From assembly GCA_937121175.1 (NCBI GenBank), contig CAKZKD010000003.1, forward strand, positions 248,001 to 312,000: 64,000 bases of DNA. Reading direction: 5' to 3'. Made by a program: the position numbers and the translations under genes. Positions 1 through 64,000 of this stretch are shown piece after piece. The stretch's first letter is position 1, and each line of letters begins with the position of its first letter. Under the pieces are notes generated by a model. That model was not told where the DNA came from and made no database searches. It was given only the letters and a program-made list of their open reading frames with translations. Origin of the DNA: an uncultured Flavobacteriales bacterium (GTDB lineage: Bacteria > Bacteroidota > Bacteroidia > Flavobacteriales_G > Salibacteraceae).

Positions 1-744
1 TACTTTATGGTTGTTTAGATGTGTATCTACCTTGTATTCAATGTATTGCTTGCCAAAGTTGTAATATCCATGATTTTTCATGAATCGGTCCATTCTAGTT
101 CGTTCATCGGCTAGTTTGTATTCGTCGTAGTTGGATCCACTTTCAATGGAAAGACCATTGTCCTCTTTATTTCGAGAATATTTGGTGATTACTTGTACTA
201 GACTATCATCGCTTAATGCAAAACCAACTTTTTTTACCTCCCAAGGTTCTTTTGGTGTTAGCGAATAATAAACAAAAGCCTTTCTCTTTTTAGTTTTCTT
301 TCCGTTCCAATTTGTTTTCACTTTGTAATGCACCGAATCAACACCTGATGCTTCGAAATATCCTTTTTTCTTTAGAAATAGAACCATTTGTTCGGTGCTG
401 GTGGTAACTAATGAAGTGTCCAATATTGAAGGTGGTTCACCAATTCGTTTCATCCAGCGGCGAAACCCATTGTCCTTTTTAGTGCCATAGGTATATACCC
501 TCAGGTGAAACTTGTACAAGCCTATAAGTTTATTGTTGGGTTGTTGCTTAATGATATCTGTAACGTCGTCCGTATTTATTTTTCTAAAAAACTCAGACTC
601 TCTTTTTTTTGTGGGAAGCTTGTATTCGACTGTAGATTTTTCGAGAAGATACTGACCATCAGCCAATTGTTTATAAGGGTTACAGCCAACAATGAAAATT
701 GCAGCAAATACAAGGGATGTTATGGGCTTTAACAGCTTTTTCAA
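1..744 (-). CDS. tamL: TamL-type lipid-anchored Omp85 protein, N-terminal part (runs off left edge)
   Basis: This reading frame enters from the left edge and starts at a TTG at 744. About 248 codons are visible. The N-terminus is a lipoprotein signal: three lysines (residues 2, 3, 6), a hydrophobic stretch and the lipobox IVGC with the lipidated cysteine at residue 21. Next come NPYKQLADGQYLLEKSTVEY and later segments with the look of POTRA repeats (alternating short strands, VKKVGFALSDDSLVQ). In Bacteroidota, BamA/TamA-family proteins with a lipid anchor are called TamL and are thought to work with TamB in outer membrane assembly; this role is inferred from family. The beta-barrel lies outside the window. 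It is divergent from trmH, and a tamB homologue sits at the far right end of the window. Confidence 0.75.
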   Translation of the reverse strand, partial: MKKLLKPITSLVFAAIFIVGCNPYKQLADGQYLLEKSTVEYKLPTKKRESEFFRKINTDDVTDIIKQQPNNKLIGLYKFHLRVYTYGTKKDNGFRRWMKRIGEPPSILDTSLVTTSTEQMVLFLKKKGYFEASGVDSVHYKVKTNWNGKKTKKRKAFVYYSLTPKEPWEVKKVGFALSDDSLVQVITKYSRNKEDNGLSIESGSNYDEYKLADERTRMDRFMKNHGYYNFGKQYIEYKVDTHLNNHKV

Positions 745-767
745 ACCACGCCGAGCGGCGAAAATTA

Positions 768-775
768 TACCTTTG
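768..775 (+). promoter_or_regulatory. Putative -7 promoter box of trmH-surE-lpxB
   Basis: TACCTTTG fits the Bacteroidota -7 consensus TAnnTTTG and lies 33 bases before the GTG start of trmH. No good TTG -33 element was found at the expected spacing. Confidence 0.45.
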
Positions 776-808
776 CAATATTACTGAAAATGCAATCTTA
801 GAACCCAG

Positions 809-1588
809 GTGCTTACTAAAAACAAAATCAAATTAATTAACTCGTTAGATCGAAAAAAGAACCGAAAAGAACACGGACTTTTTATCGTTGAAGGCGAGAA
901 AATGGTAGATGAGTTAATTGCTGAGTGCGAGGCTCGAACTACTTGTCAGTACCGTATTTCGGAACTTTTTTATACCCTTGGTTATAAAGAAAAAAGAATT
1001 GCAGATTTGGAGGAGCTAAACGTTCTCCAAACTTTAATTACTGAAGCTGAACTGGAAAAGATTAGCAATTTTTCTAGTCCAAATCAAGTTTTAGCGTTGG
1101 TTGAAATTCCAAAGGATAAAATTCCTTATTACGAAGAAGATATTGTGTTGATGATTGACGGCGTGATTGACCCTGGAAATTTGGGAACCATTATTCGATG
1201 TGCCGACTGGTTTGGAATTAACCACGTAATTTGTTCCACCAACTGTGTAGGCTTGTACAACCCTAAAGTTGTGCAGGCAAGTATGGGCAGTATTTTTAGA
1301 ATTAATGTATTGTACTTGGAGCTTACTACGGTTTTGGCCAAAATGAGAAAGAACAACCCGTTAAAACCTGTTTACGGAGCTACTTTGGAAGGTGAAAATA
1401 TTTATGAAATGAACCTGAATAGTAACTCAGCAATTGTGGTTGGAAGTGAATCGCACGGAATTTCTGCAGAGGTGAAGGCTCATTTGACTAAAGAAGTAAA
1501 AATTCCACAAATGGGTAGAGGTGAGTCGTTGAATGTTGCTTCCGCAACCGCTATTTTATGTTCTGAATTTAAACGTTTTACGGTATGA
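809..1588 (+). CDS. TrmH/SpoU-family RNA 2'-O-methyltransferase
   Basis: A 259-residue SAM-dependent RNA ribose methyltransferase of the SpoU class with a trefoil knot. The three family motifs are visible: motif 1 GNLGTIIRCADWFG (about residues 122-135), motif 2 VVGSESHGIS (about 210-219) and motif 3 IPQMGRGESLNVASATAI (about 231-248). The N-terminal third, with a basic start (LINSLDRKKNRKEHGLFIVEG), is the usual substrate-binding domain. The start is GTG at 809; no in-frame ATG fits better. It opens a run of four genes, and its stop overlaps the surE start by 4 bases (ATGA). Whether the substrate is rRNA or tRNA cannot be told. A second SpoU enzyme (rlmB) lies at 48576-49334. Confidence 0.9.
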   Translation: MLTKNKIKLINSLDRKKNRKEHGLFIVEGEKMVDELIAECEARTTCQYRISELFYTLGYKEKRIADLEELNVLQTLITEAELEKISNFSSPNQVLALVEIPKDKIPYYEEDIVLMIDGVIDPGNLGTIIRCADWFGINHVICSTNCVGLYNPKVVQASMGSIFRINVLYLELTTVLAKMRKNNPLKPVYGATLEGENIYEMNLNSNSAIVVGSESHGISAEVKAHLTKEVKIPQMGRGESLNVASATAILCSEFKRFTV

Positions 1589-2346
1589 AAAAGCCATTGA
1601 TACTCATCTGCAATGACGATGGTGTAACTGCACCTGGAATTCAGTCATTAATTGAAGCCGTGCGTGACCTAGGAGATATTATGGTGGTAGCACCCGATAA
1701 ACCGCAAAGTGGAACCGGTCATGGTATTACCATTAATGCCACATTGCGCATGCAAAAATTGAGAGAAGAAGAAGGGCTTACTGTTTACAGTTGTTCCGGA
1801 ACTCCCGTAGATTGCATCAAGCTGGCTATTTATAAAATGGAAGTAAAACCAGATGTCATTATTTCGGGCATCAATCACGGCAGTAATGCATCAATAAATG
1901 TAATTTACTCAGGTACTATGTCGGCAGCGGTAGAAGGAGCGTTGGAAGGTGTTCCAAGTATTGGTTTTAGTTTGTTAGACCATAGTATTGATGCAGATTT
2001 TACAGCATCTAAAAAAATAGCCAGAGCAATAACCATTAAGGCCATCGAAAAAGGATTACCAAAAGGGGTTTGCTTGAATGTCAATATTCCTAAGCTGCAT
2101 ACCGAAGAAATTATGGGTATTAAAATTTGCAGACAAGCAAAAGGTAATTGGGAAGAAGAGTTTGAGGCTCGGCTTGACCCAATGGGAAATGAGTATTTCT
2201 GGCTAACTGGCACTTTCAAAAATTACGACCATGGAGAAGATACCGATATTTGGGCGCTTGAAAATAATTATGTGAGCGTTGTGCCTGTTCAACATGATTT
2301 GACTGCACATACCGCATTATCAGAAATAAATAATTGGGATTTATGA
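1585..2346 (+). CDS. surE: 5'/3'-nucleotidase SurE
   Basis: A 253-residue metal-dependent survival-protein phosphatase that removes phosphate from nucleoside monophosphates. The metal ligands expected for the family are present: D11 and D12 in ICNDDGV, S42 in PQSGTGHGITI and N97 in SGINHGSN. The length is normal for SurE. The start overlaps the trmH stop (ATGA), and its own stop overlaps the ATG of the next small gene in the same way, so these genes are probably translationally coupled. Confidence 0.96.
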   Translation: MKKPLILICNDDGVTAPGIQSLIEAVRDLGDIMVVAPDKPQSGTGHGITINATLRMQKLREEEGLTVYSCSGTPVDCIKLAIYKMEVKPDVIISGINHGSNASINVIYSGTMSAAVEGALEGVPSIGFSLLDHSIDADFTASKKIARAITIKAIEKGLPKGVCLNVNIPKLHTEEIMGIKICRQAKGNWEEEFEARLDPMGNEYFWLTGTFKNYDHGEDTDIWALENNYVSVVPVQHDLTAHTALSEINNWDL

Positions 2347-2606
2347 AAGACAACATGCTGGTCGGTATGATTATCGGTGCGATTTTTCCGCCATTGGTTG
2401 TGTTGGCGTTGATTGAATCAGTAAATGAAGATTTGGTAAATTATTCCCAGAGTTATTTAGAGAATGTTAGTCTGTTGGCTATAGGACTCAATGCGGGTTT
2501 GATGTGGGTGACGCTCAATACATTCAAAAAAGACCAAACCGGTAGGGGAATTCTCTTGGCCAATTTTGGCTATGTAATCGCTTTCATTTTATATTTCTAC
2601 AGTTAG
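2343..2606 (+). CDS. Small two- to three-helix membrane protein between surE and lpxB
   Basis: An 87-residue hydrophobic protein of unknown function. I place the start at the ATG at 2343, which overlaps the surE stop (ATGA), rather than at an in-frame TTG at 2334. Three candidate membrane segments are seen: MLVGMIIGAIFPPLVVLALI near the N-terminus, LLAIGLNAGLMWVTL in the middle and GILLANFGYVIAFILYFY at the C-terminus. No catalytic motif is visible. Its position directly before lpxB, with only one base between them, suggests a lipid A or envelope role, but that is inference. Confidence 0.75.
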   Translation: MKDNMLVGMIIGAIFPPLVVLALIESVNEDLVNYSQSYLENVSLLAIGLNAGLMWVTLNTFKKDQTGRGILLANFGYVIAFILYFYS

Positions 2607-2607
2607 T

Positions 2608-3729
2608 TTGAAACTCTACATCATAGCAGGAGAAGCCTCTGGTGATTTGCATGGCTCAAACTTGGTGAAAGCGCTAAAAAAGCAAGAAACATCTATTGAA
2701 CTAAGGGCATGGGGCGGTGATTTAATGCAAAAAGCAGGTGCCAATGTTGTCAAGCACATCCGCGATTTGGCCTTTATGGGATTTGTGGAAGTTCTTCTAA
2801 ACCTACCCACTATTCTTCGGAATATTAAATTCTGTAAAAGAGACATTGAAGAGTTTCAGCCTGATGCGATTGTACTAATTGATTATCCCGGTTTTAACTT
2901 AAGAATGGCCAAATGGGCAAAAAAGAAAGGAATTAAAGTTCTGTACTACATTTCTCCGCAGATTTGGGCATGGAATCAAAAACGAGGCTGGGGAATCAAG
3001 AAGAATGTTGATGAGCTATTCGCCATTTTACCCTTCGAAAAAGAGTTCTACAAAAAGTTTGATTTCGATGTTCATTTTGTGGGTCATCCACTCTTGGACG
3101 CAATCAAGGATTACAAAAATCTGAAACCAGATTTTAACGAATTCTGCGCTAAAAATAAGTTACCTCAAAAACCGATAATAGCTTTACTGCCTGGCAGTAG
3201 AAAGCAAGAGGTGAACAAAATGCTACCCATATTTTTGAATGTGGTTGATAAGTTTAAAGACTATCAATTTGTGCTCGCTGGAGCCCCTGCTTTAGAATTG
3301 GATTTTTATCAACCCTTTTTAACCAAACAAAATGTTTCTATCATCGAAGGTAAAACCTACGATTTGCTAATGCAATCGAAAGCGGCATTAGTCAGTAGTG
3401 GAACTGCAACTTTAGAGACTGCTTTATTGAGAGTACCTGAAATAGTGTGTTATAAAGCAAGCCCGATTAGTGTAGCAATAGCTAGAATGCTTATAAAGGT
3501 TAAGTTCATTTCGTTAGTCAATTTGATAATGGACAAAGAAATAGTTAAGGAATTAATTCAGTCTGACTTAAATAATAAGGGGCTGTCTAATGAACTGGAC
3601 TCTATTCTACACGATGAAAATTACCGAAATCAAATGCTCGAAAACTACGACCAATTGATTGAAAAATTAGGCGGTGATGGTGCCTCTGACCTTACTGCCA
3701 AACTCATGTTGAAAACTCTGAAAGGCTAG
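2608..3729 (+). CDS. lpxB: Lipid-A-disaccharide synthase
   Basis: A 373-residue GT-B glycosyltransferase that joins UDP-2,3-diacylglucosamine and lipid X to form the lipid A disaccharide at the inner face of the cytoplasmic membrane. The family hallmark GEASGDLHG is at residues 8-16. Others are YYISPQIWAWNQKR, VGHPLLDAI and LLPGSRKQEV, followed by LVSSGTATLETALLRVPEIV in the sugar-nucleotide-binding domain. The start is TTG at 2608, right after the preceding stop; the N-terminus MKLYIIAGEASGD matches the family exactly. It is the last gene of the trmH-surE-lpxB run. Confidence 0.95.
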   Translation: MKLYIIAGEASGDLHGSNLVKALKKQETSIELRAWGGDLMQKAGANVVKHIRDLAFMGFVEVLLNLPTILRNIKFCKRDIEEFQPDAIVLIDYPGFNLRMAKWAKKKGIKVLYYISPQIWAWNQKRGWGIKKNVDELFAILPFEKEFYKKFDFDVHFVGHPLLDAIKDYKNLKPDFNEFCAKNKLPQKPIIALLPGSRKQEVNKMLPIFLNVVDKFKDYQFVLAGAPALELDFYQPFLTKQNVSIIEGKTYDLLMQSKAALVSSGTATLETALLRVPEIVCYKASPISVAIARMLIKVKFISLVNLIMDKEIVKELIQSDLNNKGLSNELDSILHDENYRNQMLENYDQLIEKLGGDGASDLTAKLMLKTLKG

Positions 3730-3753
3730 ACCATAAGCCCTTTTTTGGTAAAT

Positions 3754-3761
3754 TACATTTG
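3754..3761 (+). promoter_or_regulatory. Putative -7 box of the SpoIID/LytB gene
   Basis: TACATTTG matches TAnnTTTG and ends 12 bases before the ATG at 3774. It lies in the short gap after lpxB and suggests an independent promoter with a very short leader. Confidence 0.45.
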
Positions 3762-3773
3762 TGTCCTATAGTT

Positions 3774-4946
3774 ATGGTGCGCATTCTACTTGTTTTTCTA
3801 ATTGTTTTATCGACCCACGCAGCATTTGCAATTAAGGAAGTAATAAATGTTGGCATTCTTTGGGGAAAACGGCCAGCATCTTCGTTAGTGTCCATCCACA
3901 CAGGTTCTTATACTCTTTATGGCGATAATGTACCCATCAAGCAACTAACTATTAATCAGACCATGGTGTTGAGAACCTTGTCGAATTCAGTGCAAGTAAC
4001 TTCTGGTGGAAAAATTTTAGGTTCTTTTCGCAAGGTAAGATTGAAGCGAAATACGTGGGGTTCAGTGTTTAACCTGAAGGCCATGTCTCCTAACACTGCT
4101 AAGCGTTCATACAACGATAATCTTAATGTGTCGGTTTATAACGGAAAACTGAAGTTGATTAATAATGTTTATATAGAACATTACATTGGTGGAGTTGTAG
4201 AAGCGGAATCAGGAAGTAGAGAAACGTATGAGTATTACAAAGTGCAAGCAATAATTGCTCGAACCTATGTACTCAGTAATTTGAATAAATACTCCAAGTA
4301 TGGTTTCAATGTATGTGACCGGGTAAATAGTCAGGTCTATAAAGGAATGAGTACTAGAAACCCAGATATTATTAAGGCTACAAATGCTACTCGTGGTCTT
4401 GTTTTAGTAGATAGTGATATCAACTTAATTCAAGCGGTTTTCCATTCTAATTCTGGTGGACAAACTGCTAATAGCGAAGATGCTTGGAGCGCTGAAGTGG
4501 GTTATTTACGTTCAGTTCCGGATACGTTTAGCTTAAATCAACCCCATTACAATTGGAAAACATTTATCGAAAAAGAAAAGTGGTTGAGTTATTTGAAACG
4601 CAAGTACAATTATCCAATTGAAGACAGTGTTTACCTAGAATACGTACTGGATTATTGCCCAAAGAATAGAGATAGATATCTTTCGCCATTGGCGCCAAAT
4701 ACGTTGCTAAAAACCATTCGAATTGATTGGGGTTTGCGTTCTACTTTCTTTTCTATTTCTGAAGGAGATGAAGGAAAATACGTGTACTTCGTTGGTCGCG
4801 GATTTGGCCATGGAGTAGGGCTTAGCCAAGAAGGCGCTATGCGTATGGCAGAATTAGGAATACCGTACAACAAGATTTTAAAATACTATTACAAAGACAC
4901 ACACCTCATTCACCTTTCCGCTCTCGATTTCTTTAGAGGGGATTGA
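3774..4946 (+). CDS. SpoIID/LytB domain protein, exported
   Basis: A 390-residue exported protein. The ATG at 3774 gives a clean signal peptide (MVRILLVFLIVLSTHAAFA), so it is preferred to the TTG at 3759. The SpoIID/LytB domain fills the second half: EAESGSRETYEYYKVQAIIA is the region that holds the catalytic Glu of SpoIID lytic transglycosylases, followed by FHSNSGGQTANSEDAW and the C-terminal signature GRGFGHGVGLSQEGAMRMA. SpoIID of spore formers cleaves denuded peptidoglycan; Gram-negative homologues probably act on cell wall amid lipid A and division genes, but the substrate is not known here. Confidence 0.87.
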   Translation: MVRILLVFLIVLSTHAAFAIKEVINVGILWGKRPASSLVSIHTGSYTLYGDNVPIKQLTINQTMVLRTLSNSVQVTSGGKILGSFRKVRLKRNTWGSVFNLKAMSPNTAKRSYNDNLNVSVYNGKLKLINNVYIEHYIGGVVEAESGSRETYEYYKVQAIIARTYVLSNLNKYSKYGFNVCDRVNSQVYKGMSTRNPDIIKATNATRGLVLVDSDINLIQAVFHSNSGGQTANSEDAWSAEVGYLRSVPDTFSLNQPHYNWKTFIEKEKWLSYLKRKYNYPIEDSVYLEYVLDYCPKNRDRYLSPLAPNTLLKTIRIDWGLRSTFFSISEGDEGKYVYFVGRGFGHGVGLSQEGAMRMAELGIPYNKILKYYYKDTHLIHLSALDFFRGD

Positions 4947-4979
4947 TATTCCTCTAGGTTGTTTGAATAAAGCTCCCCT

Positions 4980-4990
4980 TTGTCATTTCG
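4980..4990. repeat. Copy of the TGTCATTTCGA repeat core
   Basis: TGTCATTTCGA lies in the 127-base gap between the SpoIID gene and comEC. The same 11 bases occur in the longer repeat-like region at 20556-20566. Dispersed repeats beginning with this core are, from memory, common between genes in Bacteroidota. Confidence 0.35.
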
Positions 4991-5073
4991 AATTTTACAA
5001 CAAAAAGATTGTGTTTTAGTTTTTCATCTGAAAGCCAACCAGTAGATCGATATTATTTTCTTAATTTTATGGA

Positions 5074-6999
5074 ATGCTTAACCGATTGCAACCATTCGCC
5101 AAGCTGTTATTGTATTTAATCTGTGGAATTCTTGCAGGAAAATATTTAAATGTCCCTTTTATTGGATTGGTAATATTGTCTGTGTTAGGGCTAGCCATTT
5201 CTTTTTTTACACACAAAAAGTATTACGAATATGCACAGTCGGAACGCGTTTTTAGGTTTCAATTTGGGATGTTTTTAGTGTTTGCGTGTATTGGAGTTTT
5301 ACTGATAACTGTATCTAAGAATACTGTTTTGCACCTTGATGCTAGTAAGGAAGTAAAAGGATTGTTTCAAATTCAAAACATCCAAGTTTCTACTAGTGGT
5401 GAGCAAAAGGTGTTCGGTGTACTCGCATCAGGCGTAATTAATAGTACGTCAATTGTAAACCCAGTACGAGTTAGCTTGAAACTAGAAAACAAAATTGGAA
5501 GACAGTACTTTCCAGATGATGTTTTGTGGCTAGAAGGAACGGCTCAAAACTATTTCCAGAACACCAATCCAGGCGGATTCGACTATCGCAGGTATATGCA
5601 AAACCAAGGCTATTCTTTTAGAATTGAACCAAGCCATGTCCAACTATACGAACGACCAGAATTTAGTCTTTGGCGAATGGCATATGAAATTAGAATAACA
5701 TTGTCCAAAGTCCTGGAAAGAAACCTACAACCAAAAGAACTAGGTGTAGCGGAAGCTTTGGTACTTGGACAAAAGCAGTTTCTAGAATCGGAAACCAAAC
5801 AAGCCTATGCTGGAGTTGGGGCTATGCACATTCTTGCCGTTTCAGGATTACATGTGGGTTTGGTATTTCTGTTGTTCAATCAGTTGCTGAAGCCGTTACT
5901 AAAGGTTAGATATGGTAAAGAGCTCCATACGATTTTCATTATTCTAATAATTATACTTTATGCTGCAATTACGGGGTTTTCACCTTCGGTAACCCGAGCT
6001 TCCGTTATGTTTATTTTACTGAGTTTGGGCATGATGTTACGCCGAGTAGATGATAAGTACAATACCATTTTTGCCTCAGCTTTTCTAATGCTGCTGTACG
6101 ACGCGAATCTGATTTTCAACGTTGGGTTTCAACTTTCCTATTTGGCGGTTTTTGGAATCATCTATGGTTATCAAAAGTTGTTCAATTGTATTGAACCCAA
6201 GCATTGGATAACTACTAAAATATGGAGTTTAATTTGCCTCGCTATTGTTGCTCAGTTAGCAACTTTTCCTTTGGGCTTATGTTATTTTCATCAGTTTCCT
6301 ACCTATTTTTTAGCAACAAATTTGGTCGTTATTCCAGCTGCGTTTGCCGTGTTGTTTGGTGGTTTTATTTTGTTTGCAAGTTCTCTGTTTTCCAGCTTTG
6401 GTTTTACCTCTTTAGAGCTTGTCTTAGGATGGATTTATCAAAAAATAGTGTGGTTGTTAAATCAGTTTGTAGAAATGCTCTTTCAAGCCCCCTATGGCAC
6501 GATGAAAGATGTTCAAATCAATTTGCTTCAGCTTTTTTTACTCTACTCGCTTATCATTTTATTGGCCATTTTTATTACGAGAATATCGAGGGTAGCTTAC
6601 CGATTAGCCTTAGTTAATGTCGTAATTCTTGTAGGCTCATATATCCATATAAACTACCAAGTACAGTCTTCTTCAGGGTTTCTGGTTTATCAGCATAACA
6701 AAACTGTATTTGAGGTTTTTGAGGGGAAGCGAAGCGTCTGTTATTGTGTTGAACCTTCAAAGAATAACTCTGTTTATTTCTATCGAATGATTGCTGACTT
6801 TAATCGAGTATCGGGTCGAAATACAGAGACGATACAATTTTCGGATGCTTTTAAGCAAAAATTGAAACACTGTGTGGTTTCAAATGCGGAAATTAATTCG
6901 GTCAGATTGGAAGGTTGTTCAATAGAATTACACTCTGAGGGCACTGAATCGATTGATACCCTTTCGGTAAAGCAAGCAGTGTTAATTGAGTTGGATTAA
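5074..6999 (+). CDS. comEC: ComEC/Rec2-family DNA-uptake channel protein
   Basis: A 641-residue polytopic membrane protein. It has an N-terminal DUF4131-type region with two or three membrane helices followed by a soluble OB-like part (FQIQNIQVSTSGEQKVFG, then DDVLWLEGTAQN and TNPGGFDYRRYMQNQGY). The Competence domain follows from about residue 220, with the signature GVGAMHILAVSGLHVGLVF and several more helices up to about residue 530. The C-terminal part is short and lacks the metallo-beta-lactamase domain found in many ComEC proteins, which is common in Bacteroidota. The family forms the inner membrane channel for single-stranded DNA in natural transformation. No pilus or DprA gene is next to it. 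Confidence 0.9.
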   Translation: MLNRLQPFAKLLLYLICGILAGKYLNVPFIGLVILSVLGLAISFFTHKKYYEYAQSERVFRFQFGMFLVFACIGVLLITVSKNTVLHLDASKEVKGLFQIQNIQVSTSGEQKVFGVLASGVINSTSIVNPVRVSLKLENKIGRQYFPDDVLWLEGTAQNYFQNTNPGGFDYRRYMQNQGYSFRIEPSHVQLYERPEFSLWRMAYEIRITLSKVLERNLQPKELGVAEALVLGQKQFLESETKQAYAGVGAMHILAVSGLHVGLVFLLFNQLLKPLLKVRYGKELHTIFIILIIILYAAITGFSPSVTRASVMFILLSLGMMLRRVDDKYNTIFASAFLMLLYDANLIFNVGFQLSYLAVFGIIYGYQKLFNCIEPKHWITTKIWSLICLAIVAQLATFPLGLCYFHQFPTYFLATNLVVIPAAFAVLFGGFILFASSLFSSFGFTSLELVLGWIYQKIVWLLNQFVEMLFQAPYGTMKDVQINLLQLFLLYSLIILLAIFITRISRVAYRLALVNVVILVGSYIHINYQVQSSSGFLVYQHNKTVFEVFEGKRSVCYCVEPSKNNSVYFYRMIADFNRVSGRNTETIQFSDAFKQKLKHCVVSNAEINSVRLEGCSIELHSEGTESIDTLSVKQAVLIELD

Positions 7000-7042
7000 A
7001 TGAAGCATCAATCCCCTAAAAAACGAGAATATGTTTAAAAAG

Positions 7043-7096
7043 GAATTAAGTTCCTTAGACTGGTCCAGTATGAACTTAATTCAGTTTCGGTCTAAG
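7043..7096. repeat. Nested inverted-repeat element downstream of comEC
   Basis: GAATTAAGTTC (7043-7053) is the exact reverse complement of GAACTTAATTC (7072-7082). Between the arms lies a second hairpin, ACTGG-T-CCAGT (7059-7069). In addition CTTAGAC (7054-7060) can pair with GTCTAAG (7090-7096), which would compete with the long hairpin or make a pseudoknot. No reading frame explains it. It precedes the terminator at 7159-7182. It could be a small structured RNA or a relic repeat. Confidence 0.45.
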
Positions 7097-7158
7097 AGCT
7101 CGGCGAAGCTAACCAACAAGTCATTGTATTACTGAAGATTGAAAATAAATAGGCACAA

Positions 7159-7182
7159 AAAAAGCGGCTAAAAGCCGCTTTT
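7159..7182. terminator. Bidirectional terminator between comEC and hbd
   Basis: A stem AAAAGCGGC / GCCGCTTTT with loop TAAAA, flanked by A and T runs, lies between two convergent genes and can serve both. Confidence 0.85.
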
Positions 7183-7208
7183 CAGAATTTATACTATCAA
7201 ATCTGATT

Positions 7209-8099
7209 CTATTTTTTAAAGTTATCAGCTACAATCCAATCCTTAGTTCCATGACCATGCTTGTAAAAACCTTCACCGCTTTTAGCACCTAATTTGCCAG
7301 CTGTTACCATATTTACCAATAATGGGCATGGAGCGTATTTCGAATTTCCGAATCCGTCGTACAACACATTCATAATGGACAAACAAACGTCTAATCCAAT
7401 GAAATCGGCCAGTTGTAATGGTCCCATTGGATGCGCCATTCCTAATTTCATAACCGTATCAATTTCTTCAACACCTGCAACACCTTCATGCAATGTGATG
7501 ATTGCCTCATTAATCATTGGCATAAGAATACGGTTAGCAACAAATCCAGGATAATCGTTTACTTCAACCGGAATTTTACCCAATTTTTTAGAGGTTTCCA
7601 TAATGGTATTCGTGATTTCGTCCGAAGTTGCATAACCACGAATGATTTCCACCAATTTCATTATCGGAACTGGATTCATAAAGTGCATACCAATTACTTT
7701 TTCGGGTCGGTTAGTTACCGATGCAATCTTAGTAATTGAAATGGAGGACGTATTGGTAGCAAGAATGCAATCAGCATTAGCATGAGCATCTAAATCCTTA
7801 AATATCTTCAATTTCAAGTCGATGTTCTCCGTAGCTGCTTCTACCACTAGTTCGCGGTCTTTAGCACCGTTTTCGATGCTTGTATAGGTCGTAATGTTAC
7901 TTAAGCAATTGTTCTTTTGTTCAGTAGTAATTTTTTCCTTGGCAATTAGTCGGTCAAGGTTTTTGGTTATCGTAGCTATTGCTTTGTCAAGGCTAGATTG
8001 CTGAATGTCAATCAAATTTACTTTGTAACCACTTTGGGCAAAAACATGTGCAATTCCATTTCCCATGGTTCCTGCACCTATAACAGCTATTTTTTTCAT
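7209..8099 (-). CDS. 3-hydroxybutyryl-CoA dehydrogenase
   Basis: A 296-residue NAD(P)-dependent enzyme that interconverts 3-hydroxyacyl-CoA and acetoacyl-CoA. The start is ATG at 8099, which puts the Rossmann motif IGAGTMGNGIAHVF right at the N-terminus; a longer upstream reading to 8138 is not needed. The catalytic histidine is H139 in VIGMHFMNPVPIMKLVEII. The C-terminal helical domain contains DYPGFVANRILMPMINEA and the MAHPMGPLQLADFIGLD signature. Length and motifs fit the stand-alone Hbd/PaaH family rather than the fused FadB type. Confidence 0.94.
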   Translation of the reverse strand: MKKIAVIGAGTMGNGIAHVFAQSGYKVNLIDIQQSSLDKAIATITKNLDRLIAKEKITTEQKNNCLSNITTYTSIENGAKDRELVVEAATENIDLKLKIFKDLDAHANADCILATNTSSISITKIASVTNRPEKVIGMHFMNPVPIMKLVEIIRGYATSDEITNTIMETSKKLGKIPVEVNDYPGFVANRILMPMINEAIITLHEGVAGVEEIDTVMKLGMAHPMGPLQLADFIGLDVCLSIMNVLYDGFGNSKYAPCPLLVNMVTAGKLGAKSGEGFYKHGHGTKDWIVADNFKK

Positions 8100-8122
8100 A
8101 TAAATATTGTGTTGTGAGCAAG

Positions 8123-8130
8123 CAAAAGTA
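8123..8130 (-). promoter_or_regulatory. Putative -7 box of hbd
   Basis: On the minus strand the bases read TACTTTTG, matching TAnnTTTG, 23 bases before the ATG at 8099. Confidence 0.5.
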
Positions 8131-8193
8131 AAAAACAACCTTGGCCGAATTCTTACTTAAAAAGCTTAATAATAGTAAATTTTGTCCTTTAAA

Positions 8194-11100
8194 TTATTTG
8201 TCGAAAAGGTTCATTACCTTTCTAAAAAAGTCGAAGAACAGAGCGATAATAAGACTTATCGTCATTATCCAAATAACCATAATGTTGACCCAAAACGTTT
8301 TAACATATTGGCCAAACATTTTTTTCTGCGGGGCAAAAAAGTGACTATTAACAGATTCACTGTCCCGGTAGATTGGGTTTTCTTGAGGAACCAATTTACC
8401 GTTGTATTCTATAATGTGACTTAACTCTAACTTATTAGTAACCAAATCTGCAAGACTTTGATTTCTGTGTTTGTTTTTAGCTTCTGTAAAATTGATATCC
8501 GAATCTTTAGATAAGTAGTTAATCGCATCATCTCTATCATCTAAAGTCCTGTTATGCAATTTATTATAGAAAGTGCGCTGCAGTTTCAAGTAATCTTTCA
8601 AATCTTGAAAAGACTGTCTGTTGATGGTTTCAATGTTCAATTCATCAATTCCATCAAAGGCTAGTTTAGGATAAACCTTATTCTGAGATTTTACTTCATT
8701 TTTAATAACCTTCAACGACTCTATAACCTCTTCTTTCTTTTCCTCATCTTCATAGTAGTTTTCTATGAAACCGATTTTAGAATTTAATTGAGGAATCCAA
8801 TAGACCTTTTTGTAGTTGGCCATTGCTTGAATCTTATCGTAAGGATAAAGGTGTTTTTCAAATTTATTTTCAATAAACTGATTAACTGCTAATGCCTCAA
8901 AAGCCCATCGAGAAGCCATAGCTTCACCAATAATTGGAACTTTGATTCTAGATGAAATGTTCGGGTTTAATTTGTCGAACTTCACTATTACTCCACTAAA
9001 AATAAGTTGAGGTATAATGATAAATGGAATTAGGATATAAATAGTTACAGCACTATTGAAACTGGCTGATATATTGAGACCCAGTACATTAGCGAAACAA
9101 GCCGTGGTGAATAGTACTAGATAATAATCCCAGAACATCCCATCAATTTCAAGGATGTTATTTCCAATAAAGATGAAAGACAGAGTTTGAATTGCCGAAA
9201 TAACAAACATGATAAGAATCTTACTTATCAAATAGGCTTTGTTGTTGAGGTTTAAGAAGGATTCTCGTTTCCTGATTTTTTGATCGCGAATAATTTCTTC
9301 CGCACTAACTGTTAGTCCAATGAAAAGTGCAACGACAACCGACATGAACATGTAGGCCGGAATATTTTCATTTTCTAAAAATATATATTCACTGCTGTCC
9401 GTTCCATTGAAAGGATAGTAACGAACGAAGTAGCTTAAAATAAGCGCCAAAACAGGAGCTTCAAGCATATTGATAAGCATGTACTGGCGATTCGTTAGTT
9501 TCGAAAGAACATCTCGGGTAACAAATATTTTGAATTGTTTGAAAACACCTGCAAGGTTGAATTCGATGTTTGGTGCCGAAGGTGGGTCTGGCAGCATCTC
9601 CACATCTTTATCAATTTCTTTAAGATATAAATCGTACCACTGTTGAGGAGAAACTTTACGATTATCTGTTAAGTTACCATATTCATCCACAACCTTTTGG
9701 TCGATAATATTGAAGATGATCTCTGGGTTTACATTTCCACTTGCATCCTCTTCATCGGCGTTGGCGTATTTAGCCGCTTTTTTGAAATATTTGATGCCTT
9801 CAACCGGATTACCGTTATAAATTAGGTATCCACCAACATCAAGAATCATAAGCTTATCAAACATTTTAAAAATGTCTGATGAAGGTTGGTGAATCACCAC
9901 GTAAATCAATTTGCCTTTAAGGGAGAGTTCCTTCAGCAAATCCATAATGTTTTGAGAATCTCTTGAACTCAATCCAGAAGTAGGCTCATCGACATAGAGT
10001 AGCGCAGGTTCTCTAATTAATTCAAGAGCAATATTCAATCTTTTTCGCTGGCCTCCACTTATGTACTTCTCCATCGGGCTTCCGACTTTGAGGTCCACAG
10101 TTTCTTTAAGTCCAAGGCTAATCAATAAATCCATCACCATTTTGGTAACTTCTTTATCCGACTTGCCACCGAAAATCAACTTTGCGTTGTAGTACAAGTT
10201 TTGAAAAACAGTCAATTCCTCAATCAATAAATCATCTTGAGAAACGTATCCGATTACACCTTTAATTTTTTCTGGATGCTTGTGGATGTCAATTCCGTTC
10301 AGGGTTACTTGTCCTTCTGTTGGCGTATAATTTCCATTTAGAATGTTCAGTAATGTAGATTTTCCTGCACCAGAACCGCCCATGATACCCAAGAGCTTTC
10401 CGTTTTCTTCACACATTCTAAACGGCTGGACACCAATATTGCCGGTTTTGAATTTATAAACTAAGTCTTGAGCTTTGAAAACAATTTTTTCGCTTTCAGT
10501 TCGAACTAGAAACGAACTAACGACATCGCTGTAGAAGATAGGAGCGACTTTAGGACTACGAACTGATGATCCTACATTAAGTGGATATGCTCGGTTAGCA
10601 AAAACAATTTGCCCATTTAAGTAGAGGTTATCGTCTCCTAAAAACCGCATAACGTACATTTCAACGCTAGGGAATTTCAAGAAAATTATTTTCCCATCAA
10701 CTCCAGGTCTCGAAATGTGCTGGTGTTTGTCCGATTTGATTTCTTTTTCGGATGAGACTACTAAAATATCCTTAAGGTCAGGGATTTTATTGTGTTCTGC
10801 TTCCAGAAATTTAAGGCAGTCGTCAAATTCATCTGTTGGAATTTTAAATGTATCGGCGGTAGTTCTTAGAAATTGGAATTCGTGGTCAGAGATATTTTCA
10901 TCTGCTAGTATGTACTCCAATAATCGGATTAGAATTACAACCTTTTGTTTTTGCCTAAGTACGGTATTTATTTGGGAGCAAACTTCAATTACGTTTTCAG
11001 TGCCCAGTGCATCTTTAGTATCTCCGTGGTGAATTTCCTTGATGTTCTTGTCGTACAATTCAAGGTATTTTGGAACTAGCTCAGCGTTCAACTCCTGAGT

Positions 11101-11202
11101 AAGGTAATCCTCAACAATGACACGACTCTCCTGAGTGATATCGTCAACGTCAGAAGCCATTGCAAATAGCTTCATCAGGGCTTTTAGTAGCTCTTCACTC
11201 AT
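8194..11202 (-). CDS. Very large ABCG-type ABC transporter with TerB-like N-terminus
   Basis: A 1002-residue half-transporter-like protein. Residues 1-130 form a helical acidic region that resembles TerB-like domains (LMKLFAMASDVDDITQESR, then EYILADENISDHEFQFL). A beta-rich part follows (about 165-225). The ATPase domain has Walker A GGSGAGKST (about 273), signature SGGQRKRLNIALELI (about 381) and Walker B LLYVDEPTSG (about 403). Membrane helices from about 578 to 740 form an ABC2-type permease, then comes a long soluble insert (about 760-960) and one last helix near the C-terminus. The ATPase-before-permease order is that of ABCG proteins. The substrate is unknown. It lies 113 bases from smpB and appears monocistronic. 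Confidence 0.85.
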   Translation of the reverse strand: MSEELLKALMKLFAMASDVDDITQESRVIVEDYLTQELNAELVPKYLELYDKNIKEIHHGDTKDALGTENVIEVCSQINTVLRQKQKVVILIRLLEYILADENISDHEFQFLRTTADTFKIPTDEFDDCLKFLEAEHNKIPDLKDILVVSSEKEIKSDKHQHISRPGVDGKIIFLKFPSVEMYVMRFLGDDNLYLNGQIVFANRAYPLNVGSSVRSPKVAPIFYSDVVSSFLVRTESEKIVFKAQDLVYKFKTGNIGVQPFRMCEENGKLLGIMGGSGAGKSTLLNILNGNYTPTEGQVTLNGIDIHKHPEKIKGVIGYVSQDDLLIEELTVFQNLYYNAKLIFGGKSDKEVTKMVMDLLISLGLKETVDLKVGSPMEKYISGGQRKRLNIALELIREPALLYVDEPTSGLSSRDSQNIMDLLKELSLKGKLIYVVIHQPSSDIFKMFDKLMILDVGGYLIYNGNPVEGIKYFKKAAKYANADEEDASGNVNPEIIFNIIDQKVVDEYGNLTDNRKVSPQQWYDLYLKEIDKDVEMLPDPPSAPNIEFNLAGVFKQFKIFVTRDVLSKLTNRQYMLINMLEAPVLALILSYFVRYYPFNGTDSSEYIFLENENIPAYMFMSVVVALFIGLTVSAEEIIRDQKIRKRESFLNLNNKAYLISKILIMFVISAIQTLSFIFIGNNILEIDGMFWDYYLVLFTTACFANVLGLNISASFNSAVTIYILIPFIIIPQLIFSGVIVKFDKLNPNISSRIKVPIIGEAMASRWAFEALAVNQFIENKFEKHLYPYDKIQAMANYKKVYWIPQLNSKIGFIENYYEDEEKKEEVIESLKVIKNEVKSQNKVYPKLAFDGIDELNIETINRQSFQDLKDYLKLQRTFYNKLHNRTLDDRDDAINYLSKDSDINFTEAKNKHRNQSLADLVTNKLELSHIIEYNGKLVPQENPIYRDSESVNSHFFAPQKKMFGQYVKTFWVNIMVIWIMTISLIIALFFDFFRKVMNLFDK

Positions 11203-11290
11203 TTTTTAATTGAATAATTAGGTTTACCGTTTGTCATTTTTTGCAAGAAACCAAATATAAACAAGTAGTTGAACGGTACAAGACATACTG

Positions 11291-11313
11291 AGCATGTTAT
11301 TTTAACACATGCT
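11291..11313 (-). terminator. Weak hairpin after smpB
   Basis: AGCATGTTA pairs with TAACACATGCT apart from a two-base bulge, directly after the smpB stop. There is no T run, so termination here is uncertain. Confidence 0.25.
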
Positions 11314-11315
11314 AA

Positions 11316-11777
11316 TTACGACAAAGCTCGGTCTATTTGTCTCTTCAAGTCTTTCTGTTTCAGGCTATCTCGTTTGTCGTGTAATTTCTTCCCTTTCGCT
11401 AATGAAAACTTCAATTTAGCAAGTCCATTTTCATTGATAAATAGGAGCGTCGGAATTGCAGTATATCCCTTTATCAGCATGTGTTTTTGAATCTTCTTTA
11501 TTTCTCTTTTATTGAGCAATAATTTACGATCTCGCTTAGGTATGTGGTTAGCATAAGTTCCCTCTTTGTATTCGTCAATAAACATATTTCTTACAAAAAC
11601 TTCTTGACTCAATAAGCTCACGAATGCCTCATTCAAATTGGCCTTGCCTTCTCTGATGGATTTTATTTCGGTTCCTTGCAATTGAATTCCAGCTGTAAAC
11701 TCATCCATTAGCTCGAATTCATAGCGAGCTTTGTTGTTTTTGATTTTTACTTGTTTACTGAATCTTTTCTCTGCCAT
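11316..11777 (-). CDS. smpB: SsrA-binding protein SmpB
   Basis: A 153-residue tmRNA-binding protein needed for trans-translation of stalled ribosomes. Family motifs: NKKARYEF-like start (KNNKARYEFELMDEFTAGI), LQGTEIKSIREGKANL, RKLLLNKREIKKI and the basic C-terminal tail KGKKLHDKRDSLKQKDLKR. Length is typical. The tmRNA gene itself was not seen in the window. A -7 box lies 7 bases before the ATG. Confidence 0.96.
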   Translation of the reverse strand: MAEKRFSKQVKIKNNKARYEFELMDEFTAGIQLQGTEIKSIREGKANLNEAFVSLLSQEVFVRNMFIDEYKEGTYANHIPKRDRKLLLNKREIKKIQKHMLIKGYTAIPTLLFINENGLAKLKFSLAKGKKLHDKRDSLKQKDLKRQIDRALS

Positions 11778-11784
11778 GGTACGG

Positions 11785-11792
11785 CAAAGTTA
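11785..11792 (-). promoter_or_regulatory. Putative -7 box of smpB, very close to the start codon
   Basis: On the minus strand TAACTTTG (TAnnTTTG) ends 7 bases before the smpB ATG, implying a leader of only a few bases. Confidence 0.45.
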
Positions 11793-11878
11793 GCGTTTCC
11801 TTTATGGCTTGTATTCAAAAAAATGACGGTTTGAATATTTCATCTTATGCAATTCTATATGTGAAGAACATCTATCAA

Positions 11879-11898
11879 AATACCTACCCCTAGGTATT
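11879..11898. promoter_or_regulatory. Perfect inverted repeat overlapping the -33 element (candidate operator)
   Basis: AATACCTA-CCCC-TAGGTATT is a perfect 8-base inverted repeat with a 4-base spacer. Its right arm overlaps the TTG at 11897-11899, the likely -33 element of the following operon. This is the place where a repressor would block transcription. I cannot assign the regulator. Confidence 0.55.
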
Positions 11899-11927
11899 GT
11901 CAAACCAGAAATCCACAGGTAGATTTG
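11897..11927 (+). promoter_or_regulatory. Promoter of the DUF4856-imelysin-HTTM-receptor operon
   Basis: TTG (11897-11899), a 20-base spacer and TAGATTTG (11920-11927) match the Bacteroidota promoter form TTG-N17-23-TAnnTTTG. It is the best complete promoter I found in the window. The first ATG is at 11964. Confidence 0.65.
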
Positions 11928-11963
11928 CCTCGTTATTTAAAATAAGTCTAAATAAATATAAAC

Positions 11964-13142
11964 ATGAGAAAGGTCAGCTTTTTACTAGTTGGAATGTTAG
12001 CTCTTGCAGCTTGTAAAAAGGAAGGATGTACAGATGAGAAGGCGTTAAATTATGTCGAAAAAGCTAAGAAAGATGATGGGTCTTGTGAGTATGAAAAAAT
12101 AATTGTTGAACCAGAAGTTCAGGCACCAACCAGTTACAAATTTGAAAGAGATGGTGAGTCAACGGTGAGTTTTTCGGGGCAATCTGATCGTTTGGATATG
12201 CTTTCGGAAATGGTATCCTATATGAAGACAACCAACACTTCCGGTACTAGTATTGAAGCAGCTAAGTTGTTAGATATGTATGGGAATGAAAACAGCCCAT
12301 TTTCGAATCCTGATTTAAATGCCTCTACAAAACAGTTGAAAAATAAAACGGCAGGAGATGACCCCACAATTATTGCCGAAATTGAAGCATTGATGAAGGA
12401 GATGGCTCGACTTTCAGATTCTACAGAAGCGGGTAAATACGAAGGTGCTGAAGGAAAAGCAGGTGTGGTTCAGTCGGGAACTAAAGCTTATTTCCAAAAC
12501 GAAAAAGGTCAAGAGTTTACTCAATTAATTGAGAAAGGATTGATGGGCGCGGTGTTCATGCACCAAATTTCTTTTGTGTACTTAGGTGCTAGCAAAATGG
12601 ATGTAGATAACGAAGCTAAAGTTGAAGGGAAGTCTTATACAAAAATGGAGCATCACTGGGATGAAGCATTTGGGTACATGTTCGGAACAGTGAATTACCC
12701 AACTGAAGGTACAGGCAGGTTCTGGGGGAAATATACTAATGGAAGAGATGATTTTTTGGGTTCGAACGAAAAATTGATGAATGCATTTATCAAAGGTCGT
12801 TTTGCTATTACTCAAAAAGACATGACAACTCGTGATGCTCAAATCGTTATCATAAGAGAAGAACTCGAAAAAGTTTGTGCAGCTACTGCAATTCACTATT
12901 TGAATTCTACCAAATCAAAAATTACTGACGATGCACTAAGAAATCATGCTTTGAGTGAAGCTTGGGCATTTATAGGCGATTTGAAATATGCAAAGAACGG
13001 AAAGCTTTCTGCCAGTGAAATCGAGGCTCACAAATCCAAACTAGGTGATAACTTTTACGCTGTAAAGGCAGCAGATTTAACTTCAGTTCGTGATGCACTT
13101 GCAGCTACATACGGACTCGAATCAATAAAAGAACAGTTGTAG
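11964..13142 (+). CDS. DUF4856-type lipoprotein
   Basis: A 392-residue outer-envelope lipoprotein. The signal ends in the lipobox LAAC with lipidated C17. Immediately after it is the motif CTDEKALNYVEKAKKDDGSC, a short acidic cysteine motif found in many Flavobacteriales surface proteins and shared with the lipoprotein at 58273-58746. The main domain (about residues 55-390) has the composition of DUF4856, with YKFERDGESTVSFSGQSDRL at its start and MEHHWDEAFGYMFG in the middle. DUF4856 proteins are known from loci with imelysin-like genes and TonB receptors, as here, so an iron or metal uptake role is inferred. Two bases separate it from the next gene. Confidence 0.83.
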   Translation: MRKVSFLLVGMLALAACKKEGCTDEKALNYVEKAKKDDGSCEYEKIIVEPEVQAPTSYKFERDGESTVSFSGQSDRLDMLSEMVSYMKTTNTSGTSIEAAKLLDMYGNENSPFSNPDLNASTKQLKNKTAGDDPTIIAEIEALMKEMARLSDSTEAGKYEGAEGKAGVVQSGTKAYFQNEKGQEFTQLIEKGLMGAVFMHQISFVYLGASKMDVDNEAKVEGKSYTKMEHHWDEAFGYMFGTVNYPTEGTGRFWGKYTNGRDDFLGSNEKLMNAFIKGRFAITQKDMTTRDAQIVIIREELEKVCAATAIHYLNSTKSKITDDALRNHALSEAWAFIGDLKYAKNGKLSASEIEAHKSKLGDNFYAVKAADLTSVRDALAATYGLESIKEQL

Positions 13143-13144
13143 AG

Positions 13145-14272
13145 ATGAAATATTTTTTAGGAGTTTTACTAGTCGCGCTCAGTTGGTCGTGCAAAAAAGA
13201 TGAACCGGAAGAAAAGGACAAAACACCTACAACTTCAACAGCAATAAATGTGGAGGATGTTCTAAAGAATTGGTCTTCTTCTATAATTATACCTGGCTAC
13301 GAAAAGTACAATGCAGATGCAGCTGATTTACAATCAGCTGTTACTGCATTTAGACAAAATGTAACTCAGGAAAATCTGGATGTTTTACGTTCAAAATGGA
13401 AAGCCGCATATCTGTCTTGGCAATCGATTGGTATGTTCGAATTTGGTCCGGCAGCAGAAATTACTCTCAGAGGCGAGACCAATATTTACCCCACAGATGT
13501 CGAACAATTAGAGAAATTGGTCGCTGACGGAAGTACCAATATTGATGGTGCCAATAAGTTGGATGTAAAAGGTTTACCAGCACTAGACTATTTGTTGTAC
13601 AACGATTCTGATAGTGCGATTTTGGCACAATTTACGAACGTTAATTCAGGTTCAAATCGTTTAAATTTCTTGATAGAAGTTACTTCTCAAATCGCTGAAA
13701 ATGCTGCTATGGTAAACACAAGGTGGTCAGCCAATGGAGGTAATTACGGCAATCAATTCAATTCAGCTGTGGGCACTGATGTCGGCGGGAGCTTAGGGCT
13801 GGTTATCAATACTTTGAATCAGCATTTGGAGCGTCATCTAAGAGATGGCAAATTGGGTATTCCGAACGGGAATCGAAATTTTTCTGGCAATGCACTTCCT
13901 GGTCATGTCGAAGCAACACATAAAGGCGATATTTCCATTGAGTTAGCAGAAAAGAATTTACATGCAGTAGAGTCGTTTTATTTGGGAAAATCGGTTGACG
14001 GCGAAGATAGGCTTGGTCTTGATGATTATTTGGAAAGTATTGGAGCTAAGTACAACGATGGTTCACTGAACGATGCCATTAAAAGTCAATTTGCAGCTTG
14101 CAAAGAAAAATTGGCGACTATTCCAAAGCCGTTAAAAGAAAATTTGGTAAGCAATAAAAGTAAAATTGACGATGCCGTTAAGGAACTTCAGAAATTGATT
14201 GTACTGACCAAAACAGACATTCCTTCTGCCACAGGTATTCTTATTACTTATCAGGATAACGACGGAGATTGA
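13145..14272 (+). CDS. Imelysin-family lipoprotein (M75-like)
   Basis: A 375-residue lipoprotein with lipobox LSWSC (C16). The fold region resembles imelysin/EfeO-like proteins: KWKAAYLSWQSIGMFEFGPA, TDVEQLEKLV, GLPALDYLLYN, and a second half with LVINTLNQHLERHLRDGKLG. In classical imelysins the GxHxxE motif lies where this protein has GLPALDYLLYN, so the usual histidine is replaced and peptidase activity is unlikely. Imelysin-like proteins are linked to iron uptake in several bacteria; here the neighbours (DUF4856 lipoprotein, TonB receptor) support that. The next gene starts one base after the stop. Confidence 0.83.
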   Translation: MKYFLGVLLVALSWSCKKDEPEEKDKTPTTSTAINVEDVLKNWSSSIIIPGYEKYNADAADLQSAVTAFRQNVTQENLDVLRSKWKAAYLSWQSIGMFEFGPAAEITLRGETNIYPTDVEQLEKLVADGSTNIDGANKLDVKGLPALDYLLYNDSDSAILAQFTNVNSGSNRLNFLIEVTSQIAENAAMVNTRWSANGGNYGNQFNSAVGTDVGGSLGLVINTLNQHLERHLRDGKLGIPNGNRNFSGNALPGHVEATHKGDISIELAEKNLHAVESFYLGKSVDGEDRLGLDDYLESIGAKYNDGSLNDAIKSQFAACKEKLATIPKPLKENLVSNKSKIDDAVKELQKLIVLTKTDIPSATGILITYQDNDGD

Positions 14273-14273
14273 T

Positions 14274-15617
14274 ATGCTGAATTTCAATACCTTGAAAAAG
14301 AACTTAATCACCAAAGAAGTTGATATTGCTCCTTTGGTGATTTTTCGCATCCTATTCTCTGTATTGATGTTGGGCAGCCTGCTGCGTTTTTGGTTAAACG
14401 GTTGGATTTACGATTTCTACATTATGCCAAAAATGCACTTCAAGTATTTTGGTTTTGAATGGGTAGAGCCTCTTAGAGTATCAGGAATGTATATCCTTTT
14501 TGGCGTGGCCATTGCAGCTACGATATTCATGATGGTAGGGCTGTTTTATCGAATTGCATCAGTGGTGTTTTTCTTAAGCTTTACCTACATTGAACTAATT
14601 GATAAAACCACTTATCTCAATCATTATTACTTTATCAGTTTAATGGCTTTATTGATGATATTCTTGCCGGCTCATCGATTCTTTTCATTCGATGCCAAGC
14701 GGAATTCCAACATTCAATCTCGGAAAATACAAGCTTGGTCAATTAATGTGTTGAAGCTCCAATTGGGGCTTGTTTACTTTTATGCGGGGATTGCAAAATT
14801 GAATTACGATTGGCTCGTTAATGCGCAACCCTTGAAAATGTGGCTGCCCGTTCATGCTGCTAAACCTGTAATTGGATTTCTGTTCAAATATACTTGGATA
14901 GCATACGTATTTAGTTGGTTTGGTGCGTTGTACGATTTATTAATTCCATTCTTATTGCTTTCAAAAAAGTTTAGACCATTTGCTTATGCAGCCGTCATTG
15001 CATTTCATGCACTCACGTATTGGTTGTTCCCCATTGGTATGTTTCCGTTTATCATGATTTGTTCAACATTGATTTTCTTTTCTGAAGATTTTCATAAAAA
15101 ATTATTGTTCAAACTGGAGCAATTATTCAATTGGAACCCGCAAATTCTTAATTCTAATCCAGCAATAGTATCTCAGCCATTGCTTTCAGTTTTAGCCCTA
15201 TTTTTCATTTTTCAGGTGGTGTTCCCATTTCGTTATTTGGCTTACGAAGGACCACTTTTTTGGCACGAACAAGGGTATCGATTCGGTTGGAGAGTTATGC
15301 TCATGGAAAAAGCAGGTAGCGCATTTTTTTACGCAACAGATAAGGCGACCAAACAAAAAGTTGAAATTAGAAATTGCGATTATTTGACGGCCGGCCAAGA
15401 AAAAATGATGGCCACACAACCCGATATGATTGTACAGTTTGCAAATTACATAGCCGAAGATTTGAAAACGAAGGGATGGGAAAATCCTGAAGTCACTTCG
15501 GAAGTATATGTAACCTTGAACGGTTCAGGTTCTCGACCATTTATTGATCCTACTATTAACCTTGCCGAGTTGGAAGATTCGTGGCAAGAAAAAACATGGA
15601 TACTTCCATTTAAGTAG
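14274..15617 (+). CDS. HTTM-domain membrane protein (vitamin K-dependent carboxylase-like)
   Basis: A 447-residue membrane protein with an HTTM domain, the horizontally transferred transmembrane domain related to vitamin K-dependent gamma-glutamyl carboxylase. Motifs seen: VIFRILFSVLMLGSLLRFW, the segment IYDFYIMPKMHFKYFGFEWV, then LQLGLVYFYAGIAKLNYDWL and FHALTYWLFPIGMFPFIMI. A soluble C-terminal part of about 100 residues follows. Its closest published link is to imelysin/DUF4856 loci; a covalent modification of an operon partner is one possible job but not shown. Its last base is the first base of the receptor start codon. Confidence 0.83.
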   Translation: MLNFNTLKKNLITKEVDIAPLVIFRILFSVLMLGSLLRFWLNGWIYDFYIMPKMHFKYFGFEWVEPLRVSGMYILFGVAIAATIFMMVGLFYRIASVVFFLSFTYIELIDKTTYLNHYYFISLMALLMIFLPAHRFFSFDAKRNSNIQSRKIQAWSINVLKLQLGLVYFYAGIAKLNYDWLVNAQPLKMWLPVHAAKPVIGFLFKYTWIAYVFSWFGALYDLLIPFLLLSKKFRPFAYAAVIAFHALTYWLFPIGMFPFIMICSTLIFFSEDFHKKLLFKLEQLFNWNPQILNSNPAIVSQPLLSVLALFFIFQVVFPFRYLAYEGPLFWHEQGYRFGWRVMLMEKAGSAFFYATDKATKQKVEIRNCDYLTAGQEKMMATQPDMIVQFANYIAEDLKTKGWENPEVTSEVYVTLNGSGSRPFIDPTINLAELEDSWQEKTWILPFK

Positions 15618-18037
15618 TGATTCGAACATTAGTCATAACGTTGATACTTGGCTGTTATACTTATGGAAGCATGGCGCAAACGGCATCACTTAGCGGAAAA
15701 GTGAATTGGAAAAACAGCGAAAAACCAGCAGATGGAAGTGAGGTAATTTTAAAATTCACTGCGCATAAAACCAAAACAAATCAGAACGGGGAATACGAGA
15801 TTTCTGACCTTAAACCAGGTTCATACACGGTTTTAGTTTTTACACTTGGATTGCAAACAACCGAACAAGAAGTTGTTCTTAAGGAAGGCCAGAATAGGCT
15901 AGACTTTAGTCTAGATAGCGTTGCTATTGACCTTACAGAATTTGAATTGGTGGAGGAGATGGGGTCTGGCTTTGGATTGATGCACATGGCATCTGTTGAT
16001 GGTATGGACATTTATTCTGCAAAAAAGAGTGAAGTAATAGTTTTGGAAGAACTCAATGCCAATTTAGCAACCAACAATTCACGTCAAATTTATAGCCGTA
16101 TTGCTGGCCTAAATATTTGGGAAAGTAGTGCTGGTGGTTTACAGTTGGATATTGGTGGACGAGGATTAAGTCCAAACCGAACCAGTAATTTTAATACCCG
16201 TCAAAATGGATACGACATAGCCGCTGATGCGTTAGGCTATCCGGAGAGTTATTACACGCCGCCTTCGGAGGCTATCAAAAGAATTGAGGTTACAAGAGGT
16301 GCTTCTAGTCTGCAGTACGGAACTCAGTTTGGAGGGGTCTTAAATTTTGAATTAAAAGGACCTAGCCCTGAAAAGAAATTAGAGGTTGTTTCTAGACAAT
16401 CTGTTGGTTCATTTGGGCTTTTCAATTCGTTTAATTCAGTTGGTGGAACGCACAAAAAAGTAGGCTACTATGGGTTTGTAAATTACAAACGAGGCGGTGG
16501 CTGGCGACCAAATAGCCAGTTTGAATCCATTGCAGGACATGTGCAATTTCATCATAAGGTGACGGAAAAGTTGAATTACAAAGTTGAGTTTACCAAATTG
16601 AATTATACTGCGCAACAACCTGGAGGACTTACGGATGCATTGTTTGAGGAAGATCCCAGTCAAAGTATTCGGGAGCGTAATTGGTTTAGAATAGATTGGA
16701 ATGTAGCAGCTTTGACCATAAACTATCGTTTGAATGCAAAATGGAGATTTGAAATGCGAAACTTTGGTTTAATTGGCAGTCGTGATGCGCTCGGCGTTTT
16801 GGGATACATAAATCGACCAGACCCAGAAGGTATGCGTGATTTAATGCGGGACAATTACTTAAATGTGGGTAATGAAACCAGAATGATTCATACTTACAAC
16901 TTTCTTGGAAATCCAAGTAACTGGTTAGTTGGTGTGCGCTATTACCGAGGGTTCACGAAAAGAAAACAAGGCAACGGCTCCACTGGGTTTGATGCCAATT
17001 TTGAATTCAAAAACCCTAATGAACCAGAATACAGTAACTACCAATTTCCGAGTCAGAACATTGCCGCATTCACGGAAAACGTATTTCAAATTTCTGAGAA
17101 ATGGAGCGTGACTCCAGGTTTGAGGTTCGAGCATATTATTACCCAAGCCGATGGAACTTACAATGTAGAATTCAGAGATTTGGCTGGAAACCTGCAGTTA
17201 GATTCTACAATTTCGGATTTCCAAAGTAGCTCAAGAGCATTTGTTATAGGTGGAATTGGAACCGCCTATAAATTTAAAAATGCAGAACTGTACGGAAACA
17301 TTAGTCAAAATTATAGAGCTATAAATTTCAACGATATGCGGGTGAATAATCCGAATTTAAAAGTTGATCCGAACTTGCAAGATGAAACTGGGTTCTCAGG
17401 TGATGTAGGATTGAGAGGTGTTATTTCAAAATACTTTATTTATGATGTAAGTGCCTATTATCTGCAATATTCAGGAAGAATAGGAACAGTTGCTCGTGTG
17501 GATGAAAATACGTTTCGTATTTATCGATTCCGTACGAACGTTTCCGATTCTAGAAATATTGGTTTGGAGAGTTATGGTGAAGCAAATTTGTTGGGAATCT
17601 TTACAAAAGGGAAGGCAAAATCCAGTTTGAATCTGTTCAGTAATTTCACCATTCAAGATGCTCGCTACGTAAATTCTGATGAGCCAGCTTTTGAAAATAA
17701 ACAGGTCGAAAATGTACCTGATTTGATTTTCAAAACAGGACTGAATTTCAAAAAGAAAAATTTTAAAGCAGGATATCAGTTCTCTTCTAATTCCGAACAA
17801 TTCTCGGATGCAACCAATGCCAAATTTGCCAGTAATGCGCTTGTTGGAATTATTCCAGCTTATTGGGTTATGGACTTGAGTGCAAGTTACACCCTCAAAA
17901 AATGGACGTTTGAAGCGGGAGTTAACAACCTATCCAACAATCTATATTTCACGAGAAGGGCAGTAGGCTATCCTGGTCCTGGAATTATACCTGCTGATCC
18001 AATAAACTTTTACGCGACGGTACAGTTTAAGATTTAA
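15617..18037 (+). CDS. TonB-dependent outer membrane receptor
   Basis: An 806-residue receptor beginning with GTG at 15617, overlapping the preceding TAG by one base. Signal peptide to about residue 21 (MIRTLVITLILGCYTYGSMAQ). Then a carboxypeptidase-like beta-sandwich (about 22-95, with NGEYEISDLKPGSYTV), the plug domain (about 140-240, with GLNIWESSAGGLQLDIGGRG and RIEVTRGASSLQYGTQFGG) and the barrel, ending in phenylalanine-rich YATVQFKI. The plug resembles FecA-type receptors for iron chelates. As last gene of the operon it probably supplies the outer membrane uptake step, with the lipoproteins on the substrate side. Its stop overlaps that of the convergent DUF5615 gene by 4 bases. Confidence 0.92.
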   Translation: MIRTLVITLILGCYTYGSMAQTASLSGKVNWKNSEKPADGSEVILKFTAHKTKTNQNGEYEISDLKPGSYTVLVFTLGLQTTEQEVVLKEGQNRLDFSLDSVAIDLTEFELVEEMGSGFGLMHMASVDGMDIYSAKKSEVIVLEELNANLATNNSRQIYSRIAGLNIWESSAGGLQLDIGGRGLSPNRTSNFNTRQNGYDIAADALGYPESYYTPPSEAIKRIEVTRGASSLQYGTQFGGVLNFELKGPSPEKKLEVVSRQSVGSFGLFNSFNSVGGTHKKVGYYGFVNYKRGGGWRPNSQFESIAGHVQFHHKVTEKLNYKVEFTKLNYTAQQPGGLTDALFEEDPSQSIRERNWFRIDWNVAALTINYRLNAKWRFEMRNFGLIGSRDALGVLGYINRPDPEGMRDLMRDNYLNVGNETRMIHTYNFLGNPSNWLVGVRYYRGFTKRKQGNGSTGFDANFEFKNPNEPEYSNYQFPSQNIAAFTENVFQISEKWSVTPGLRFEHIITQADGTYNVEFRDLAGNLQLDSTISDFQSSSRAFVIGGIGTAYKFKNAELYGNISQNYRAINFNDMRVNNPNLKVDPNLQDETGFSGDVGLRGVISKYFIYDVSAYYLQYSGRIGTVARVDENTFRIYRFRTNVSDSRNIGLESYGEANLLGIFTKGKAKSSLNLFSNFTIQDARYVNSDEPAFENKQVENVPDLIFKTGLNFKKKNFKAGYQFSSNSEQFSDATNAKFASNALVGIIPAYWVMDLSASYTLKKWTFEAGVNNLSNNLYFTRRAVGYPGPGIIPADPINFYATVQFKI

Positions 18038-18378
18038 GGAGTAGTATCAATAATTTGGAGGCAGGCTAGGTCAGAATCATTGATAAAGCTGACTATATTG
18101 TTTTGTTGTTTTCTAAGAATCTCTTCTACACTTTTTGTGGTAAGGTTACCTGCTCTAATCCAAATGATTTTAGGAGGAGCCCCCCAAACAATTGAGTAAT
18201 CGTAGAAATCAGAATCGAATGTTACAATTGTAAAATCGTGTTTTTTTGAGTATTTCCAAATTTCGACGTCATCTTCATTTATTAAACCCAAACTAGACAA
18301 GTGCTTTGCTTCAGGGAATAATGGTTCAATTCTCTTAATTAGTCTAAAAGATATGTTTTGGTCGAAAAGAATTTTCAC
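18034..18378 (-). CDS. DUF5615 PIN-like toxin
   Basis: A 114-residue protein of the DUF5615 PIN-like group. Acidic residues expected for a metal-dependent nuclease site are visible: D6 in KILFDQNIS, then DDVEIWKYSKKHDFTIVTFDSDF, which has the typical FDSDF-type motif. The start is GTG at 18378, overlapping the stop of the upstream DUF433 gene (GTGA). In other genomes DUF433/DUF5615 pairs act as toxin-antitoxin modules of the VapBC kind; function here is inferred. The gene ends 4 bases inside the convergent receptor gene. Confidence 0.85.
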   Translation of the reverse strand: MKILFDQNISFRLIKRIEPLFPEAKHLSSLGLINEDDVEIWKYSKKHDFTIVTFDSDFYDYSIVWGAPPKIIWIRAGNLTTKSVEEILRKQQNNIVSFINDSDLACLQIIDTTP

Positions 18379-18596
18379 GAAGCAATTCCAAGTTGGCTTT
18401 CTCGGTTTGAAGCATATAGCAGTGCGGCGTTAATATCAGCTTCCTTAATTTCAGGAAAATCAACAGTGATGTCCTCCTTACTCATGCCATTGGCAAGCCA
18501 ATTCAGAATTTCTGAAACTGCTATTCTCGTACCTTTAATTATTGGCTTTCCAAATCGTTTTTCAGAATCTATTTCTATGTAATCAGGCAAATTCAT
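18375..18596 (-). CDS. DUF433 antitoxin
   Basis: A 73-residue DUF433 protein, the usual partner of DUF5615. The family pattern is clear: RFGKPIIKGTRIAVSEILNW, LANGMSKEDITVDFP and EADINAALLYASNRE. It is a winged-helix-like DNA-binding antitoxin that probably autoregulates the pair. It lies first, the normal order for this module. Confidence 0.87.
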   Translation of the reverse strand: MNLPDYIEIDSEKRFGKPIIKGTRIAVSEILNWLANGMSKEDITVDFPEIKEADINAALLYASNRESQLGIAS

Positions 18597-18686
18597 TTAT
18601 CAAATTTCGTTCTTTTATATGAAACTACCAAGAACCATAATCATCTAGTGTAATCCAAATTACAAACCACACCTAATCCTAAATTA

Positions 18687-18694
18687 TACCTTTG
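18687..18694 (+). promoter_or_regulatory. Putative -7 box of the SulP gene, 6 bases before ATG
   Basis: TACCTTTG matches TAnnTTTG; with a transcription start a few bases downstream, the leader would be almost absent. Confidence 0.45.
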
Positions 18695-18700
18695 GCGCAT

Positions 18701-20419
18701 ATGCCCCAAAAGCGAATATTTCCAATTCTAAGTTGGCTTCCTGGTTACAAAAAGGAATGGCTAAGTGGAGATGTTTCTGCTGGAATTACTGTAGGCGTCA
18801 TGCTCATTCCACAAGGAATGGCCTATGCAATGATAGCAGGCGTTCCTCCGATTTACGGATTGTACGCGGCTACTTTTCCTCTTATTATTTACGCTTTATT
18901 TGGAACTAGCAGACAGCTGGCAGTTGGTCCTGTAGCCATTGATTCGTTATTAGTTATGGCAAGTGTAAGTGCTTTCGCTGAGGTGGGTTCAGAGCATTTC
19001 GTTGAGCTTGCCATTTTATTGGCTTTTGTTGAAGGAATAATACTGGTGTTATTCGGATTCATGCGGCTGGGGTTTTTGGTCAATTTTTTATCTAAACCTG
19101 TTATAGGTGGATTCACTGCAGCAGCCGCAATTGTAATTGGAGTGAGCCAATTACGGCATTTATTGGGAATACAAGTATCTAACTCAGGAAACGTATTTGA
19201 GACCTTTTATCTGTCGATAATGGAGTTTTCTGATTGGTCTTCTGTAACTATTTTAATTGGGATCTTGGGAATTGGTCTCATTTTGGCCGTGAAGAAAATC
19301 AACCGAAAAATTCCCGGAGCTTTAATAGCTGTAGTAGTCAGTATTGTGGCTGTTTATGCTTGCAGTTTGAGTTCCGGAAATGTTCGTATTGTTGGTGAAA
19401 TACCTGCCGGTTTACCCAGTTTTCGATTACCCAATTTCAATGTTGAAATCATCAAAAAACTGTTACCAGCCGCGTTCACTATAGCACTCATTGCATTTAC
19501 TGAAGCTATTTCGGTATCAAAGGCTATCCAAGCCAAGCATAGAGATTATCAGATATTACCAAATCAAGAATTATTTGCCATTGGCATTGCTAACATTGTG
19601 GGTTCGTTGTTTCAGTCGTTTTCAGTTACCGGCGGACTTGGCCGAACGGCGGTTAACGACCAATCAGGAGCAAACACAGGTTTAGCTTCTTTAATTAGTG
19701 CAGTTGTGGTAATGATGACGCTATTGTTTCTAACCCCGTTGTTCTATTATTTGCCACATGCAATACTTGCGTCAATTATTATGGTAGCTGTTACCGGGCT
19801 TATCGACGTTAAGTACGGAAAACACCTTTGGAATACAGACAGACGAGAGTTTGTAATGCTGATTTCAACGTTTGCCGCGACTTTAATATTCGGAATTGTC
19901 AACGGTATAATTATCGGTGTGGTGATGAGTTTGGTAATGGTAGTTTTTCGTGTAACTAAACCTCACATTGCTCAGTTGGGTAAGATTAAGGGTACCAATT
20001 ATTACCGAAATGTCTTACGATTTGATGATGCAGATGAAATGGATGATTTGCTCATTGTGCGTTTTGACGCACAGCTGTTTTTTGCTAATTGCGAATTATT
20101 TCGAGACAGCGTCCTGGGTTGGGCAGAGTCAAAACCTAAATTAAAAAAAGTACTTATCGATGCACAGCCACTCAATGAAGTAGATTCAACGGCTTCATAT
20201 ATGCTAGTTGATTTAATCGAACATTTTAATAAAAATCGAGTTGAAGTGGTGTTTGCCGGCGTCAAAGGCCCTGTGCGTGATAAGTTTAGAAAGGCAAAAA
20301 TTGCCAAAATTCTAGGCAACAATCATTTTTTTATGAATGTACATGAGGCTGTTGAACACCATATGGACAAATGTGAATTACCACCTGAGGAGATTGTCGT
20401 GCAGAGTAATGAGGATTAG
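18701..20419 (+). CDS. SulP-family inorganic anion transporter with STAS domain
   Basis: A 572-residue transporter. I use ATG at 18701, since the -7 box overlaps an in-frame TTG at 18692. The SulP core has about 12-14 membrane spans, with the family region GITVGVMLIPQGMAYAMIAG and PPIYGLYAATFPLIIYALFG near the N-terminus, SRQLAVGPVA next and VTGGLGRTAVNDQSGANT in the second half. The cytoplasmic STAS domain covers about residues 440-560 (KKVLIDAQPLNEVDSTASYM). Possible substrates are sulfate, bicarbonate or other anions; the gene stands alone, so context does not decide. Confidence 0.93.
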   Translation: MPQKRIFPILSWLPGYKKEWLSGDVSAGITVGVMLIPQGMAYAMIAGVPPIYGLYAATFPLIIYALFGTSRQLAVGPVAIDSLLVMASVSAFAEVGSEHFVELAILLAFVEGIILVLFGFMRLGFLVNFLSKPVIGGFTAAAAIVIGVSQLRHLLGIQVSNSGNVFETFYLSIMEFSDWSSVTILIGILGIGLILAVKKINRKIPGALIAVVVSIVAVYACSLSSGNVRIVGEIPAGLPSFRLPNFNVEIIKKLLPAAFTIALIAFTEAISVSKAIQAKHRDYQILPNQELFAIGIANIVGSLFQSFSVTGGLGRTAVNDQSGANTGLASLISAVVVMMTLLFLTPLFYYLPHAILASIIMVAVTGLIDVKYGKHLWNTDRREFVMLISTFAATLIFGIVNGIIIGVVMSLVMVVFRVTKPHIAQLGKIKGTNYYRNVLRFDDADEMDDLLIVRFDAQLFFANCELFRDSVLGWAESKPKLKKVLIDAQPLNEVDSTASYMLVDLIEHFNKNRVEVVFAGVKGPVRDKFRKAKIAKILGNNHFFMNVHEAVEHHMDKCELPPEEIVVQSNED

Positions 20420-20459
20420 TCTTAGGTGGATGTTTAAGAACTTTATTTAACCACTCGAG

Positions 20460-20480
20460 ATGCTGAACTAAATTCAGCAT
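20460..20480. repeat. Short inverted repeat ATGCTGAA-N5-TTCAGCAT
   Basis: A perfect 8-base hairpin in the 318-base gap between the SulP gene and gap. It is preceded by CTCGAG and looks like one end of a dispersed intergenic repeat. It could also help to terminate the SulP transcript. Confidence 0.4.
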
Positions 20481-20555
20481 TACGTTTTTTCTGACTGGAA
20501 TATTTTGAATAAAAAAACGTCGTTTTGTAGGATAAAGTGGGGTGAAAATTAGACC

Positions 20556-20659
20556 TGTCATTTCGAGTGTTTTGTGAAGAATGAGCAAAATGTATCGAGA
20601 AATAGTCAAATAACCTGTCTTTCTCAATACTAATTTCTTGGAAATTTATCCGAAATGAC
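20556..20659. repeat. Inverted-repeat-bounded intergenic element
   Basis: GTCATTTCG (20557-20565) and its exact complement CGAAATGAC (20651-20659) bound about 100 bases without coding potential. Inside is TATCGAGAAATAG, typical of the dispersed TGTCATTTCGA...CGAGAAAT repeats I know from Bacteroidota. Together with 20460-20480 it explains most of this 318-base gene-free stretch. Confidence 0.45.
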
Positions 20660-20687
20660 TGTTCCACAATAATCTACAACTCATCCT

Positions 20688-20715
20688 AAAAAAGCCCACT
20701 CAAAGGAGCGGGCTT
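20688..20715 (-). terminator. Terminator of gap
   Basis: AAGCCCaCTC-AAAG-GAGcGGGCTT, one mismatch in the stem, followed on the minus strand by a T run. Confidence 0.75.
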
Positions 20716-20737
20716 CAAATCAAATATCTGTACACTG

Positions 20738-22198
20738 TTAGTAGTAATGTAACCTTCTTACTTTAGCAATGTACTTAGCCAAACGAATAACCTGCTTGGT
20801 GTATCCAAACTCATTATCGTACCAAACGTAAAGCACAACGTTTTTGCCATCTTTGCTCACGATTGTAGCAGGCGAATCAAAAACAGAACAACACGTATTT
20901 CCAATAATGTCGTTAGAAACCATTTCTTCATCCATCGAATAATGTATTTGGTTTACCAAATTTCCATCCAAGGCAGCTTTCTTCAAAAGTGCATTTACCT
21001 CATCTCGTGTAGTTTCTTTTTTCAAGTTCAAACTTAAAATTGCCAATGAACCATTTGGAGTAGGAACACGCACCGCATTTGCAGTCAGTTTGTTTTCGAA
21101 ACTTGGAATAACCTTAGTTACGGCTTTACCAGCACCAGTTGAAGTAATTACCATGTTGATTGCAGCAGAACGACCTCTACGAGGTTTTTTGTGCATATTG
21201 TCCAATAAGTTCTGATCGTTGGTATAGGCGTGAACCGTTTCAATATGACCTCTCTCAACTCCTAAGTTATCTTCAATTACCGATAATACTGGAGAGATTG
21301 CATTTGTGGTACATGAAGCTGCAGAATAAATAGTCTCTTCATCAATGTTAACCGTTCCTTGGTTAATTGCGTAAACGATATTTGGTATCTCTTTTCCAGG
21401 AGCAGTAAGTAATACTTTGTTTACTCCGTTCGATTTTTTATGCCTCATCAATGCCTCACGGTCTGTGAAAACACCGGTGTTGTCAATCAATAAACAATTA
21501 TCAATTCCATATTCGGTGTAATCTACATCCTCCGGATTTTTCGCTTCAATCATCTGAATGCGTTGACCGTTTAAAATCATACACTTTCCAGCCAAATCCA
21601 CCTCAACAGTACCTTCGAAAGGTCCATGAACTGAATCGTTACTCAACAGTGAGGCTCTTTTTGTAATTTGTAAATCAGAAGCGTTTCTGGTTACAATTGC
21701 TCTTAATCTAAGTTGTTGGCCTTTTCCAGCTTGTTTTATTAATTCACGAGCAGCTAATCGACCAATTCTTCCAAAACCATACAGAACAACATCTCTAGGT
21801 TCCATCGATTTGGAAGCCTTACCATTTACAATGTCACCTAATTTAGCTTCAATGAATTCTGCTTGAGAAGCGTAATTGCTTCCTTCGGTTTTCCATTCAT
21901 AAGACAGTTTTCCTATGTCAATTTTCGCTGGCGGCAAATCCATTGCATTTAAAGCAGAAGCAAGAGCAACCGTATCAGCAACTTCAATAGGTTTTTGAAC
22001 CACGTTTGCAGCATAGTCGTGCAACCTTAAAATTTCAGGAGATGCAACGTTTACCAAGTGGTTTCTAAAAAGCACCAATTCTACTTGCTTTTCGTACATC
22101 AATTTGCCAACCGCAGAGATTAATTCAATTGCAGCTTTTTCTTTAGAAACCCACTCCACGTGCGCTTCGTTGTAATTTGTTGAACCCGTATTAGCCAT
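20738..22198 (-). CDS. gap: Glyceraldehyde-3-phosphate dehydrogenase, long form
   Basis: A 486-residue GAPDH that oxidises glyceraldehyde 3-phosphate with NAD(P). The usual enzyme is about 335 residues; this one has an N-terminal extension of about 130 residues of unknown role, a form known from Bacteroidota and some other bacteria. The Rossmann motif GFGRIGRLAARELI is near residue 140, the active-site SAASCTTNAISPVL has the catalytic cysteine near residue 296, and WYDNEFGYTKQVIRLAKYI closes the catalytic domain. The 5' region holds a -7 box with an adjacent inverted repeat, suggesting regulation. Confidence 0.95.
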   Translation of the reverse strand: MANTGSTNYNEAHVEWVSKEKAAIELISAVGKLMYEKQVELVLFRNHLVNVASPEILRLHDYAANVVQKPIEVADTVALASALNAMDLPPAKIDIGKLSYEWKTEGSNYASQAEFIEAKLGDIVNGKASKSMEPRDVVLYGFGRIGRLAARELIKQAGKGQQLRLRAIVTRNASDLQITKRASLLSNDSVHGPFEGTVEVDLAGKCMILNGQRIQMIEAKNPEDVDYTEYGIDNCLLIDNTGVFTDREALMRHKKSNGVNKVLLTAPGKEIPNIVYAINQGTVNIDEETIYSAASCTTNAISPVLSVIEDNLGVERGHIETVHAYTNDQNLLDNMHKKPRRGRSAAINMVITSTGAGKAVTKVIPSFENKLTANAVRVPTPNGSLAILSLNLKKETTRDEVNALLKKAALDGNLVNQIHYSMDEEMVSNDIIGNTCCSVFDSPATIVSKDGKNVVLYVWYDNEFGYTKQVIRLAKYIAKVRRLHYY

Positions 22199-22239
22199 AG
22201 CGGATAAAGATTTTCTTTAGTTAATATTTTTAAATAAAA

Positions 22240-22277
22240 CAGCGCTAAATGATTGCTCAAATAGCGCTGCAAAAGTA
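22240..22277 (-). promoter_or_regulatory. gap promoter box and inverted repeat (candidate operator)
   Basis: On the minus strand TACTTTTG (22277-22270) fits the -7 consensus. Directly downstream lies CAGCGCTA-N14-TAGCGCTG (22240-22269), a perfect 8-base inverted repeat whose arms each contain the self-complementary AGCGCT. Its upstream arm should cover the transcription start, a typical repressor position. Confidence 0.5.
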
Positions 22278-22308
22278 TTATAATTAAGAAGTGTAAAACT
22301 GATTTTTG

Positions 22309-23169
22309 TTACCCAAGATAAGCTCTTAACAGCTTGCTTCTGGAGTTGTGTCTCAACCTTCGGATAGCCTTTTCTTTTAGCTGCCTAACGCGTTCACGGG
22401 TAAGGTCAAATTGAGCTCCAATTTCGTCTAGAGTCATGCCTTGTTTTTTACCAATTCCGTAAAACATTCGAATTACTTGACGTTCACGTTCCGACAAAGT
22501 GGTTAATGACCGCTCGATTTCTGTAAGCAGAGATTCTTGAATTAAACCGTCGTCAGTTTTTCCATCATTTCCGCTCATCATGTCAATCATGCTAAAGTCT
22601 TCGCCTTCTTTAAATGGTGCATCTACAGATACATGACGACCAGAACTTTTCATGGAGTCACGCACTTTTTTGGAGTCAATATCTAAATGCAATCCAATTT
22701 CTGAAGCACTTGGAGCGCGCTCATATTCTTGTTCTAATTGGGAATACGTTTTATTGATTTTTGAAATTGTTCCAACTTGATTTAATGGAAGACGAACAAT
22801 TCTAGCCTGTTCTGCTAAAGCCTGAAGAATGGATTGACGTATCCACCAAACTGCATAAGAAATGAATTTAAATCCACGCGTTTCATCAAATCTGCGCGCC
22901 GCTTTTATCAACCCTAGGTTTCCTTCGTTAATTAAATCGGGAAGGGTCAACCCTTGATTTTGATACTGCTTGGAAACTGACACAACGAATCGCAAATTTG
23001 CTCGAACCAATTTTTCTAGCGCTTTTTCGTCGCCTTCTTTTATTCGGACTGCTAATTGCACTTCTTCTTCAGCCGTTATCATTTCTTCTCTACTAATATC
23101 TTGCAGATATTTATCAAGTGACTTGTCCGACCGATTTGTTATCGATTTCGAAATTTTTAATTGTCTCAT
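22309..23169 (-). CDS. rpoD: Primary RNA polymerase sigma factor (RpoD/SigA type)
   Basis: A 286-residue group 1 sigma-70 factor of the short Bacteroidota kind: no region 1.1, and region 1.2 starts at once ([21 protein letters not shown]). Region 2 has [40 protein letters not shown] and [20 protein letters not shown]. Region 3 is [18 protein letters not shown] and region 4 [20 protein letters not shown]. This factor recognises TTTG/TAnnTTTG promoters, matching the boxes in the window. It lies between gap and htrA in the same direction, with its own space upstream. Confidence 0.96.
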
Positions 23170-23246
23170 AATCTTCCTTTCGTTTAGTTATAAATGCACC
23201 CCTGCTGCTAAATCGAATTTTGGAATCAACTAACCAATCTTTTTCT

Positions 23247-24695
23247 TTACATACCTACACCATAGTAGGCCATTTTGCCATTCGGATAAATTCCTTCAAT
23301 TAAAACTCCTCCTTGTTTTCCTTTTAATTGAGCGTTTAATTCATCCTTTGTTTTTACATATTTACCATCAACTCTTACTATAATAAATCCTTCTCTAACT
23401 CCCGCCTTCATCAATTTTCCAGACGTTAGATCTGTTACTTGCACTCCGTTTTTTAAACTCAGCCGCTTTGATGTTTTTTCATTAATCGGAATAAGCTCAG
23501 CTCCCAAAAGAGTACTTACTTCTATCGCCGATTTGTCCATCAATTCCGTATTCCCATACTGATTTCTTAAGGTAACTTCCAACTGTTTTTCTTCTCCCGC
23601 TCGATTAACAGTTACAGAGATTTTGTCACCGGGTCTAAAGTTGCTCAATTGCTCTTGAAATTGAGGAACATTTGTTACCCTTTTGGCGTTTACTGCAGTT
23701 ACTACATCACCCACTTCCATTCCAGCAGCTTTTGCACCACCTTTTTCAGCTATACCAGCAATGAATATTCCATCCCTTAGCTTTAAGTTTTTTTGTTTGA
23801 TGAGTTGATCAGACAAATCCTGAATACTTACTCCCACAAATGCTCTTTGTACAGCTCCAAATTCAATAAGATCGCCTACTACTTTTTTGGTGATGTTAGC
23901 AGGAATAGCAAAAGAATAGCCAGCGAAAGAACCTGTGTTTGACTTAATTGCTGCGTTAATTCCTATTAATTCGCCGTTAGTATTAACCAATGCACCGCCA
24001 CTGTTTCCGGGGTTTACTGCCGCATCGGTTTGTATGAATGCCTCCACCGGGCTAATTCCAGACCTAGGGTCAGATTGGAGAATGTTAATGTCTCTTCCTT
24101 TAGCACTTATAATTCCTGCAGTAACTGTAGAGTTTAGATTGAAGGGATTGCCTACTGCTAAAACCCATTCACCAACTTTAATATCATCAGAATTAGCGTA
24201 TTGCAAATAAGGGAGTTCGGTGGCGTCTATTTTCAATAACGCCAAATCTGTGCTTGGGTCTCTGCCAATTATTTTGGCTTCAAAATTTTTATTGTCGTTT
24301 AGAGTGATTTTTACTTTTTCGGCACCTTCAATAACATGATTGTTAGTCACAATATAGCCATCGTCAGAAATAATAACCCCAGAACCTGTGCCTTCCGGTT
24401 GAGGAATATAACGTGGTCTTCCGTAGAGTAAATCAAATATTGGGTTGGAAGAGTAGTAATCCTGACCTCTATAAACAGTTTTTACATGAACCACACTTGC
24501 CAACGATTTTTCAGCTGCAAAGGTCAAATCTGGAATCCCAGGACTGGTGGCGTTTCGTGTAAAATGAACAGGAACTTCTTGCTCGGTTACTGATGCAAAA
24601 GTCTCTGGATTAGTTTTAAAAAACGAATCATGGATACCTAAAGCTAAAATTCCGCCCAACGTTGCACTAGCTATTAAAACCACTATTTTTTTCAT
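23247..24695 (-). CDS. DegP/HtrA-type periplasmic serine protease
   Basis: A 482-residue Do-family protease/chaperone for misfolded envelope proteins. An N-terminal signal or anchor (MKKIVVLIASATLGGILALG) exports it. The catalytic triad is visible: H120 in IVTNNHVIEGA, D150 in DPSTDLALLKID and S232 in NPGNSGGALVN. Two PDZ domains follow: about 285-380 (QRAFVGVSIQDLSDQ, GMEVGDVVTAVNAKRV) and about 390-480 (GVREGFIIVRVDGKYVKT). The architecture equals DegP/DegQ. A 14-base palindrome lies 24 bases upstream of the start. Confidence 0.95.
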   Translation of the reverse strand: MKKIVVLIASATLGGILALGIHDSFFKTNPETFASVTEQEVPVHFTRNATSPGIPDLTFAAEKSLASVVHVKTVYRGQDYYSSNPIFDLLYGRPRYIPQPEGTGSGVIISDDGYIVTNNHVIEGAEKVKITLNDNKNFEAKIIGRDPSTDLALLKIDATELPYLQYANSDDIKVGEWVLAVGNPFNLNSTVTAGIISAKGRDINILQSDPRSGISPVEAFIQTDAAVNPGNSGGALVNTNGELIGINAAIKSNTGSFAGYSFAIPANITKKVVGDLIEFGAVQRAFVGVSIQDLSDQLIKQKNLKLRDGIFIAGIAEKGGAKAAGMEVGDVVTAVNAKRVTNVPQFQEQLSNFRPGDKISVTVNRAGEEKQLEVTLRNQYGNTELMDKSAIEVSTLLGAELIPINEKTSKRLSLKNGVQVTDLTSGKLMKAGVREGFIIVRVDGKYVKTKDELNAQLKGKQGGVLIEGIYPNGKMAYYGVGM

Positions 24696-24719
24696 CTTTC
24701 TTTGATTTAGAATTAAACA

Positions 24720-24733
24720 TTATACTAGTATAA
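24720..24733. promoter_or_regulatory. 14-base perfect palindrome upstream of htrA
   Basis: TTATACTAGTATAA is a perfect palindrome in the divergent htrA/dapF region. GGTTAA-N6-TTAACC at 24765-24782 is a second inverted repeat nearby. Either may be an operator for htrA or dapF. Confidence 0.4.
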
Positions 24734-24882
24734 CTCTAAGCTCTTTTTTAAGTTCAACCCACTTGGTTAAAATTAGTTAACCATTTATTATACAGCAAGT
24801 TAATGATAATTTGGGCGTTATCACTTACGCGGTCAACTATTTAAAAAACGTACTTTAGTTGCCTATAGTTGGGCTAAATTTT

Positions 24883-25683
24883 ATGGAGTTTTTCAAATAT
24901 CAAGGAGCGGGTAATGATTTTGTGTTGGTAGATAACCGTGGAAGCCATTATCAGCTCAATAAAAATCTATCTACATCATTAGTTAAAAGTATTTGCGACC
25001 GAAATTTTGGGGTAGGAGCCGATGGCTTAATACTGCTCGAATTAGATGATGAAGTTGATTTTAAAATGGTGTATTTCAATTCGGACGGAAACGAAAGTAC
25101 CATGTGTGGAAACGGCGGAAGATGTATTGTGGCTTTCGCCAAGTATTTAAATGTTTTTGAAGAAACTGAGTGTCAGTTTACAGCAATTGATGGATTACAC
25201 CGAGCCAGACTGAATGAAGATTGGGTAGAACTTCAAATGATTGATGTGAACTCTGTTGAACGAATTGGCGCTGACTTTTACCTAGATACTGGTTCTCCTC
25301 ATTATGTTTCGTTTCGTGAAAATGTTGCTGAAATGGACGTGGTAAATGAAGGCAGAAAAATCCGAAACAACTCTCGATTTATAAAGGAAGGAACTAACGT
25401 AAATTTTGTAGAAATAAAGAAGGATGCTTTACTTGTCAGAACATACGAAAGGGGAGTGGAGAACGAAACTTTAGCCTGTGGAACAGGGGTAACAGCTGTG
25501 GCTATAGCTGCAGAGCTGAAGAAAAATAACACCAACAAAAATGGCTCTAAAATAGAAGCTATGGGCGGACACCTAGAGATTAGCTATGAGTGTGAACAAA
25601 ACAAGTTTTCCAATGTTTGGCTGAAAGGGCCTGCAGAATTAGTTTTTAGAGGGGAATTAAAATTAGGAAACACAGGTTCCTGA
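24883..25683 (+). CDS. dapF: Diaminopimelate epimerase
   Basis: A 266-residue PLP-independent epimerase that converts LL- to meso-diaminopimelate for lysine and peptidoglycan. The ATG at 24883 gives the standard N-terminus (MEFFKYQGAGNDFVLVDNRG), so an in-frame TTG at 24859 is not used. The two catalytic cysteines are C75 (NESTMCGNGGRC) and C199 (NETLACGTGVTAVA). Length is typical. lysC and lysA of the same pathway lie 5-7 kb downstream. Confidence 0.96.
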   Translation: MEFFKYQGAGNDFVLVDNRGSHYQLNKNLSTSLVKSICDRNFGVGADGLILLELDDEVDFKMVYFNSDGNESTMCGNGGRCIVAFAKYLNVFEETECQFTAIDGLHRARLNEDWVELQMIDVNSVERIGADFYLDTGSPHYVSFRENVAEMDVVNEGRKIRNNSRFIKEGTNVNFVEIKKDALLVRTYERGVENETLACGTGVTAVAIAAELKKNNTNKNGSKIEAMGGHLEISYECEQNKFSNVWLKGPAELVFRGELKLGNTGS

Positions 25684-25757
25684 CTGTAGCACTATACTCT
25701 CCAAGACACACGGAAGCATTTATTCCTTAGAACAATTTACTCTGATTTAACCACAAA

Positions 25758-25789
25758 AAAAGCCTTTCCGAAAGATCGAAAAGGCTTTA
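25758..25789. terminator. Terminator between dapF and dnaN
   Basis: AAAGCCTTT / AAAGGCTTT stem between two convergent genes, with an A run on the left that serves dnaN on the minus strand. Confidence 0.75.
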
Positions 25790-25810
25790 CAATTTTGTGC
25801 GTTTACAAGC

Positions 25811-26935
25811 CTAGTTATTTAGCATAACTGGCATTACCAACATCAATAAGTTTTCATTTTCATCATTGCCTTCAGCAGGTAACAAAAGTCCTGCACGGTT
25901 AGGAGCAGACATTTCTAACGATACATTTTCGGTTTCAATGTTGCTCAACATTTCAATCAAAAAACGAGAGTTAAAGCCAATTTCGATATCCTCACCTTGG
26001 TGGTCGCAAGTCAAACGTTCGTTTGCTTCGTTTGAGAAGTCTAAATCTTCAGCAGAAACACTCAATTCATTTCCAGAAATTTTCAGTCGTACTTGGTGAG
26101 TTGTCTTGTTGCTAAAGATAGAAATACGCTTGATAGAACTTAGGAAAGCGCTTTTCGAAATAACCACACGATTTGGGTTTTCCTTAGGAATTACCGCATC
26201 GTAGTTCGGATATTTTCCGTCAATCAAACGGCAAATAAGTGTAATGTTATCAAATTCGAAGTAAGCGTTGGTGTCGGTGTATTTCACCGTAACGTCGCAG
26301 TCCAAACTAGATAACAAGCCTTTCAGTAAATTCGATGGCTTTTTAGGTAATATAAAGGCTGCACCTTTTTTTGCTTTTGCGTCTGTTCTTCTATATCGAA
26401 CCAATTTGTGTGCATCCGTTGCAACAAAGGTTACGTTGTCACTGTTTAATTCAAAATAAACACCAGACATTACAGGTCTCAATTCGTCGTTACCACTCGC
26501 AAAAAGCGTTTTGTTGACGGCGTTAAATAATATGTCAGAAGTCAACTTTAGTGTAGCTGGAGACTCCAATTCTGGCGTCTTTGGGAACTCATCACCATTG
26601 TGTCCGGCCAATTTGTATTTACCATTATCGGTTACAACTTCAATTCCAAAATTATCATCAGATACATTGAAAGTAAGAGGTTGTTCAGGAAAAGTTTTTA
26701 GCGTATCCAACAACAACTTTGCAGGTATGGCAATGCTACCGTCTTTGTCAGATTTGTCCAACTTAATTTTAGTGTAAATCACACTTTCCAAATCTGACGC
26801 AGAAACTGTCAAATCATTTTTCTTGATTTCGAACAAGAAGTTGTCAAGAATTGGAAGGGTGTTGCTTGAGTTTAATACTCCTGCAATGGCACTTAACTCT
26901 TTAAGCAAGTGTGAACTGGATACAATAAATTTCAT
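25811..26935 (-). CDS. dnaN: DNA polymerase III beta sliding clamp
   Basis: A 374-residue ring-forming clamp with three related domains. The N-terminus MKFIVSSSHLLKELSAIAGV is characteristic, followed by LPILDNFLFEI, the domain 2 segment RPVMSGVYFELNSDNVTFVATDAHKLV and GFNSRFLIEMLSNIE in domain 3. The end VMPVMLNN corresponds to the usual MP-R/L-type C-terminus. A -7 box lies 25 bases upstream. It is not next to dnaA and no origin-like cluster was seen. Confidence 0.96.
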   Translation of the reverse strand: MKFIVSSSHLLKELSAIAGVLNSSNTLPILDNFLFEIKKNDLTVSASDLESVIYTKIKLDKSDKDGSIAIPAKLLLDTLKTFPEQPLTFNVSDDNFGIEVVTDNGKYKLAGHNGDEFPKTPELESPATLKLTSDILFNAVNKTLFASGNDELRPVMSGVYFELNSDNVTFVATDAHKLVRYRRTDAKAKKGAAFILPKKPSNLLKGLLSSLDCDVTVKYTDTNAYFEFDNITLICRLIDGKYPNYDAVIPKENPNRVVISKSAFLSSIKRISIFSNKTTHQVRLKISGNELSVSAEDLDFSNEANERLTCDHQGEDIEIGFNSRFLIEMLSNIETENVSLEMSAPNRAGLLLPAEGNDENENLLMLVMPVMLNN

Positions 26936-26960
26936 AAAAATATATTCTCTGTTATCCTGA

Positions 26961-26968
26961 CAAATTTA
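26961..26968 (-). promoter_or_regulatory. Putative -7 box of dnaN
   Basis: On the minus strand TAAATTTG (TAnnTTTG), 25 bases before the ATG. Confidence 0.5.
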
Positions 26969-27028
26969 TCTCAAACCTGAGCAGACACAAAGGTTAAGCT
27001 TTAAAGAGCCTATCTACTTTTCAACAAG

Positions 27029-28054
27029 TTATGAGGGAGGTAATAAATCTTTTAACGCTACTGTTAGCGGGTCAAACACGTAATATTGAACGATTACAAA
27101 TTGGTCGTTGTTAATAGTAGCATACATTCGCTCTAAATCATGAGGAATTGGCATTCCATCAATGTCAACTGCATCCTCTTGAACTGGTTTGTGGTACGTT
27201 TTAATTTCAGTAACTCGTCCAGATATTTCCTCTACTCTGTAAATGGTTTGAACAGGAGTTTGGGTAGTGATGCTGTCTTTAAACTCGGCTGTTTTTGTTT
27301 CTTCAAAACCCTCGTAGCTAATTTTTCGATAGCGTTTTAGGTAATCGTACAAAACACCATTACTCGGCAATTGTATCGGAGTTCCATTTGCATCTTTTAG
27401 CTGATAGTTTTCCTTGTCCTGTTGCTCAATTTCGAATGATTTGGAAGCATCTTGTGGATAGGTTACTGTAACTTTTTTAATGTTAGTTATTTTTTCTCCC
27501 GGAAAATACCAGATTGAGTTGTCTTTCCAATCGTTGATACGCGGTGAATATCTACTCTGAATAAACCCGTAATGTCCTTCAATGTGCATGAGGAACGGAA
27601 CTGAAGAATTCTCTAATAACATATAAGATCCTGTATTATCGGGGTTTGCACCACCTACAAAATAGACTTTGCTTGGCTTGTTAGCACCATTTTGGTAAAT
27701 CTCAACTTTGGTAGAGTTCACCGCCAATTGCTTTACTGTATATTCAAATCTTGATTTTGAAATCGGCGCCCGTACCGTTACTTCTTTAATGGTTTTTAAT
27801 AGGTTTTGAATAACGTCACGCCGGGCTCGAAAATCCTTATTTGCTAACCAAGTTCCGTCATCTTCTCTCTCTAATAAAACGGTATTGTTGTTTTTGTCTG
27901 AAAGCAAAACTTTGGTAATACTAGCAGTATCTTCAATGGCAAAATTGCTCAATTGCTTCTTTATAGTCGATCCACTATTTTGACTTGCAAAAAACACTAC
28001 AAATCCCAACACTACTAAGGCGATGATTAAGCCAATAAGTCCTTTACCTTTCAT
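27029..28054 (-). CDS. DUF4340 membrane-anchored protein
   Basis: A 341-residue protein with one N-terminal membrane anchor (LIGLIIALVVLGFVVFFAS) and an extracytoplasmic DUF4340 domain (repeated beta segments such as TKVLLSDKNNNTVLLERED and VKQLAVNSTKVEIYQNGA). The start overlaps the gldG stop (ATGA), so it is co-expressed with gldF-gldG. DUF4340 proteins are often found behind GldG-like auxiliary ABC proteins; a helper role in that complex is inferred. Confidence 0.85.
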   Translation of the reverse strand: MKGKGLIGLIIALVVLGFVVFFASQNSGSTIKKQLSNFAIEDTASITKVLLSDKNNNTVLLEREDDGTWLANKDFRARRDVIQNLLKTIKEVTVRAPISKSRFEYTVKQLAVNSTKVEIYQNGANKPSKVYFVGGANPDNTGSYMLLENSSVPFLMHIEGHYGFIQSRYSPRINDWKDNSIWYFPGEKITNIKKVTVTYPQDASKSFEIEQQDKENYQLKDANGTPIQLPSNGVLYDYLKRYRKISYEGFEETKTAEFKDSITTQTPVQTIYRVEEISGRVTEIKTYHKPVQEDAVDIDGMPIPHDLERMYATINNDQFVIVQYYVFDPLTVALKDLLPPS

Positions 28055-29739
28055 TTTGTACCAAATAATTTTTTCCGAATAAAGAAAAATAGAATGCCAA
28101 ACAGCACAATGATAAGCACTGGGAAAACTAAGTTAATGGTTTGCCATTTGCGTTCCTCTTTAGCGGTTCTGGTTCTGTCTAAAAGGCGGATTTTAAATTC
28201 TTTTGCACGTACCTCCAATAAACCAGAATCGTCGAGTAGATAGTTTACACAGTTCAGCAAAAAGTCTTTATTCGCGTATATTTTTCGGGTGTATTTGTCA
28301 TAACCCAATGCAAAAAATTCACCACGTTCTTCGTTTATATCATTTCGAATAATATCTGCATCCGCCAAGAAAATTTGTTTGGTAGGGTAGCTTTTTTCTT
28401 TAAATGCTATGTTGGGATTATTTACAATACGTTGAGGAATTCGGTTCGCAAAATTGGAATTGAAAACCCCTTCCACAAGCACCCCAATTTTTTGTGGTCC
28501 ATTGTTGTATTGTCTTTTGTCGGGTTTGGTTCTCAATACGTTAAAACTAACTCTAGCAGGGGTACTAACCACTTTTGAGTAATTTGAAGAAGCCAAGAGT
28601 GTTGTATTTTCTAGGCTATCATTTTTGCCAACGTAATCAATGTTTGAAGAAAACCGAACTGCGATGGCGTCCAAATTTTTTACAATCGGATTCTTTGCTT
28701 TTGTGACCACCATAGGAAAGTAGGGCCAAGGAAAAAACTCTTGTCGGGGTGCATTACCAATTTGTCCAGTGACTATCGGAATTGGCAGCGATTGCATATC
28801 CATAATCAAGTTTCTGTTCACCCGAACACCGTACCTAAAAAGCATATCGTCCAAATTCAAATCTCTTGGAATAGACAGCGTAGTGGAATTCCCTTTTAGG
28901 CTGTCCATTGAAGCAATCACCGGTTCGTACATCCAAATCGCCTTACCACCCTTCATTATAAATTGGTCGATAATGAATTTGTCTTTATCATTAAAGGCGG
29001 AATCAGGCCCCGCAATAATGATGGCATCCATAGTCTTTAGGGCATTTAGTTTGCCGTCGATAGTAATATGGTTTACTCCATAAAACTCACTCACCGACTT
29101 TTCGAAGTCGGCAACTTGCAATTCCGAATACTCTCCATGTCCGTGAATGAAAGCAATCTGCTTGCTAGTAACTGTAGAAATGTTTTTGAGCACCGTTGCA
29201 AATTCATATTCCAGCTGTTGTACAGAGTTATTTATCATAACCGCCTCTGGTACACCAATTTGCGACTTTAGTAATTGCCAAGGAATCGTTTTTTCTCTAA
29301 AGGTGACAATGGCTCCAGCAAAAATTACTTTCTCAGAAGCTTCTTCTACCGATTGTTTTCTGAGGGTGGTTGGTTCTAACCCTTCCTTCATTAATTTTTG
29401 GTAGATTTTTTGGCGCTCCTTCTCATTTACTCCTTCGCTTGGGTCAATGAACTCGTATTGCAAATTATCGCCCGCATAAGCCCGAAATTCATCAAGTAAT
29501 TCCTTGGTTGCATCTCGCAGTCGCTTGTAGTCCGCAGGCAAGTCACCTTCCAAATAAACACGTACAAAAACTATGTCTTCTAATTTTTTGGCTTGCTCTT
29601 CTGATACTTCAGACAGTGAGTACCGTTTGTCTGATGTTAAGTCGATTCGCTCGAAGAAAAAACTACCCGCAACATTTAGTAGCACAAGCACCACAATACC
29701 CAGTACGAGCGTCAATATATCGTTGAATTTCTTATTCAT
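28051..29739 (-). CDS. gldG: Gliding-motility ABC transporter auxiliary protein GldG
   Basis: A 562-residue protein with an N-terminal membrane segment (ILTLVLGIVVLVLLNVAGSF), a large periplasmic ABC_transp_aux region (FERIDLTSDKRYSLSEVSEE, VRVYLEGDLPADYKRLRD) and a C-terminal membrane helix (LVFPVLIIVLFGILFFFIRK). These features and the neighbouring gldF identify GldG, part of the GldA-GldF-GldG transporter needed for gliding in Flavobacterium johnsoniae. The ATPase gene gldA is not in the window. The stop of gldF lies 3 bases upstream of this start. Confidence 0.92.
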   Translation of the reverse strand: MNKKFNDILTLVLGIVVLVLLNVAGSFFFERIDLTSDKRYSLSEVSEEQAKKLEDIVFVRVYLEGDLPADYKRLRDATKELLDEFRAYAGDNLQYEFIDPSEGVNEKERQKIYQKLMKEGLEPTTLRKQSVEEASEKVIFAGAIVTFREKTIPWQLLKSQIGVPEAVMINNSVQQLEYEFATVLKNISTVTSKQIAFIHGHGEYSELQVADFEKSVSEFYGVNHITIDGKLNALKTMDAIIIAGPDSAFNDKDKFIIDQFIMKGGKAIWMYEPVIASMDSLKGNSTTLSIPRDLNLDDMLFRYGVRVNRNLIMDMQSLPIPIVTGQIGNAPRQEFFPWPYFPMVVTKAKNPIVKNLDAIAVRFSSNIDYVGKNDSLENTTLLASSNYSKVVSTPARVSFNVLRTKPDKRQYNNGPQKIGVLVEGVFNSNFANRIPQRIVNNPNIAFKEKSYPTKQIFLADADIIRNDINEERGEFFALGYDKYTRKIYANKDFLLNCVNYLLDDSGLLEVRAKEFKIRLLDRTRTAKEERKWQTINLVFPVLIIVLFGILFFFIRKKLFGTK

Positions 29740-29742
29740 GGC

Positions 29743-30474
29743 CTACCATTTTCGGCTATCGAGTTTAACCTTAGTAAACAATAAAAAGAGAAGAATTAGA
29801 CTTCCGAAATACAAAATATCTCGACTATCAATTACCCCACGACTGAGGGAAAGGTAGTGTTCGTTTACGCCCAATTTTAAGATAATGTGGTCCGCAATTC
29901 CAAATAGTTCTAGGCTACTTAATGATTCAAAACCAACGTAAGCAAAGAAGCACAGGAAAAGCGCAATTACGAAACTCACAATTTGATTATTACTGATGCT
30001 TGAAGCAAAAAGGCCGATAGAAATAAAGCCCGAAGCCAAGCAAAAAAGTCCGATATAAGAACCCCACATCGCACCTGTATCTACATTGTTTTGTGGAGCA
30101 CCAAGTTCGCTAACCGTAAAATAATAAATCAGTGTTGGCAATAGTGAGAACATAACTAGTAAGACTCCAGCTAGGTATTTGCTGATGACAATTTGCCATT
30201 CGGAAAGAGGTTTGGTAAGCAGTAATTCAATGGTACCGTTCCGTTGTTCTTCAGAGAACATACGCATAGTAATAGCCGGAGCCAAAAACATAAAAACCCA
30301 AGGAGCCAGAATAAATAACGAATCGATATTCGCATATCCTGATTTTAAAATATTGTATTCACCCGGAAAAACCCACAGAAACAATCCGACCACGACCAAA
30401 AAGATAATGATGACCATGTACCCAATCAGGGAATTTAAAAAATCGTTTATTTCTTTTCGTAGTAATACGAGCAT
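29743..30474 (-). CDS. gldF: Gliding-motility ABC transporter permease GldF
   Basis: A 243-residue ABC2-type permease with six helices. The N-terminus LLRKEINDFLNSLIGYMVII and the motif ITMRMFSEEQRNGTIELLLTKPLSEWQIV are typical of GldF. Periplasmic/cytoplasmic loops are short. It is the first gene of the gldF-gldG-DUF4340 operon. Presence of gldFG supports gliding ability or its remnants, since the set is also kept in some non-gliding Bacteroidota. Confidence 0.93.
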   Translation of the reverse strand: MLVLLRKEINDFLNSLIGYMVIIIFLVVVGLFLWVFPGEYNILKSGYANIDSLFILAPWVFMFLAPAITMRMFSEEQRNGTIELLLTKPLSEWQIVISKYLAGVLLVMFSLLPTLIYYFTVSELGAPQNNVDTGAMWGSYIGLFCLASGFISIGLFASSISNNQIVSFVIALFLCFFAYVGFESLSSLELFGIADHIILKLGVNEHYLSLSRGVIDSRDILYFGSLILLFLLFTKVKLDSRKW

Positions 30475-30493
30475 TTATGCTTGTTTGGGGCGT

Positions 30494-30501
30494 CAAAATT
30501 A
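30494..30501 (-). promoter_or_regulatory. Putative -7 box of gldFG-DUF4340
   Basis: Minus-strand TAATTTTG (TAnnTTTG), 19 bases before the gldF ATG. Confidence 0.5.
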
Positions 30502-30603
30502 GGATAAATTGAAAGGAAGGACTTGCAAGGTTGTAAAGAATTCTAAAAGGCATTAAGTCAAGTTTTAGCGTGGCTTAAATAGTCCTAGGTTCCTTTATAC
30601 AAC

Positions 30604-30611
30604 TACATTTG
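30604..30611 (+). promoter_or_regulatory. Putative -7 box of lysC-lysA
   Basis: TACATTTG (TAnnTTTG), 17 bases before the aspartate kinase ATG. No leader long enough for a lysine riboswitch exists. Confidence 0.5.
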
Positions 30612-30628
30612 CAGCCAATATTGATGTT

Positions 30629-31945
30629 ATGATTATACAAAAGTTTGGTGGTACGTCTGTTGGAACCCCAGAGCGAATGCAATCGATTGCAGAACTTATT
30701 TCAGATGGCGAAAAAAAGATAGTTGTGTTTTCGGCAGTTTCTGGAACCACAAATACCTTGGTGGATATTTGCACCGCTTTGCATAAAAAGGATGCAGAAG
30801 AGGCATTAAGTCTGGTAGGAGAACTATCTAAACTGTACACAAACTTTATTATCAAACTCATATCAAAAGAGGAAACTAAAGAAGAGACCCTAGAAATTGT
30901 AGATGCCTATTTGAATGGAATTCGGTCGTACGCCAAAAAATTGTTTAGTCCGTTTATTGAGCGATCTATCTTAGCACAAGGTGAGTTGATTTCTACCAAC
31001 ATTTTTTACCAATACCTCAAAAGTAAAGGCCAGAAGTCAGTGCTATTAAACGCACTTGATTTTATGCGAACCGATAATTCGGGTGAACCCGACCAACAAT
31101 TTATCGAAGAAAATCTTCAGTTCGAATTATCGAAATACCCTAAGAAGGATCTATTTATTTGCCAAGGTTACATCTGTAGAAATGCGTTTGGAGAATTGGA
31201 TAATCTAAAACGCGGAGGTTCTGACTACACAGCCTCGTTAATTGGAGCTGCAATAAAGGCAGATAGCATTCAAATATGGACAGACATTGATGGAATGCAC
31301 AATAACGACCCTCGTATAGTTGAGCAAACTCGACCAATTCAAGAATTGTCGTTCAAAGAAGCTGCCGAGTTAGCTTACTTCGGAGCCAAAATTTTACACC
31401 CAGCGAGTATTCGGCCTGCAGAAGAAAAAAACATACCAGTCTGGCTTAAAAACACCATGGAACCTAGTGCTCACGGAACCTTAATACATTCCAAAAGCAG
31501 TGCTAAAGGGTTCAAAGCGGTTGCTGCAAAAGATGGAATTACGGCAATCAAAATTCGCTCAGGAAGAATGCTTATGGCCTACGGTTTTCTTAGAAATGTA
31601 TTTGAAGTTTTCGAACGGTTCAAAACACCAATCGATATGATTACAACGTCAGAAGTAGCTGTTTCTGTTACCATTGATGACCTGACGAACCTGGAGGGAA
31701 TAGTAAATGAATTGAAGGACTTTGGCAATGTAGAAGTCGATGAAAATCAAACCATCGTTTGTGTCGTTGGCGATTATTCAGCTGAGGGCAAAGGATATGC
31801 AAGTCTTATTTTCAATGCCTTAGATGAAATTCCTATTCGAATGATATCTTATGGAGGAAGTAATCATAACGTTTCGTTGTTGATTCAAACTGAGGATAAA
31901 AAAGCTGCATTAACTGCATTAAACAAAGGTGTTTTTAATCTGTAA
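30629..31945 (+). CDS. lysC: Aspartate kinase, monofunctional
   Basis: A 438-residue kinase that phosphorylates aspartate, the first step to diaminopimelate, lysine, threonine and methionine. The kinase domain opens with the signature IIQKFGGTSVG and has LIGAAIKADSIQIWTDIDGM with the downstream NNDPRIVEQTRPI. Two C-terminal ACT domains (about 305-438, IRSGRMLMAYGFLRNVFEVF and ISYGGSNHNVSLLI) suggest feedback control by an amino acid. It is not fused to homoserine dehydrogenase or lysA. lysA follows after 3 bases. Confidence 0.94.
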   Translation: MIIQKFGGTSVGTPERMQSIAELISDGEKKIVVFSAVSGTTNTLVDICTALHKKDAEEALSLVGELSKLYTNFIIKLISKEETKEETLEIVDAYLNGIRSYAKKLFSPFIERSILAQGELISTNIFYQYLKSKGQKSVLLNALDFMRTDNSGEPDQQFIEENLQFELSKYPKKDLFICQGYICRNAFGELDNLKRGGSDYTASLIGAAIKADSIQIWTDIDGMHNNDPRIVEQTRPIQELSFKEAAELAYFGAKILHPASIRPAEEKNIPVWLKNTMEPSAHGTLIHSKSSAKGFKAVAAKDGITAIKIRSGRMLMAYGFLRNVFEVFERFKTPIDMITTSEVAVSVTIDDLTNLEGIVNELKDFGNVEVDENQTIVCVVGDYSAEGKGYASLIFNALDEIPIRMISYGGSNHNVSLLIQTEDKKAALTALNKGVFNL

Positions 31946-31948
31946 AAA

Positions 31949-33100
31949 ATGAACTCAAAACTCATCGATAGATTTGGAGTTCAAGACACTCCGTTTTTTT
32001 ACTACGACCTCAATTTGTTACAACAAAATGTAGATGCCTTAAAATCAGCATCTAGCAAGAATAATTTTCATGTGCATTATGCTATAAAAGCCAATGCAAA
32101 TTCCAGAGTGTTGGAACTAATAAGCAAAAGTGGGTTAGGTGCCGATTGCGTTAGTGGAAATGAAATTAGAGCCTCAATCGAGTCTGGATTTACTCCAAAC
32201 AAAGTAGTTTTTGCTGGGGTTGGCAAAAGCGATAAAGAGATAAATTATGCTTTGAGCAAAGACATTTTTTGTTTCAATTGTGAGAGTATTCAAGAAATAG
32301 AAGTAATTAACGAATTGGCCGCTAAGCAAGATAAGGTTGCTGACATTGCATTAAGGCTGAATCCAAACGTGAACGCATATACTCATGCTTACATTACTAC
32401 TGGATTAGAGGAGAATAAATTTGGTATCAACGCTTGGGAGTTAGAAGAAGTGCTTCAGGTAATTGAATCGTGTAAAAACATCAATTTAATTGGTTTGCAT
32501 TTTCATATTGGTTCTCAGATTACCGATTTGAAACCGTTTAAGAACCTGTGCAACAAAATCAATGAATTGCAACAGTGGTTTCTTTCAAGAAATGTAAAAA
32601 TTAAGCACATCAACGTGGGAGGAGGCCTAGGAATAGATTACCAAACTCCAGATTTACACCCACTGCCGCCCTATGAAGAATACTTCAAAATATTTCATGA
32701 TTTTCTGGAACTACAACCCAACCAAGATGTTCACTTTGAATTAGGAAGAAGCATCACGGGTACTATGGGTACATTGGTGAGTCAGGTGCTTTACGTGAAG
32801 AAAGGAATTAATACCAATTTCTTGATTTTAGATGCTGGCATGACGGAGCTAATTCGCCCTGCTTTGTATCAATCGTATCATAAAATTGAAAACTTGTCAA
32901 AGCGTCATTTAGACGATTTGTCAAGAGAAAAATACGACGTTGTGGGCCCGATATGTGAGTCATCAGATTGCTTTGGGAAAAATGTAGTGTTGCAACAAAC
33001 GGAGCGTGGCGATTTGATTGGTATTCGCTCAGCTGGAGCATACGGAGAGGTTATGGCTTCGTCCTACAATTTGAGAGATAAGGCTAAAGTGTTATTTTAA
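31949..33100 (+). CDS. lysA: Diaminopimelate decarboxylase
   Basis: A 383-residue PLP enzyme that converts meso-diaminopimelate into lysine. Fold III motifs: HYAIKANAN with PLP lysine K47, GLHFHIGSQI with the family histidine, INVGGGLGID and the dimer-contributed GPICESSDCFG with its catalytic cysteine. Length is a little short of the usual 400-420. With lysC it forms a two-gene operon for the ends of the lysine pathway. Confidence 0.94.
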   Translation: MNSKLIDRFGVQDTPFFYYDLNLLQQNVDALKSASSKNNFHVHYAIKANANSRVLELISKSGLGADCVSGNEIRASIESGFTPNKVVFAGVGKSDKEINYALSKDIFCFNCESIQEIEVINELAAKQDKVADIALRLNPNVNAYTHAYITTGLEENKFGINAWELEEVLQVIESCKNINLIGLHFHIGSQITDLKPFKNLCNKINELQQWFLSRNVKIKHINVGGGLGIDYQTPDLHPLPPYEEYFKIFHDFLELQPNQDVHFELGRSITGTMGTLVSQVLYVKKGINTNFLILDAGMTELIRPALYQSYHKIENLSKRHLDDLSREKYDVVGPICESSDCFGKNVVLQQTERGDLIGIRSAGAYGEVMASSYNLRDKAKVLF

Positions 33101-33119
33101 CCGTACTCAAAATAAGCAA

Positions 33120-33995
33120 TTGAAATACCAAACTATCCTTCTTTGTTTTTCAGTTCTGCTAAGTTGTAGCAGCTCAAAGGAAACTGGATTTACGTCAAAA
33201 AAGGTATTTGAAAAACGGTTGTACACAAAGGGTTTTCATTTTAATGGTTTTAAACGAAACAAAATCAGTTTTACTCAAAAGCCAATGCAAACAACCTCTG
33301 CCTTTGAAAAGCACAGAACGAAGCAGCAAGTTACTTTGGTTTCAAACAACGTGTCTTTAATGCCAATTGCACATATAACACTATCGCTAAATAAGCTCTC
33401 GATTGAAAAAGAAGTGAGTACAGAACTGACTTTTCAAGAATCGATGTTGCCTAAATCGAAACCATTCTCACAAGTCAAAAAGGACCTGAAGGAATTTGAA
33501 GAATTTGAAGAAGATGATTTATTACGAAAATCAAAGAACAGAAGAATTTGGGGTTGGGTTATTTTAGGAGTAGGTTTTTTGTTTTCAATAGCCACTGGTG
33601 CTGTAATTCTTTTTCCACTGTTTTTGGTTTCCGCCATTTTATTGTTCGTACGGGCATTTAAAATAGATGAAATCCGAGAGAAAAAATTTCCGGACAAAAC
33701 CGTTTATTCCAAAGAGAAACTTGACAAAGAAATTAGCAAATCGAGAGGTTTAGCTAAAAAGTTTTGGATTAGTTTACTTGGGTTTATTCTTTGCGGTATT
33801 GCACTTGTGTTTGCTCTAATAATTGCCATCGGCCTATCTATTGGGGGTGGCGGCGGTGCTATTTTAATCACGCTGTTAGCCCTCAGCCTCCTTGCCTTCT
33901 GTGCGTATTTTTTAATACGAATTTTTGTCAATCTTTTTTCTTGGATTAAGGCCAGGAGAGGAGTCAAAAAAATGAAATCTAAAATGGTTCGTTGA
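33120..33995 (+). CDS. Unknown lipoprotein with C-terminal membrane segments (tandem paralogue 1)
   Basis: A 291-residue protein of unknown function, start TTG at 33120. It has a lipoprotein signal (lipobox LLSC, C16). A short motif, KVFEKRLYTKGFHFNGFKRN, follows, then a charged linker and two blocks of hydrophobic helices (about 140-178 and 213-265), the second containing a run of five glycines (IGLSIGGGGGAILI). The next gene has the same plan. A KR-Y/H-KG-xHxxG motif occurs, from memory, in other Bacteroidota lipoproteins. A lipid anchor plus membrane helices is an unusual topology. Confidence 0.75.
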   Translation: MKYQTILLCFSVLLSCSSSKETGFTSKKVFEKRLYTKGFHFNGFKRNKISFTQKPMQTTSAFEKHRTKQQVTLVSNNVSLMPIAHITLSLNKLSIEKEVSTELTFQESMLPKSKPFSQVKKDLKEFEEFEEDDLLRKSKNRRIWGWVILGVGFLFSIATGAVILFPLFLVSAILLFVRAFKIDEIREKKFPDKTVYSKEKLDKEISKSRGLAKKFWISLLGFILCGIALVFALIIAIGLSIGGGGGAILITLLALSLLAFCAYFLIRIFVNLFSWIKARRGVKKMKSKMVR

Positions 33996-34054
33996 TATCA
34001 CAATGACCAGAATGTTGTTTAATTTTAATGCTGCAATCTCTAATCAAAAAAAAC

Positions 34055-34930
34055 ATGAAATTTTCCCGTAGCCTATCTATTCTTCTCACCATTATCATCT
34101 TTTTATCTTGTAACAGTAGTTCGCATAAAAAAGGAGCTAATTCTCCAGTTTTTGCTAAAAGAAAGCACTTAAAAGGCTATCACTATCGAGGCCTAAAAAA
34201 GAAGAATCACAAACTGGCTTACCAGCAACCGAAAACTGAAAAGGTGGCCAGTTCGCGTTTTTCAACTCAAAAAGACAAAATTATTGAAGGTTCCACTGAA
34301 CCAGATTTTTCGAAAAGTGAATTTGAAAATTCCGCTAAAAATGATTTGGATAAGAATAATATCGCTCAATTATTCAAAAACAAAAAACTCAATAAAAGTC
34401 TATTTGAAAAAGAATTAGCAAAAACATTTTTTTCACCTCAAGATAGCTTGCTGAAAAAGAAGCCACTTTCAAAAGAGATGTTGGAACAAGTGAAGAAAAC
34501 TAAAAATCACTACATAGGAGGAGTAGCTTTTGGAGGTGTTGGAATTCTTTTTTCTTTTGGGGGAATCACACTACTTATATTTGGAGGAATTGGACTCATT
34601 TTTTTAACAATTGCAAGAAGGAAGGAGAAACGATTGAATGACCTTGGAACTAAAACTGACAAGGAAATAACCAATCAAATCAAGCAAAGATCTAGTTCTG
34701 TGGCGCTTGTTTATTTGATGACGGTTTCACTTGTTCTTTTTGGTGTTACATTTTTGTTTCTTGGAATTTTTCTGTTAGAAGCTTATGCACTGTTTGCAGT
34801 TGGAATTGGACTATTGCTTGTCGCAGGGGTATCTGCACTCGTATTAATATGTTTACTGATTGCTTTACTTGTATCATTGATGCAAAAAATAAATGAATTG
34901 GAAAAGTTAATTGACAAAAAAAAAGAATAG
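34055..34930 (+). CDS. Unknown lipoprotein with C-terminal membrane segments (tandem paralogue 2)
   Basis: A 291-residue paralogue of the upstream gene. I start at the ATG at 34055, giving a lipoprotein signal (MKFSRSLSILLTIIIFLSC, C19); a longer start at 34028 would spoil it. The shared motif reads VFAKRKHLKGYHYRGLKKKN. A lysine-rich linker follows, then glycine-rich membrane helices (IGGVAFGGVGILFSFGG, about 155-185) and further helices to about 285, ending in a charged tail. Function unknown. The arrangement suggests gene duplication. Confidence 0.75.
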   Translation: MKFSRSLSILLTIIIFLSCNSSSHKKGANSPVFAKRKHLKGYHYRGLKKKNHKLAYQQPKTEKVASSRFSTQKDKIIEGSTEPDFSKSEFENSAKNDLDKNNIAQLFKNKKLNKSLFEKELAKTFFSPQDSLLKKKPLSKEMLEQVKKTKNHYIGGVAFGGVGILFSFGGITLLIFGGIGLIFLTIARRKEKRLNDLGTKTDKEITNQIKQRSSSVALVYLMTVSLVLFGVTFLFLGIFLLEAYALFAVGIGLLLVAGVSALVLICLLIALLVSLMQKINELEKLIDKKKE

Positions 34931-34977
34931 ATTGAAACACAATTTCAGATAGATTGTTCTACTAAAAATAACAATAA

Positions 34978-35511
34978 ATGAAAAAAGTAATTATCGGAAT
35001 GCTAGCAATAGGAATGTTAGTTTCAAATTCAAATCTTATGGCTCAAGAAACAATTCACGATTATAAAGTGCCCGGACTAATGGGAGAGGAAATAAACTTT
35101 GCGGATTTTAAAGGCAAGAAAATACTCATCGTTAATACGGCTTCGAAATGTGGTTTTACACCTCAGTATGAGCAATTGCAGGAGTTGTATGCGCAGTACG
35201 GAGAAAAAATTGTTGTGGTAGGTTTTCCTGCAAATAATTTTGGTAAACAAGAACCAGGTTCTAATGATGAAATTGAATCCTTTTGTAAAAAGAACTACGG
35301 CGTAAGTTTTCCAATGGCTGCCAAAGTATCTGTTAAAGGTGACGACATTCACCCAATGTTCAAATGGTTAAACGAATTGGAAAACCCAGATTTTACTGGA
35401 AATATTCGGTGGAATTTTGAAAAGTATTTGTTTGATGAGGAGGGTAAGCTAATTCACCGGTATCGCTCAAAAACCTCCCCGATGGACGAAGAAATTATTG
35501 GACTGTTGTAG
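34978..35511 (+). CDS. Glutathione peroxidase-family thiol peroxidase, exported
   Basis: A 177-residue peroxidase of the GPx fold with an N-terminal signal peptide (to about residue 22, NLMAQ). The active-site motif NTASKCGFTPQYEQL carries a cysteine (C58, not selenocysteine), and FPANNFGKQEPGSNDEI and WNFEKYLFDEEGKLI supply the other catalytic residues. Bacterial Cys-type enzymes of this family usually use thioredoxin rather than glutathione. It is monocistronic with a strong terminator. Confidence 0.92.
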   Translation: MKKVIIGMLAIGMLVSNSNLMAQETIHDYKVPGLMGEEINFADFKGKKILIVNTASKCGFTPQYEQLQELYAQYGEKIVVVGFPANNFGKQEPGSNDEIESFCKKNYGVSFPMAAKVSVKGDDIHPMFKWLNELENPDFTGNIRWNFEKYLFDEEGKLIHRYRSKTSPMDEEIIGLL

Positions 35512-35531
35512 GTGTTTGCAAACGATTTAAA

Positions 35532-35567
35532 ACAAAAAAGGGGTTCTGTGGTAGAACCCCTTTTTTT
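35532..35567. terminator. Bidirectional terminator after the peroxidase gene
   Basis: GGGGTTCT-GTGGT-AGAACCCC, perfect 8-base stem with A run before and seven T after, between convergent genes. Confidence 0.9.
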
Positions 35568-35581
35568 ATAGAAAAACTTTT

Positions 35582-37867
35582 TTATTGAACTACAATCTGC
35601 TGGAATCCTTTTCCTTCTGCACCATCAAGCTCTAAGAAATATACACCTGATTCTAAATTACTTACATTAAAATTGAAGGTTTCTAATTCCTCAACCGTTT
35701 CAAAGTAAAAACGTTGGTGCTGCGTACCATCAATCGAAAATAAGGCTCCTGTGATTTGGGTTCCAACGTTAGCAGCTTGAACCGAAAATAGTCCATTCGT
35801 AGGATTCGGAAATACTTCGAATGTATAGTTCGTTTTTTCTTCTTCAATCGAGGTCGCAAATTCCCGAACACTGTTTCTTCCAAGTCCATAAACAAGTGGG
35901 TCATTACTGTGAAAAACAGCAACTACATCCACATTATAATGGGGGTTATATCCAGCATTACAATCCGCACAAGTTGTTCCAGTTACGCAATTTGGATTAT
36001 TTGGGTGGCAAAAATCGCGATAAGTACTTTGGAATTTATATCCGAGTTTAATGGCACCTTCATCTTTAAATTTACTAAGATTAAAATCTTGAGGCGGGGC
36101 AATGGCACCCGGGCACCAACCGGCTCGGTCATGATACCATGTTCCTTGTTGATTCAAGCAATTATCTGGATTTGGATCACAATCGTTCCACAAATCTTGT
36201 TCAAGTTCTTTTTTGTCATTTACCATTATATCGTGTTTTGCACGATAAAACTCTGCTGCATTTCCGGTGTTATTTGCTCCCCAACCATGGCCAGAAGTGG
36301 ACATTACTAAGTCAATTTGCTCCGTATTGCTAGGGATTTCAATTATCTGATCATCAACAGACTCAAGGTTATTCATATTTCCAAAATCAAATCTCCCGTC
36401 CCAGACCTCTTCTAGCGTGGTGTAAGTATATGCGGGTTGACCTTTCACATATTCAAAGTCAACTGTTAACTGCCATCCACCAGTACCCCATGTATCAATA
36501 AACACATGAAAATCTAACTCTCCTTGCAACAATGATGCATACTCCGTTACATCAATTTCATGGGTACAACCTACATTGTAGGGAGTCATATATCTAATAA
36601 ATTGAATCCAATTTCCGTCTGGTGCTTTAAAGTCAAAATGTGCCCAGCGATCCCAATCATCACAATTGCCATTCGGACATTCTACTTCAAGCTTAGCGAT
36701 TACCTTGTCATAGACTCCTGTAAACTGAGGCAGGGTATAGGTGCCATAATAATTTCGGCTATTTTCTTTCTGAAATTCGATAACCACATCTTTCAAACTT
36801 GTAACCGTTTTAGAGGTTCCACCTTCTATAACTTCAACAGTTTTAGATATAGATGTTTTGTTTCCATTTGAACCTTCGGCAGTTATTTTAATCTCATGTG
36901 TTTCGTACGCGTCAGGGTTCCAAGCAACATAAAATGTACGTGCATCAATTGGCTGAGCACTAATAACCTCACCGTCAATATCAACCTCAACACCTTTAAC
37001 ACTAAGAAAACCAGATTCAGGAATTTCAGTATGGATATATATTGGATAAAAATTGGAGGAATCGGCTAATTCAATTGCATAATCCTCAGTAAGACGAGTA
37101 GTTACAATTGGGTCGTAAGTGGATAAATCTACAACCTTAAATGAAATGTCGCGAGTATTTGCATGATGAGTTGTCGAACCAGAAATAGAAGCCCTAACAG
37201 TTACATCTCCCGCTTGTTTGGTAAGTGATAGTAATGAGCCACTTACCGTTGCCGGACCTGAAACAATTGAGTAAGAAATTGTACCTGTTCCCTGTGAGCT
37301 TGCAAAAAGAGTTATTGGGCTGGCATTTGTTTCTTGTTTGTCAATTGCATCAAATTTTAATGGCTGATTCTGTTTATTACTCGAAGTACAAGTATTTTTT
37401 AAAAACCTCAATTCAGACAATTGCAAATCACCAGCTGTTGAGGTACATTTCAGTCGAACGAATCGCCCTGAAACATCACCAAAATATATGGTGTCTGTTT
37501 TTCCAGAAGTTGAACTATAATTTGCCATACCAAATTGGTCTCCAAGTCCCCACTGTCCGGGAACATTTGAAACATATACTTCGAAGTCGGCTACTTTTCC
37601 AGTTCCGCTCCATCGGGTTTCTAAACTAATAGCAGTAACATTTTCACTAGCGCCAAGATCAATAACAATTTCATGACTATTTGCGCCAGATGTTCTCCAT
37701 CGCGTATCGGAATCTCCGTCAAAAAGCAGATTTCCTGTGTTATTCCCATTTTCTGATGAAATGCTTTGGACAGCATAAGAACTTGGTGCAATTTCTACGG
37801 TGTCGCATTGTGCGAAATTGTATTGGACGAACGAGAATAATGCAATTAAGGATAAATAGTACTTCAT
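35582..37867 (-). CDS. Secreted PNGase F-like protein with discoidin and type IX sorting domains
   Basis: A 761-residue secreted protein. Signal peptide to about residue 19; discoidin/F5-8C-like domain (about 25-145, LLFDGDSDTRWRTSGANSHE, VRLKCTSTAGDLQLSELRFL); an Ig-like linker; then a region like peptide-N-glycosidase F (about 370-660) with CDDWDRWAHFDF (about 403), GELDFHVFIDTWGTGGWQL (about 457) and NAAEFYRAKHDI (about 537). The C-terminus has the type IX sorting signal (FEVFPNPTNGLFSVQ to the end). From memory, PNGase F uses an Asp in the CDEWDR motif and a Glu in TETW; here the second is Asp (IDTW). A glycan-removing role is inferred. Cysteine-rich stretches near residues 590-650 may form disulfides. 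Confidence 0.8.
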   Translation of the reverse strand: MKYYLSLIALFSFVQYNFAQCDTVEIAPSSYAVQSISSENGNNTGNLLFDGDSDTRWRTSGANSHEIVIDLGASENVTAISLETRWSGTGKVADFEVYVSNVPGQWGLGDQFGMANYSSTSGKTDTIYFGDVSGRFVRLKCTSTAGDLQLSELRFLKNTCTSSNKQNQPLKFDAIDKQETNASPITLFASSQGTGTISYSIVSGPATVSGSLLSLTKQAGDVTVRASISGSTTHHANTRDISFKVVDLSTYDPIVTTRLTEDYAIELADSSNFYPIYIHTEIPESGFLSVKGVEVDIDGEVISAQPIDARTFYVAWNPDAYETHEIKITAEGSNGNKTSISKTVEVIEGGTSKTVTSLKDVVIEFQKENSRNYYGTYTLPQFTGVYDKVIAKLEVECPNGNCDDWDRWAHFDFKAPDGNWIQFIRYMTPYNVGCTHEIDVTEYASLLQGELDFHVFIDTWGTGGWQLTVDFEYVKGQPAYTYTTLEEVWDGRFDFGNMNNLESVDDQIIEIPSNTEQIDLVMSTSGHGWGANNTGNAAEFYRAKHDIMVNDKKELEQDLWNDCDPNPDNCLNQQGTWYHDRAGWCPGAIAPPQDFNLSKFKDEGAIKLGYKFQSTYRDFCHPNNPNCVTGTTCADCNAGYNPHYNVDVVAVFHSNDPLVYGLGRNSVREFATSIEEEKTNYTFEVFPNPTNGLFSVQAANVGTQITGALFSIDGTQHQRFYFETVEELETFNFNVSNLESGVYFLELDGAEGKGFQQIVVQ

Positions 37868-37888
37868 ATTAGATTTTTTAAGTGCTTA

Positions 37889-37896
37889 CAAATTTA
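37889..37896 (-). promoter_or_regulatory. Putative -7 box of the PNGase F-like gene
   Basis: Minus-strand TAAATTTG (TAnnTTTG), 21 bases before the ATG. Confidence 0.45.
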
Positions 37897-37961
37897 ACCG
37901 CACAACATATACGGAGAAGATAATTAATAAAGTGTATTGCTCTTGATTATCTAAACGACAA

Positions 37962-39431
37962 TTACGTACTGGGTTGGGTTGATTTACTTGATGTAAAATA
38001 AAGTCCTAATGCTGTTAGCAGTGCATTTAGAATTAATAATTCAAACCCTAAGGTATAGCCAAATTGGATTGCACTAATTTCTTTTATCCCGTAACACAGC
38101 ACAGGACTAACAATACTGATGATAGGAATGGTTCGGTCGTTAACCGTTCGTTTTGAAATAATTCCAAACGAGAATAAACCCAACAACGGGCCATACGTAT
38201 ATCCAGCCGCAACGAAAAGTGCCTTAATCACACTTTCATCGTTAATCAATTGAAAAACGGAAATAACGATCAATAATGCGAAAGACATTCCAATATGTGT
38301 AAGCTTTCTGGTTTTCGCTGGGTCTTTGAATTTTTTACGTTCAATGCCTAATATATCGACACAAAAACTAGTTGTCAGTGCTGTTAGTGCAGAGTCAGCA
38401 CTGGAATACGCTGCCGCAATTAAACCGAGAATAAATAAAACACCAACAAAAGGCCCTAGGTGTCCACCGACGGCCAACATAGGGTAGAGGTAGTCTGATT
38501 TTTCTGGCATAGGAATACCTTGTTGACTAATGAAAATGTACAGTAGTACTCCGAGAGTTAGAAATAATAAATTTACCAGAACTAAGCTAGAACTGAACCA
38601 GAACATATTCTTTTGAGCATCCTTTACGTTCCGACACGTAAGGTTTTTTTGCATCATGTCTTGATCAAGTCCTGTCATAGCAATAGCGATAAAAGCACCG
38701 GCCAAAAATTGTTTCCAGAAGAATTTACCCGATTTCCAATCGTCGAAAAAGAAGATTTGAGTGTATTCGTGTTGTTGTAGTTCTTGAATCAAACCCCACT
38801 TACCTTCTAGGTCAATTTGATTGGCAACTGTGTATAAGGTGACACCAACTGCAGTAAGCATGAAAAGGGTTTGCAGCGTATCGGTGTAAACAATTGTTTT
38901 AATACCTCCCCGAAAGGTGTACAACCAAATTAGAGTAATAGTGAGCAAAACAGTAACAAAAAACGGAACGTTGTAACCTAGAGGTTCAAAAATGGCCAAT
39001 TGAAAAACAATAGCTACCAAATAGAGGCGGAAAGAAGCTCCTAGAATTCTGCTTATGAGAAAAAACCAGGCGCCAGTTTTGTACGCGTTGAATCCGAATC
39101 GCGTTTCTAAAAAGGAATAAATTGAAACTAAATTCATCCTGTAATATAGTGGAAGTAAGACGAGCCCAATTACCAGATAACCAATTAAATATCCGAACAC
39201 CATTTGCATGTAACTAAATTGGCTAGTAGCAACCCAGCCAGGTACAGAAATGAAGGTAACACCAGATAGGCTAGTGCCAATCATCCCAAATGCTACAATG
39301 TACCAAGGAGACTGTCGGTTACCTGTGAAAAAAGCATCGTTAGAATCGGTTTTTGAAGTGGTTAAATAAGATATTCCAATTAGAAACGCGAAATACCCAA
39401 AAACGAAAAGTAAAATTATCCAAGGAGACAT
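37962..39431 (-). CDS. Sodium:solute symporter (SSS family)
   Basis: A 489-residue transporter with about 13 membrane helices of the LeuT-like SSS family. Typical pieces: LTTSKTDSNDAFFTGNRQSP and WYIVAFGMIGTSLSGVTFIS near the N-terminus (helix 1 region), MTGLDQDMMQKNLTCRNVKD in the middle, and GLIAAAYSSADSALTALTTS, the sodium-binding helix 8 region. The solute is not evident; relatives take up sugars, amino acids, sialic acid or carboxylates. It stands alone between two convergent/divergent neighbours. Confidence 0.92.
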   Translation of the reverse strand: MSPWIILLFVFGYFAFLIGISYLTTSKTDSNDAFFTGNRQSPWYIVAFGMIGTSLSGVTFISVPGWVATSQFSYMQMVFGYLIGYLVIGLVLLPLYYRMNLVSIYSFLETRFGFNAYKTGAWFFLISRILGASFRLYLVAIVFQLAIFEPLGYNVPFFVTVLLTITLIWLYTFRGGIKTIVYTDTLQTLFMLTAVGVTLYTVANQIDLEGKWGLIQELQQHEYTQIFFFDDWKSGKFFWKQFLAGAFIAIAMTGLDQDMMQKNLTCRNVKDAQKNMFWFSSSLVLVNLLFLTLGVLLYIFISQQGIPMPEKSDYLYPMLAVGGHLGPFVGVLFILGLIAAAYSSADSALTALTTSFCVDILGIERKKFKDPAKTRKLTHIGMSFALLIVISVFQLINDESVIKALFVAAGYTYGPLLGLFSFGIISKRTVNDRTIPIISIVSPVLCYGIKEISAIQFGYTLGFELLILNALLTALGLYFTSSKSTQPST

Positions 39432-39508
39432 AGAGCAAAGGAATCATATGCGGAATGGCTTTTAGAATTGAAGTTACTTTTTCATTCACATTCAGTAGTT
39501 GAATAGCT

Positions 39509-39516
39509 TAAATTTG
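39509..39516 (+). promoter_or_regulatory. Putative -7 box of recR, 6 bases before ATG
   Basis: TAAATTTG matches TAnnTTTG and predicts a near-leaderless mRNA for recR. Confidence 0.45.
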
Positions 39517-39522
39517 GCGGCG

Positions 39523-40140
39523 ATGGATTTACCTTCGAAACATTTGAACGAAGCTGTAGAAGCAATTGCCAGTTTACCAGGAGTTGGACGTAAATCAGCT
39601 CTTCGCTTGGCGTTGAATTTGCTACGGAGAGAAAAAATTGAAGTGGATCAGTTTGCTAGCGCGATTTCAGGAATGAAAGAAAACGTAAAGTTCTGCGAAA
39701 CCTGCGGAAACATTTCGGACGGACCTAAATGCAGTATTTGCGTTCAACCAAAGCGTGATCAAAATATTATTTGTGTGGTAGAAGACTTGAGGGATGTAAT
39801 GGCGATAGAATCTACCCAACTTTTTCAGGGATTGTACCATGTTTTAGGTGGAATTATTTCACCAATGGATGGAGTTGGTCCAAGTGATTTGAACATCCAG
39901 TCACTATTTGACCGATTAGATAAAGAGCGCAACACAGAAATAGTCTTAGCCCTGAACGCAACCATGGAAGGAGATACGACAGCTTTTTATCTCTACAAAA
40001 AATTAGAGGAATTTAATTGTAAGGTCACATCAATCGCTCGTGGAGTAAGTATTGGCGATGAATTACAATATACTGATGAAATTACTCTGGGTAGAAGCAT
40101 TCAACACAGAACTCCATTCGAACAAACGCTTTCTAGATAA
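39523..40140 (+). CDS. recR: Recombination protein RecR
   Basis: A 205-residue RecFOR-pathway protein that helps load RecA at gaps. The ATG at 39523 gives the standard start MDLPSKHLNEAVEAIASLPG; an upstream TTG frame is not needed. Domains: HhH (ASLPGVGRKSALRLALNLL), a zinc finger with four cysteines (CETCGNISDGPKCSIC), a Toprim domain (IICVVEDLRDVMAIESTQLF) and the C-terminal Walker B-like part. Length is typical. Confidence 0.96.
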   Translation: MDLPSKHLNEAVEAIASLPGVGRKSALRLALNLLRREKIEVDQFASAISGMKENVKFCETCGNISDGPKCSICVQPKRDQNIICVVEDLRDVMAIESTQLFQGLYHVLGGIISPMDGVGPSDLNIQSLFDRLDKERNTEIVLALNATMEGDTTAFYLYKKLEEFNCKVTSIARGVSIGDELQYTDEITLGRSIQHRTPFEQTLSR

Positions 40141-40144
40141 ACGC

Positions 40145-41452
40145 TTATTTGCTTCTGAAGAATATTTGAATAGGAACACCTGTAAAATCGTAATGCATAC
40201 GCATTTGATTTTCGATAAACCGCTTGTAAGGTTCTTTTATGTACTGCGGTAGATTACAATAGAATGCAAACGTCGGATAACGCACAGGTAACTGAGTTAC
40301 GTATTTGACTCTTATGTGCTTGCCCTTTAGTGCTGGCGGTGGATTTCGCTCGATTAGTGGAAGCATTAAATCATTAAGCTCACTTGTTTTAATCTTTCTT
40401 GATCTATTTTCAAATACTGCTACCGCGCGTTCAAGTGTTCTGTGCAGTCGTTGCTTTTCGTGAACCGAAATAAATAAAACATCAACGTTATTAAAAGGAG
40501 CAAGTTTTTCTTTAATACTTGCCTCCATATCGCGGGCGGTATTGGTTTCCTTATCTACTAAATCCCATTTGTTGAATAGCACAACAACACCTTTGTTGTT
40601 TTTGATGGCCAATCCAATAATGTTGAGGTCTTGAGAGCTTATTCCCTCAACCGCATCAATCATTACAATACAGACATCGGCACGTTCTAACGCTTTAATG
40701 GCTCTCATTACAGAGTAAAACTCGAGGTCTTCGTGAACTTTTTTCTTTCTTCGAATACCAGCTGTATCTACCAATACGAAGTCAAACCCGTAAGCATTGA
40801 ACCGAATATCATTTGTGTCTCGAGTAGTACCGGCAATGTTGGTTACGATGTTTCTTTCTTTACCTAACAAAGCGTTAATCAACGAAGATTTACCAGCATT
40901 TGGTCTTCCAACCACAGCAAATCGAGGCAGTCCCTCATATTCATCGACAAAATCTGAAGTTGGTAATTCCTTTACAACACCATCTAATACATCACCAGTA
41001 CCAGAGCCATTTATTGAGGATACACAAAAGTAGTCTCCCAATCCAAGGCCATAGAATTCCACCGCGTCTTCTGCTCTTTTATGATTGTCCACTTTATTTA
41101 CCACAAGAAAAACTTTTTTCTCGCTCTGGCGGAGCAACTGTGCAACTTCTTGGTCTAAATCAACAATTCCCGTAGTAACATCAACTATAAAAACGATTAC
41201 TTGTGCTTCTTCAATTGCAATATTTACTTGCTTTCTAATTTCAGCATCGAAAACATCATCGGAGTTTTTTACATATCCTCCAGTATCAACAATGGTAAAG
41301 TCTTGGCCGTTCCAAGAGGTTTTTCCGTAATGACGATCTCTGGTTACACCACTGAACTCATCAACAATTGCATCTCTGGTACCCACCAAACGGTTAAAGA
41401 AAGTTGATTTTCCAACGTTAGGTCTTCCTACAATTGCGACTACTGAATTCAT
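40145..41452 (-). CDS. der: Ribosome biogenesis GTPase Der (EngA)
   Basis: A 435-residue double GTPase needed for 50S ribosome assembly. Two G domains are seen: GRPNVGKSTFFNRL with DTGG and NKVD (about 8-165), and GRPNAGKSSLINALLG with DTAGIRRK and NKWD (about 180-350). The C-terminal KH-like domain follows (PPALKGKHIRVKYVTQLPVR). It is convergent with recR and lies just downstream of era, a common pairing of ribosome GTPases. Confidence 0.97.
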   Translation of the reverse strand: MNSVVAIVGRPNVGKSTFFNRLVGTRDAIVDEFSGVTRDRHYGKTSWNGQDFTIVDTGGYVKNSDDVFDAEIRKQVNIAIEEAQVIVFIVDVTTGIVDLDQEVAQLLRQSEKKVFLVVNKVDNHKRAEDAVEFYGLGLGDYFCVSSINGSGTGDVLDGVVKELPTSDFVDEYEGLPRFAVVGRPNAGKSSLINALLGKERNIVTNIAGTTRDTNDIRFNAYGFDFVLVDTAGIRRKKKVHEDLEFYSVMRAIKALERADVCIVMIDAVEGISSQDLNIIGLAIKNNKGVVVLFNKWDLVDKETNTARDMEASIKEKLAPFNNVDVLFISVHEKQRLHRTLERAVAVFENRSRKIKTSELNDLMLPLIERNPPPALKGKHIRVKYVTQLPVRYPTFAFYCNLPQYIKEPYKRFIENQMRMHYDFTGVPIQIFFRSK

Positions 41453-41503
41453 GGTCTAATTTTTTGCAAAGAAACTATTATTTGAAGGCTAAGCTGTGTC
41501 CAA

Positions 41504-42385
41504 TCAATTTAAGTACCCAAAACGTTTCAGTTCAGGATTTTTGTTTCTCCAGTCCTTGTTCACTTTTACGTAAAGTTCAAGAAATACTTTGGTTGCCAAA
41601 AAGATTTCCATTTCTTTTCGGGCTTCTGTGCCAACACGTTTTAGCCCCAATCCTTTGTGGCCAATGATGATGCCTTTTTGGCTTTCACGTTCCACATAAA
41701 TTTCAGCACGAATTCGAGTGATGTCTGGTTCTTCTTTAAATTCTTCTATCACTACCTCGCAGGCATAAGGAATTTCTTTTTTGTAATGCACAAAAATTTT
41801 CTCTCGAATAATTTCTGACATAAAAAACCGCATAGGCTTGTCTGTAATTTCATCTTTTGGAAAGTAAGCCGGAGAAGGAGGGAGATTATTTAGAATATGG
41901 TCCCAAACCGAATCAATATTAGCCCCATGTAATGCAGAAATAGGAATGATAGTGGCTTTTGGAAGTCGTTCTTTCCAAATATCGACTTGCTCTTCAAGCA
42001 ATTTTTGATTCGAAAGATCTATCTTATTGAGTACAACTATCACCGGGATTTCCATCAGCTGAACTTTGCGGAAAATATCCTCGTTTTTGATTTTCTTCTC
42101 GCCAACTTCACTCACAAAGAGTAATACGTCGGCATCTTGTAATGAACTTTCTACGAAATCCATCATCCCTTCGTGCATTTTATATGCTGGGGTAAGAATG
42201 CCTGGCGTATCGGAATATACGATTTGAAAATCATCGCCAGAAACAATTCCCTGAATTCGGTGACGTGTGGTTTGTGCCTTTGAAGTAATGATAGATAGCT
42301 TTTCACCGACTAGTTTATTCATCAGTGTACTTTTTCCAACATTAGGGTTTCCAATAATGTTTACAAATCCAGCTTTATGAGCCAT
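41504..42385 (-). CDS. era: GTPase Era
   Basis: A 293-residue GTPase that binds 16S rRNA and supports 30S maturation. G motifs: GNPNVGKSTLMNKLVGE, the TTRHRIQGI switch, DTPG, NKID and SALHG. The C-terminal KH domain has the signature QKGIIIGHKGLGLKRVGTEA. Length is typical. It precedes der in the same direction after a 51-base gap. Confidence 0.97.
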   Translation of the reverse strand: MAHKAGFVNIIGNPNVGKSTLMNKLVGEKLSIITSKAQTTRHRIQGIVSGDDFQIVYSDTPGILTPAYKMHEGMMDFVESSLQDADVLLFVSEVGEKKIKNEDIFRKVQLMEIPVIVVLNKIDLSNQKLLEEQVDIWKERLPKATIIPISALHGANIDSVWDHILNNLPPSPAYFPKDEITDKPMRFFMSEIIREKIFVHYKKEIPYACEVVIEEFKEEPDITRIRAEIYVERESQKGIIIGHKGLGLKRVGTEARKEMEIFLATKVFLELYVKVNKDWRNKNPELKRFGYLN

Positions 42386-42428
42386 ATAAATTTAAAATTT
42401 AATGAAGCTGTAAAATTAAAAGAAAGTA

Positions 42429-42436
42429 TATATTTG
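42429..42436 (+). promoter_or_regulatory. Putative -7 box of the tRNA gene
   Basis: TATATTTG (TAnnTTTG) 36 bases before the first tRNA base. Confidence 0.5.
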
Positions 42437-42472
42437 CAGCCGCGAAACCAATCAAACTAACTAAAGACATAT

Positions 42473-42545
<73 letters not shown>

Positions 42546-42549
42546 CTAG

Positions 42550-42585
42550 AAAAAGACTCAAATTAAATGTTGAGTCTTTTTTTTT
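42550..42585 (+). terminator. Terminator of tRNA-fMet
   Basis: AAAAGACTCAA / TTGAGTCTTTT with an 8-base loop and a long T run. Confidence 0.88.
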
Positions 42586-42592
42586 GCAATAG

Positions 42593-42778
42593 ATTTTACC
42601 AGAAACTCAGCGGGACGAAAGGCCTATTTTTGAACCTGATTATGTAGGTCCGCTGCCAATAACTAGAAAGAAGGTTCATTTAATTGGAATGGTATTAAAA
42701 AGGTTTTATTGTACTCTCAATCAAAATGAAATTGGTAATGAATTCCTTCTAATCCACAATTATGACAGTTTAATTTAA
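42593..42778 (+). pseudogene. Possible gene relic next to tRNA-fMet
   Basis: The 341 bases between the tRNA and the first cysteine-rich lipoprotein hold, besides the terminator, one frame open for 61 codons with protein-like composition (ERPIFEPDYVGPLPITRKK, then GMVLKRFYCTLNQNEIGNEF) but without a start codon near its beginning. I do not recognise it. It may be a remnant of a decayed gene or chance. Confidence 0.25.
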
Positions 42779-42848
42779 AACGCTGTTAATGAGTAGTAGT
42801 TTTAATGCATATATCTACAAATAATGATTTTTCTATTCCAAAATCCCT

Positions 42849-42856
42849 TATTTTTG
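42849..42856 (+). promoter_or_regulatory. Putative -7 box of lipoprotein gene 1
   Basis: TATTTTTG (TAnnTTTG), 30 bases before the ATG. The leader ATTCTAACTTAATAAAATT is nearly the same as that of lipoprotein gene 2. Confidence 0.5.
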
Positions 42857-42886
42857 CAATTATTCTAACTTAATAAAATTATAATT

Positions 42887-43093
42887 ATGAAAAAAGTTTT
42901 ATCAATTGCTGCAGCAGTAGTTATGGTTGCTGGATTAGCTTCTTGTAAAAAAGATCGTACATGTGAATGTACTTGGGATGGTGATGTAATTTACACAGAA
43001 ACTCAAAAGTTGTCTAAGAAAGATGCTGAAGAGTGGTGTGAAGGATCTCAAACTTCTTCTGGAGTTGGTACTATCGAATGTAAATTGAAATAA
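42887..43093 (+). CDS. Cysteine-rich mini-lipoprotein 1
   Basis: A 68-residue lipoprotein with lipobox LASC (lipidated C20). The mature part has four further cysteines in the family pattern: CKKDRTCECTW at the N-terminus, then KLSKKDAEEWCEG and a last IECKLK. So the cysteine scheme after the lipid anchor is C-x-C ... C ... C, enough for two disulfide bonds. Three more members (43268, 43566, 44824) follow within 2.2 kb. I do not know the family's function. It has its own promoter box and terminator. Confidence 0.82.
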   Translation: MKKVLSIAAAVVMVAGLASCKKDRTCECTWDGDVIYTETQKLSKKDAEEWCEGSQTSSGVGTIECKLK

Positions 43094-43115
43094 ATCTTTT
43101 CAATTTAAAGTATTT

Positions 43116-43143
43116 AAAAGCCGACGCAAGTCGGCTTTTTTTT
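43116..43143 (+). terminator. Terminator of lipoprotein gene 1
   Basis: AAAGCCGAC-GCAA-GTCGGCTTT followed by a T run. Confidence 0.9.
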
Positions 43144-43229
43144 GCTCTAAAATGTAGATACTTAAATTTGAAAAAATGAATTTGCCAATAAAATTGGCTT
43201 TTATTCTTTTTCAGAAGAGCAAAAACGTT

Positions 43230-43237
43230 TATAATTG
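43230..43237 (+). promoter_or_regulatory. Putative -7 box of lipoprotein gene 2
   Basis: TATAATTG, one mismatch to TAnnTTTG. The same eight bases precede lipoprotein gene 4 (44795-44802). Confidence 0.4.
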
Positions 43238-43267
43238 CACCAATTCTAACTTATAAAATTTATTATT

Positions 43268-43489
43268 ATGAAAAAGTTTTTAATGATTGCAGCTGCAGGA
43301 TTGATGATAGCTGGAATGTCTTCTTGTAAAAAAGAGTACACATGTGAGTGCTGTACTACAGTAGCAGGTACAGAATCTTGTGCTTCTGCTAAAACTGCTA
43401 AATTGAAAAAGTCTGAAGCAGAAGACGCTTGTAACACAGGTACTTCTAGCGTAGCTGGAATCGAAACTAAATGTTCTATTAAAGAATAA
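43268..43489 (+). CDS. Cysteine-rich mini-lipoprotein 2
   Basis: A 73-residue paralogue of the gene at 42887 (lipobox MSSC, C20). It starts CKKEYTCECCTT, then TESCASAKTAKLKKSEAEDAC and TKCSIKE, so it has six cysteines after the lipidated one, two more than its relatives. Its leader (ATTCTAACTTATAAAATT) closely matches that of gene 1, which points to a fairly recent duplication including the promoter region. Own terminator; function unknown. Confidence 0.82.
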   Translation: MKKFLMIAAAGLMIAGMSSCKKEYTCECCTTVAGTESCASAKTAKLKKSEAEDACNTGTSSVAGIETKCSIKE

Positions 43490-43507
43490 GTTTCTTTCTA
43501 AGAATTT

Positions 43508-43538
43508 AAAAGCTCCGATTTATCGGAGCTTTTTTTTT
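43508..43538 (+). terminator. Terminator of lipoprotein gene 2
   Basis: AAAAGCTCCGA-TTTA-TCGGAGCTTTT with a T run. Confidence 0.9.
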
Positions 43539-43543
43539 GTTCA

Positions 43544-43551
43544 TACTTTTG
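43544..43551 (+). promoter_or_regulatory. Putative -7 box of lipoprotein gene 3 and the MauE-thioredoxin gene
   Basis: TACTTTTG (TAnnTTTG), 14 bases before the ATG at 43566. Confidence 0.5.
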
Positions 43552-43565
43552 GAAAAACGAAAATC

Positions 43566-43775
43566 ATGAATTTTAATACGTTATTGCTCTCAACCCTATG
43601 TATTGTTGTGCTTGTCGGTTGTAAAAAAGACTACACGTGTGAGTGCTCCGTGGGAAGCCAAACTATTGATGCTGTCACCACAAAACTTAAAAAGAAGGAA
43701 GCCCAAGATTGGTGTAATAATTTACAATCGAACACCAACGGCATCAATATCACTTGTAAGTTAGTAGAGGATTAA
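43566..43775 (+). CDS. Cysteine-rich mini-lipoprotein 3
   Basis: A 69-residue member of the family (lipobox LVGC, C19). The mature pattern is CKKDYTCECSV, then KLKKKEAQDWCNN and ITCKLVED, four cysteines after the anchor, exactly the spacing plan of gene 1. It is followed after 18 bases by the MauE-thioredoxin gene without a terminator, so the two form an operon. This links the lipoprotein family with a redox protein. Confidence 0.82.
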   Translation: MNFNTLLLSTLCIVVLVGCKKDYTCECSVGSQTIDAVTTKLKKKEAQDWCNNLQSNTNGINITCKLVED

Positions 43776-43793
43776 TTCCGTAAAATTTCGATA

Positions 43794-44729
43794 GTGTTTT
43801 CAAAGTCCTTTATTGCTAGATATATTCTGCAAATTTTAGTTTCAGTAGTTTTTTTGGCTTCTGCATGGTTGAAATTATATCCAATCGAACCGTTTGAGTT
43901 AACTCTTGTTGATTCAGGATTAGTGCCTTGGTCAATTGCACCGTACGCCGCTCGTTTATTGCTTTCGGTTGAAACATTCATTGGTGTCGGGTTACTTTTC
44001 AATACCAGATATACACTCGTATTATTAAAATCAGCCCTATACCTTACTTTATTTTTTTCAATTTATCTTTTGTTGCTTTGGCACTTTAGAGGAAACGATA
44101 TTAACTGTGGTTGCTTTGGAGCTAAATTGAGCCTTACTCCAATTGAATCTTTGGTTAAAAATGCGGTTCTAATCGTATTAATTTTAATTGCGATAAAATT
44201 ATATTCCCCAATTCAAAGAGGTTTTAAGTGGCTCTATGTTATCGGGCTACTTGGATTATGTGTAGCTCCTTTTGTATTAAACCCATTGGAAGGGTATTTC
44301 TCAACACCCGATAACACAGAGTATCCTTATGATTTTAAAAGCGAAATTATTCCCGATTCTATACTTTCTAAGGTTCCGTTTGATATTGAAAAAGGAACAT
44401 ACATTTTACCGTTTCTAAGTGTTACTTGTCCTCATTGCAAAGTAGCGGCACAAAAACTCACTGTGGCTAAGAGAAAGCACGAGTTACCACGAATACATGC
44501 GTTTTTTATTGGAGGTGAGAAAAAGATGGAGAAATTCCGTTTTGAGTCGAGCAGCGAATTGGATTACACCATGTATCAAGAAGAGTCTTTTTTTAAATTC
44601 AATAATGGAGTTTTACCTACAGTTCTCTTAGTGGTTGATGGTGAGGTAATTAGACGTTGGTCAGGTAGTGGATTCACTTACGAGGAAATTGGGAAAATAC
44701 CTGATTACGTGAAAGACTACGGTAAGTAA
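43794..44729 (+). CDS. MauE/DoxX-like membrane protein fused to a CPHC thioredoxin domain
   Basis: A 311-residue membrane protein, GTG start at 43794. The N-terminal MauE/DoxX-like part has about four helices (ILQILVSVVFLASAWLKL near residue 11 to LIVLILIAIKLY near 137) with NDINCGCFGAKLSL (C105, C107), the family cysteine pair. A fifth helix (about 147-163) leads to a periplasmic thioredoxin-like domain with active site TCPHC (C212, C215) and the cis-Pro loop VLPTVLLVVDGEVIRRW. CPHC is the DsbA active-site dipeptide and favours disulfide formation or exchange. The design resembles electron-transfer proteins such as VKOR-thioredoxin fusions. Co-transcribed with lipoprotein gene 3; gene 4 follows. 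Confidence 0.82.
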   Translation: MFSKSFIARYILQILVSVVFLASAWLKLYPIEPFELTLVDSGLVPWSIAPYAARLLLSVETFIGVGLLFNTRYTLVLLKSALYLTLFFSIYLLLLWHFRGNDINCGCFGAKLSLTPIESLVKNAVLIVLILIAIKLYSPIQRGFKWLYVIGLLGLCVAPFVLNPLEGYFSTPDNTEYPYDFKSEIIPDSILSKVPFDIEKGTYILPFLSVTCPHCKVAAQKLTVAKRKHELPRIHAFFIGGEKKMEKFRFESSSELDYTMYQEESFFKFNNGVLPTVLLVVDGEVIRRWSGSGFTYEEIGKIPDYVKDYGK

Positions 44730-44794
44730 ACTAATTGCCTGCGTATTTTACCCCAAATCGGCAGGGTGTCGTGAATTTGAAGAAAAAAAACAAG

Positions 44795-44802
44795 TATAAT
44801 TG
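44795..44802 (+). promoter_or_regulatory. Putative -7 box of lipoprotein gene 4
   Basis: TATAATTG, one mismatch to TAnnTTTG, 21 bases before the ATG. A TTTG (44776-44779) lies 15 bases upstream. Confidence 0.4.
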
Positions 44803-44823
44803 TACAAACAAACAATATTGAAA

Positions 44824-45054
44824 ATGAAAAAGTTAGGATTATTTATTGCCGCAGGACTAATGATTGGTGGGTTAAGTTCATGTGTAAAAGATTATGAATG
44901 CAAGTGTGTAACCACATTCAGTGATGGATCTGACTCACAAGAGGCAACACAAACTGTAAAAGGAACTAAAAAAACTTCTGAAGTTGCATGTGATGCTTTA
45001 GATGGTGAAACAAATGCCTTGGATGTTACCGCAACTACTGAGTGCTCAATCTAA
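44824..45054 (+). CDS. Cysteine-rich mini-lipoprotein 4
   Basis: A 76-residue lipoprotein. ATG at 44824 gives the signal MKKLGLFIAAGLMIGGLSSC (C20). The mature part keeps the family cysteine positions (VKDYECKCVTT, SEVACDAL, TECSI), although the sequence is the most divergent of the four, with more threonine and acidic residues. Own promoter box and terminator. Function unknown. Confidence 0.8.
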   Translation: MKKLGLFIAAGLMIGGLSSCVKDYECKCVTTFSDGSDSQEATQTVKGTKKTSEVACDALDGETNALDVTATTECSI

Positions 45055-45076
45055 TTAAATAGCAAGCACAAAATTT

Positions 45077-45103
45077 AAATCCCTCTTCGAGGGATTTTTT
45101 TTT
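45077..45103 (+). terminator. Terminator of lipoprotein gene 4
   Basis: AAATCCCTC-TTC-GAGGGATTT with a T run, in the gap to the convergent HhH gene. Confidence 0.85.
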
Positions 45104-45105
45104 GC

Positions 45106-47217
45106 CTAAAATTTCCAGATTAGTTGGCTTTTAATATCTACTCGATTACGTGTTTCAATCAAGTCCTTTCCACTGCCAAAGTAGGAGCGGTCTGCCAAAT
45201 AGGTTTGCCCAACTTTAAAATTTAAAGTGAGTCCATCTGTCATTTTATATCTAACGACACCATACACCCTGCTTCCGGTTAAATAGTATGCTGGTACATT
45301 AAATTGGTACAAAATATCGTGTTCGTAGGCATAGATTCTAGCATCGTAATTTGGAGCATCGAATAAAGCATATCTTATTTTTAAGGTCAACTTTTCCTCT
45401 AACAGATTAAAATAGAAGTCACTGTAGTACAAATACCCTAAGGCTTCTTGTTCTGGAAAATGTTGAAATTGCCTTACCTCAATTCTGGTTCTATAACCCA
45501 ACCAACGATTTAGTTCGGTACTATATTGAATTCTATATCTGTTCGACTTTTCTTCAGATAACACATTTATGTTTTGATCATCGATGGGAGAGTTTCTATC
45601 TCTAACTTCATTTCTGAATAATAGAATAATTTCGTTTTTTCGATTTGGTTTGTAGGTTACTTGACCACTATACTCACTTCCTTGCCCAGGTGCATCTGCT
45701 CTGTACGAGAGCCAAGGAAACTGATAAATATCGTAGAATGCGTTCACAACAACTTTCTTAACAGGATACATTTCTATCCCAAAATAAACCCCCGACTCGT
45801 TAATAACTCCATTTCGTTCGCCGAAGGCATTGGCATACTGAGAGCGATAATCTTTTTGGTAGTGCCGTTGCAGAATGCTCATTTTTAAACGACTATCTAG
45901 GTTTAACAGCGCTCCATTCATTGTAGCAACACCGCCTCCTACGTTTTGGGCAGTTTCTCCAAAGAAATGAAATTTACCCATGGTCCACTGGTAGTCAATT
46001 CCAACATTGGTTAGGCTATTACCCGTAAATTCATGATATTGATAATAGGATAAGTTGCGTTCAAAAGTTTGGCTATAATCCGATTGAATTCCTAGTATTC
46101 CAATTTGAAAGTTCTTCAAATCAAAACCAATACGTCCAGCCATAATGCGTTCTTCTATGGCGTCTTTATCTTCTAATTCGGAAGGCGTGCGGTGGAAACC
46201 ACTCAATTGGAAAGAACTAAAACTTGAAGCTTCTTCACCTGTAAGTGTATCCAAGGCGAGGTTAATGTTTCCATCAATATTTTTTTGAGAGTAGGCAACG
46301 GTCAAACTAATTTTATCGGTACCAATAACAGCCGCTGCTCCTCTTAAAAATAGGTTCTCATCTGCTGATGTATAAGGTCGAACCTGTTGAGCATAACGTT
46401 TTACGTTAACCGTTTGAGTAGGGGACTTTCTGAATCCGAAACCAGACCAAACCGTAAGGCCTTGTCCCATTTGCAATTGATAATCACCAAGTGCTAATTT
46501 CTTTACAGGTCCTAAATCTTGTAAGAACAAATGAGCAGAATAAAAATCGAATCCTTTTGTGTTGGTGCTATTGATAAACTCTTCGCCGGGGTCCTTTTCT
46601 CCTGTGATGCCCGCACTTATTTTTTTTCCATACCGAAATCTATATCGAGCATACAACCTATCAGGGCTGCCTAAGTACTTTGCATTCGGATTTTGGGAAA
46701 GTACAGAGTCAGCAACTTCATCATACCCAACTGCATTTGGCAATACTCGAGTATGACGCAAAATCATTTCATTTCTGCCATATTTAATAACGTTTTTGGG
46801 TTTTATTTTTCGTTTGGTTTCAACCTGCGTGATGGAGACAAAAGGCAGTATTTGTTGAATAATATCAGGTGTAAACCCTTCTATAGTTCGTAGTTCGTAT
46901 AAGGTTGCAAATCCTTGATTTTTAGATTGATAGAATAATAATTCTTGAATTTGAAAATCGTTAAGCAACTGTAAATCAGAAAGTTCATCTTTAGTTGCGG
47001 TATTTAAGTTAATTGGGTTTTCAAGATAATAATACAGCTGGTCGAAAAGAGTAGTGAGGTCAACTTCTTCGGCATCCATAGACTGCAATAAATACTCTAT
47101 TCTATCCTCAATAATTTTTGTGGATTCTTGCTCGGTTAGTTTGGTTTGTTGTGCTTGAAGTGCAAAGCAACTGAGCAGTAATCCTAAAATGAGAATATAA
47201 ACTCTAGAATTAGTCAT
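45106..47217 (-). CDS. Helix-hairpin-helix domain protein with outer membrane beta-barrel
   Basis: A 703-residue exported protein (signal to about residue 22, CFALQA). Residues about 70-135 resemble the paired helix-hairpin-helix of ComEA: NLNTATKDELSDLQLLNDFQ and FATLYELRTIEGFTPDIIQQ, but the GIG hairpin glycines needed for DNA contact are changed. The remaining 550 residues alternate short aromatic-rich strands (YRFRYGKKISAGITGEKD, LALGDYQLQMGQGLTVWSGF) and look like an outer membrane barrel, ending in LIWKF with terminal Phe. Its start overlaps the stop of the PorV/PorQ-like gene upstream by 8 bases. Function unknown. Confidence 0.75.
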   Translation of the reverse strand: MTNSRVYILILGLLLSCFALQAQQTKLTEQESTKIIEDRIEYLLQSMDAEEVDLTTLFDQLYYYLENPINLNTATKDELSDLQLLNDFQIQELLFYQSKNQGFATLYELRTIEGFTPDIIQQILPFVSITQVETKRKIKPKNVIKYGRNEMILRHTRVLPNAVGYDEVADSVLSQNPNAKYLGSPDRLYARYRFRYGKKISAGITGEKDPGEEFINSTNTKGFDFYSAHLFLQDLGPVKKLALGDYQLQMGQGLTVWSGFGFRKSPTQTVNVKRYAQQVRPYTSADENLFLRGAAAVIGTDKISLTVAYSQKNIDGNINLALDTLTGEEASSFSSFQLSGFHRTPSELEDKDAIEERIMAGRIGFDLKNFQIGILGIQSDYSQTFERNLSYYQYHEFTGNSLTNVGIDYQWTMGKFHFFGETAQNVGGGVATMNGALLNLDSRLKMSILQRHYQKDYRSQYANAFGERNGVINESGVYFGIEMYPVKKVVVNAFYDIYQFPWLSYRADAPGQGSEYSGQVTYKPNRKNEIILLFRNEVRDRNSPIDDQNINVLSEEKSNRYRIQYSTELNRWLGYRTRIEVRQFQHFPEQEALGYLYYSDFYFNLLEEKLTLKIRYALFDAPNYDARIYAYEHDILYQFNVPAYYLTGSRVYGVVRYKMTDGLTLNFKVGQTYLADRSYFGSGKDLIETRNRVDIKSQLIWKF

Positions 47218-48088
47218 TGCGATTTATTTGCCACCGAATGGCCATGTTAGGCACAAAGCCTAATGTTTGATGATATTCTGATGCCAAGTCAATTTCCCAA
47301 TCGTCAAGATTTATTCCAGCACCAAAAGAGACTTTTCGCTGTAAAGAATTAACTCCAAAACGAACATCAAATTTTTCGTGAACACCATACTCTGCGCCTG
47401 CTTTTATGTTGATTTTGGTTTCTAAATCTTTTTCAATTTCCAACACTGTTACCAATTTATCGTTGAATTGATAGCTCAACCCAGTTTTTAAAATGGTCGG
47501 AACTCTATCATTCAAATCTTTTTCAATACTCGTTCTTGTTGGGTTGTATATATGTACACCCAATGCAAATTCATCGGTGAGTTGTCCTCGTATTCCAAAT
47601 TGGCCAAAAAGTAGCCCCTTGCTTCCATAGGGTTCTGTAAATCTTGTTTGCAGGTAATCGAGTTGAATGCCCATCGAAAGAATTTCGCCAAATTGTTTTG
47701 CGAATGCCAAACCGAATTTATTCTCCGAAAATTGGTCGAAGCCATAAGAGGAAACATTTAAACCAATAACACCAATTTCTTTTAAGGGTATTGCAAATGC
47801 AGCTGCTTTGAGTCCAGTTTCTTTGAGTAGAAAGTTGTTTTTGTACGCTATTCCTGCAGCAAAACCTTTTACAGCTGCAAGCCCTGCCTGGTTATGGAAG
47901 TTTGAAAACACATTTTGAAAAGTAGAAGAGGCATTGCCCATAGCGGAAGCTCTGGAGCCAATAGGGTAGTTGTTGTTGGAACCTAAAACAGATTGACCAC
48001 AGCAAGTTGCAATCAAAACAACCAGAAACAATCTGTACCAGAATTTCATCTGTGCAAAATAGTGAAGAAGCTTCAGTGAATAGTTCAT
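47210..48088 (-). CDS. PorV/PorQ-like outer membrane protein
   Basis: A 292-residue outer membrane protein with signal peptide (about residues 1-35; a start nearer the hydrophobic part at MKFWYRLFLVVLIA is also possible). The beginning of the mature part, YPIGSRASAMGNASSTFQNVFSNFHNQAGLA, is the hallmark of FadL-fold PorV/PorQ-type proteins of Bacteroidota. Barrel strands fill the rest. It is the first gene of the pair with the HhH-barrel protein. It may serve as a partner or chaperone for it, an inference from the overlap. Confidence 0.75.
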   Translation of the reverse strand: MNYSLKLLHYFAQMKFWYRLFLVVLIATCCGQSVLGSNNNYPIGSRASAMGNASSTFQNVFSNFHNQAGLAAVKGFAAGIAYKNNFLLKETGLKAAAFAIPLKEIGVIGLNVSSYGFDQFSENKFGLAFAKQFGEILSMGIQLDYLQTRFTEPYGSKGLLFGQFGIRGQLTDEFALGVHIYNPTRTSIEKDLNDRVPTILKTGLSYQFNDKLVTVLEIEKDLETKINIKAGAEYGVHEKFDVRFGVNSLQRKVSFGAGINLDDWEIDLASEYHQTLGFVPNMAIRWQINRND

Positions 48089-48574
48089 TTATTGATTTGC
48101 CTCAAGTTCTTTTGCCGTATCGAGTACTTTGCTTTTCAAGTTGATTTTAAACTCTTCGACATTTTTATAGATGTTCTCATTGTGTGCTCCAATCATTTGA
48201 GCAGCTAAAATACCAGCATTTTTGGCTGCATTTAGTGCAACCGTAGCCACTGGAATTCCATTAGGCATTTGCAAAATCGAAAGAATACTATCCCAACCAT
48301 CAATCGAGTTACTCGATTTTATCGGAACTCCAATTACTGGTAACGACGTTAGTGATGCAGTCATTCCTGGTAAGTGAGCTGCACCGCCAGCTCCTGCTAT
48401 AATTACTTTTAGACCTCGTCCGTGGGCGTTTTTTGCGTAATCGAACATGCGCTCGGGAGTCCTGTGTGCAGATACCACTGTAATTTCGTATTCAACACCC
48501 AGCTCTTTAAGTACAACGGCAGCATCTTGCATTATTGGCAAGTCGCTTTTGCTGCCCATTATTATTCCAACCAT
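48089..48574 (-). CDS. purE: N5-carboxyaminoimidazole ribonucleotide mutase PurE
   Basis: A 161-residue enzyme that converts N5-CAIR to CAIR in purine synthesis. ATG at 48574 gives [17 protein letters not shown], the family start; an alternative at 48601 would overlap rlmB needlessly. Motifs: [14 protein letters not shown] and [20 protein letters not shown]. The partner purK is not adjacent. The stop is one base before the PorV-like gene. Confidence 0.95.
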
Positions 48575-48575
48575 A

Positions 48576-49334
48576 TTATTTAAAATTTTGTTGACGTTCA
48601 ACTTCTGATAATATCATTCCGGTAGCAACTGCAACATTTAGTGAAGCCACTTTTCCTTGCATCGGTATTTTCGCAATTGCGTCAGCCTTTTCCAACGTTT
48701 TTTCATGCACTCCTTCGCCTTCATCGCCCATAATGATAGCAATTGGCCCTGTCAAATCCGTTTGATAAATGGTGTTGTCTGTTTTTTCAGAACTCGCAAC
48801 CAGCTTTACACCACTATCTTTTATAAGTTGAATGCTGCTACCAAAGTGAATTTCTTTGCAAATCGGAATATTGAAAACCGCTCCAGCAGACGTTCTAACT
48901 ACATCAGAATTAATTGGTACTGAGTTTCTTGCTGGAAGCATAATTGCATTTATACCCATGCATTCAGCGGTTCTTATCATAGAACCAAAGTTACGCACGT
49001 CCGTAATTCCGTCTAAAATCAAAATACGCGGAGTAATACCTTTTTCAATAAGTTGAGGCAAAACCTCTTCTATAGAATGGTTAGGAATTGGAGAAACAAA
49101 ACCGACAAAACCTTGATGATTTTTGGGAGTAATTCGGTACAATTTTTCTTGCGGAACTTCCTTTACAACAACACCAGCTTTGCGGGCTAGCTTTTTGAGT
49201 TCGTATGCATTATCTCCTTTTAACCCTTTTTGAACCAGTAGTTTATCAATAGTTTTTCCAGTTAAAATGGCTTCTTTTACGGGGTGAATTCCGTAGATTA
49301 AATTTTCGTTTTTTTCGTTGTCTCTTTCGAACAT
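48576..49334 (-). CDS. rlmB: 23S rRNA (guanosine-2'-O-)-methyltransferase RlmB
   Basis: A 252-residue SpoU-family enzyme. The N-terminal domain begins [20 protein letters not shown], the signature of RlmB-type enzymes. SPOUT motifs: [40 protein letters not shown] and [20 protein letters not shown]. It modifies G2251 in the peptidyl transferase P loop of 23S rRNA in E. coli; the same target is likely. One base separates it from purE. Confidence 0.93.
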
Positions 49335-49336
49335 GC

Positions 49337-50611
49337 TTAGTAGCTATAAACTCTCCCTTGTCTCCAAGTATCAACCGCATTGTACCAAAACGATTTGTAT
49401 TCTGGACTTCTTTTTAGCCTAAAATCGTTATCGCTAAATGGGTTAAATGTTTTCGTAAAATTAAACGTTAAATTGGGTTGAGATTTACCGTTACCATATA
49501 TCCAACTTTCCCCAGAAATGGTTCTATAAATGTTGTCTGGTGGGCCAAAAACAGAATAAATGAGTCCTCTTTCGCTCTTCCAACCCGGTAAATGTGAAGT
49601 GAAAAATTCATTGGAATCTTCTATTCGTTTGTAATAATTACGAATCAATTCTCTTGATTTGTCTGGACTCGAAGTTCTATCCAACCAAAATTCATCGGCA
49701 GCATCTTGTGGGTCTTCAGCTTCGCTTATGGCTCTGTATTCCTTGTTGGTGCTGATAAATCGAATGGAAGGTAGCATGTCTTTGTGTTTTCTAATTTTAG
49801 GAAAATATTGGTCCACTCGTCGAATCGTTAAACCTTCGGTGGCATTCGAATCGGATTGAATATGGTACAAGCCTTCTTTTTTGAAGTTGGTAATAAAGGA
49901 ATTATTGGTATCGAGAATTACATAATAAAAGCTGTCCGGTTCAAAATCAAATCGTTTGGCATTGTAACTTACAAATGGGGGTGGAGAAAGCGGAAATTCT
50001 CTGTCGTAATATTTTACAATTAGACGTTGTATCATTTTATCGTTGTGTTGTATCCGAATTGGCCCGCTATTATTTACTTGGTATTTTACATGCGTTTGTC
50101 TGGTGGTAATGTTTTCCATTAAGTAATTCTGCCGATTTTGTCTTGAGGTTTTATCCAATTCAATCAATTTTTCTTCCTCAATTCCTCGGTTCATGTCTTT
50201 TACAATTACCCTAAGAATGTACCTTTTTGGGTAATCTGCATTTACGTTGAATTTACCGGTTATTGACTTAGCTACTTTATCGTTATTGATATCGGAAACC
50301 ATAAACGAAGCGGAATCAACTATCAGATTGGAGGTAAACGATTCGTACATCAAAAACATAAATTTGAGATTGGCCGTGTAGTCGTTTAGGTTTTCAGGTT
50401 TGTTGTACAATAGACCTGTGCTGTTTAATTGAAAATGAATTTCGCTGGTCGTGGGAGTCGAATGATAAACCGAAAAATTAGGTTTAATAATGAGTTCGCT
50501 TCCCTTGTACAATTTGGCGAAGTTGTACTTACTCATAGTTTGGTTACTGGCGCAAGAGGCTAATAGCCCAATCACCAAAACATACAACCCAATTGAGCGA
50601 AAAATACCCAT
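49337..50611 (-). CDS. GWxTD-domain lipoprotein
   Basis: A 424-residue lipoprotein (lipobox LLASC, cysteine at about residue 20). The C-terminal GWxTD domain is recognised from FFTSHLPGWKSERGLIYSVF and FGPPDNIYRTISGESWIYG, with GW followed by SER in place of TDR. The N-terminal two-thirds are beta-rich. Function unknown; GWxTD proteins are common in Bacteroidota and Acidobacteria. A -7 box lies only 4 bases before the ATG. The stop is 2 bases before rlmB. Confidence 0.85.
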   Translation of the reverse strand: MGIFRSIGLYVLVIGLLASCASNQTMSKYNFAKLYKGSELIIKPNFSVYHSTPTTSEIHFQLNSTGLLYNKPENLNDYTANLKFMFLMYESFTSNLIVDSASFMVSDINNDKVAKSITGKFNVNADYPKRYILRVIVKDMNRGIEEEKLIELDKTSRQNRQNYLMENITTRQTHVKYQVNNSGPIRIQHNDKMIQRLIVKYYDREFPLSPPPFVSYNAKRFDFEPDSFYYVILDTNNSFITNFKKEGLYHIQSDSNATEGLTIRRVDQYFPKIRKHKDMLPSIRFISTNKEYRAISEAEDPQDAADEFWLDRTSSPDKSRELIRNYYKRIEDSNEFFTSHLPGWKSERGLIYSVFGPPDNIYRTISGESWIYGNGKSQPNLTFNFTKTFNPFSDNDFRLKRSPEYKSFWYNAVDTWRQGRVYSY

Positions 50612-50615
50612 AAGA

Positions 50616-50623
50616 CAAAGGTA
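50616..50623 (-). promoter_or_regulatory. Putative -7 box of the GWxTD gene, 4 bases before ATG
   Basis: Minus-strand TACCTTTG (TAnnTTTG). The expected transcription start falls on the ATG itself, suggesting a leaderless mRNA. Confidence 0.5.
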
Positions 50624-50646
50624 GTTTTTAGTACCCTACTATCTGC

Positions 50647-52386
50647 TTAGAAAAAGTTCACAAATCCAAAATGGATTTTTGCTGCACGAAACAAAATCGG
50701 ATTATCGAACTGTTTTCCCATTGCATAAGAGATAGAAAAAATACCAATTTTAGTATCGAAACTTACTCCAGTTCCAAACCCAAATGGAGTATCGGTAACA
50801 AACTCGGTACTGCTCTGGTTTTCGTACCAAGCCTGGTCGTAAAAGACACTGAAGTAGGAATTTTCCTCTAAAATGAATCGGTATTCCAGCGTAAAAATGG
50901 AATAACTGCTTGTAAATATGGATTCCTCGTCAAATCCACGCAATGTTCTTAGCCCACCAATTCGATAGAGTTCGTTGGTAAATAAATTCTCGTTGATAAT
51001 AGTTCCCGTTTGGTTGCCAATCATTAAGGTATGCCTATTCAAAAATGGAATGAAATAATGAATAGCCACATTGCCTTTGGTTCTAGTGGTTTTTAAATTC
51101 AATGAGTCGTACAATTCTGGGTTTACAGCAGCATTTTGCCGTATTTCTTTGTTACCAAAACCAACCTGACCCTCAATATCAAATCCTTTTCTTGGGTTTA
51201 AACGATAGTCCAATTCTTCGATTTTAGTTCCAAATCCAATTGAATTTACACGCACATCAGCATAATCTGGCAACTCGGTTGCTATGTCTAAGTCGAGCGT
51301 AGAAATCAAACTAGACTGTTCTTGCTCCCAAAATATTTTCACAAAATCACCTCCTCTAAAAATGTACTGAATTCCAACATCAGTTGTCGTCGTGGTGAAT
51401 GTGGTGTCTCTTCGATAGATATGCAAGGATGCATCAGCACCTAAAGGAGTGTCGAATAAGAAGGGGTATTGAATTCGACCTTTTAAATCTTGAGTTTGAG
51501 TTTGCAGTTTTTTCCAACTTACATCTATGATTTCACCCTTGGCTAGGGCATTTTGAAGTTTTAGTTTAATGTCTCCGGTAATCAATAATTCACCCGTTAC
51601 TTCGTCAGGCATAAAACCAATAATTCCATTAAAATCATTGGCTTTCTTGTGATTGATGTACACAAATACTTTGGTTGAATTTTCCCCAAATTCCACCTCG
51701 GCAGCTTTATATTCTTCGGTAAATGCAAGTTCTTTTAAGCGAACAGGAATATCGCGAATGAGTTTTTCGTTGTATGGGTCGCCAGCTTTTATTCCGATGT
51801 AATTGCTGAGGTATCGATTGTTGATTTTAGCCGTTCCAGTAATAATAACGGTATCTACCGTGATTTCTGGACCCTGTTTTACTTTTAATTGAGCTTCCAG
51901 TTTTTGATTTTCAATCTTTACCGAATCAAATTGAACCGAAGCAAAAGGATATCCATTGTTCTCGTAATAATCAATTACATTTTCGAAGAGTTTTTGCACA
52001 CTTTCGGAAGACATAGGGCGGTTGCGATATAATTTGTCTCTGAAACCAATTTTACTTAGCATTCCTTCTTCTGCGTTTCCGGGGCTTAAGTTTTTCCATG
52101 CGTATTGCTCGCCAATATTTATATGTACGAGCCAGGGAGTAGAAGAAGAGTCAAATTTTGTGACTTCACTTGTAATGTAACCGAGAGACTGAATCTTACC
52201 TTTAATGCGCTCTATAGAAAGAATAGCATCTTTTTGAGTTAGATTTTTTTCGGCAGATTGTCGTACAATTTTCTTACTTGGGCTTGCACCATCCCACACT
52301 ATTTGAAACGCATACTTTTTTTCATTCTGGCCATACAAACCACAAACAAAAAAAATGAAAAGAAAGACGCTAATTACTTTGCTCAA
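50647..52386 (-). CDS. BamA/TamA-family outer membrane protein
   Basis: A 579-residue Omp85-like protein with signal peptide (MSKVISVFLFIFFVCGLYGQ), start TTG at 52386. POTRA-like segments cover about residues 70-240 (GYPFASVQFDSVKIENQKLE, then VDTVIITGTAKINNRYLSNY). The barrel follows, with LYRIGGLRTLRGFDEESIFT, which matches the conserved LR(G/R)GF L6 loop of Omp85, and a C-terminus ending in phenylalanine. Shorter than BamA (about 800 residues), so it is a paralogue rather than the main BamA. Function in assembly or secretion inferred. Confidence 0.88.
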   Translation of the reverse strand: MSKVISVFLFIFFVCGLYGQNEKKYAFQIVWDGASPSKKIVRQSAEKNLTQKDAILSIERIKGKIQSLGYITSEVTKFDSSSTPWLVHINIGEQYAWKNLSPGNAEEGMLSKIGFRDKLYRNRPMSSESVQKLFENVIDYYENNGYPFASVQFDSVKIENQKLEAQLKVKQGPEITVDTVIITGTAKINNRYLSNYIGIKAGDPYNEKLIRDIPVRLKELAFTEEYKAAEVEFGENSTKVFVYINHKKANDFNGIIGFMPDEVTGELLITGDIKLKLQNALAKGEIIDVSWKKLQTQTQDLKGRIQYPFLFDTPLGADASLHIYRRDTTFTTTTTDVGIQYIFRGGDFVKIFWEQEQSSLISTLDLDIATELPDYADVRVNSIGFGTKIEELDYRLNPRKGFDIEGQVGFGNKEIRQNAAVNPELYDSLNLKTTRTKGNVAIHYFIPFLNRHTLMIGNQTGTIINENLFTNELYRIGGLRTLRGFDEESIFTSSYSIFTLEYRFILEENSYFSVFYDQAWYENQSSTEFVTDTPFGFGTGVSFDTKIGIFSISYAMGKQFDNPILFRAAKIHFGFVNFF

Positions 52387-52582
52387 TGACCAGGCGTTGA
52401 AATCGAATATTGCAAACGGTACAATCCGTTAATTATTGGTCAAAAATAGTGGATTGTATTGCCATGAATTAATGGTATTGTTCAAAACGTAGTTAAGAAC
52501 TCTGTGAATAATCAAATATTACCGTTAATCAAATATGGTCGTTAGCTATATCCCAACGAACAAATCGTGTTTCTTTGTCACT

Positions 52583-54103
52583 ATGGATAGCGTTAAAAAC
52601 ATCATGCAGAATAAAGGTAAAGGTCAGCGGAAAAAACCGCCTGTTTTTCAGGGGTTAGAAGCTGGTAAGTTGCCACCCCAAGCTGTTGATTTAGAGGAAG
52701 CTGTGTTGGGTGCTATGATGCTTGAAAAAGAAGCACTAAACGATGTAATAGATATCCTAAAGCCCGATTCTTTTTACAAAGAAGCCCACCAAAAAATATT
52801 TGAAGCCATATCTCATTTGTTCAATAATTCAGAACCAGTCGATATTCTTACAGTTACACAGGAATTAAAAAGTAACGGTCAATTGGATTTTGTTGGAGGG
52901 CCTTACTACATTTCACAGCTCACCAATCGCGTTGCATCTGCTGCAAATGTTGAATTCCATGCCAGAATTGTAGCTCAGAAATACATTCTAAGAGAACTTA
53001 TTCGAATATCATCCGAAACTATCCGTGATGCCTATGACGATACTCAAGATGTTTTTGAATTATTGAATCGGTCGGAGCAAGATTTATTCGGAATTGCAGA
53101 AGGTAACTTGAAAGGAAGTACCCAGAAAATGCATGAATTGATTGCAAATTCTATCAAAAGCATTGAAGAGGTTGCGCAAAAAGAAGGGGGTGTTTCAGGA
53201 GTGCCAACTGGCTTTAGAGATTTAGATCAACTTACTAGTGGATTTCAACCCGCAGACATGGTGGTTTTAGCTGCTAGACCTGGTATGGGTAAAACCGCAT
53301 TTGTATTATCGCTTGCTAGAAATACCGCGGTTGAATTCGGTAAGGGTGTTGCAGTTTTCTCATTGGAAATGAGTGCGGCTCAGTTGGTAAATCGTTTGAT
53401 TTCGAGCGAAACCGAATTGGCTCAAGACAAATTGAAAAAGGGGAACTTAGAAGACCACGAATGGCAACAACTCCATGCAAAAATCAAGAAATTGTCTGAT
53501 GCTCCATTATTTATTGATGACACCCCGGCACTTTCCATTTTTGAACTAAGAGCGAAATGTCGTCGATTGAAATCGCAGTACGATATTCAAATGGTGATTA
53601 TCGACTATTTGCAACTCATGACCTCTGGTGCAAACGATGGAAACAGGGAGCAAGAAATTTCGTCTATTTCGCGATCTATAAAAAGTATTGCAAAAGAATT
53701 AGGAGTTCCAATTATTGCGCTTTCGCAGTTGAGTAGAGCTGTGGAAACTAGGGGAGGCGAAAAACGACCCATGCTTTCTGACCTTAGAGAATCTGGAGCA
53801 ATTGAGCAAGATGCCGATATGGTTATGTTCATTTATCGACCAGCCTATTATGGAATAACTGAAGATGAAGATGGACTTCCGACCGATGATATGGCGGAAC
53901 TCATTCTGGCAAAACACAGAAACGGGAGTTTGGATACAGTTAAGCTGAAATTTCAAGGCAATTTGGCAAAATTCACTAACCGCGAAGAGTTTGACGCAGA
54001 TGCATCTTTTGGCGGACTTGAAGCTAATGGTGGATTTGATGAGGACGGCGGGCTCATTATGGGCTCTAAAATGAACGAAGACGATCAAGGAGCGCCGTTC
54101 TAA
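52583..54103 (+). CDS. dnaB: Replicative DNA helicase DnaB
   Basis: A 506-residue hexameric helicase that unwinds DNA at the fork. The start at 52583 (MDSVKNIMQNKGKGQRKKPP) is preferred to an upstream ATG at 52535, because the latter adds a sequence without family likeness. The N-terminal primase-contact domain has PPQAVDLEEAVLGAMMLEKE; the RecA-like domain has Walker A AARPGMGKTAFVLSLARN, MVIIDYLQLMTSG and the DRFAL-like motif MLSDLRESGAIEQDADMVMF. No intein is present. Confidence 0.96.
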   Translation: MDSVKNIMQNKGKGQRKKPPVFQGLEAGKLPPQAVDLEEAVLGAMMLEKEALNDVIDILKPDSFYKEAHQKIFEAISHLFNNSEPVDILTVTQELKSNGQLDFVGGPYYISQLTNRVASAANVEFHARIVAQKYILRELIRISSETIRDAYDDTQDVFELLNRSEQDLFGIAEGNLKGSTQKMHELIANSIKSIEEVAQKEGGVSGVPTGFRDLDQLTSGFQPADMVVLAARPGMGKTAFVLSLARNTAVEFGKGVAVFSLEMSAAQLVNRLISSETELAQDKLKKGNLEDHEWQQLHAKIKKLSDAPLFIDDTPALSIFELRAKCRRLKSQYDIQMVIIDYLQLMTSGANDGNREQEISSISRSIKSIAKELGVPIIALSQLSRAVETRGGEKRPMLSDLRESGAIEQDADMVMFIYRPAYYGITEDEDGLPTDDMAELILAKHRNGSLDTVKLKFQGNLAKFTNREEFDADASFGGLEANGGFDEDGGLIMGSKMNEDDQGAPF

Positions 54104-54168
54104 TTTACCCAAACTTTACTTCTCATTATTTGTAATTACTAGTACAAAATACGTAGCCGTTCATTCAG

Positions 54169-54176
54169 TACATTTG
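54169..54176 (+). promoter_or_regulatory. Putative -7 box of the BNR-repeat gene
   Basis: TACATTTG (TAnnTTTG), 29 bases before the ATG at 54206. Confidence 0.5.
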
Positions 54177-54205
54177 GCGACCTGTATTCCTAAAGGGGAA
54201 ATTCT

Positions 54206-57200
54206 ATGATTCAAAAATTATCGCTTACATGTTCGCTAATATTCTCATTACTAATTGTTAACGCCCAACAAAAGTCTTGGGTGGAGTTGATGATGAGCGA
54301 TGGCGCGAATTACGATGAAGTAATAAAAGCCTATAACGATTACTGGCAAGGAAAAGAAAAGGTATCGCACAGCGGTCACAAGCAATTTGAGCGTTGGTTG
54401 CAACACATTGAGCCTAGAGTGCAAGAAGACGGTTCAATACAATCGATTCAAGATATTATGTTTTCCGCAAAACAGTATCACTCCAAAACATCATCTAGAT
54501 CTACTAACGGTAATTGGATTGAAATTGGGCCTTGGCAAGAAGAAAATTACTCTAGAGGTGTTGGACGTTTGAGTCATATAGCGTTTCATCTTACCAACAA
54601 AAACAAGATGTTTATTTCTTCGCCAGCAGGTGGTATCTGGATGACAGAGAATAACGGAAAAAGTTGGTCGAACGTAGATAATGATTTGCCAAATTTTGGT
54701 GTTTCCTATATTCATATTGATGCATCAAATCCGATGATAATGTATGCTGCTACGGGCGATATCAACGCTAACGAAACCGATGGTGCAGGAGTTTACAAAA
54801 GTATAGATGGTGGAGTAACTTGGTTGCCTTCTAATAAAGGAATTGAAGACCAAACTGTTGGAAAAGTTATGGAGATTCCTGGGCAAAGCGGTCACTTGAT
54901 TTGCATTACTAAGCAAGGAGTCTATAAGTCAATTGATTCGGGAGCAAATTGGACTAAAAAGAGTGTTACTCGAGATTTTAGAGATTTAGAAATGAAACCA
55001 AATGATTCTAATGTTTGGTATGCCTCGGAATGGACGGCTAGTAGTCTTGCTTCGTATATATATGTGTCTAAAGACAAAGGGGAGACGTGGGTGCTTAAAA
55101 ACTTTTTTAATGGAGTTTTTCCGGATACTCGTTTCGAAATTGAAATATCTGAAGCTGAACCAAACCGATTGTATTTGATGGGTGGTAATAGAATGTATTA
55201 TTCTGATAATGATGGTGATACAGTTATTGAAATGCATAGAGGCGGACAGCCATTTATGGTTAATTATGACAATCAAGGATGGTACAATGCTTCCTTTGAA
55301 ATTTCTAATACTGACCCAAATATTATGTTCTCTGGCAATGTTAGAAAGTACATTTCCTACAATAAAGGATTATCTTGGTTAAGATTAAACCATACACACT
55401 CAGACAACCATTACATTACTTACGGGCCTGATAAAAAAACACTTTATGTTTTGGACGATGGGGGAGTTCATCGTTCGTTTGACAATGGAAGGTCGTTTGA
55501 AGATTTGACCAACATGGGAATTGGAGCAATTTACTCAGTTGCACAAAGTCCTTTTAACTCAAATCATACTTTAACAGGTTATCAAGATTGTGGTTCTAAA
55601 TATTACGATGGTCAAAAATGGACTTCGGTATATGGAGCTGACGGAATGCAGGCGCTGTTTGACCATTTTGATTCAACTCGATTTTATACTGGATTTCAGT
55701 ATGGTGGAATTGTAAGGCACTTAAAACACATAGGTTCTTCTCAAAATGTACCTAAGCCAGATAATGACTATAGAAGGTCTTGGGTTACGCCATATTTGTT
55801 GGATGCATTTGATCCTGAAACAATGTACTGCGGAGGAGAATACATTTGGAGAACCAACAATTTACACGAAGAAAAAACTAAAAACATTGAGTGGACTAAG
55901 ATTAGTAATGGATTTGCGGATAACCCGAATGGAGATTTTTTAAAAATTAAACTTCATAGAACTAATTATGCGAGAATGTTCGCACTAAGACGAAATAGTG
56001 CTAGGTCTAGAACGACTCTAATTAAGTGTGACAATATCTACGACTCAATTTTGGTCTGGGATGACTTAGGTGCCAATTATCCTTTTTCTCGACTTTCATC
56101 CGATTTTGAAACCGACCCATTCGACTCACTCTCAATATATCTACTTTCGAATAATGACGTATTGGTATCTAGAGATGGGGGACAGAGTTTTAATAACATA
56201 AGCGGCTCGTTGCCAGATGTTCCTGTTCATACCATAAAGTTAGACACGGTAACTCGCGATCTTTATTTGGGTTCTCACGCCGGAGTATTTTATCGAGGTG
56301 CTAACGATACCGATTGGACTCCGTTTAGCAGTGGATTAAGTAAAAACGCTAGAGTTCGAGATATTGATATTTATTATCATCCAACCGACCATAAATTGAG
56401 TAAACTAAAAGCAGCTACTTATGGCCGTGGTCTTTGGGAGAGCGAATTAGCGGATGGAGCAGGTATTCCCGAGCGTGTTTCAACCTATATAACTTCGGAC
56501 CATAAGCCGTTCAGTTATGAAAATGAGTATGAGATAAGGGTTGAGTTCCGGCAACATGTAAATCCTAAAAATGTTAATGGATTTAATGCTTCTGATTTTA
56601 ATATTAGTAATGGTAGAATAATTAGCGTTCAGCGAAATGTCGATTTTTATGATATTGAAATTGAAGCCAATAATTTTGGCTGGGTAACAGTTTCCGTTAA
56701 AGATAGTGCTGCAACTGACATGATTTACAACTTGCCAACTCAAGAATCTAAAGAGTGGAAAATAAACTACGTTGGAGATGACCCACAATTTGGTTTTGAA
56801 GGACCCGGTGGCGTTGGAGATTCTAGCACAGTGTTGCTATGGATGCGTGCAGACAACCTCATGCTAAACGATGTTGGTGATACGGTTTCACAAGACGGAG
56901 AGAAAATTTCTCGTTGGAATAATTTTATGGGAAAGGATTATTTTGCTACTCAAGGCACCGATAGTTCCATGCCATTTTACAGAACCGATACTGCGGGAAT
57001 AAATGGATGGCCTGCGGTTGAGTTTATTCCACCAAACCGATTTATTCGTGTAGAAAATGTAACACCCGTCGGAGAAAACCTTTCGGTGTTTGCGGTCGCA
57101 AAATCGAATCAAGAAAATTATGTTGGTCATGCCTGGATTGCAAACTCAAGAGGGCATAATGGTTTTTTATTGCACAATAACAACAACTCCAAGTCGGTTT

Positions 57201-58270
57201 ATGGTGTAACGGTTGACCAAACAAATAGAAATGTGGGAACTCCAAGTTTGGAGGTTATTGAACCCAGCAAACAGCACATTTTTGGTTTACAAGCCAATTT
57301 TGGAAAATGGAGTAATAAGTTTCAAATCGATAATCAAACCACTTACGATTATATCACTCAAACTTATTCTAGAGATGGTAATGACACTATTGCCGTGCGA
57401 TTTGGAAAGGATAATTGGAATCGATTTGGAGATGGGAGACTGTCTGAATTTGTTTATTTCAAGGAAGATGTTCTTGAAGCGAAGCGAATTATTGTAGCGA
57501 ATTATTTGGCTACGAAGTATGACGTTGATTTGAAGCAAGACCAACGGTATTATCATGCCGAGAGTCATCCGTTCGAAGTGGCTGGACTAGGTAAAATTGA
57601 CGAAAAAGATTATCATGCTGATGCAAAAGGCACAGGTGAAATAAGAGTAGTTGCCGGAGCTGATTTAAATGCCGATGAATTCTTGATGTGGGGCCACAAC
57701 GATGGGTCATTATCCAATTGGTCTGAAATTAAAGACTTGCAAGAAGAAAAGCTGGAAGTATTAGACCGCTCGTGGAAGATATCTGAACGCGGTGATGTTG
57801 GGTTAATTGATTTGCGCATTGAAAAAACTGAATTGCCTTCAGTTTCGGGTAAGGTAGGTCTGATTATGGCTCAAATGGCTGACTATTCCGATGCTGTTAT
57901 TCTTGAATTAACCGATAATGGAACGTATTATTCGGTTGCTGTAAACCTGCAAGATAACGCCTACATTTCTTTTGTTACTGCAGAAGATTTTACAATCGGT
58001 AAAGAAGAAATGAGCCCAGTATCCAACTGGAATTTATACCCTAATCCAGTTGAAAATGGGTTTACAAACCTGAGTTTTGTTTCTGGAATTCATACAGAGG
58101 CCAGTTTGTTGGTGTATAACCAAATTGGCGGCTTAGTGGAACAGAAAAATTTGTCGATTCAAGCAGGTGAAAACAGCTTTTCGTTAGAGGTTTCTTCGTA
58201 CTCAACTGGAGTTTACTTTATTCAGTTGAAAGGAGAAGGGTTGGATAAGGTGTTTAGAATGGTGAAATAG
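54206..58270 (+). CDS. Large type IX-secreted BNR/sortilin-like repeat protein
   Basis: A 1354-residue secreted protein. Signal peptide to about residue 20 (IFSLLIVNAQQ). Residues about 90-760 carry many Asp-box-like repeats of WD/BNR propeller type (ENNGKSWSNVDNDLPNF, SIDGGVTWLPSNKG, SKDKGETWVLKNFF, SRDGGQSFNNISGSLPD). A middle part (about 870-1100) has LLWMRADNLMLNDVGDTVSQ and WPAVEFIPPNRFIRVEN, a lectin-like jelly-roll region. The C-terminus is a type A sorting signal (WNLYPNPVENGFTNLSFVSG, STGVYFIQLKGEGLDKVFRM). It is likely an exported or cell-surface protein with glycan- or protein-binding function; enzymatic activity is not shown. Confidence 0.88.
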   Translation: MIQKLSLTCSLIFSLLIVNAQQKSWVELMMSDGANYDEVIKAYNDYWQGKEKVSHSGHKQFERWLQHIEPRVQEDGSIQSIQDIMFSAKQYHSKTSSRSTNGNWIEIGPWQEENYSRGVGRLSHIAFHLTNKNKMFISSPAGGIWMTENNGKSWSNVDNDLPNFGVSYIHIDASNPMIMYAATGDINANETDGAGVYKSIDGGVTWLPSNKGIEDQTVGKVMEIPGQSGHLICITKQGVYKSIDSGANWTKKSVTRDFRDLEMKPNDSNVWYASEWTASSLASYIYVSKDKGETWVLKNFFNGVFPDTRFEIEISEAEPNRLYLMGGNRMYYSDNDGDTVIEMHRGGQPFMVNYDNQGWYNASFEISNTDPNIMFSGNVRKYISYNKGLSWLRLNHTHSDNHYITYGPDKKTLYVLDDGGVHRSFDNGRSFEDLTNMGIGAIYSVAQSPFNSNHTLTGYQDCGSKYYDGQKWTSVYGADGMQALFDHFDSTRFYTGFQYGGIVRHLKHIGSSQNVPKPDNDYRRSWVTPYLLDAFDPETMYCGGEYIWRTNNLHEEKTKNIEWTKISNGFADNPNGDFLKIKLHRTNYARMFALRRNSARSRTTLIKCDNIYDSILVWDDLGANYPFSRLSSDFETDPFDSLSIYLLSNNDVLVSRDGGQSFNNISGSLPDVPVHTIKLDTVTRDLYLGSHAGVFYRGANDTDWTPFSSGLSKNARVRDIDIYYHPTDHKLSKLKAATYGRGLWESELADGAGIPERVSTYITSDHKPFSYENEYEIRVEFRQHVNPKNVNGFNASDFNISNGRIISVQRNVDFYDIEIEANNFGWVTVSVKDSAATDMIYNLPTQESKEWKINYVGDDPQFGFEGPGGVGDSSTVLLWMRADNLMLNDVGDTVSQDGEKISRWNNFMGKDYFATQGTDSSMPFYRTDTAGINGWPAVEFIPPNRFIRVENVTPVGENLSVFAVAKSNQENYVGHAWIANSRGHNGFLLHNNNNSKSVYGVTVDQTNRNVGTPSLEVIEPSKQHIFGLQANFGKWSNKFQIDNQTTYDYITQTYSRDGNDTIAVRFGKDNWNRFGDGRLSEFVYFKEDVLEAKRIIVANYLATKYDVDLKQDQRYYHAESHPFEVAGLGKIDEKDYHADAKGTGEIRVVAGADLNADEFLMWGHNDGSLSNWSEIKDLQEEKLEVLDRSWKISERGDVGLIDLRIEKTELPSVSGKVGLIMAQMADYSDAVILELTDNGTYYSVAVNLQDNAYISFVTAEDFTIGKEEMSPVSNWNLYPNPVENGFTNLSFVSGIHTEASLLVYNQIGGLVEQKNLSIQAGENSFSLEVSSYSTGVYFIQLKGEGLDKVFRMVK

Positions 58271-58272
58271 GT

Positions 58273-58746
58273 TTAATTGCGCAGAAGAACGGACTTACAT
58301 TCGCCAGCTGTTACAAAGGCACTTTCTTCTACAATAGTTTGTAACCGCACATCTCCGGTATCAGAAGGTTGTACCAAATAAGCAGCGTAATTATGGTTTC
58401 CTTCGGGTAAATTAAGCTGATGTGCGAAATCGCAAGAAATACCGCAAAAGGGTTGTTCGTCTGAACAACCTTTTTGAATAAATCCAATAAATTTACCATT
58501 CACGAAAACTTCAATACTTTGAACGTCTTCTTTTACATCATTTTTAAGATAAAATTTCAAATCCCCAGTACCAGCTTCTTCATCATTTCCTTCGACAACG
58601 TTTCCGCTTCCATAATCGCATGACCCGTCGTCTTTTTTAGCTTTTTCATCGTAATTGTTTGCTCGTTGGTCTAGGCATCCTTTTTTACAAGAAGTAATTG
58701 AAAATGAGATTATTACACATATTATCAAAGTAGTCAATTTATTCAT
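58273..58746 (-). CDS. Small lipoprotein with DDGSC motif
   Basis: A 157-residue lipoprotein (lipobox ITSC, C20). After it comes CLDQRANNYDEKAKKDDGSC, the same motif as in the DUF4856 lipoprotein at 11964. The rest is beta-rich with four more cysteines (GCSDEQPFCGISCDFA, ECKSVLL), perhaps two disulfides. Unknown function. Convergent with the BNR gene with 2 bases between the stops. Confidence 0.75.
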   Translation of the reverse strand: MNKLTTLIICVIISFSITSCKKGCLDQRANNYDEKAKKDDGSCDYGSGNVVEGNDEEAGTGDLKFYLKNDVKEDVQSIEVFVNGKFIGFIQKGCSDEQPFCGISCDFAHQLNLPEGNHNYAAYLVQPSDTGDVRLQTIVEESAFVTAGECKSVLLRN

Positions 58747-58772
58747 TTCTTCAGTCTTAGAATGCCAAAGTA

Positions 58773-59486
58773 CTAAAAAACTATACCGAAGTTAATGCCA
58801 AAGTTGATTTTTATATTGCTATTATAGATAAAAGTGTCGCCAATCAAATCTTGACTAATTACATTTCTTCCACTTCGCGATACCTCAAGAATTTGATTGT
58901 TTTTGTACCCAGACCCAAAGTACAAATCCAACGAAAAATCCGCATCAATAATGAATTGGTAACCAATATTCAAAGTTGCACTGGCATGAGAAAATTGAAT
59001 TTGGGTAGAACTATTACCGTTTTGAAAAAAACGGGCATCGCTGTAGGAAATCAACCCAAATAGGTACAGACCTTTGGGTGGAAAAGTCCCCTCGGTAGCA
59101 CTTTTGTTTATCAACCCTAACGGGTACAGCCGGTAACCTCCTTGAATTCGATAGCCGAGTAAACTAAAGTCAGTTGAGTTTAAACCAATGTTCTTTAAGC
59201 TTGAATCTGAGTTAATGACACTTCTTAAAATAGGACTCATGGTAAATAATGAAACACCTCCAGTATAAGATTGTTTGTAGTCGGGAACATACTCCAATAG
59301 AATTCGATATTCTGATGTAACTATAGGAATTTCTCCGCTTAAAATAGCCAATGGATTAGTCTTTAGAACGAATTTTGGACCTGGTTTTTCTATGTTGTAC
59401 TGCCGCTCTTCTACGTATTCTTCTTCAAATTGACCAAAGCAAAAAGCAGGAAGCGAAAGTGATAAGATGATTATAATCAGTTTCAT
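58773..59486 (-). CDS. DUF3575-like outer membrane protein
   Basis: A 237-residue outer membrane barrel protein with signal peptide (LSLSLPAFCFG). The mature start FVLKTNPLAILSGEIPIVTS and RIQGGYRLYPLG resemble DUF3575 proteins. It ends in phenylalanine (NFGIVF), as barrel proteins do. The start overlaps the tsaD stop by 4 bases (ATGA), so it is co-translated with tsaD; no functional link is obvious. Confidence 0.72.
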   Translation of the reverse strand: MKLIIIILSLSLPAFCFGQFEEEYVEERQYNIEKPGPKFVLKTNPLAILSGEIPIVTSEYRILLEYVPDYKQSYTGGVSLFTMSPILRSVINSDSSLKNIGLNSTDFSLLGYRIQGGYRLYPLGLINKSATEGTFPPKGLYLFGLISYSDARFFQNGNSSTQIQFSHASATLNIGYQFIIDADFSLDLYFGSGYKNNQILEVSRSGRNVISQDLIGDTFIYNSNIKINFGINFGIVF

Positions 59487-60505
59487 ACTTTAAGGCGTGG
59501 TTGCGCGGTTACTTCAAGGCCGCAAAAGTCATTGTTCAAAAATTTGTAGTATCCGCTAATTCCAATCATAGCTGCGTTGTCTGTGCAATATTCAAATGAA
59601 GGAATATAAGATGGAAGATTCAATTCTTCTCCCAATTGGGTAATCGCAGCGCGCAAAGCACTATTTGCAGATACTCCACCTGCCAAGGCAATACAATTTG
59701 GTTTATATGTAGCAATTGCTTTTTTCAATTTTAGAAGCAAGGTTTCAATGATGGTGTATTGCACCGAAGCGCACAAATCGGCCTTATTTTCGGCAATGAA
59801 GTTGGGGTTTTTCTGAACTTCTTTTTGCAAGAAATACAAAACCGAAGTTTTAAGACCACTAAAACTGTAATCCAAATTTTTCATTGAACTTATAGGAAAC
59901 TTAAACGCTTTTGGATTCCCTTCATTTGCTAACTTATCAATCAAGGGACCACCTGGATACGGGAGCCCAATGGTTTTAGCAATTTTATCGAATGCTTCAC
60001 CCGCAGCATCGTCCAAGGTTTGGCCAACTACCTCAAACTTATTAGGAGAATGTACCAACACCAATTGTGTATGGCCGCCACTTACAGTAAGGCACAGCAT
60101 TGGAAATTCTACAGGAATCTCATAATTATTATTGTCGATAAGGTGAGCCAAAATATGCGCTTGCATGTGGTTTACGTCAATTAGCGGAACACCCAAGTTC
60201 ATAGAAAGTCCTTTGGCAAACGATACACCCACGTGCAAAGAACCCGAAAGGCCTGGTCCTTTTGTAAAAGCAATTCCGTTAAGTTGTTTCACAGAAATGT
60301 TCGCCTTTTTTAGAGCAGCATCCACTACTGGAATTATGTTTTTTTGGTGTGCTCTGGAAGCAAGTTCGGGCACAACACCACCAAATTCTTCGTGTACTTT
60401 TTGGGTAGCAATTACGTTAGAAAGTACCGTTTGGTTTTTGAGTACAGCCGCAGAAGTATCATCGCATGAGGACTCTATTGCTAGTATGAATACTTCCGAT
60501 TTCAA
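59483..60505 (-). CDS. tsaD: tRNA threonylcarbamoyltransferase TsaD
   Basis: A 340-residue enzyme for N6-threonylcarbamoyl-adenosine in tRNAs that read ANN codons. The start is TTG at 60505. Motifs: LAIESSCDDTSAAV, the metal-binding HMQAHILAHL (H113, H117), GGHTQLVLV, DDAAGEAFDK and the nucleotide site ALAGGVSANSALR. Length is typical. Divergent from tamB, an arrangement known in Flavobacteriia. Confidence 0.96.
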   Translation of the reverse strand: MKSEVFILAIESSCDDTSAAVLKNQTVLSNVIATQKVHEEFGGVVPELASRAHQKNIIPVVDAALKKANISVKQLNGIAFTKGPGLSGSLHVGVSFAKGLSMNLGVPLIDVNHMQAHILAHLIDNNNYEIPVEFPMLCLTVSGGHTQLVLVHSPNKFEVVGQTLDDAAGEAFDKIAKTIGLPYPGGPLIDKLANEGNPKAFKFPISSMKNLDYSFSGLKTSVLYFLQKEVQKNPNFIAENKADLCASVQYTIIETLLLKLKKAIATYKPNCIALAGGVSANSALRAAITQLGEELNLPSYIPSFEYCTDNAAMIGISGYYKFLNNDFCGLEVTAQPRLKV

Positions 60506-60511
60506 TTGTTC

Positions 60512-60519
60512 TACTTTTG
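60512..60519 (+). promoter_or_regulatory. Putative -7 box of tamB
   Basis: TACTTTTG (TAnnTTTG) between tsaD and tamB; it ends 14 bases before the presumed first codon of tamB. Confidence 0.5.
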
Positions 60520-60533
60520 CACGAAATTAAGGC

Positions 60534-63500
60534 ATAAAAACAATCAAAAAAGCGCTAAAATATTTTGCATTCGGTTTGCTCGGATTGTTGCTTTTGCTGG
60601 TCCTTTCTGTTGGGTTATTGTATTTGCCAGCTGTACAAACTTACGTCGCAAAAACTACTGTTAATCAGTTGTTTGCCAAAGATGAGGTTGATTTTGAGTT
60701 GCAAGAACTGGACATAACACCGTTTTCTTCAGTAAAATTTCATGGACTGTTTTTGAGCGATAAAAATCACGATACGCTCGTTTACGCCAATTCCATCGAG
60801 ATTCGACTTACAGACTGGATGCTGAGTCCGATTAACTTTCGGTTTGATTCCGTGGGTGTGGATAGCCTAAAGTTTTATCTGAGTACTGCTGAAGGTGATT
60901 CTAACCTAAACCTCCAATTTGTCATTGACCGCTTTGTTTCAAATAAAGAAGATACAAACGCGGCTGAGTTCGATTTAGCGATTGAAAAAGTAAGTCTGAG
61001 TAGCATTTATTTTAAATGGGATGATTTTAATCAACCCGATACTGGATTTGGTGTGAATTTTAACCATCTCAATGTTGCTCATTTGAATGGTGACTTAGGG
61101 CAGTTGGTAATTTCGGACAATGAAATTTCTGCGCAAATTGATACACTTCGATTAACAGAAAAATCGGGTTTACAAATCGACCAAATTTCCACTGATATTG
61201 TGCTGAACGATGATATAATCGATTTGAAAAAACTGCTAATTCAAACTCCTCAAACCTATTTAGCCGGGCAGTATGCCATGAAGCACAATAATTACCAGGG
61301 ATTTTCTGATTACGTGAAAAGGGTAGAAATGACAGCTGTGCTAGATTCTACGGTTATTAATAGTGCTGATATCAGCTATTTTGTTCCTCAACTCGAAGGA
61401 ATGAAAGAAATTGTGAGTATTGATGGAGAGTACAATGGAACGGTAAGTAGTTTCGAAATGCCTCGTTTTCGAATAGGATACGGCACATCAACCTATCTGG
61501 TAGGTAAACTTGATATTCATGGGTTACCCGAAATAAATTCTACCCAAATGAATATTTACCTAGATAAAGGCTACGTGCTAAAAGCGGATTTAACACGGAT
61601 TCCTCTTCCGCCTTTCAGCGATAATCAAACGCTTGATTTGCCCCAACAACTCAACAAATGGCGCTACGCCAAAATAGATGGAAAGTATATTGGAACCATC
61701 AAAAACTTCATTGCCGATGCACAATTCAGAACCAATTTAGGAACCATTATTTCAGATGTACAAGTAAGCAACAAAGGCGTTAATTCAACTTATCAAGGAG
61801 CGGTAGATTTTAATAGTTTGCAGATGGGTAACTTGCTGAATAATAATGATTTTGACCTCGTTTCTGGGAGTTTAAAAATAAAAGGTAAGGGTACAGATGC
61901 TAGAACAGCAGATGTGTTGGCAAAGGGGCGTATTCGAGCATTTGATTTTCGTAATTACAGGTATAATAATATTGCACTCGATGGTGAATTTAAAGACCGA
62001 ATGTTTATCGGTCAGCTCGATGTAAATGACCCTAATTGCCAGTTGGGTTTTAACGGAGCATTGAACTTTCAACCCCACCAAGACACTTATCGTTTTAAGT
62101 TGAAAATTGACACATTGTATCCCGTAATAGTCGGGTTAATCGACAGGGATTCTAGTGCATTTTTTAGTGGAAAGCTCGACGTAGATATGGTGGGAAGTAC
62201 TTTGGACACTGCTAAGGGTAAGGCATATATTACTGATTTATTTTACGCTGAAAGAGACAGCTCTTTTGAGTTAGATACGCTCAATTTCGAATCGTTCGTT
62301 GAAGACAGCTTGCGGCATTTGTACATGACCAGTTCTTTGGGTGACGTGGCCATTAAAGGAGACGCAATATTAAAAGGGGTTGATGAAGCGGTTGCCAAAA
62401 TTTTGGATGATGCTGTACCTACCTATTTCGAAAAAGAATACAACGTTGCAGATAACCAAGGAGGATTGGTCGTGTATGCTTCGTTCAATGAAAAATTAAA
62501 CGATGTGGTTTCTGTTTTCCTACCTGCTTTTCGAATCGATAGCAATTTGGAAGTAAGAGGGAGCTTGTTTCTCGACCCACCACTGTTGAATTTTTCAGCA
62601 AAATCTCAAGGAATTTCGTACTCAACCTTTGTGCTCGATTCTTTTGAACTCAAAGGCGGATTCTCCGATTCAGTTTTTAATGTTGATTTGATTGCCGATA
62701 CCATTTCTTTTAACAAGAACATTCGGGTTGAAAACTTAAACCTACAGTCTGGTTTTAGTGAGGATTCAGTAAACTTATACCTCGATTATTTCAACACAGG
62801 AGATAAGCGATATGCAGGAGAAATAAACCTTACTGGAAAAATTTTAGGAGCCAAACACTTTGGTTTTCACCTAAATGATGCTTTTGTTGAAGTGGCAGAT
62901 TCGGTTTGGGTATTCAACGACGAAAACTACGTCGAAATTGACTCTAATTTCATTAGGATTGACTCATTGAACGTGTCCAGTTTTGATAAATACATAAGTC
63001 TTCAAGGGCGAATTAGTGAATCGGTAAAGGATACCATTAATTTGGAATTTAATAACCTCAACCTTTCCAACATTGGAAGAATGACCAATAAAGAAGATTT
63101 GGTTTTAGGCGGGACAGCTTCGGGAAAAATCACCTCGCAAAGTACGTTGTCAAATCCTAATGTTTTAATGAATGTGTCCATTTTGGGTTTAGAGTTGAAC
63201 GAAATGCCTATAGGAAGTGGTGACCTCGTTTCGGTATGGGATAATGAGCAAAAAAGAGCGGAAGTTGATTTTGATTTAATAAGATTACCGGATTCCATTA
63301 TTCCGGACACGCTGCATAGCTTGAAGGTAGCAGGGTTTATTTACCCAAATCGCGAAAAGCACCAACTCGATTTAAAGCTAGGTACTCAAGGCTTTTATCT
63401 TAAATCATTAGAACCATTTACCAACTCGTTTATGGATAGTTTGGATGGTAAAGTAACTGGTTATATTCATGTTGATGGTGAGTTTACCCACCCCGTTTTA

Positions 63501-64000
63501 GAAGGTGAATTCGATTTAGTTGATACTAGATTAAGGGTGAAATATTTGAACACGCTCTATTTTGCAAAGAAGGAAAAACTGCGCATTGAAGAAGATTGGT
63601 TTGGTTTTGATAACTTGAAATTGATTGACCAAAACGGGAATAAAGCCAATACTATTGCTACGGTTTATCACACCAATTTTACCGATTTAAATTATGATGT
63701 AAGTGTGAAAATGGATTCGTTTTTAGTGCTAAATACCACCAAGTACGACAATGATTTGTTTTATGGTATAGGGCATTTATCTGGAGATATTAACCTCTCT
63801 GGCTATGACCAAACACTGATTATGGAAATGAATGCAAAAACAGCTAAGCAAAGTGAATTTGTAATTCCATTAACTGGAGCCGATGAGATTGGGCAGAGTG
63901 ATTTCATCACGTTTGTAAATTCTGATGGTTCTGTTGAACTTGAGAATCAAAAAGAGACCGATTTAAGTGGTATTGAAATGACTTTTAATCTTGACGTGGA
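60534..64000 (+). CDS. tamB: TamB-like translocation/assembly protein (runs off right edge)
   Basis: A frame open from after the TAA at 60528-60530 to the window end, about 1155 codons. The N-terminus (KTIKKALKYFAFGLLGLLLL) is a signal anchor typical of TamB; the only codon before it that could start is ATA at 60534, a rare initiator. The next usual candidate is TTG at 60576, which would cut off the lysine-rich part. The long central region has repeated beta strands with many polar/hydrophobic alternations, as in the lipid-bridging tube of TamB/AsmA proteins. The C-terminal TamB domain begins near the edge (FVIPLTGADEIGQSDFITFV). It probably moves lipids or aids Omp85 assembly with TamL. Confidence 0.85.
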   Translation, partial: MKTIKKALKYFAFGLLGLLLLLVLSVGLLYLPAVQTYVAKTTVNQLFAKDEVDFELQELDITPFSSVKFHGLFLSDKNHDTLVYANSIEIRLTDWMLSPINFRFDSVGVDSLKFYLSTAEGDSNLNLQFVIDRFVSNKEDTNAAEFDLAIEKVSLSSIYFKWDDFNQPDTGFGVNFNHLNVAHLNGDLGQLVISDNEISAQIDTLRLTEKSGLQIDQISTDIVLNDDIIDLKKLLIQTPQTYLAGQYAMKHNNYQGFSDYVKRVEMTAVLDSTVINSADISYFVPQLEGMKEIVSIDGEYNGTVSSFEMPRFRIGYGTSTYLVGKLDIHGLPEINSTQMNIYLDKGYVLKADLTRIPLPPFSDNQTLDLPQQLNKWRYAKIDGKYIGTIKNFIADAQFRTNLGTIISDVQVSNKGVNSTYQGAVDFNSLQMGNLLNNNDFDLVSGSLKIKGKGTDARTADVLAKGRIRAFDFRNYRYNNIALDGEFKDRMFIGQLDVNDPNCQLGFNGALNFQPHQDTYRFKLKIDTLYPVIVGLIDRDSSAFFSGKLDVDMVGSTLDTAKGKAYITDLFYAERDSSFELDTLNFESFVEDSLRHLYMTSSLGDVAIKGDAILKGVDEAVAKILDDAVPTYFEKEYNVADNQGGLVVYASFNEKLNDVVSVFLPAFRIDSNLEVRGSLFLDPPLLNFSAKSQGISYSTFVLDSFELKGGFSDSVFNVDLIADTISFNKNIRVENLNLQSGFSEDSVNLYLDYFNTGDKRYAGEINLTGKILGAKHFGFHLNDAFVEVADSVWVFNDENYVEIDSNFIRIDSLNVSSFDKYISLQGRISESVKDTINLEFNNLNLSNIGRMTNKEDLVLGGTASGKITSQSTLSNPNVLMNVSILGLELNEMPIGSGDLVSVWDNEQKRAEVDFDLIRLPDSIIPDTLHSLKVAGFIYPNREKHQLDLKLGTQGFYLKSLEPFTNSFMDSLDGKVTGYIHVDGEFTHPVLEGEFDLVDTRLRVKYLNTLYFAKKEKLRIEEDWFGFDNLKLIDQNGNKANTIATVYHTNFTDLNYDVSVKMDSFLVLNTTKYDNDLFYGIGHLSGDINLSGYDQTLIMEMNAKTAKQSEFVIPLTGADEIGQSDFITFVNSDGSVELENQKETDLSGIEMTFNLDV

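Follow-up and report, generated by a model that had tools for sequence, protein, structure and literature searches.

The window, that is, the whole stretch of 64,000 nucleotides analyzed here (contig CAKZKD010000003.1, positions 248,001 to 312,000, assembly GCA_937121175.1), originates from an uncultured Flavobacteriales bacterium and carries four genes for small cysteine-bearing lipoproteins around a gene for a membrane protein that joins a MauE-like domain to a thioredoxin-like domain. All five open reading frames were confirmed at the following coordinates on the plus strand, together with the associated motifs and signals:

42887..43093 (+), mini-lipoprotein 1, 68 aa, with lipobox Cys20, CxC (26/28), Cys51 and Cys65 (ORF, alignment, profile match)
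43116..43139 (+), terminator-like hairpin 3' of lipoprotein 1
43268..43489 (+), mini-lipoprotein 2, 73 aa, with the four family cysteines and an extra cysteine pair (ORF, alignment)
43508..43533 (+), terminator-like hairpin 3' of lipoprotein 2
43544..43551 (+), TACTTTTG, putative TAnnTTTG half of the Bacteroidota promoter consensus, 5' of lipoprotein 3 (consensus match only)
43566..43775 (+), mini-lipoprotein 3, 69 aa, probably in one transcript with the fusion gene (18-nt gap, no terminator; AlphaFold2 model)
43794..44729 (+), membrane fusion of MauE and a TlpA/ResA-like thioredoxin domain, 311 aa, GTG start
44106..44114 (+), CGC motif of the fusion, residues 105-107, in the predicted periplasmic TM3-TM4 loop, invariant in 63 sequences
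44427..44438 (+), CPHC active site of the thioredoxin domain, residues 212-215 (CxxC invariant, CxHC in 58/63)
44824..45054 (+), mini-lipoprotein 4, 76 aa from the ATG at 44824 (ORF, alignment)
45077..45097 (+), terminator-like hairpin 3' of lipoprotein 4

The close spacing described in the first-pass annotation was confirmed, as 18 nucleotides and no hairpin separate lipoprotein 3 from the GTG start of the fusion gene. Since hairpins follow lipoproteins 1, 2 and 4 and none follows lipoprotein 3, co-transcription with the fusion gene appears to be limited to the latter, and the arrangement of these signals suggests one lipoprotein 3-fusion operon flanked by three lipoprotein genes, each with a terminator of its own. 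The most likely start of lipoprotein 4 is the ATG at 44824, which was favored over a TTG at 44800. Elements resembling TAnnTTTG were also seen 5' of lipoproteins 1 and 2, again as matches to the consensus only.

The cysteine pattern initially proposed for the four lipoproteins (a lipobox, a CxC, one middle and one C-terminal cysteine) agrees with their alignment, in which the lipid Cys, C26/C28 of the CxC, C51 and C65 (lipoprotein 1 numbering) are invariant; lipoprotein 2, owing to its extra pair, has six and not four cysteines in addition to the lipidated one. The conservation of these residues was also upheld in a wider set of 77 lipoproteins, where the start Met, the lipid Cys, C25 and C64 (lipoprotein 3 numbering) are invariant and C27, C50, A46 and a few residues of the signal-peptide region are more than 90% conserved. 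The mature protein is otherwise highly variable in sequence, and this variability together with the copy number suggests that the lipoproteins may be exposed at the surface. Additionally, the first Cys of the CxC lies exactly six residues past the lipid Cys in 95 of 100 lipoproteins. Among the members of 80 fusion loci, counted after spurious ORFs had been taken out by eye, four cysteines beyond the lipidated one were found in 96 proteins, six in three and an odd number in none, although odd counts could have shown up, given that the selection asked for at least three cysteines. The extra cysteines of the six-cysteine members arrive as a pair (lipoprotein 2 of the window and a member at locus L175). 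Moreover, in the closest relatives of the window (clade L098-L100) some paralogues carry CC instead of CxC, and the same paralogues have lost the cysteine of the helix and acquired a new one ahead of it; this coupled change, which may be one single event, suggests disulfide pairing of C27 with C50 and hence of C25 with C64.

The AlphaFold2 model of lipoprotein 3 reached a pLDDT of about 90 over the mature part and predicts a beta-beta-alpha-beta order (strand-strand-helix-strand), with C25 and C27 within strand 21-29. Comparison of the mature lipoprotein with the PDB returned no Foldseek match below E 0.001 and no confident match to a known redoxin, and its best VIA Z-score of 4.2 falls in the chance range, which is not proof of a new fold. 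None of the 77 lipoproteins matched Pfam at E 0.001, DUF6520 (PF20130) included, and for the lipoproteins tested no above-threshold entry was obtained in Pfam, NCBIfam, PHROG, PADLOC or the PDB. The PG1828 family lipoprotein profile (NF050142) gave weak matches in 27 of the 77 sequences, and this family was rejected because the matches lay in the N-terminal part and those inspected reached at most 29.5 bits against the equivalog cut-off of 50. A phage origin of the lipoproteins was likewise set aside, as lipoprotein 1 had no match in phage records, none of the lipoproteins tested matched PADLOC, and the PHROGs similarity was weak.

The MauE-like domain with CGC that the first-pass annotation had recognized in the membrane protein is borne out by PF07291, which matched residues 10-134 with 83.0 bits (E 2.9e-23) against a cut-off of 27 bits. 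The BT_3928 family (NF045576) matched only partially (49.2 bits, cut-off 250), and plasmid records contained no match for the fusion. According to an AlphaFold2 model based on a 63-sequence alignment (mean pLDDT 91.6), the protein would have five long membrane helices, the CGC (105-107) in a loop ahead of the fourth of them, and a thioredoxin domain from about residue 190. The predicted cytoplasmic loop 4 has three K/R and no acidic residue, and loop 1 has no basic and three acidic residues; this concentration of basic residues in the predicted cytoplasmic loops places the CGC and the thioredoxin CxxC on the same, predicted periplasmic, face of the membrane. Across the 63 fusions C105, G106, C107, G109, C212, C215 and the cis-proline P275 are invariant, and the active site is CPHC in 35 sequences, CSHC in 13 and CxHC in 58.

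The likeness to DsbA put forward in the first-pass annotation was only partly retained. CPHC, the active site of DsbA, is shared by the fusion of the window and by those 35 aligned sequences, but the DSBA profile (PF01323) reached 14.4 bits, far under its cut-off of 25.6, and the closest fold to the modelled thioredoxin domain is ResA (Z 13.8, rmsd 2.7 over 128 residues), with CcmG, TlpA and others near. Foldseek returned 35 matches with E < 0.001, with ResA first, and no DsbA appeared among the best structural neighbors listed, an absence that by itself does not exclude DsbA. The DsbA analogy is thus valid for the motif and not for the nearest fold, and the domain, as modelled, appears to be of TlpA/ResA type rather than of DsbA type. 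The CxHC of the fusions differs from the C-x-P-C active site of TlpA-family reductases; TlpA-fold thioredoxins are more commonly reductases.

Association between the two gene families was evaluated across the class Bacteroidia. Of 80 fusion loci from named Bacteroidia genomes, a total of 56 include a same-strand mini-lipoprotein gene at a distance of at most 3 kb, which answers the adjacency count proposed at the outset; the 56 include two loci with a longer spacer between the lipid Cys and the CxC that were added by eye. The contig scan was run on alignment A3, A2 being too diverse. When only loci with enough flanking sequence are considered, the count is 49 of 70. The linked loci have one to five lipoprotein copies, and in 49 of the 56 a copy lies less than 200 nt upstream of the fusion gene on the same strand. 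At the fusion loci 100 lipoprotein ORFs run in the sense direction and one in antisense; homologous pairs in 56 of 80 loci of other genomes, combined with this 100:1 orientation, argue that the arrangement did not arise by chance. Among 60 relatives, a full-length fusion is adjoined by a lipoprotein gene in nearly every genome that has one. When 63 fusions are arranged in a tree, linked members appear in each of the deep branches and the unlinked ones fall mostly in one Chitinophagaceae-rich clade, and hence the linkage is probably old.

In a survey of 395 Bacteroidia genomes, 69 had both genes, 8 the fusion only, 41 the lipoprotein only and 277 neither (77 with the fusion and 110 with the lipoprotein), giving an odds ratio of 58 (p = 1.3e-38) in a calculation that ignores shared ancestry and treats genomes as independent. 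The two genes lie no more than 720 bp apart in at least 47 of the 395 genomes. Recurrent physical adjacency in divergent lineages is a stronger argument than the co-occurrence statistics.

The idea of a system dedicated to the fusion stands with regard to recurrent adjacency and strong co-occurrence, but it has to be widened, as some lineages pair the lipoprotein with a shorter thioredoxin protein without CGC. With a stricter lipoprotein cut-off (1e-8), 94 genomes were positive, and the expectation that the lipoproteins would not be widespread without the fusion gene came out mixed: the full fusion is absent from 28 of the 94 and three of seven clear lipoprotein copies in the genome of the window lie away from the fusion (among them C37 and C3:342549), yet a related thiol enzyme of some kind is present in 81 of the 94 and only 13 have none. 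At loci without the fusion, the lipoprotein gene is often directly followed by a gene for a membrane thioredoxin of 218-230 residues with CPYC, CPFC or CKYC (L181, L183, L184 and L190), and in two further cases (L191 and L192) by one for a MauE-like protein that has lost the CGC. Strong profile matches to the shorter thioredoxin membrane protein were found in 16 genomes; at the loci inspected, a lipoprotein gene is directly upstream in seven and next door in the opposite orientation in one, and at two loci (L204 and L206) a different four-cysteine lipoprotein lies beside it. These loci indicate that what accompanies the lipoproteins more constantly is a thioredoxin tethered to the membrane, for which a CGC half is usual and not essential. 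Profile comparison revealed that the shorter enzyme and the fusion are homologous in their thioredoxin domain and in the last membrane helix, which precedes this domain; the view of the shorter enzyme as an unrelated replacement was dropped on this ground, and for the same reason no independent recruitment is claimed for it.

DUF6520 (PF20130), whose members are small and exported, offers a parallel. Six copies were found, and each has, at a distance of about 100 nt and on its own strand, a frame of about 450 residues with a PCSCGG motif; in the three of these large neighbors that were scanned the MauE domain was above cut-off. The DUF6520 proteins read have four or more cysteines, no obvious lipobox and a sequence unrelated to the mini-lipoproteins, and their MauE partner differs from the fusion in its PCSCGG and, as far as the frames read show, in having no C-x-x-C. 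The presence of a second, unrelated family of small cysteine proteins beside MauE-type enzymes makes a relation of enzyme and client likelier than coincidence.

From what was computed, namely linkage, co-occurrence, the invariance of CGC, CxxC and cis-Pro, the even cysteine counts, a confidently modelled small domain and a TlpA-type fold, we infer that the fusion is, on balance probably, an inner-membrane thiol oxidoreductase (an oxidase or isomerase) whose linked, disulfide-bonded clients are the four-cysteine lipoproteins. Its periplasmic thioredoxin domain, with CxHC and usually CPHC, would insert or rearrange two and sometimes three disulfides in each lipoprotein, and these bonds would hold a fold of about 50 residues that has little else to stabilize it. 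The invariant CGC pair of the MauE domain, predicted on the same face, would take electrons from the thioredoxin CxxC and may hand them on, perhaps to quinone, in the way that DsbB or VKOR serve DsbA. The oxidative direction is backed indirectly by the CxHC dipeptide, by the even number and the placement of the client cysteines, and by the genome of the window, which is 100% complete and gave no match at E 0.01 to the DsbB (PF02600) and VKOR (PF07884) profiles. The proposed electron exit would not be universal, since the shorter lipoprotein-linked enzymes lack the CGC, and this fact, together with TlpA-fold domains often being reductases, leaves room for a role in reduction or in the maintenance of a metal site. 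Unlinked lipoprotein paralogues in the genome of the window and the 13 lipoprotein genomes without a related enzyme speak against the client relationship, as does the capacity of four cysteines to bind a metal instead.

Such a metal site is the basis of a rather unlikely reading, in which the fusion would maintain the four cysteines in the reduced state until the metal is loaded, a task that TlpA performs for ScoI and CoxB. The CxC and the two other cysteines could give a four-thiolate site, and the fold neighbors include TlpA, solved as mixed disulfides with ScoI and with cytochrome oxidase subunit II (4txo, 4txv); however, the active site is CxHC, mostly CPHC, the added cysteine pair and the change from CxC to CC with the third cysteine leaving the helix suit disulfides better than a fixed metal geometry, and an unsystematic look at the neighborhood of the pair brought up no metal gene that recurs. 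CxC is also a redox motif in other proteins, and the near-invariance and fixed spacing of this motif, as well as the several diversified paralogues per genome that could serve several targets, would fit lipoproteins that shuttle disulfides or electrons between the fusion in the inner membrane and other envelope proteins. We consider this unlikely, as the model places C25 and C27 within a strand rather than in an exposed loop or at the start of a helix, no known redoxin was confidently matched in structure, and the sequence outside the cysteines is very variable.

The one to five diverging paralogues at each locus also recall fast-evolving surface proteins, for example factors of phage superinfection exclusion or competition, which a nearby general disulfide enzyme would merely help to fold, the pairing then reflecting shared export biology. 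A weak similarity to the Cor superinfection-exclusion profile (PHROGs, E 0.036) was seen in one member, and some lipoprotein genomes lack a related enzyme, but the searches of phage records (lipoprotein 1) and PADLOC (the lipoproteins tested) gave nothing and the linkage is old and class-wide, which makes this explanation very improbable; besides, a relation of enzyme and client would stand even if it were correct. Returning to the thiol oxidoreductase with linked clients, the class-wide pairing means that it is probably a real and undescribed system and not a coincidence.

Several known systems share parts of this composition. The MauE domain (PF07291) is common to the fusion and to MauE/MauD of the methylamine-utilization cluster, but here it is joined to a TlpA-fold thioredoxin and its neighbors are four-cysteine mini-lipoproteins and not methylamine dehydrogenase; MauE has been speculated, as cited in PMC7794033, to act in disulfide formation of the beta subunit of methylamine dehydrogenase, and it is mentioned there in candidate RiPP clusters. 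The architecture, a multi-helix membrane domain with active cysteines followed by a C-terminal thioredoxin domain, resembles that of the VKOR-thioredoxin fusions, which differ in family and in having four conserved VKOR cysteines, as stated in PMC4555120, against one invariant membrane pair here. ResA, TlpA and CcmG share the fold of the C-terminal domain, from which the fusion departs by its CxHC (mostly CPHC) active site and its MauE membrane domain. The BT_3928 family likewise combines a MauE-type membrane domain with another domain after it, although the fusion scores far below its cut-off; a longer MauE protein in the genome of the window, BT_3928-like in appearance (C12), has no such lipoprotein adjoining. 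Dedicated pairs of oxidase and client include DsbL/DsbI with arylsulfate sulfotransferase and BdbB/BdbC with sublancin. In these pairs a thiol oxidase gene lies beside that of a cysteine-bearing exported client, an adjacency also conserved here, whereas the enzyme family and the clients are others and the client relationship of the lipoproteins is a proposal. The DUF6520 pair again brings together a small exported four-cysteine protein and a MauE-family gene in six of six loci.

The first-pass annotation knew of no described system of this composition, and none was found in the literature searched, where MauE in combination with lipoproteins, DoxX or Bacteroides yielded nothing relevant beyond the candidate RiPP clusters. 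The pair would belong to a recognizable kind, a thiol oxidoreductase with linked clients, the pair itself being undescribed in that literature. A broader and more tentative view, which we consider possible and somewhat doubtful, is that a class-wide, undescribed disulfide pathway of Bacteroidota is involved, in which MauE-thioredoxin fusions would be self-contained periplasmic thiol oxidases and the rapidly diversifying four-cysteine mini-lipoproteins, the DUF6520 proteins and other small four-cysteine exports would be clients dedicated to them, with a separate recruitment to a MauE enzyme for each of these families, in genomes that mostly have no recognizable VKOR (DsbB was checked in the genome of the window). 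Matches to the VKOR profile occurred in 23 of the 395 genomes only, mostly within open frames of 400-590 residues, and no account was found of how this bacterial group forms disulfides without DsbB or VKOR. Should the fusion prove to be a quinone-coupled oxidase, it would offer a concrete and testable answer to that question, and gene adjacency provides a simple experimental handle on the redox state of a 50-residue client. Overall, if true, this reading would give MauE-family proteins a role beyond methylamine metabolism and would give a role to several families of tiny cysteine proteins.

Upstream of the four-cysteine mini-lipoproteins that surround the MauE-thioredoxin fusion lies a tRNA gene:

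window 42473-42546, tRNA-Met (CAT)

Elsewhere in the same genome, two more paralogous mini-lipoproteins stand in tandem (C37:73737-74458; loci L005 and L006), adjoined by a peptide-transporter-like gene, and no MauE gene was found in the stretch read around them. The shorter thioredoxin membrane enzyme is directly preceded, at two of the inspected loci, by a further kind of small four-cysteine lipoprotein with the motif CC...C...YNCD:

L204:1233-1409, small lipoprotein immediately upstream of the enzyme
L206:2290-2469, small lipoprotein immediately upstream of the enzyme

At another locus of the window's own genome (C6:101629-105006; L010), a MauE domain follows a heavy-metal-associated-like domain in a single fusion, neighboured by a CusA-like efflux gene and by an AraC-type regulator that likewise starts with a metal-binding-like CxxC segment. 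For each DUF6520 (PF20130) small cysteine protein found (L228-L233, from genomes G061, G104, G229, and G255), a membrane protein of MauE type with a PCSCGG motif is encoded about 100 nt away, and this is a second pairing of a small protein with MauE.

VKOR was rare among the sampled Bacteroidia, with matches to PF07884 in 23 of the 395 genomes of the class survey, mostly within open frames of 400-590 residues, and therefore disulfide formation in Bacteroidia may not generally depend on VKOR.
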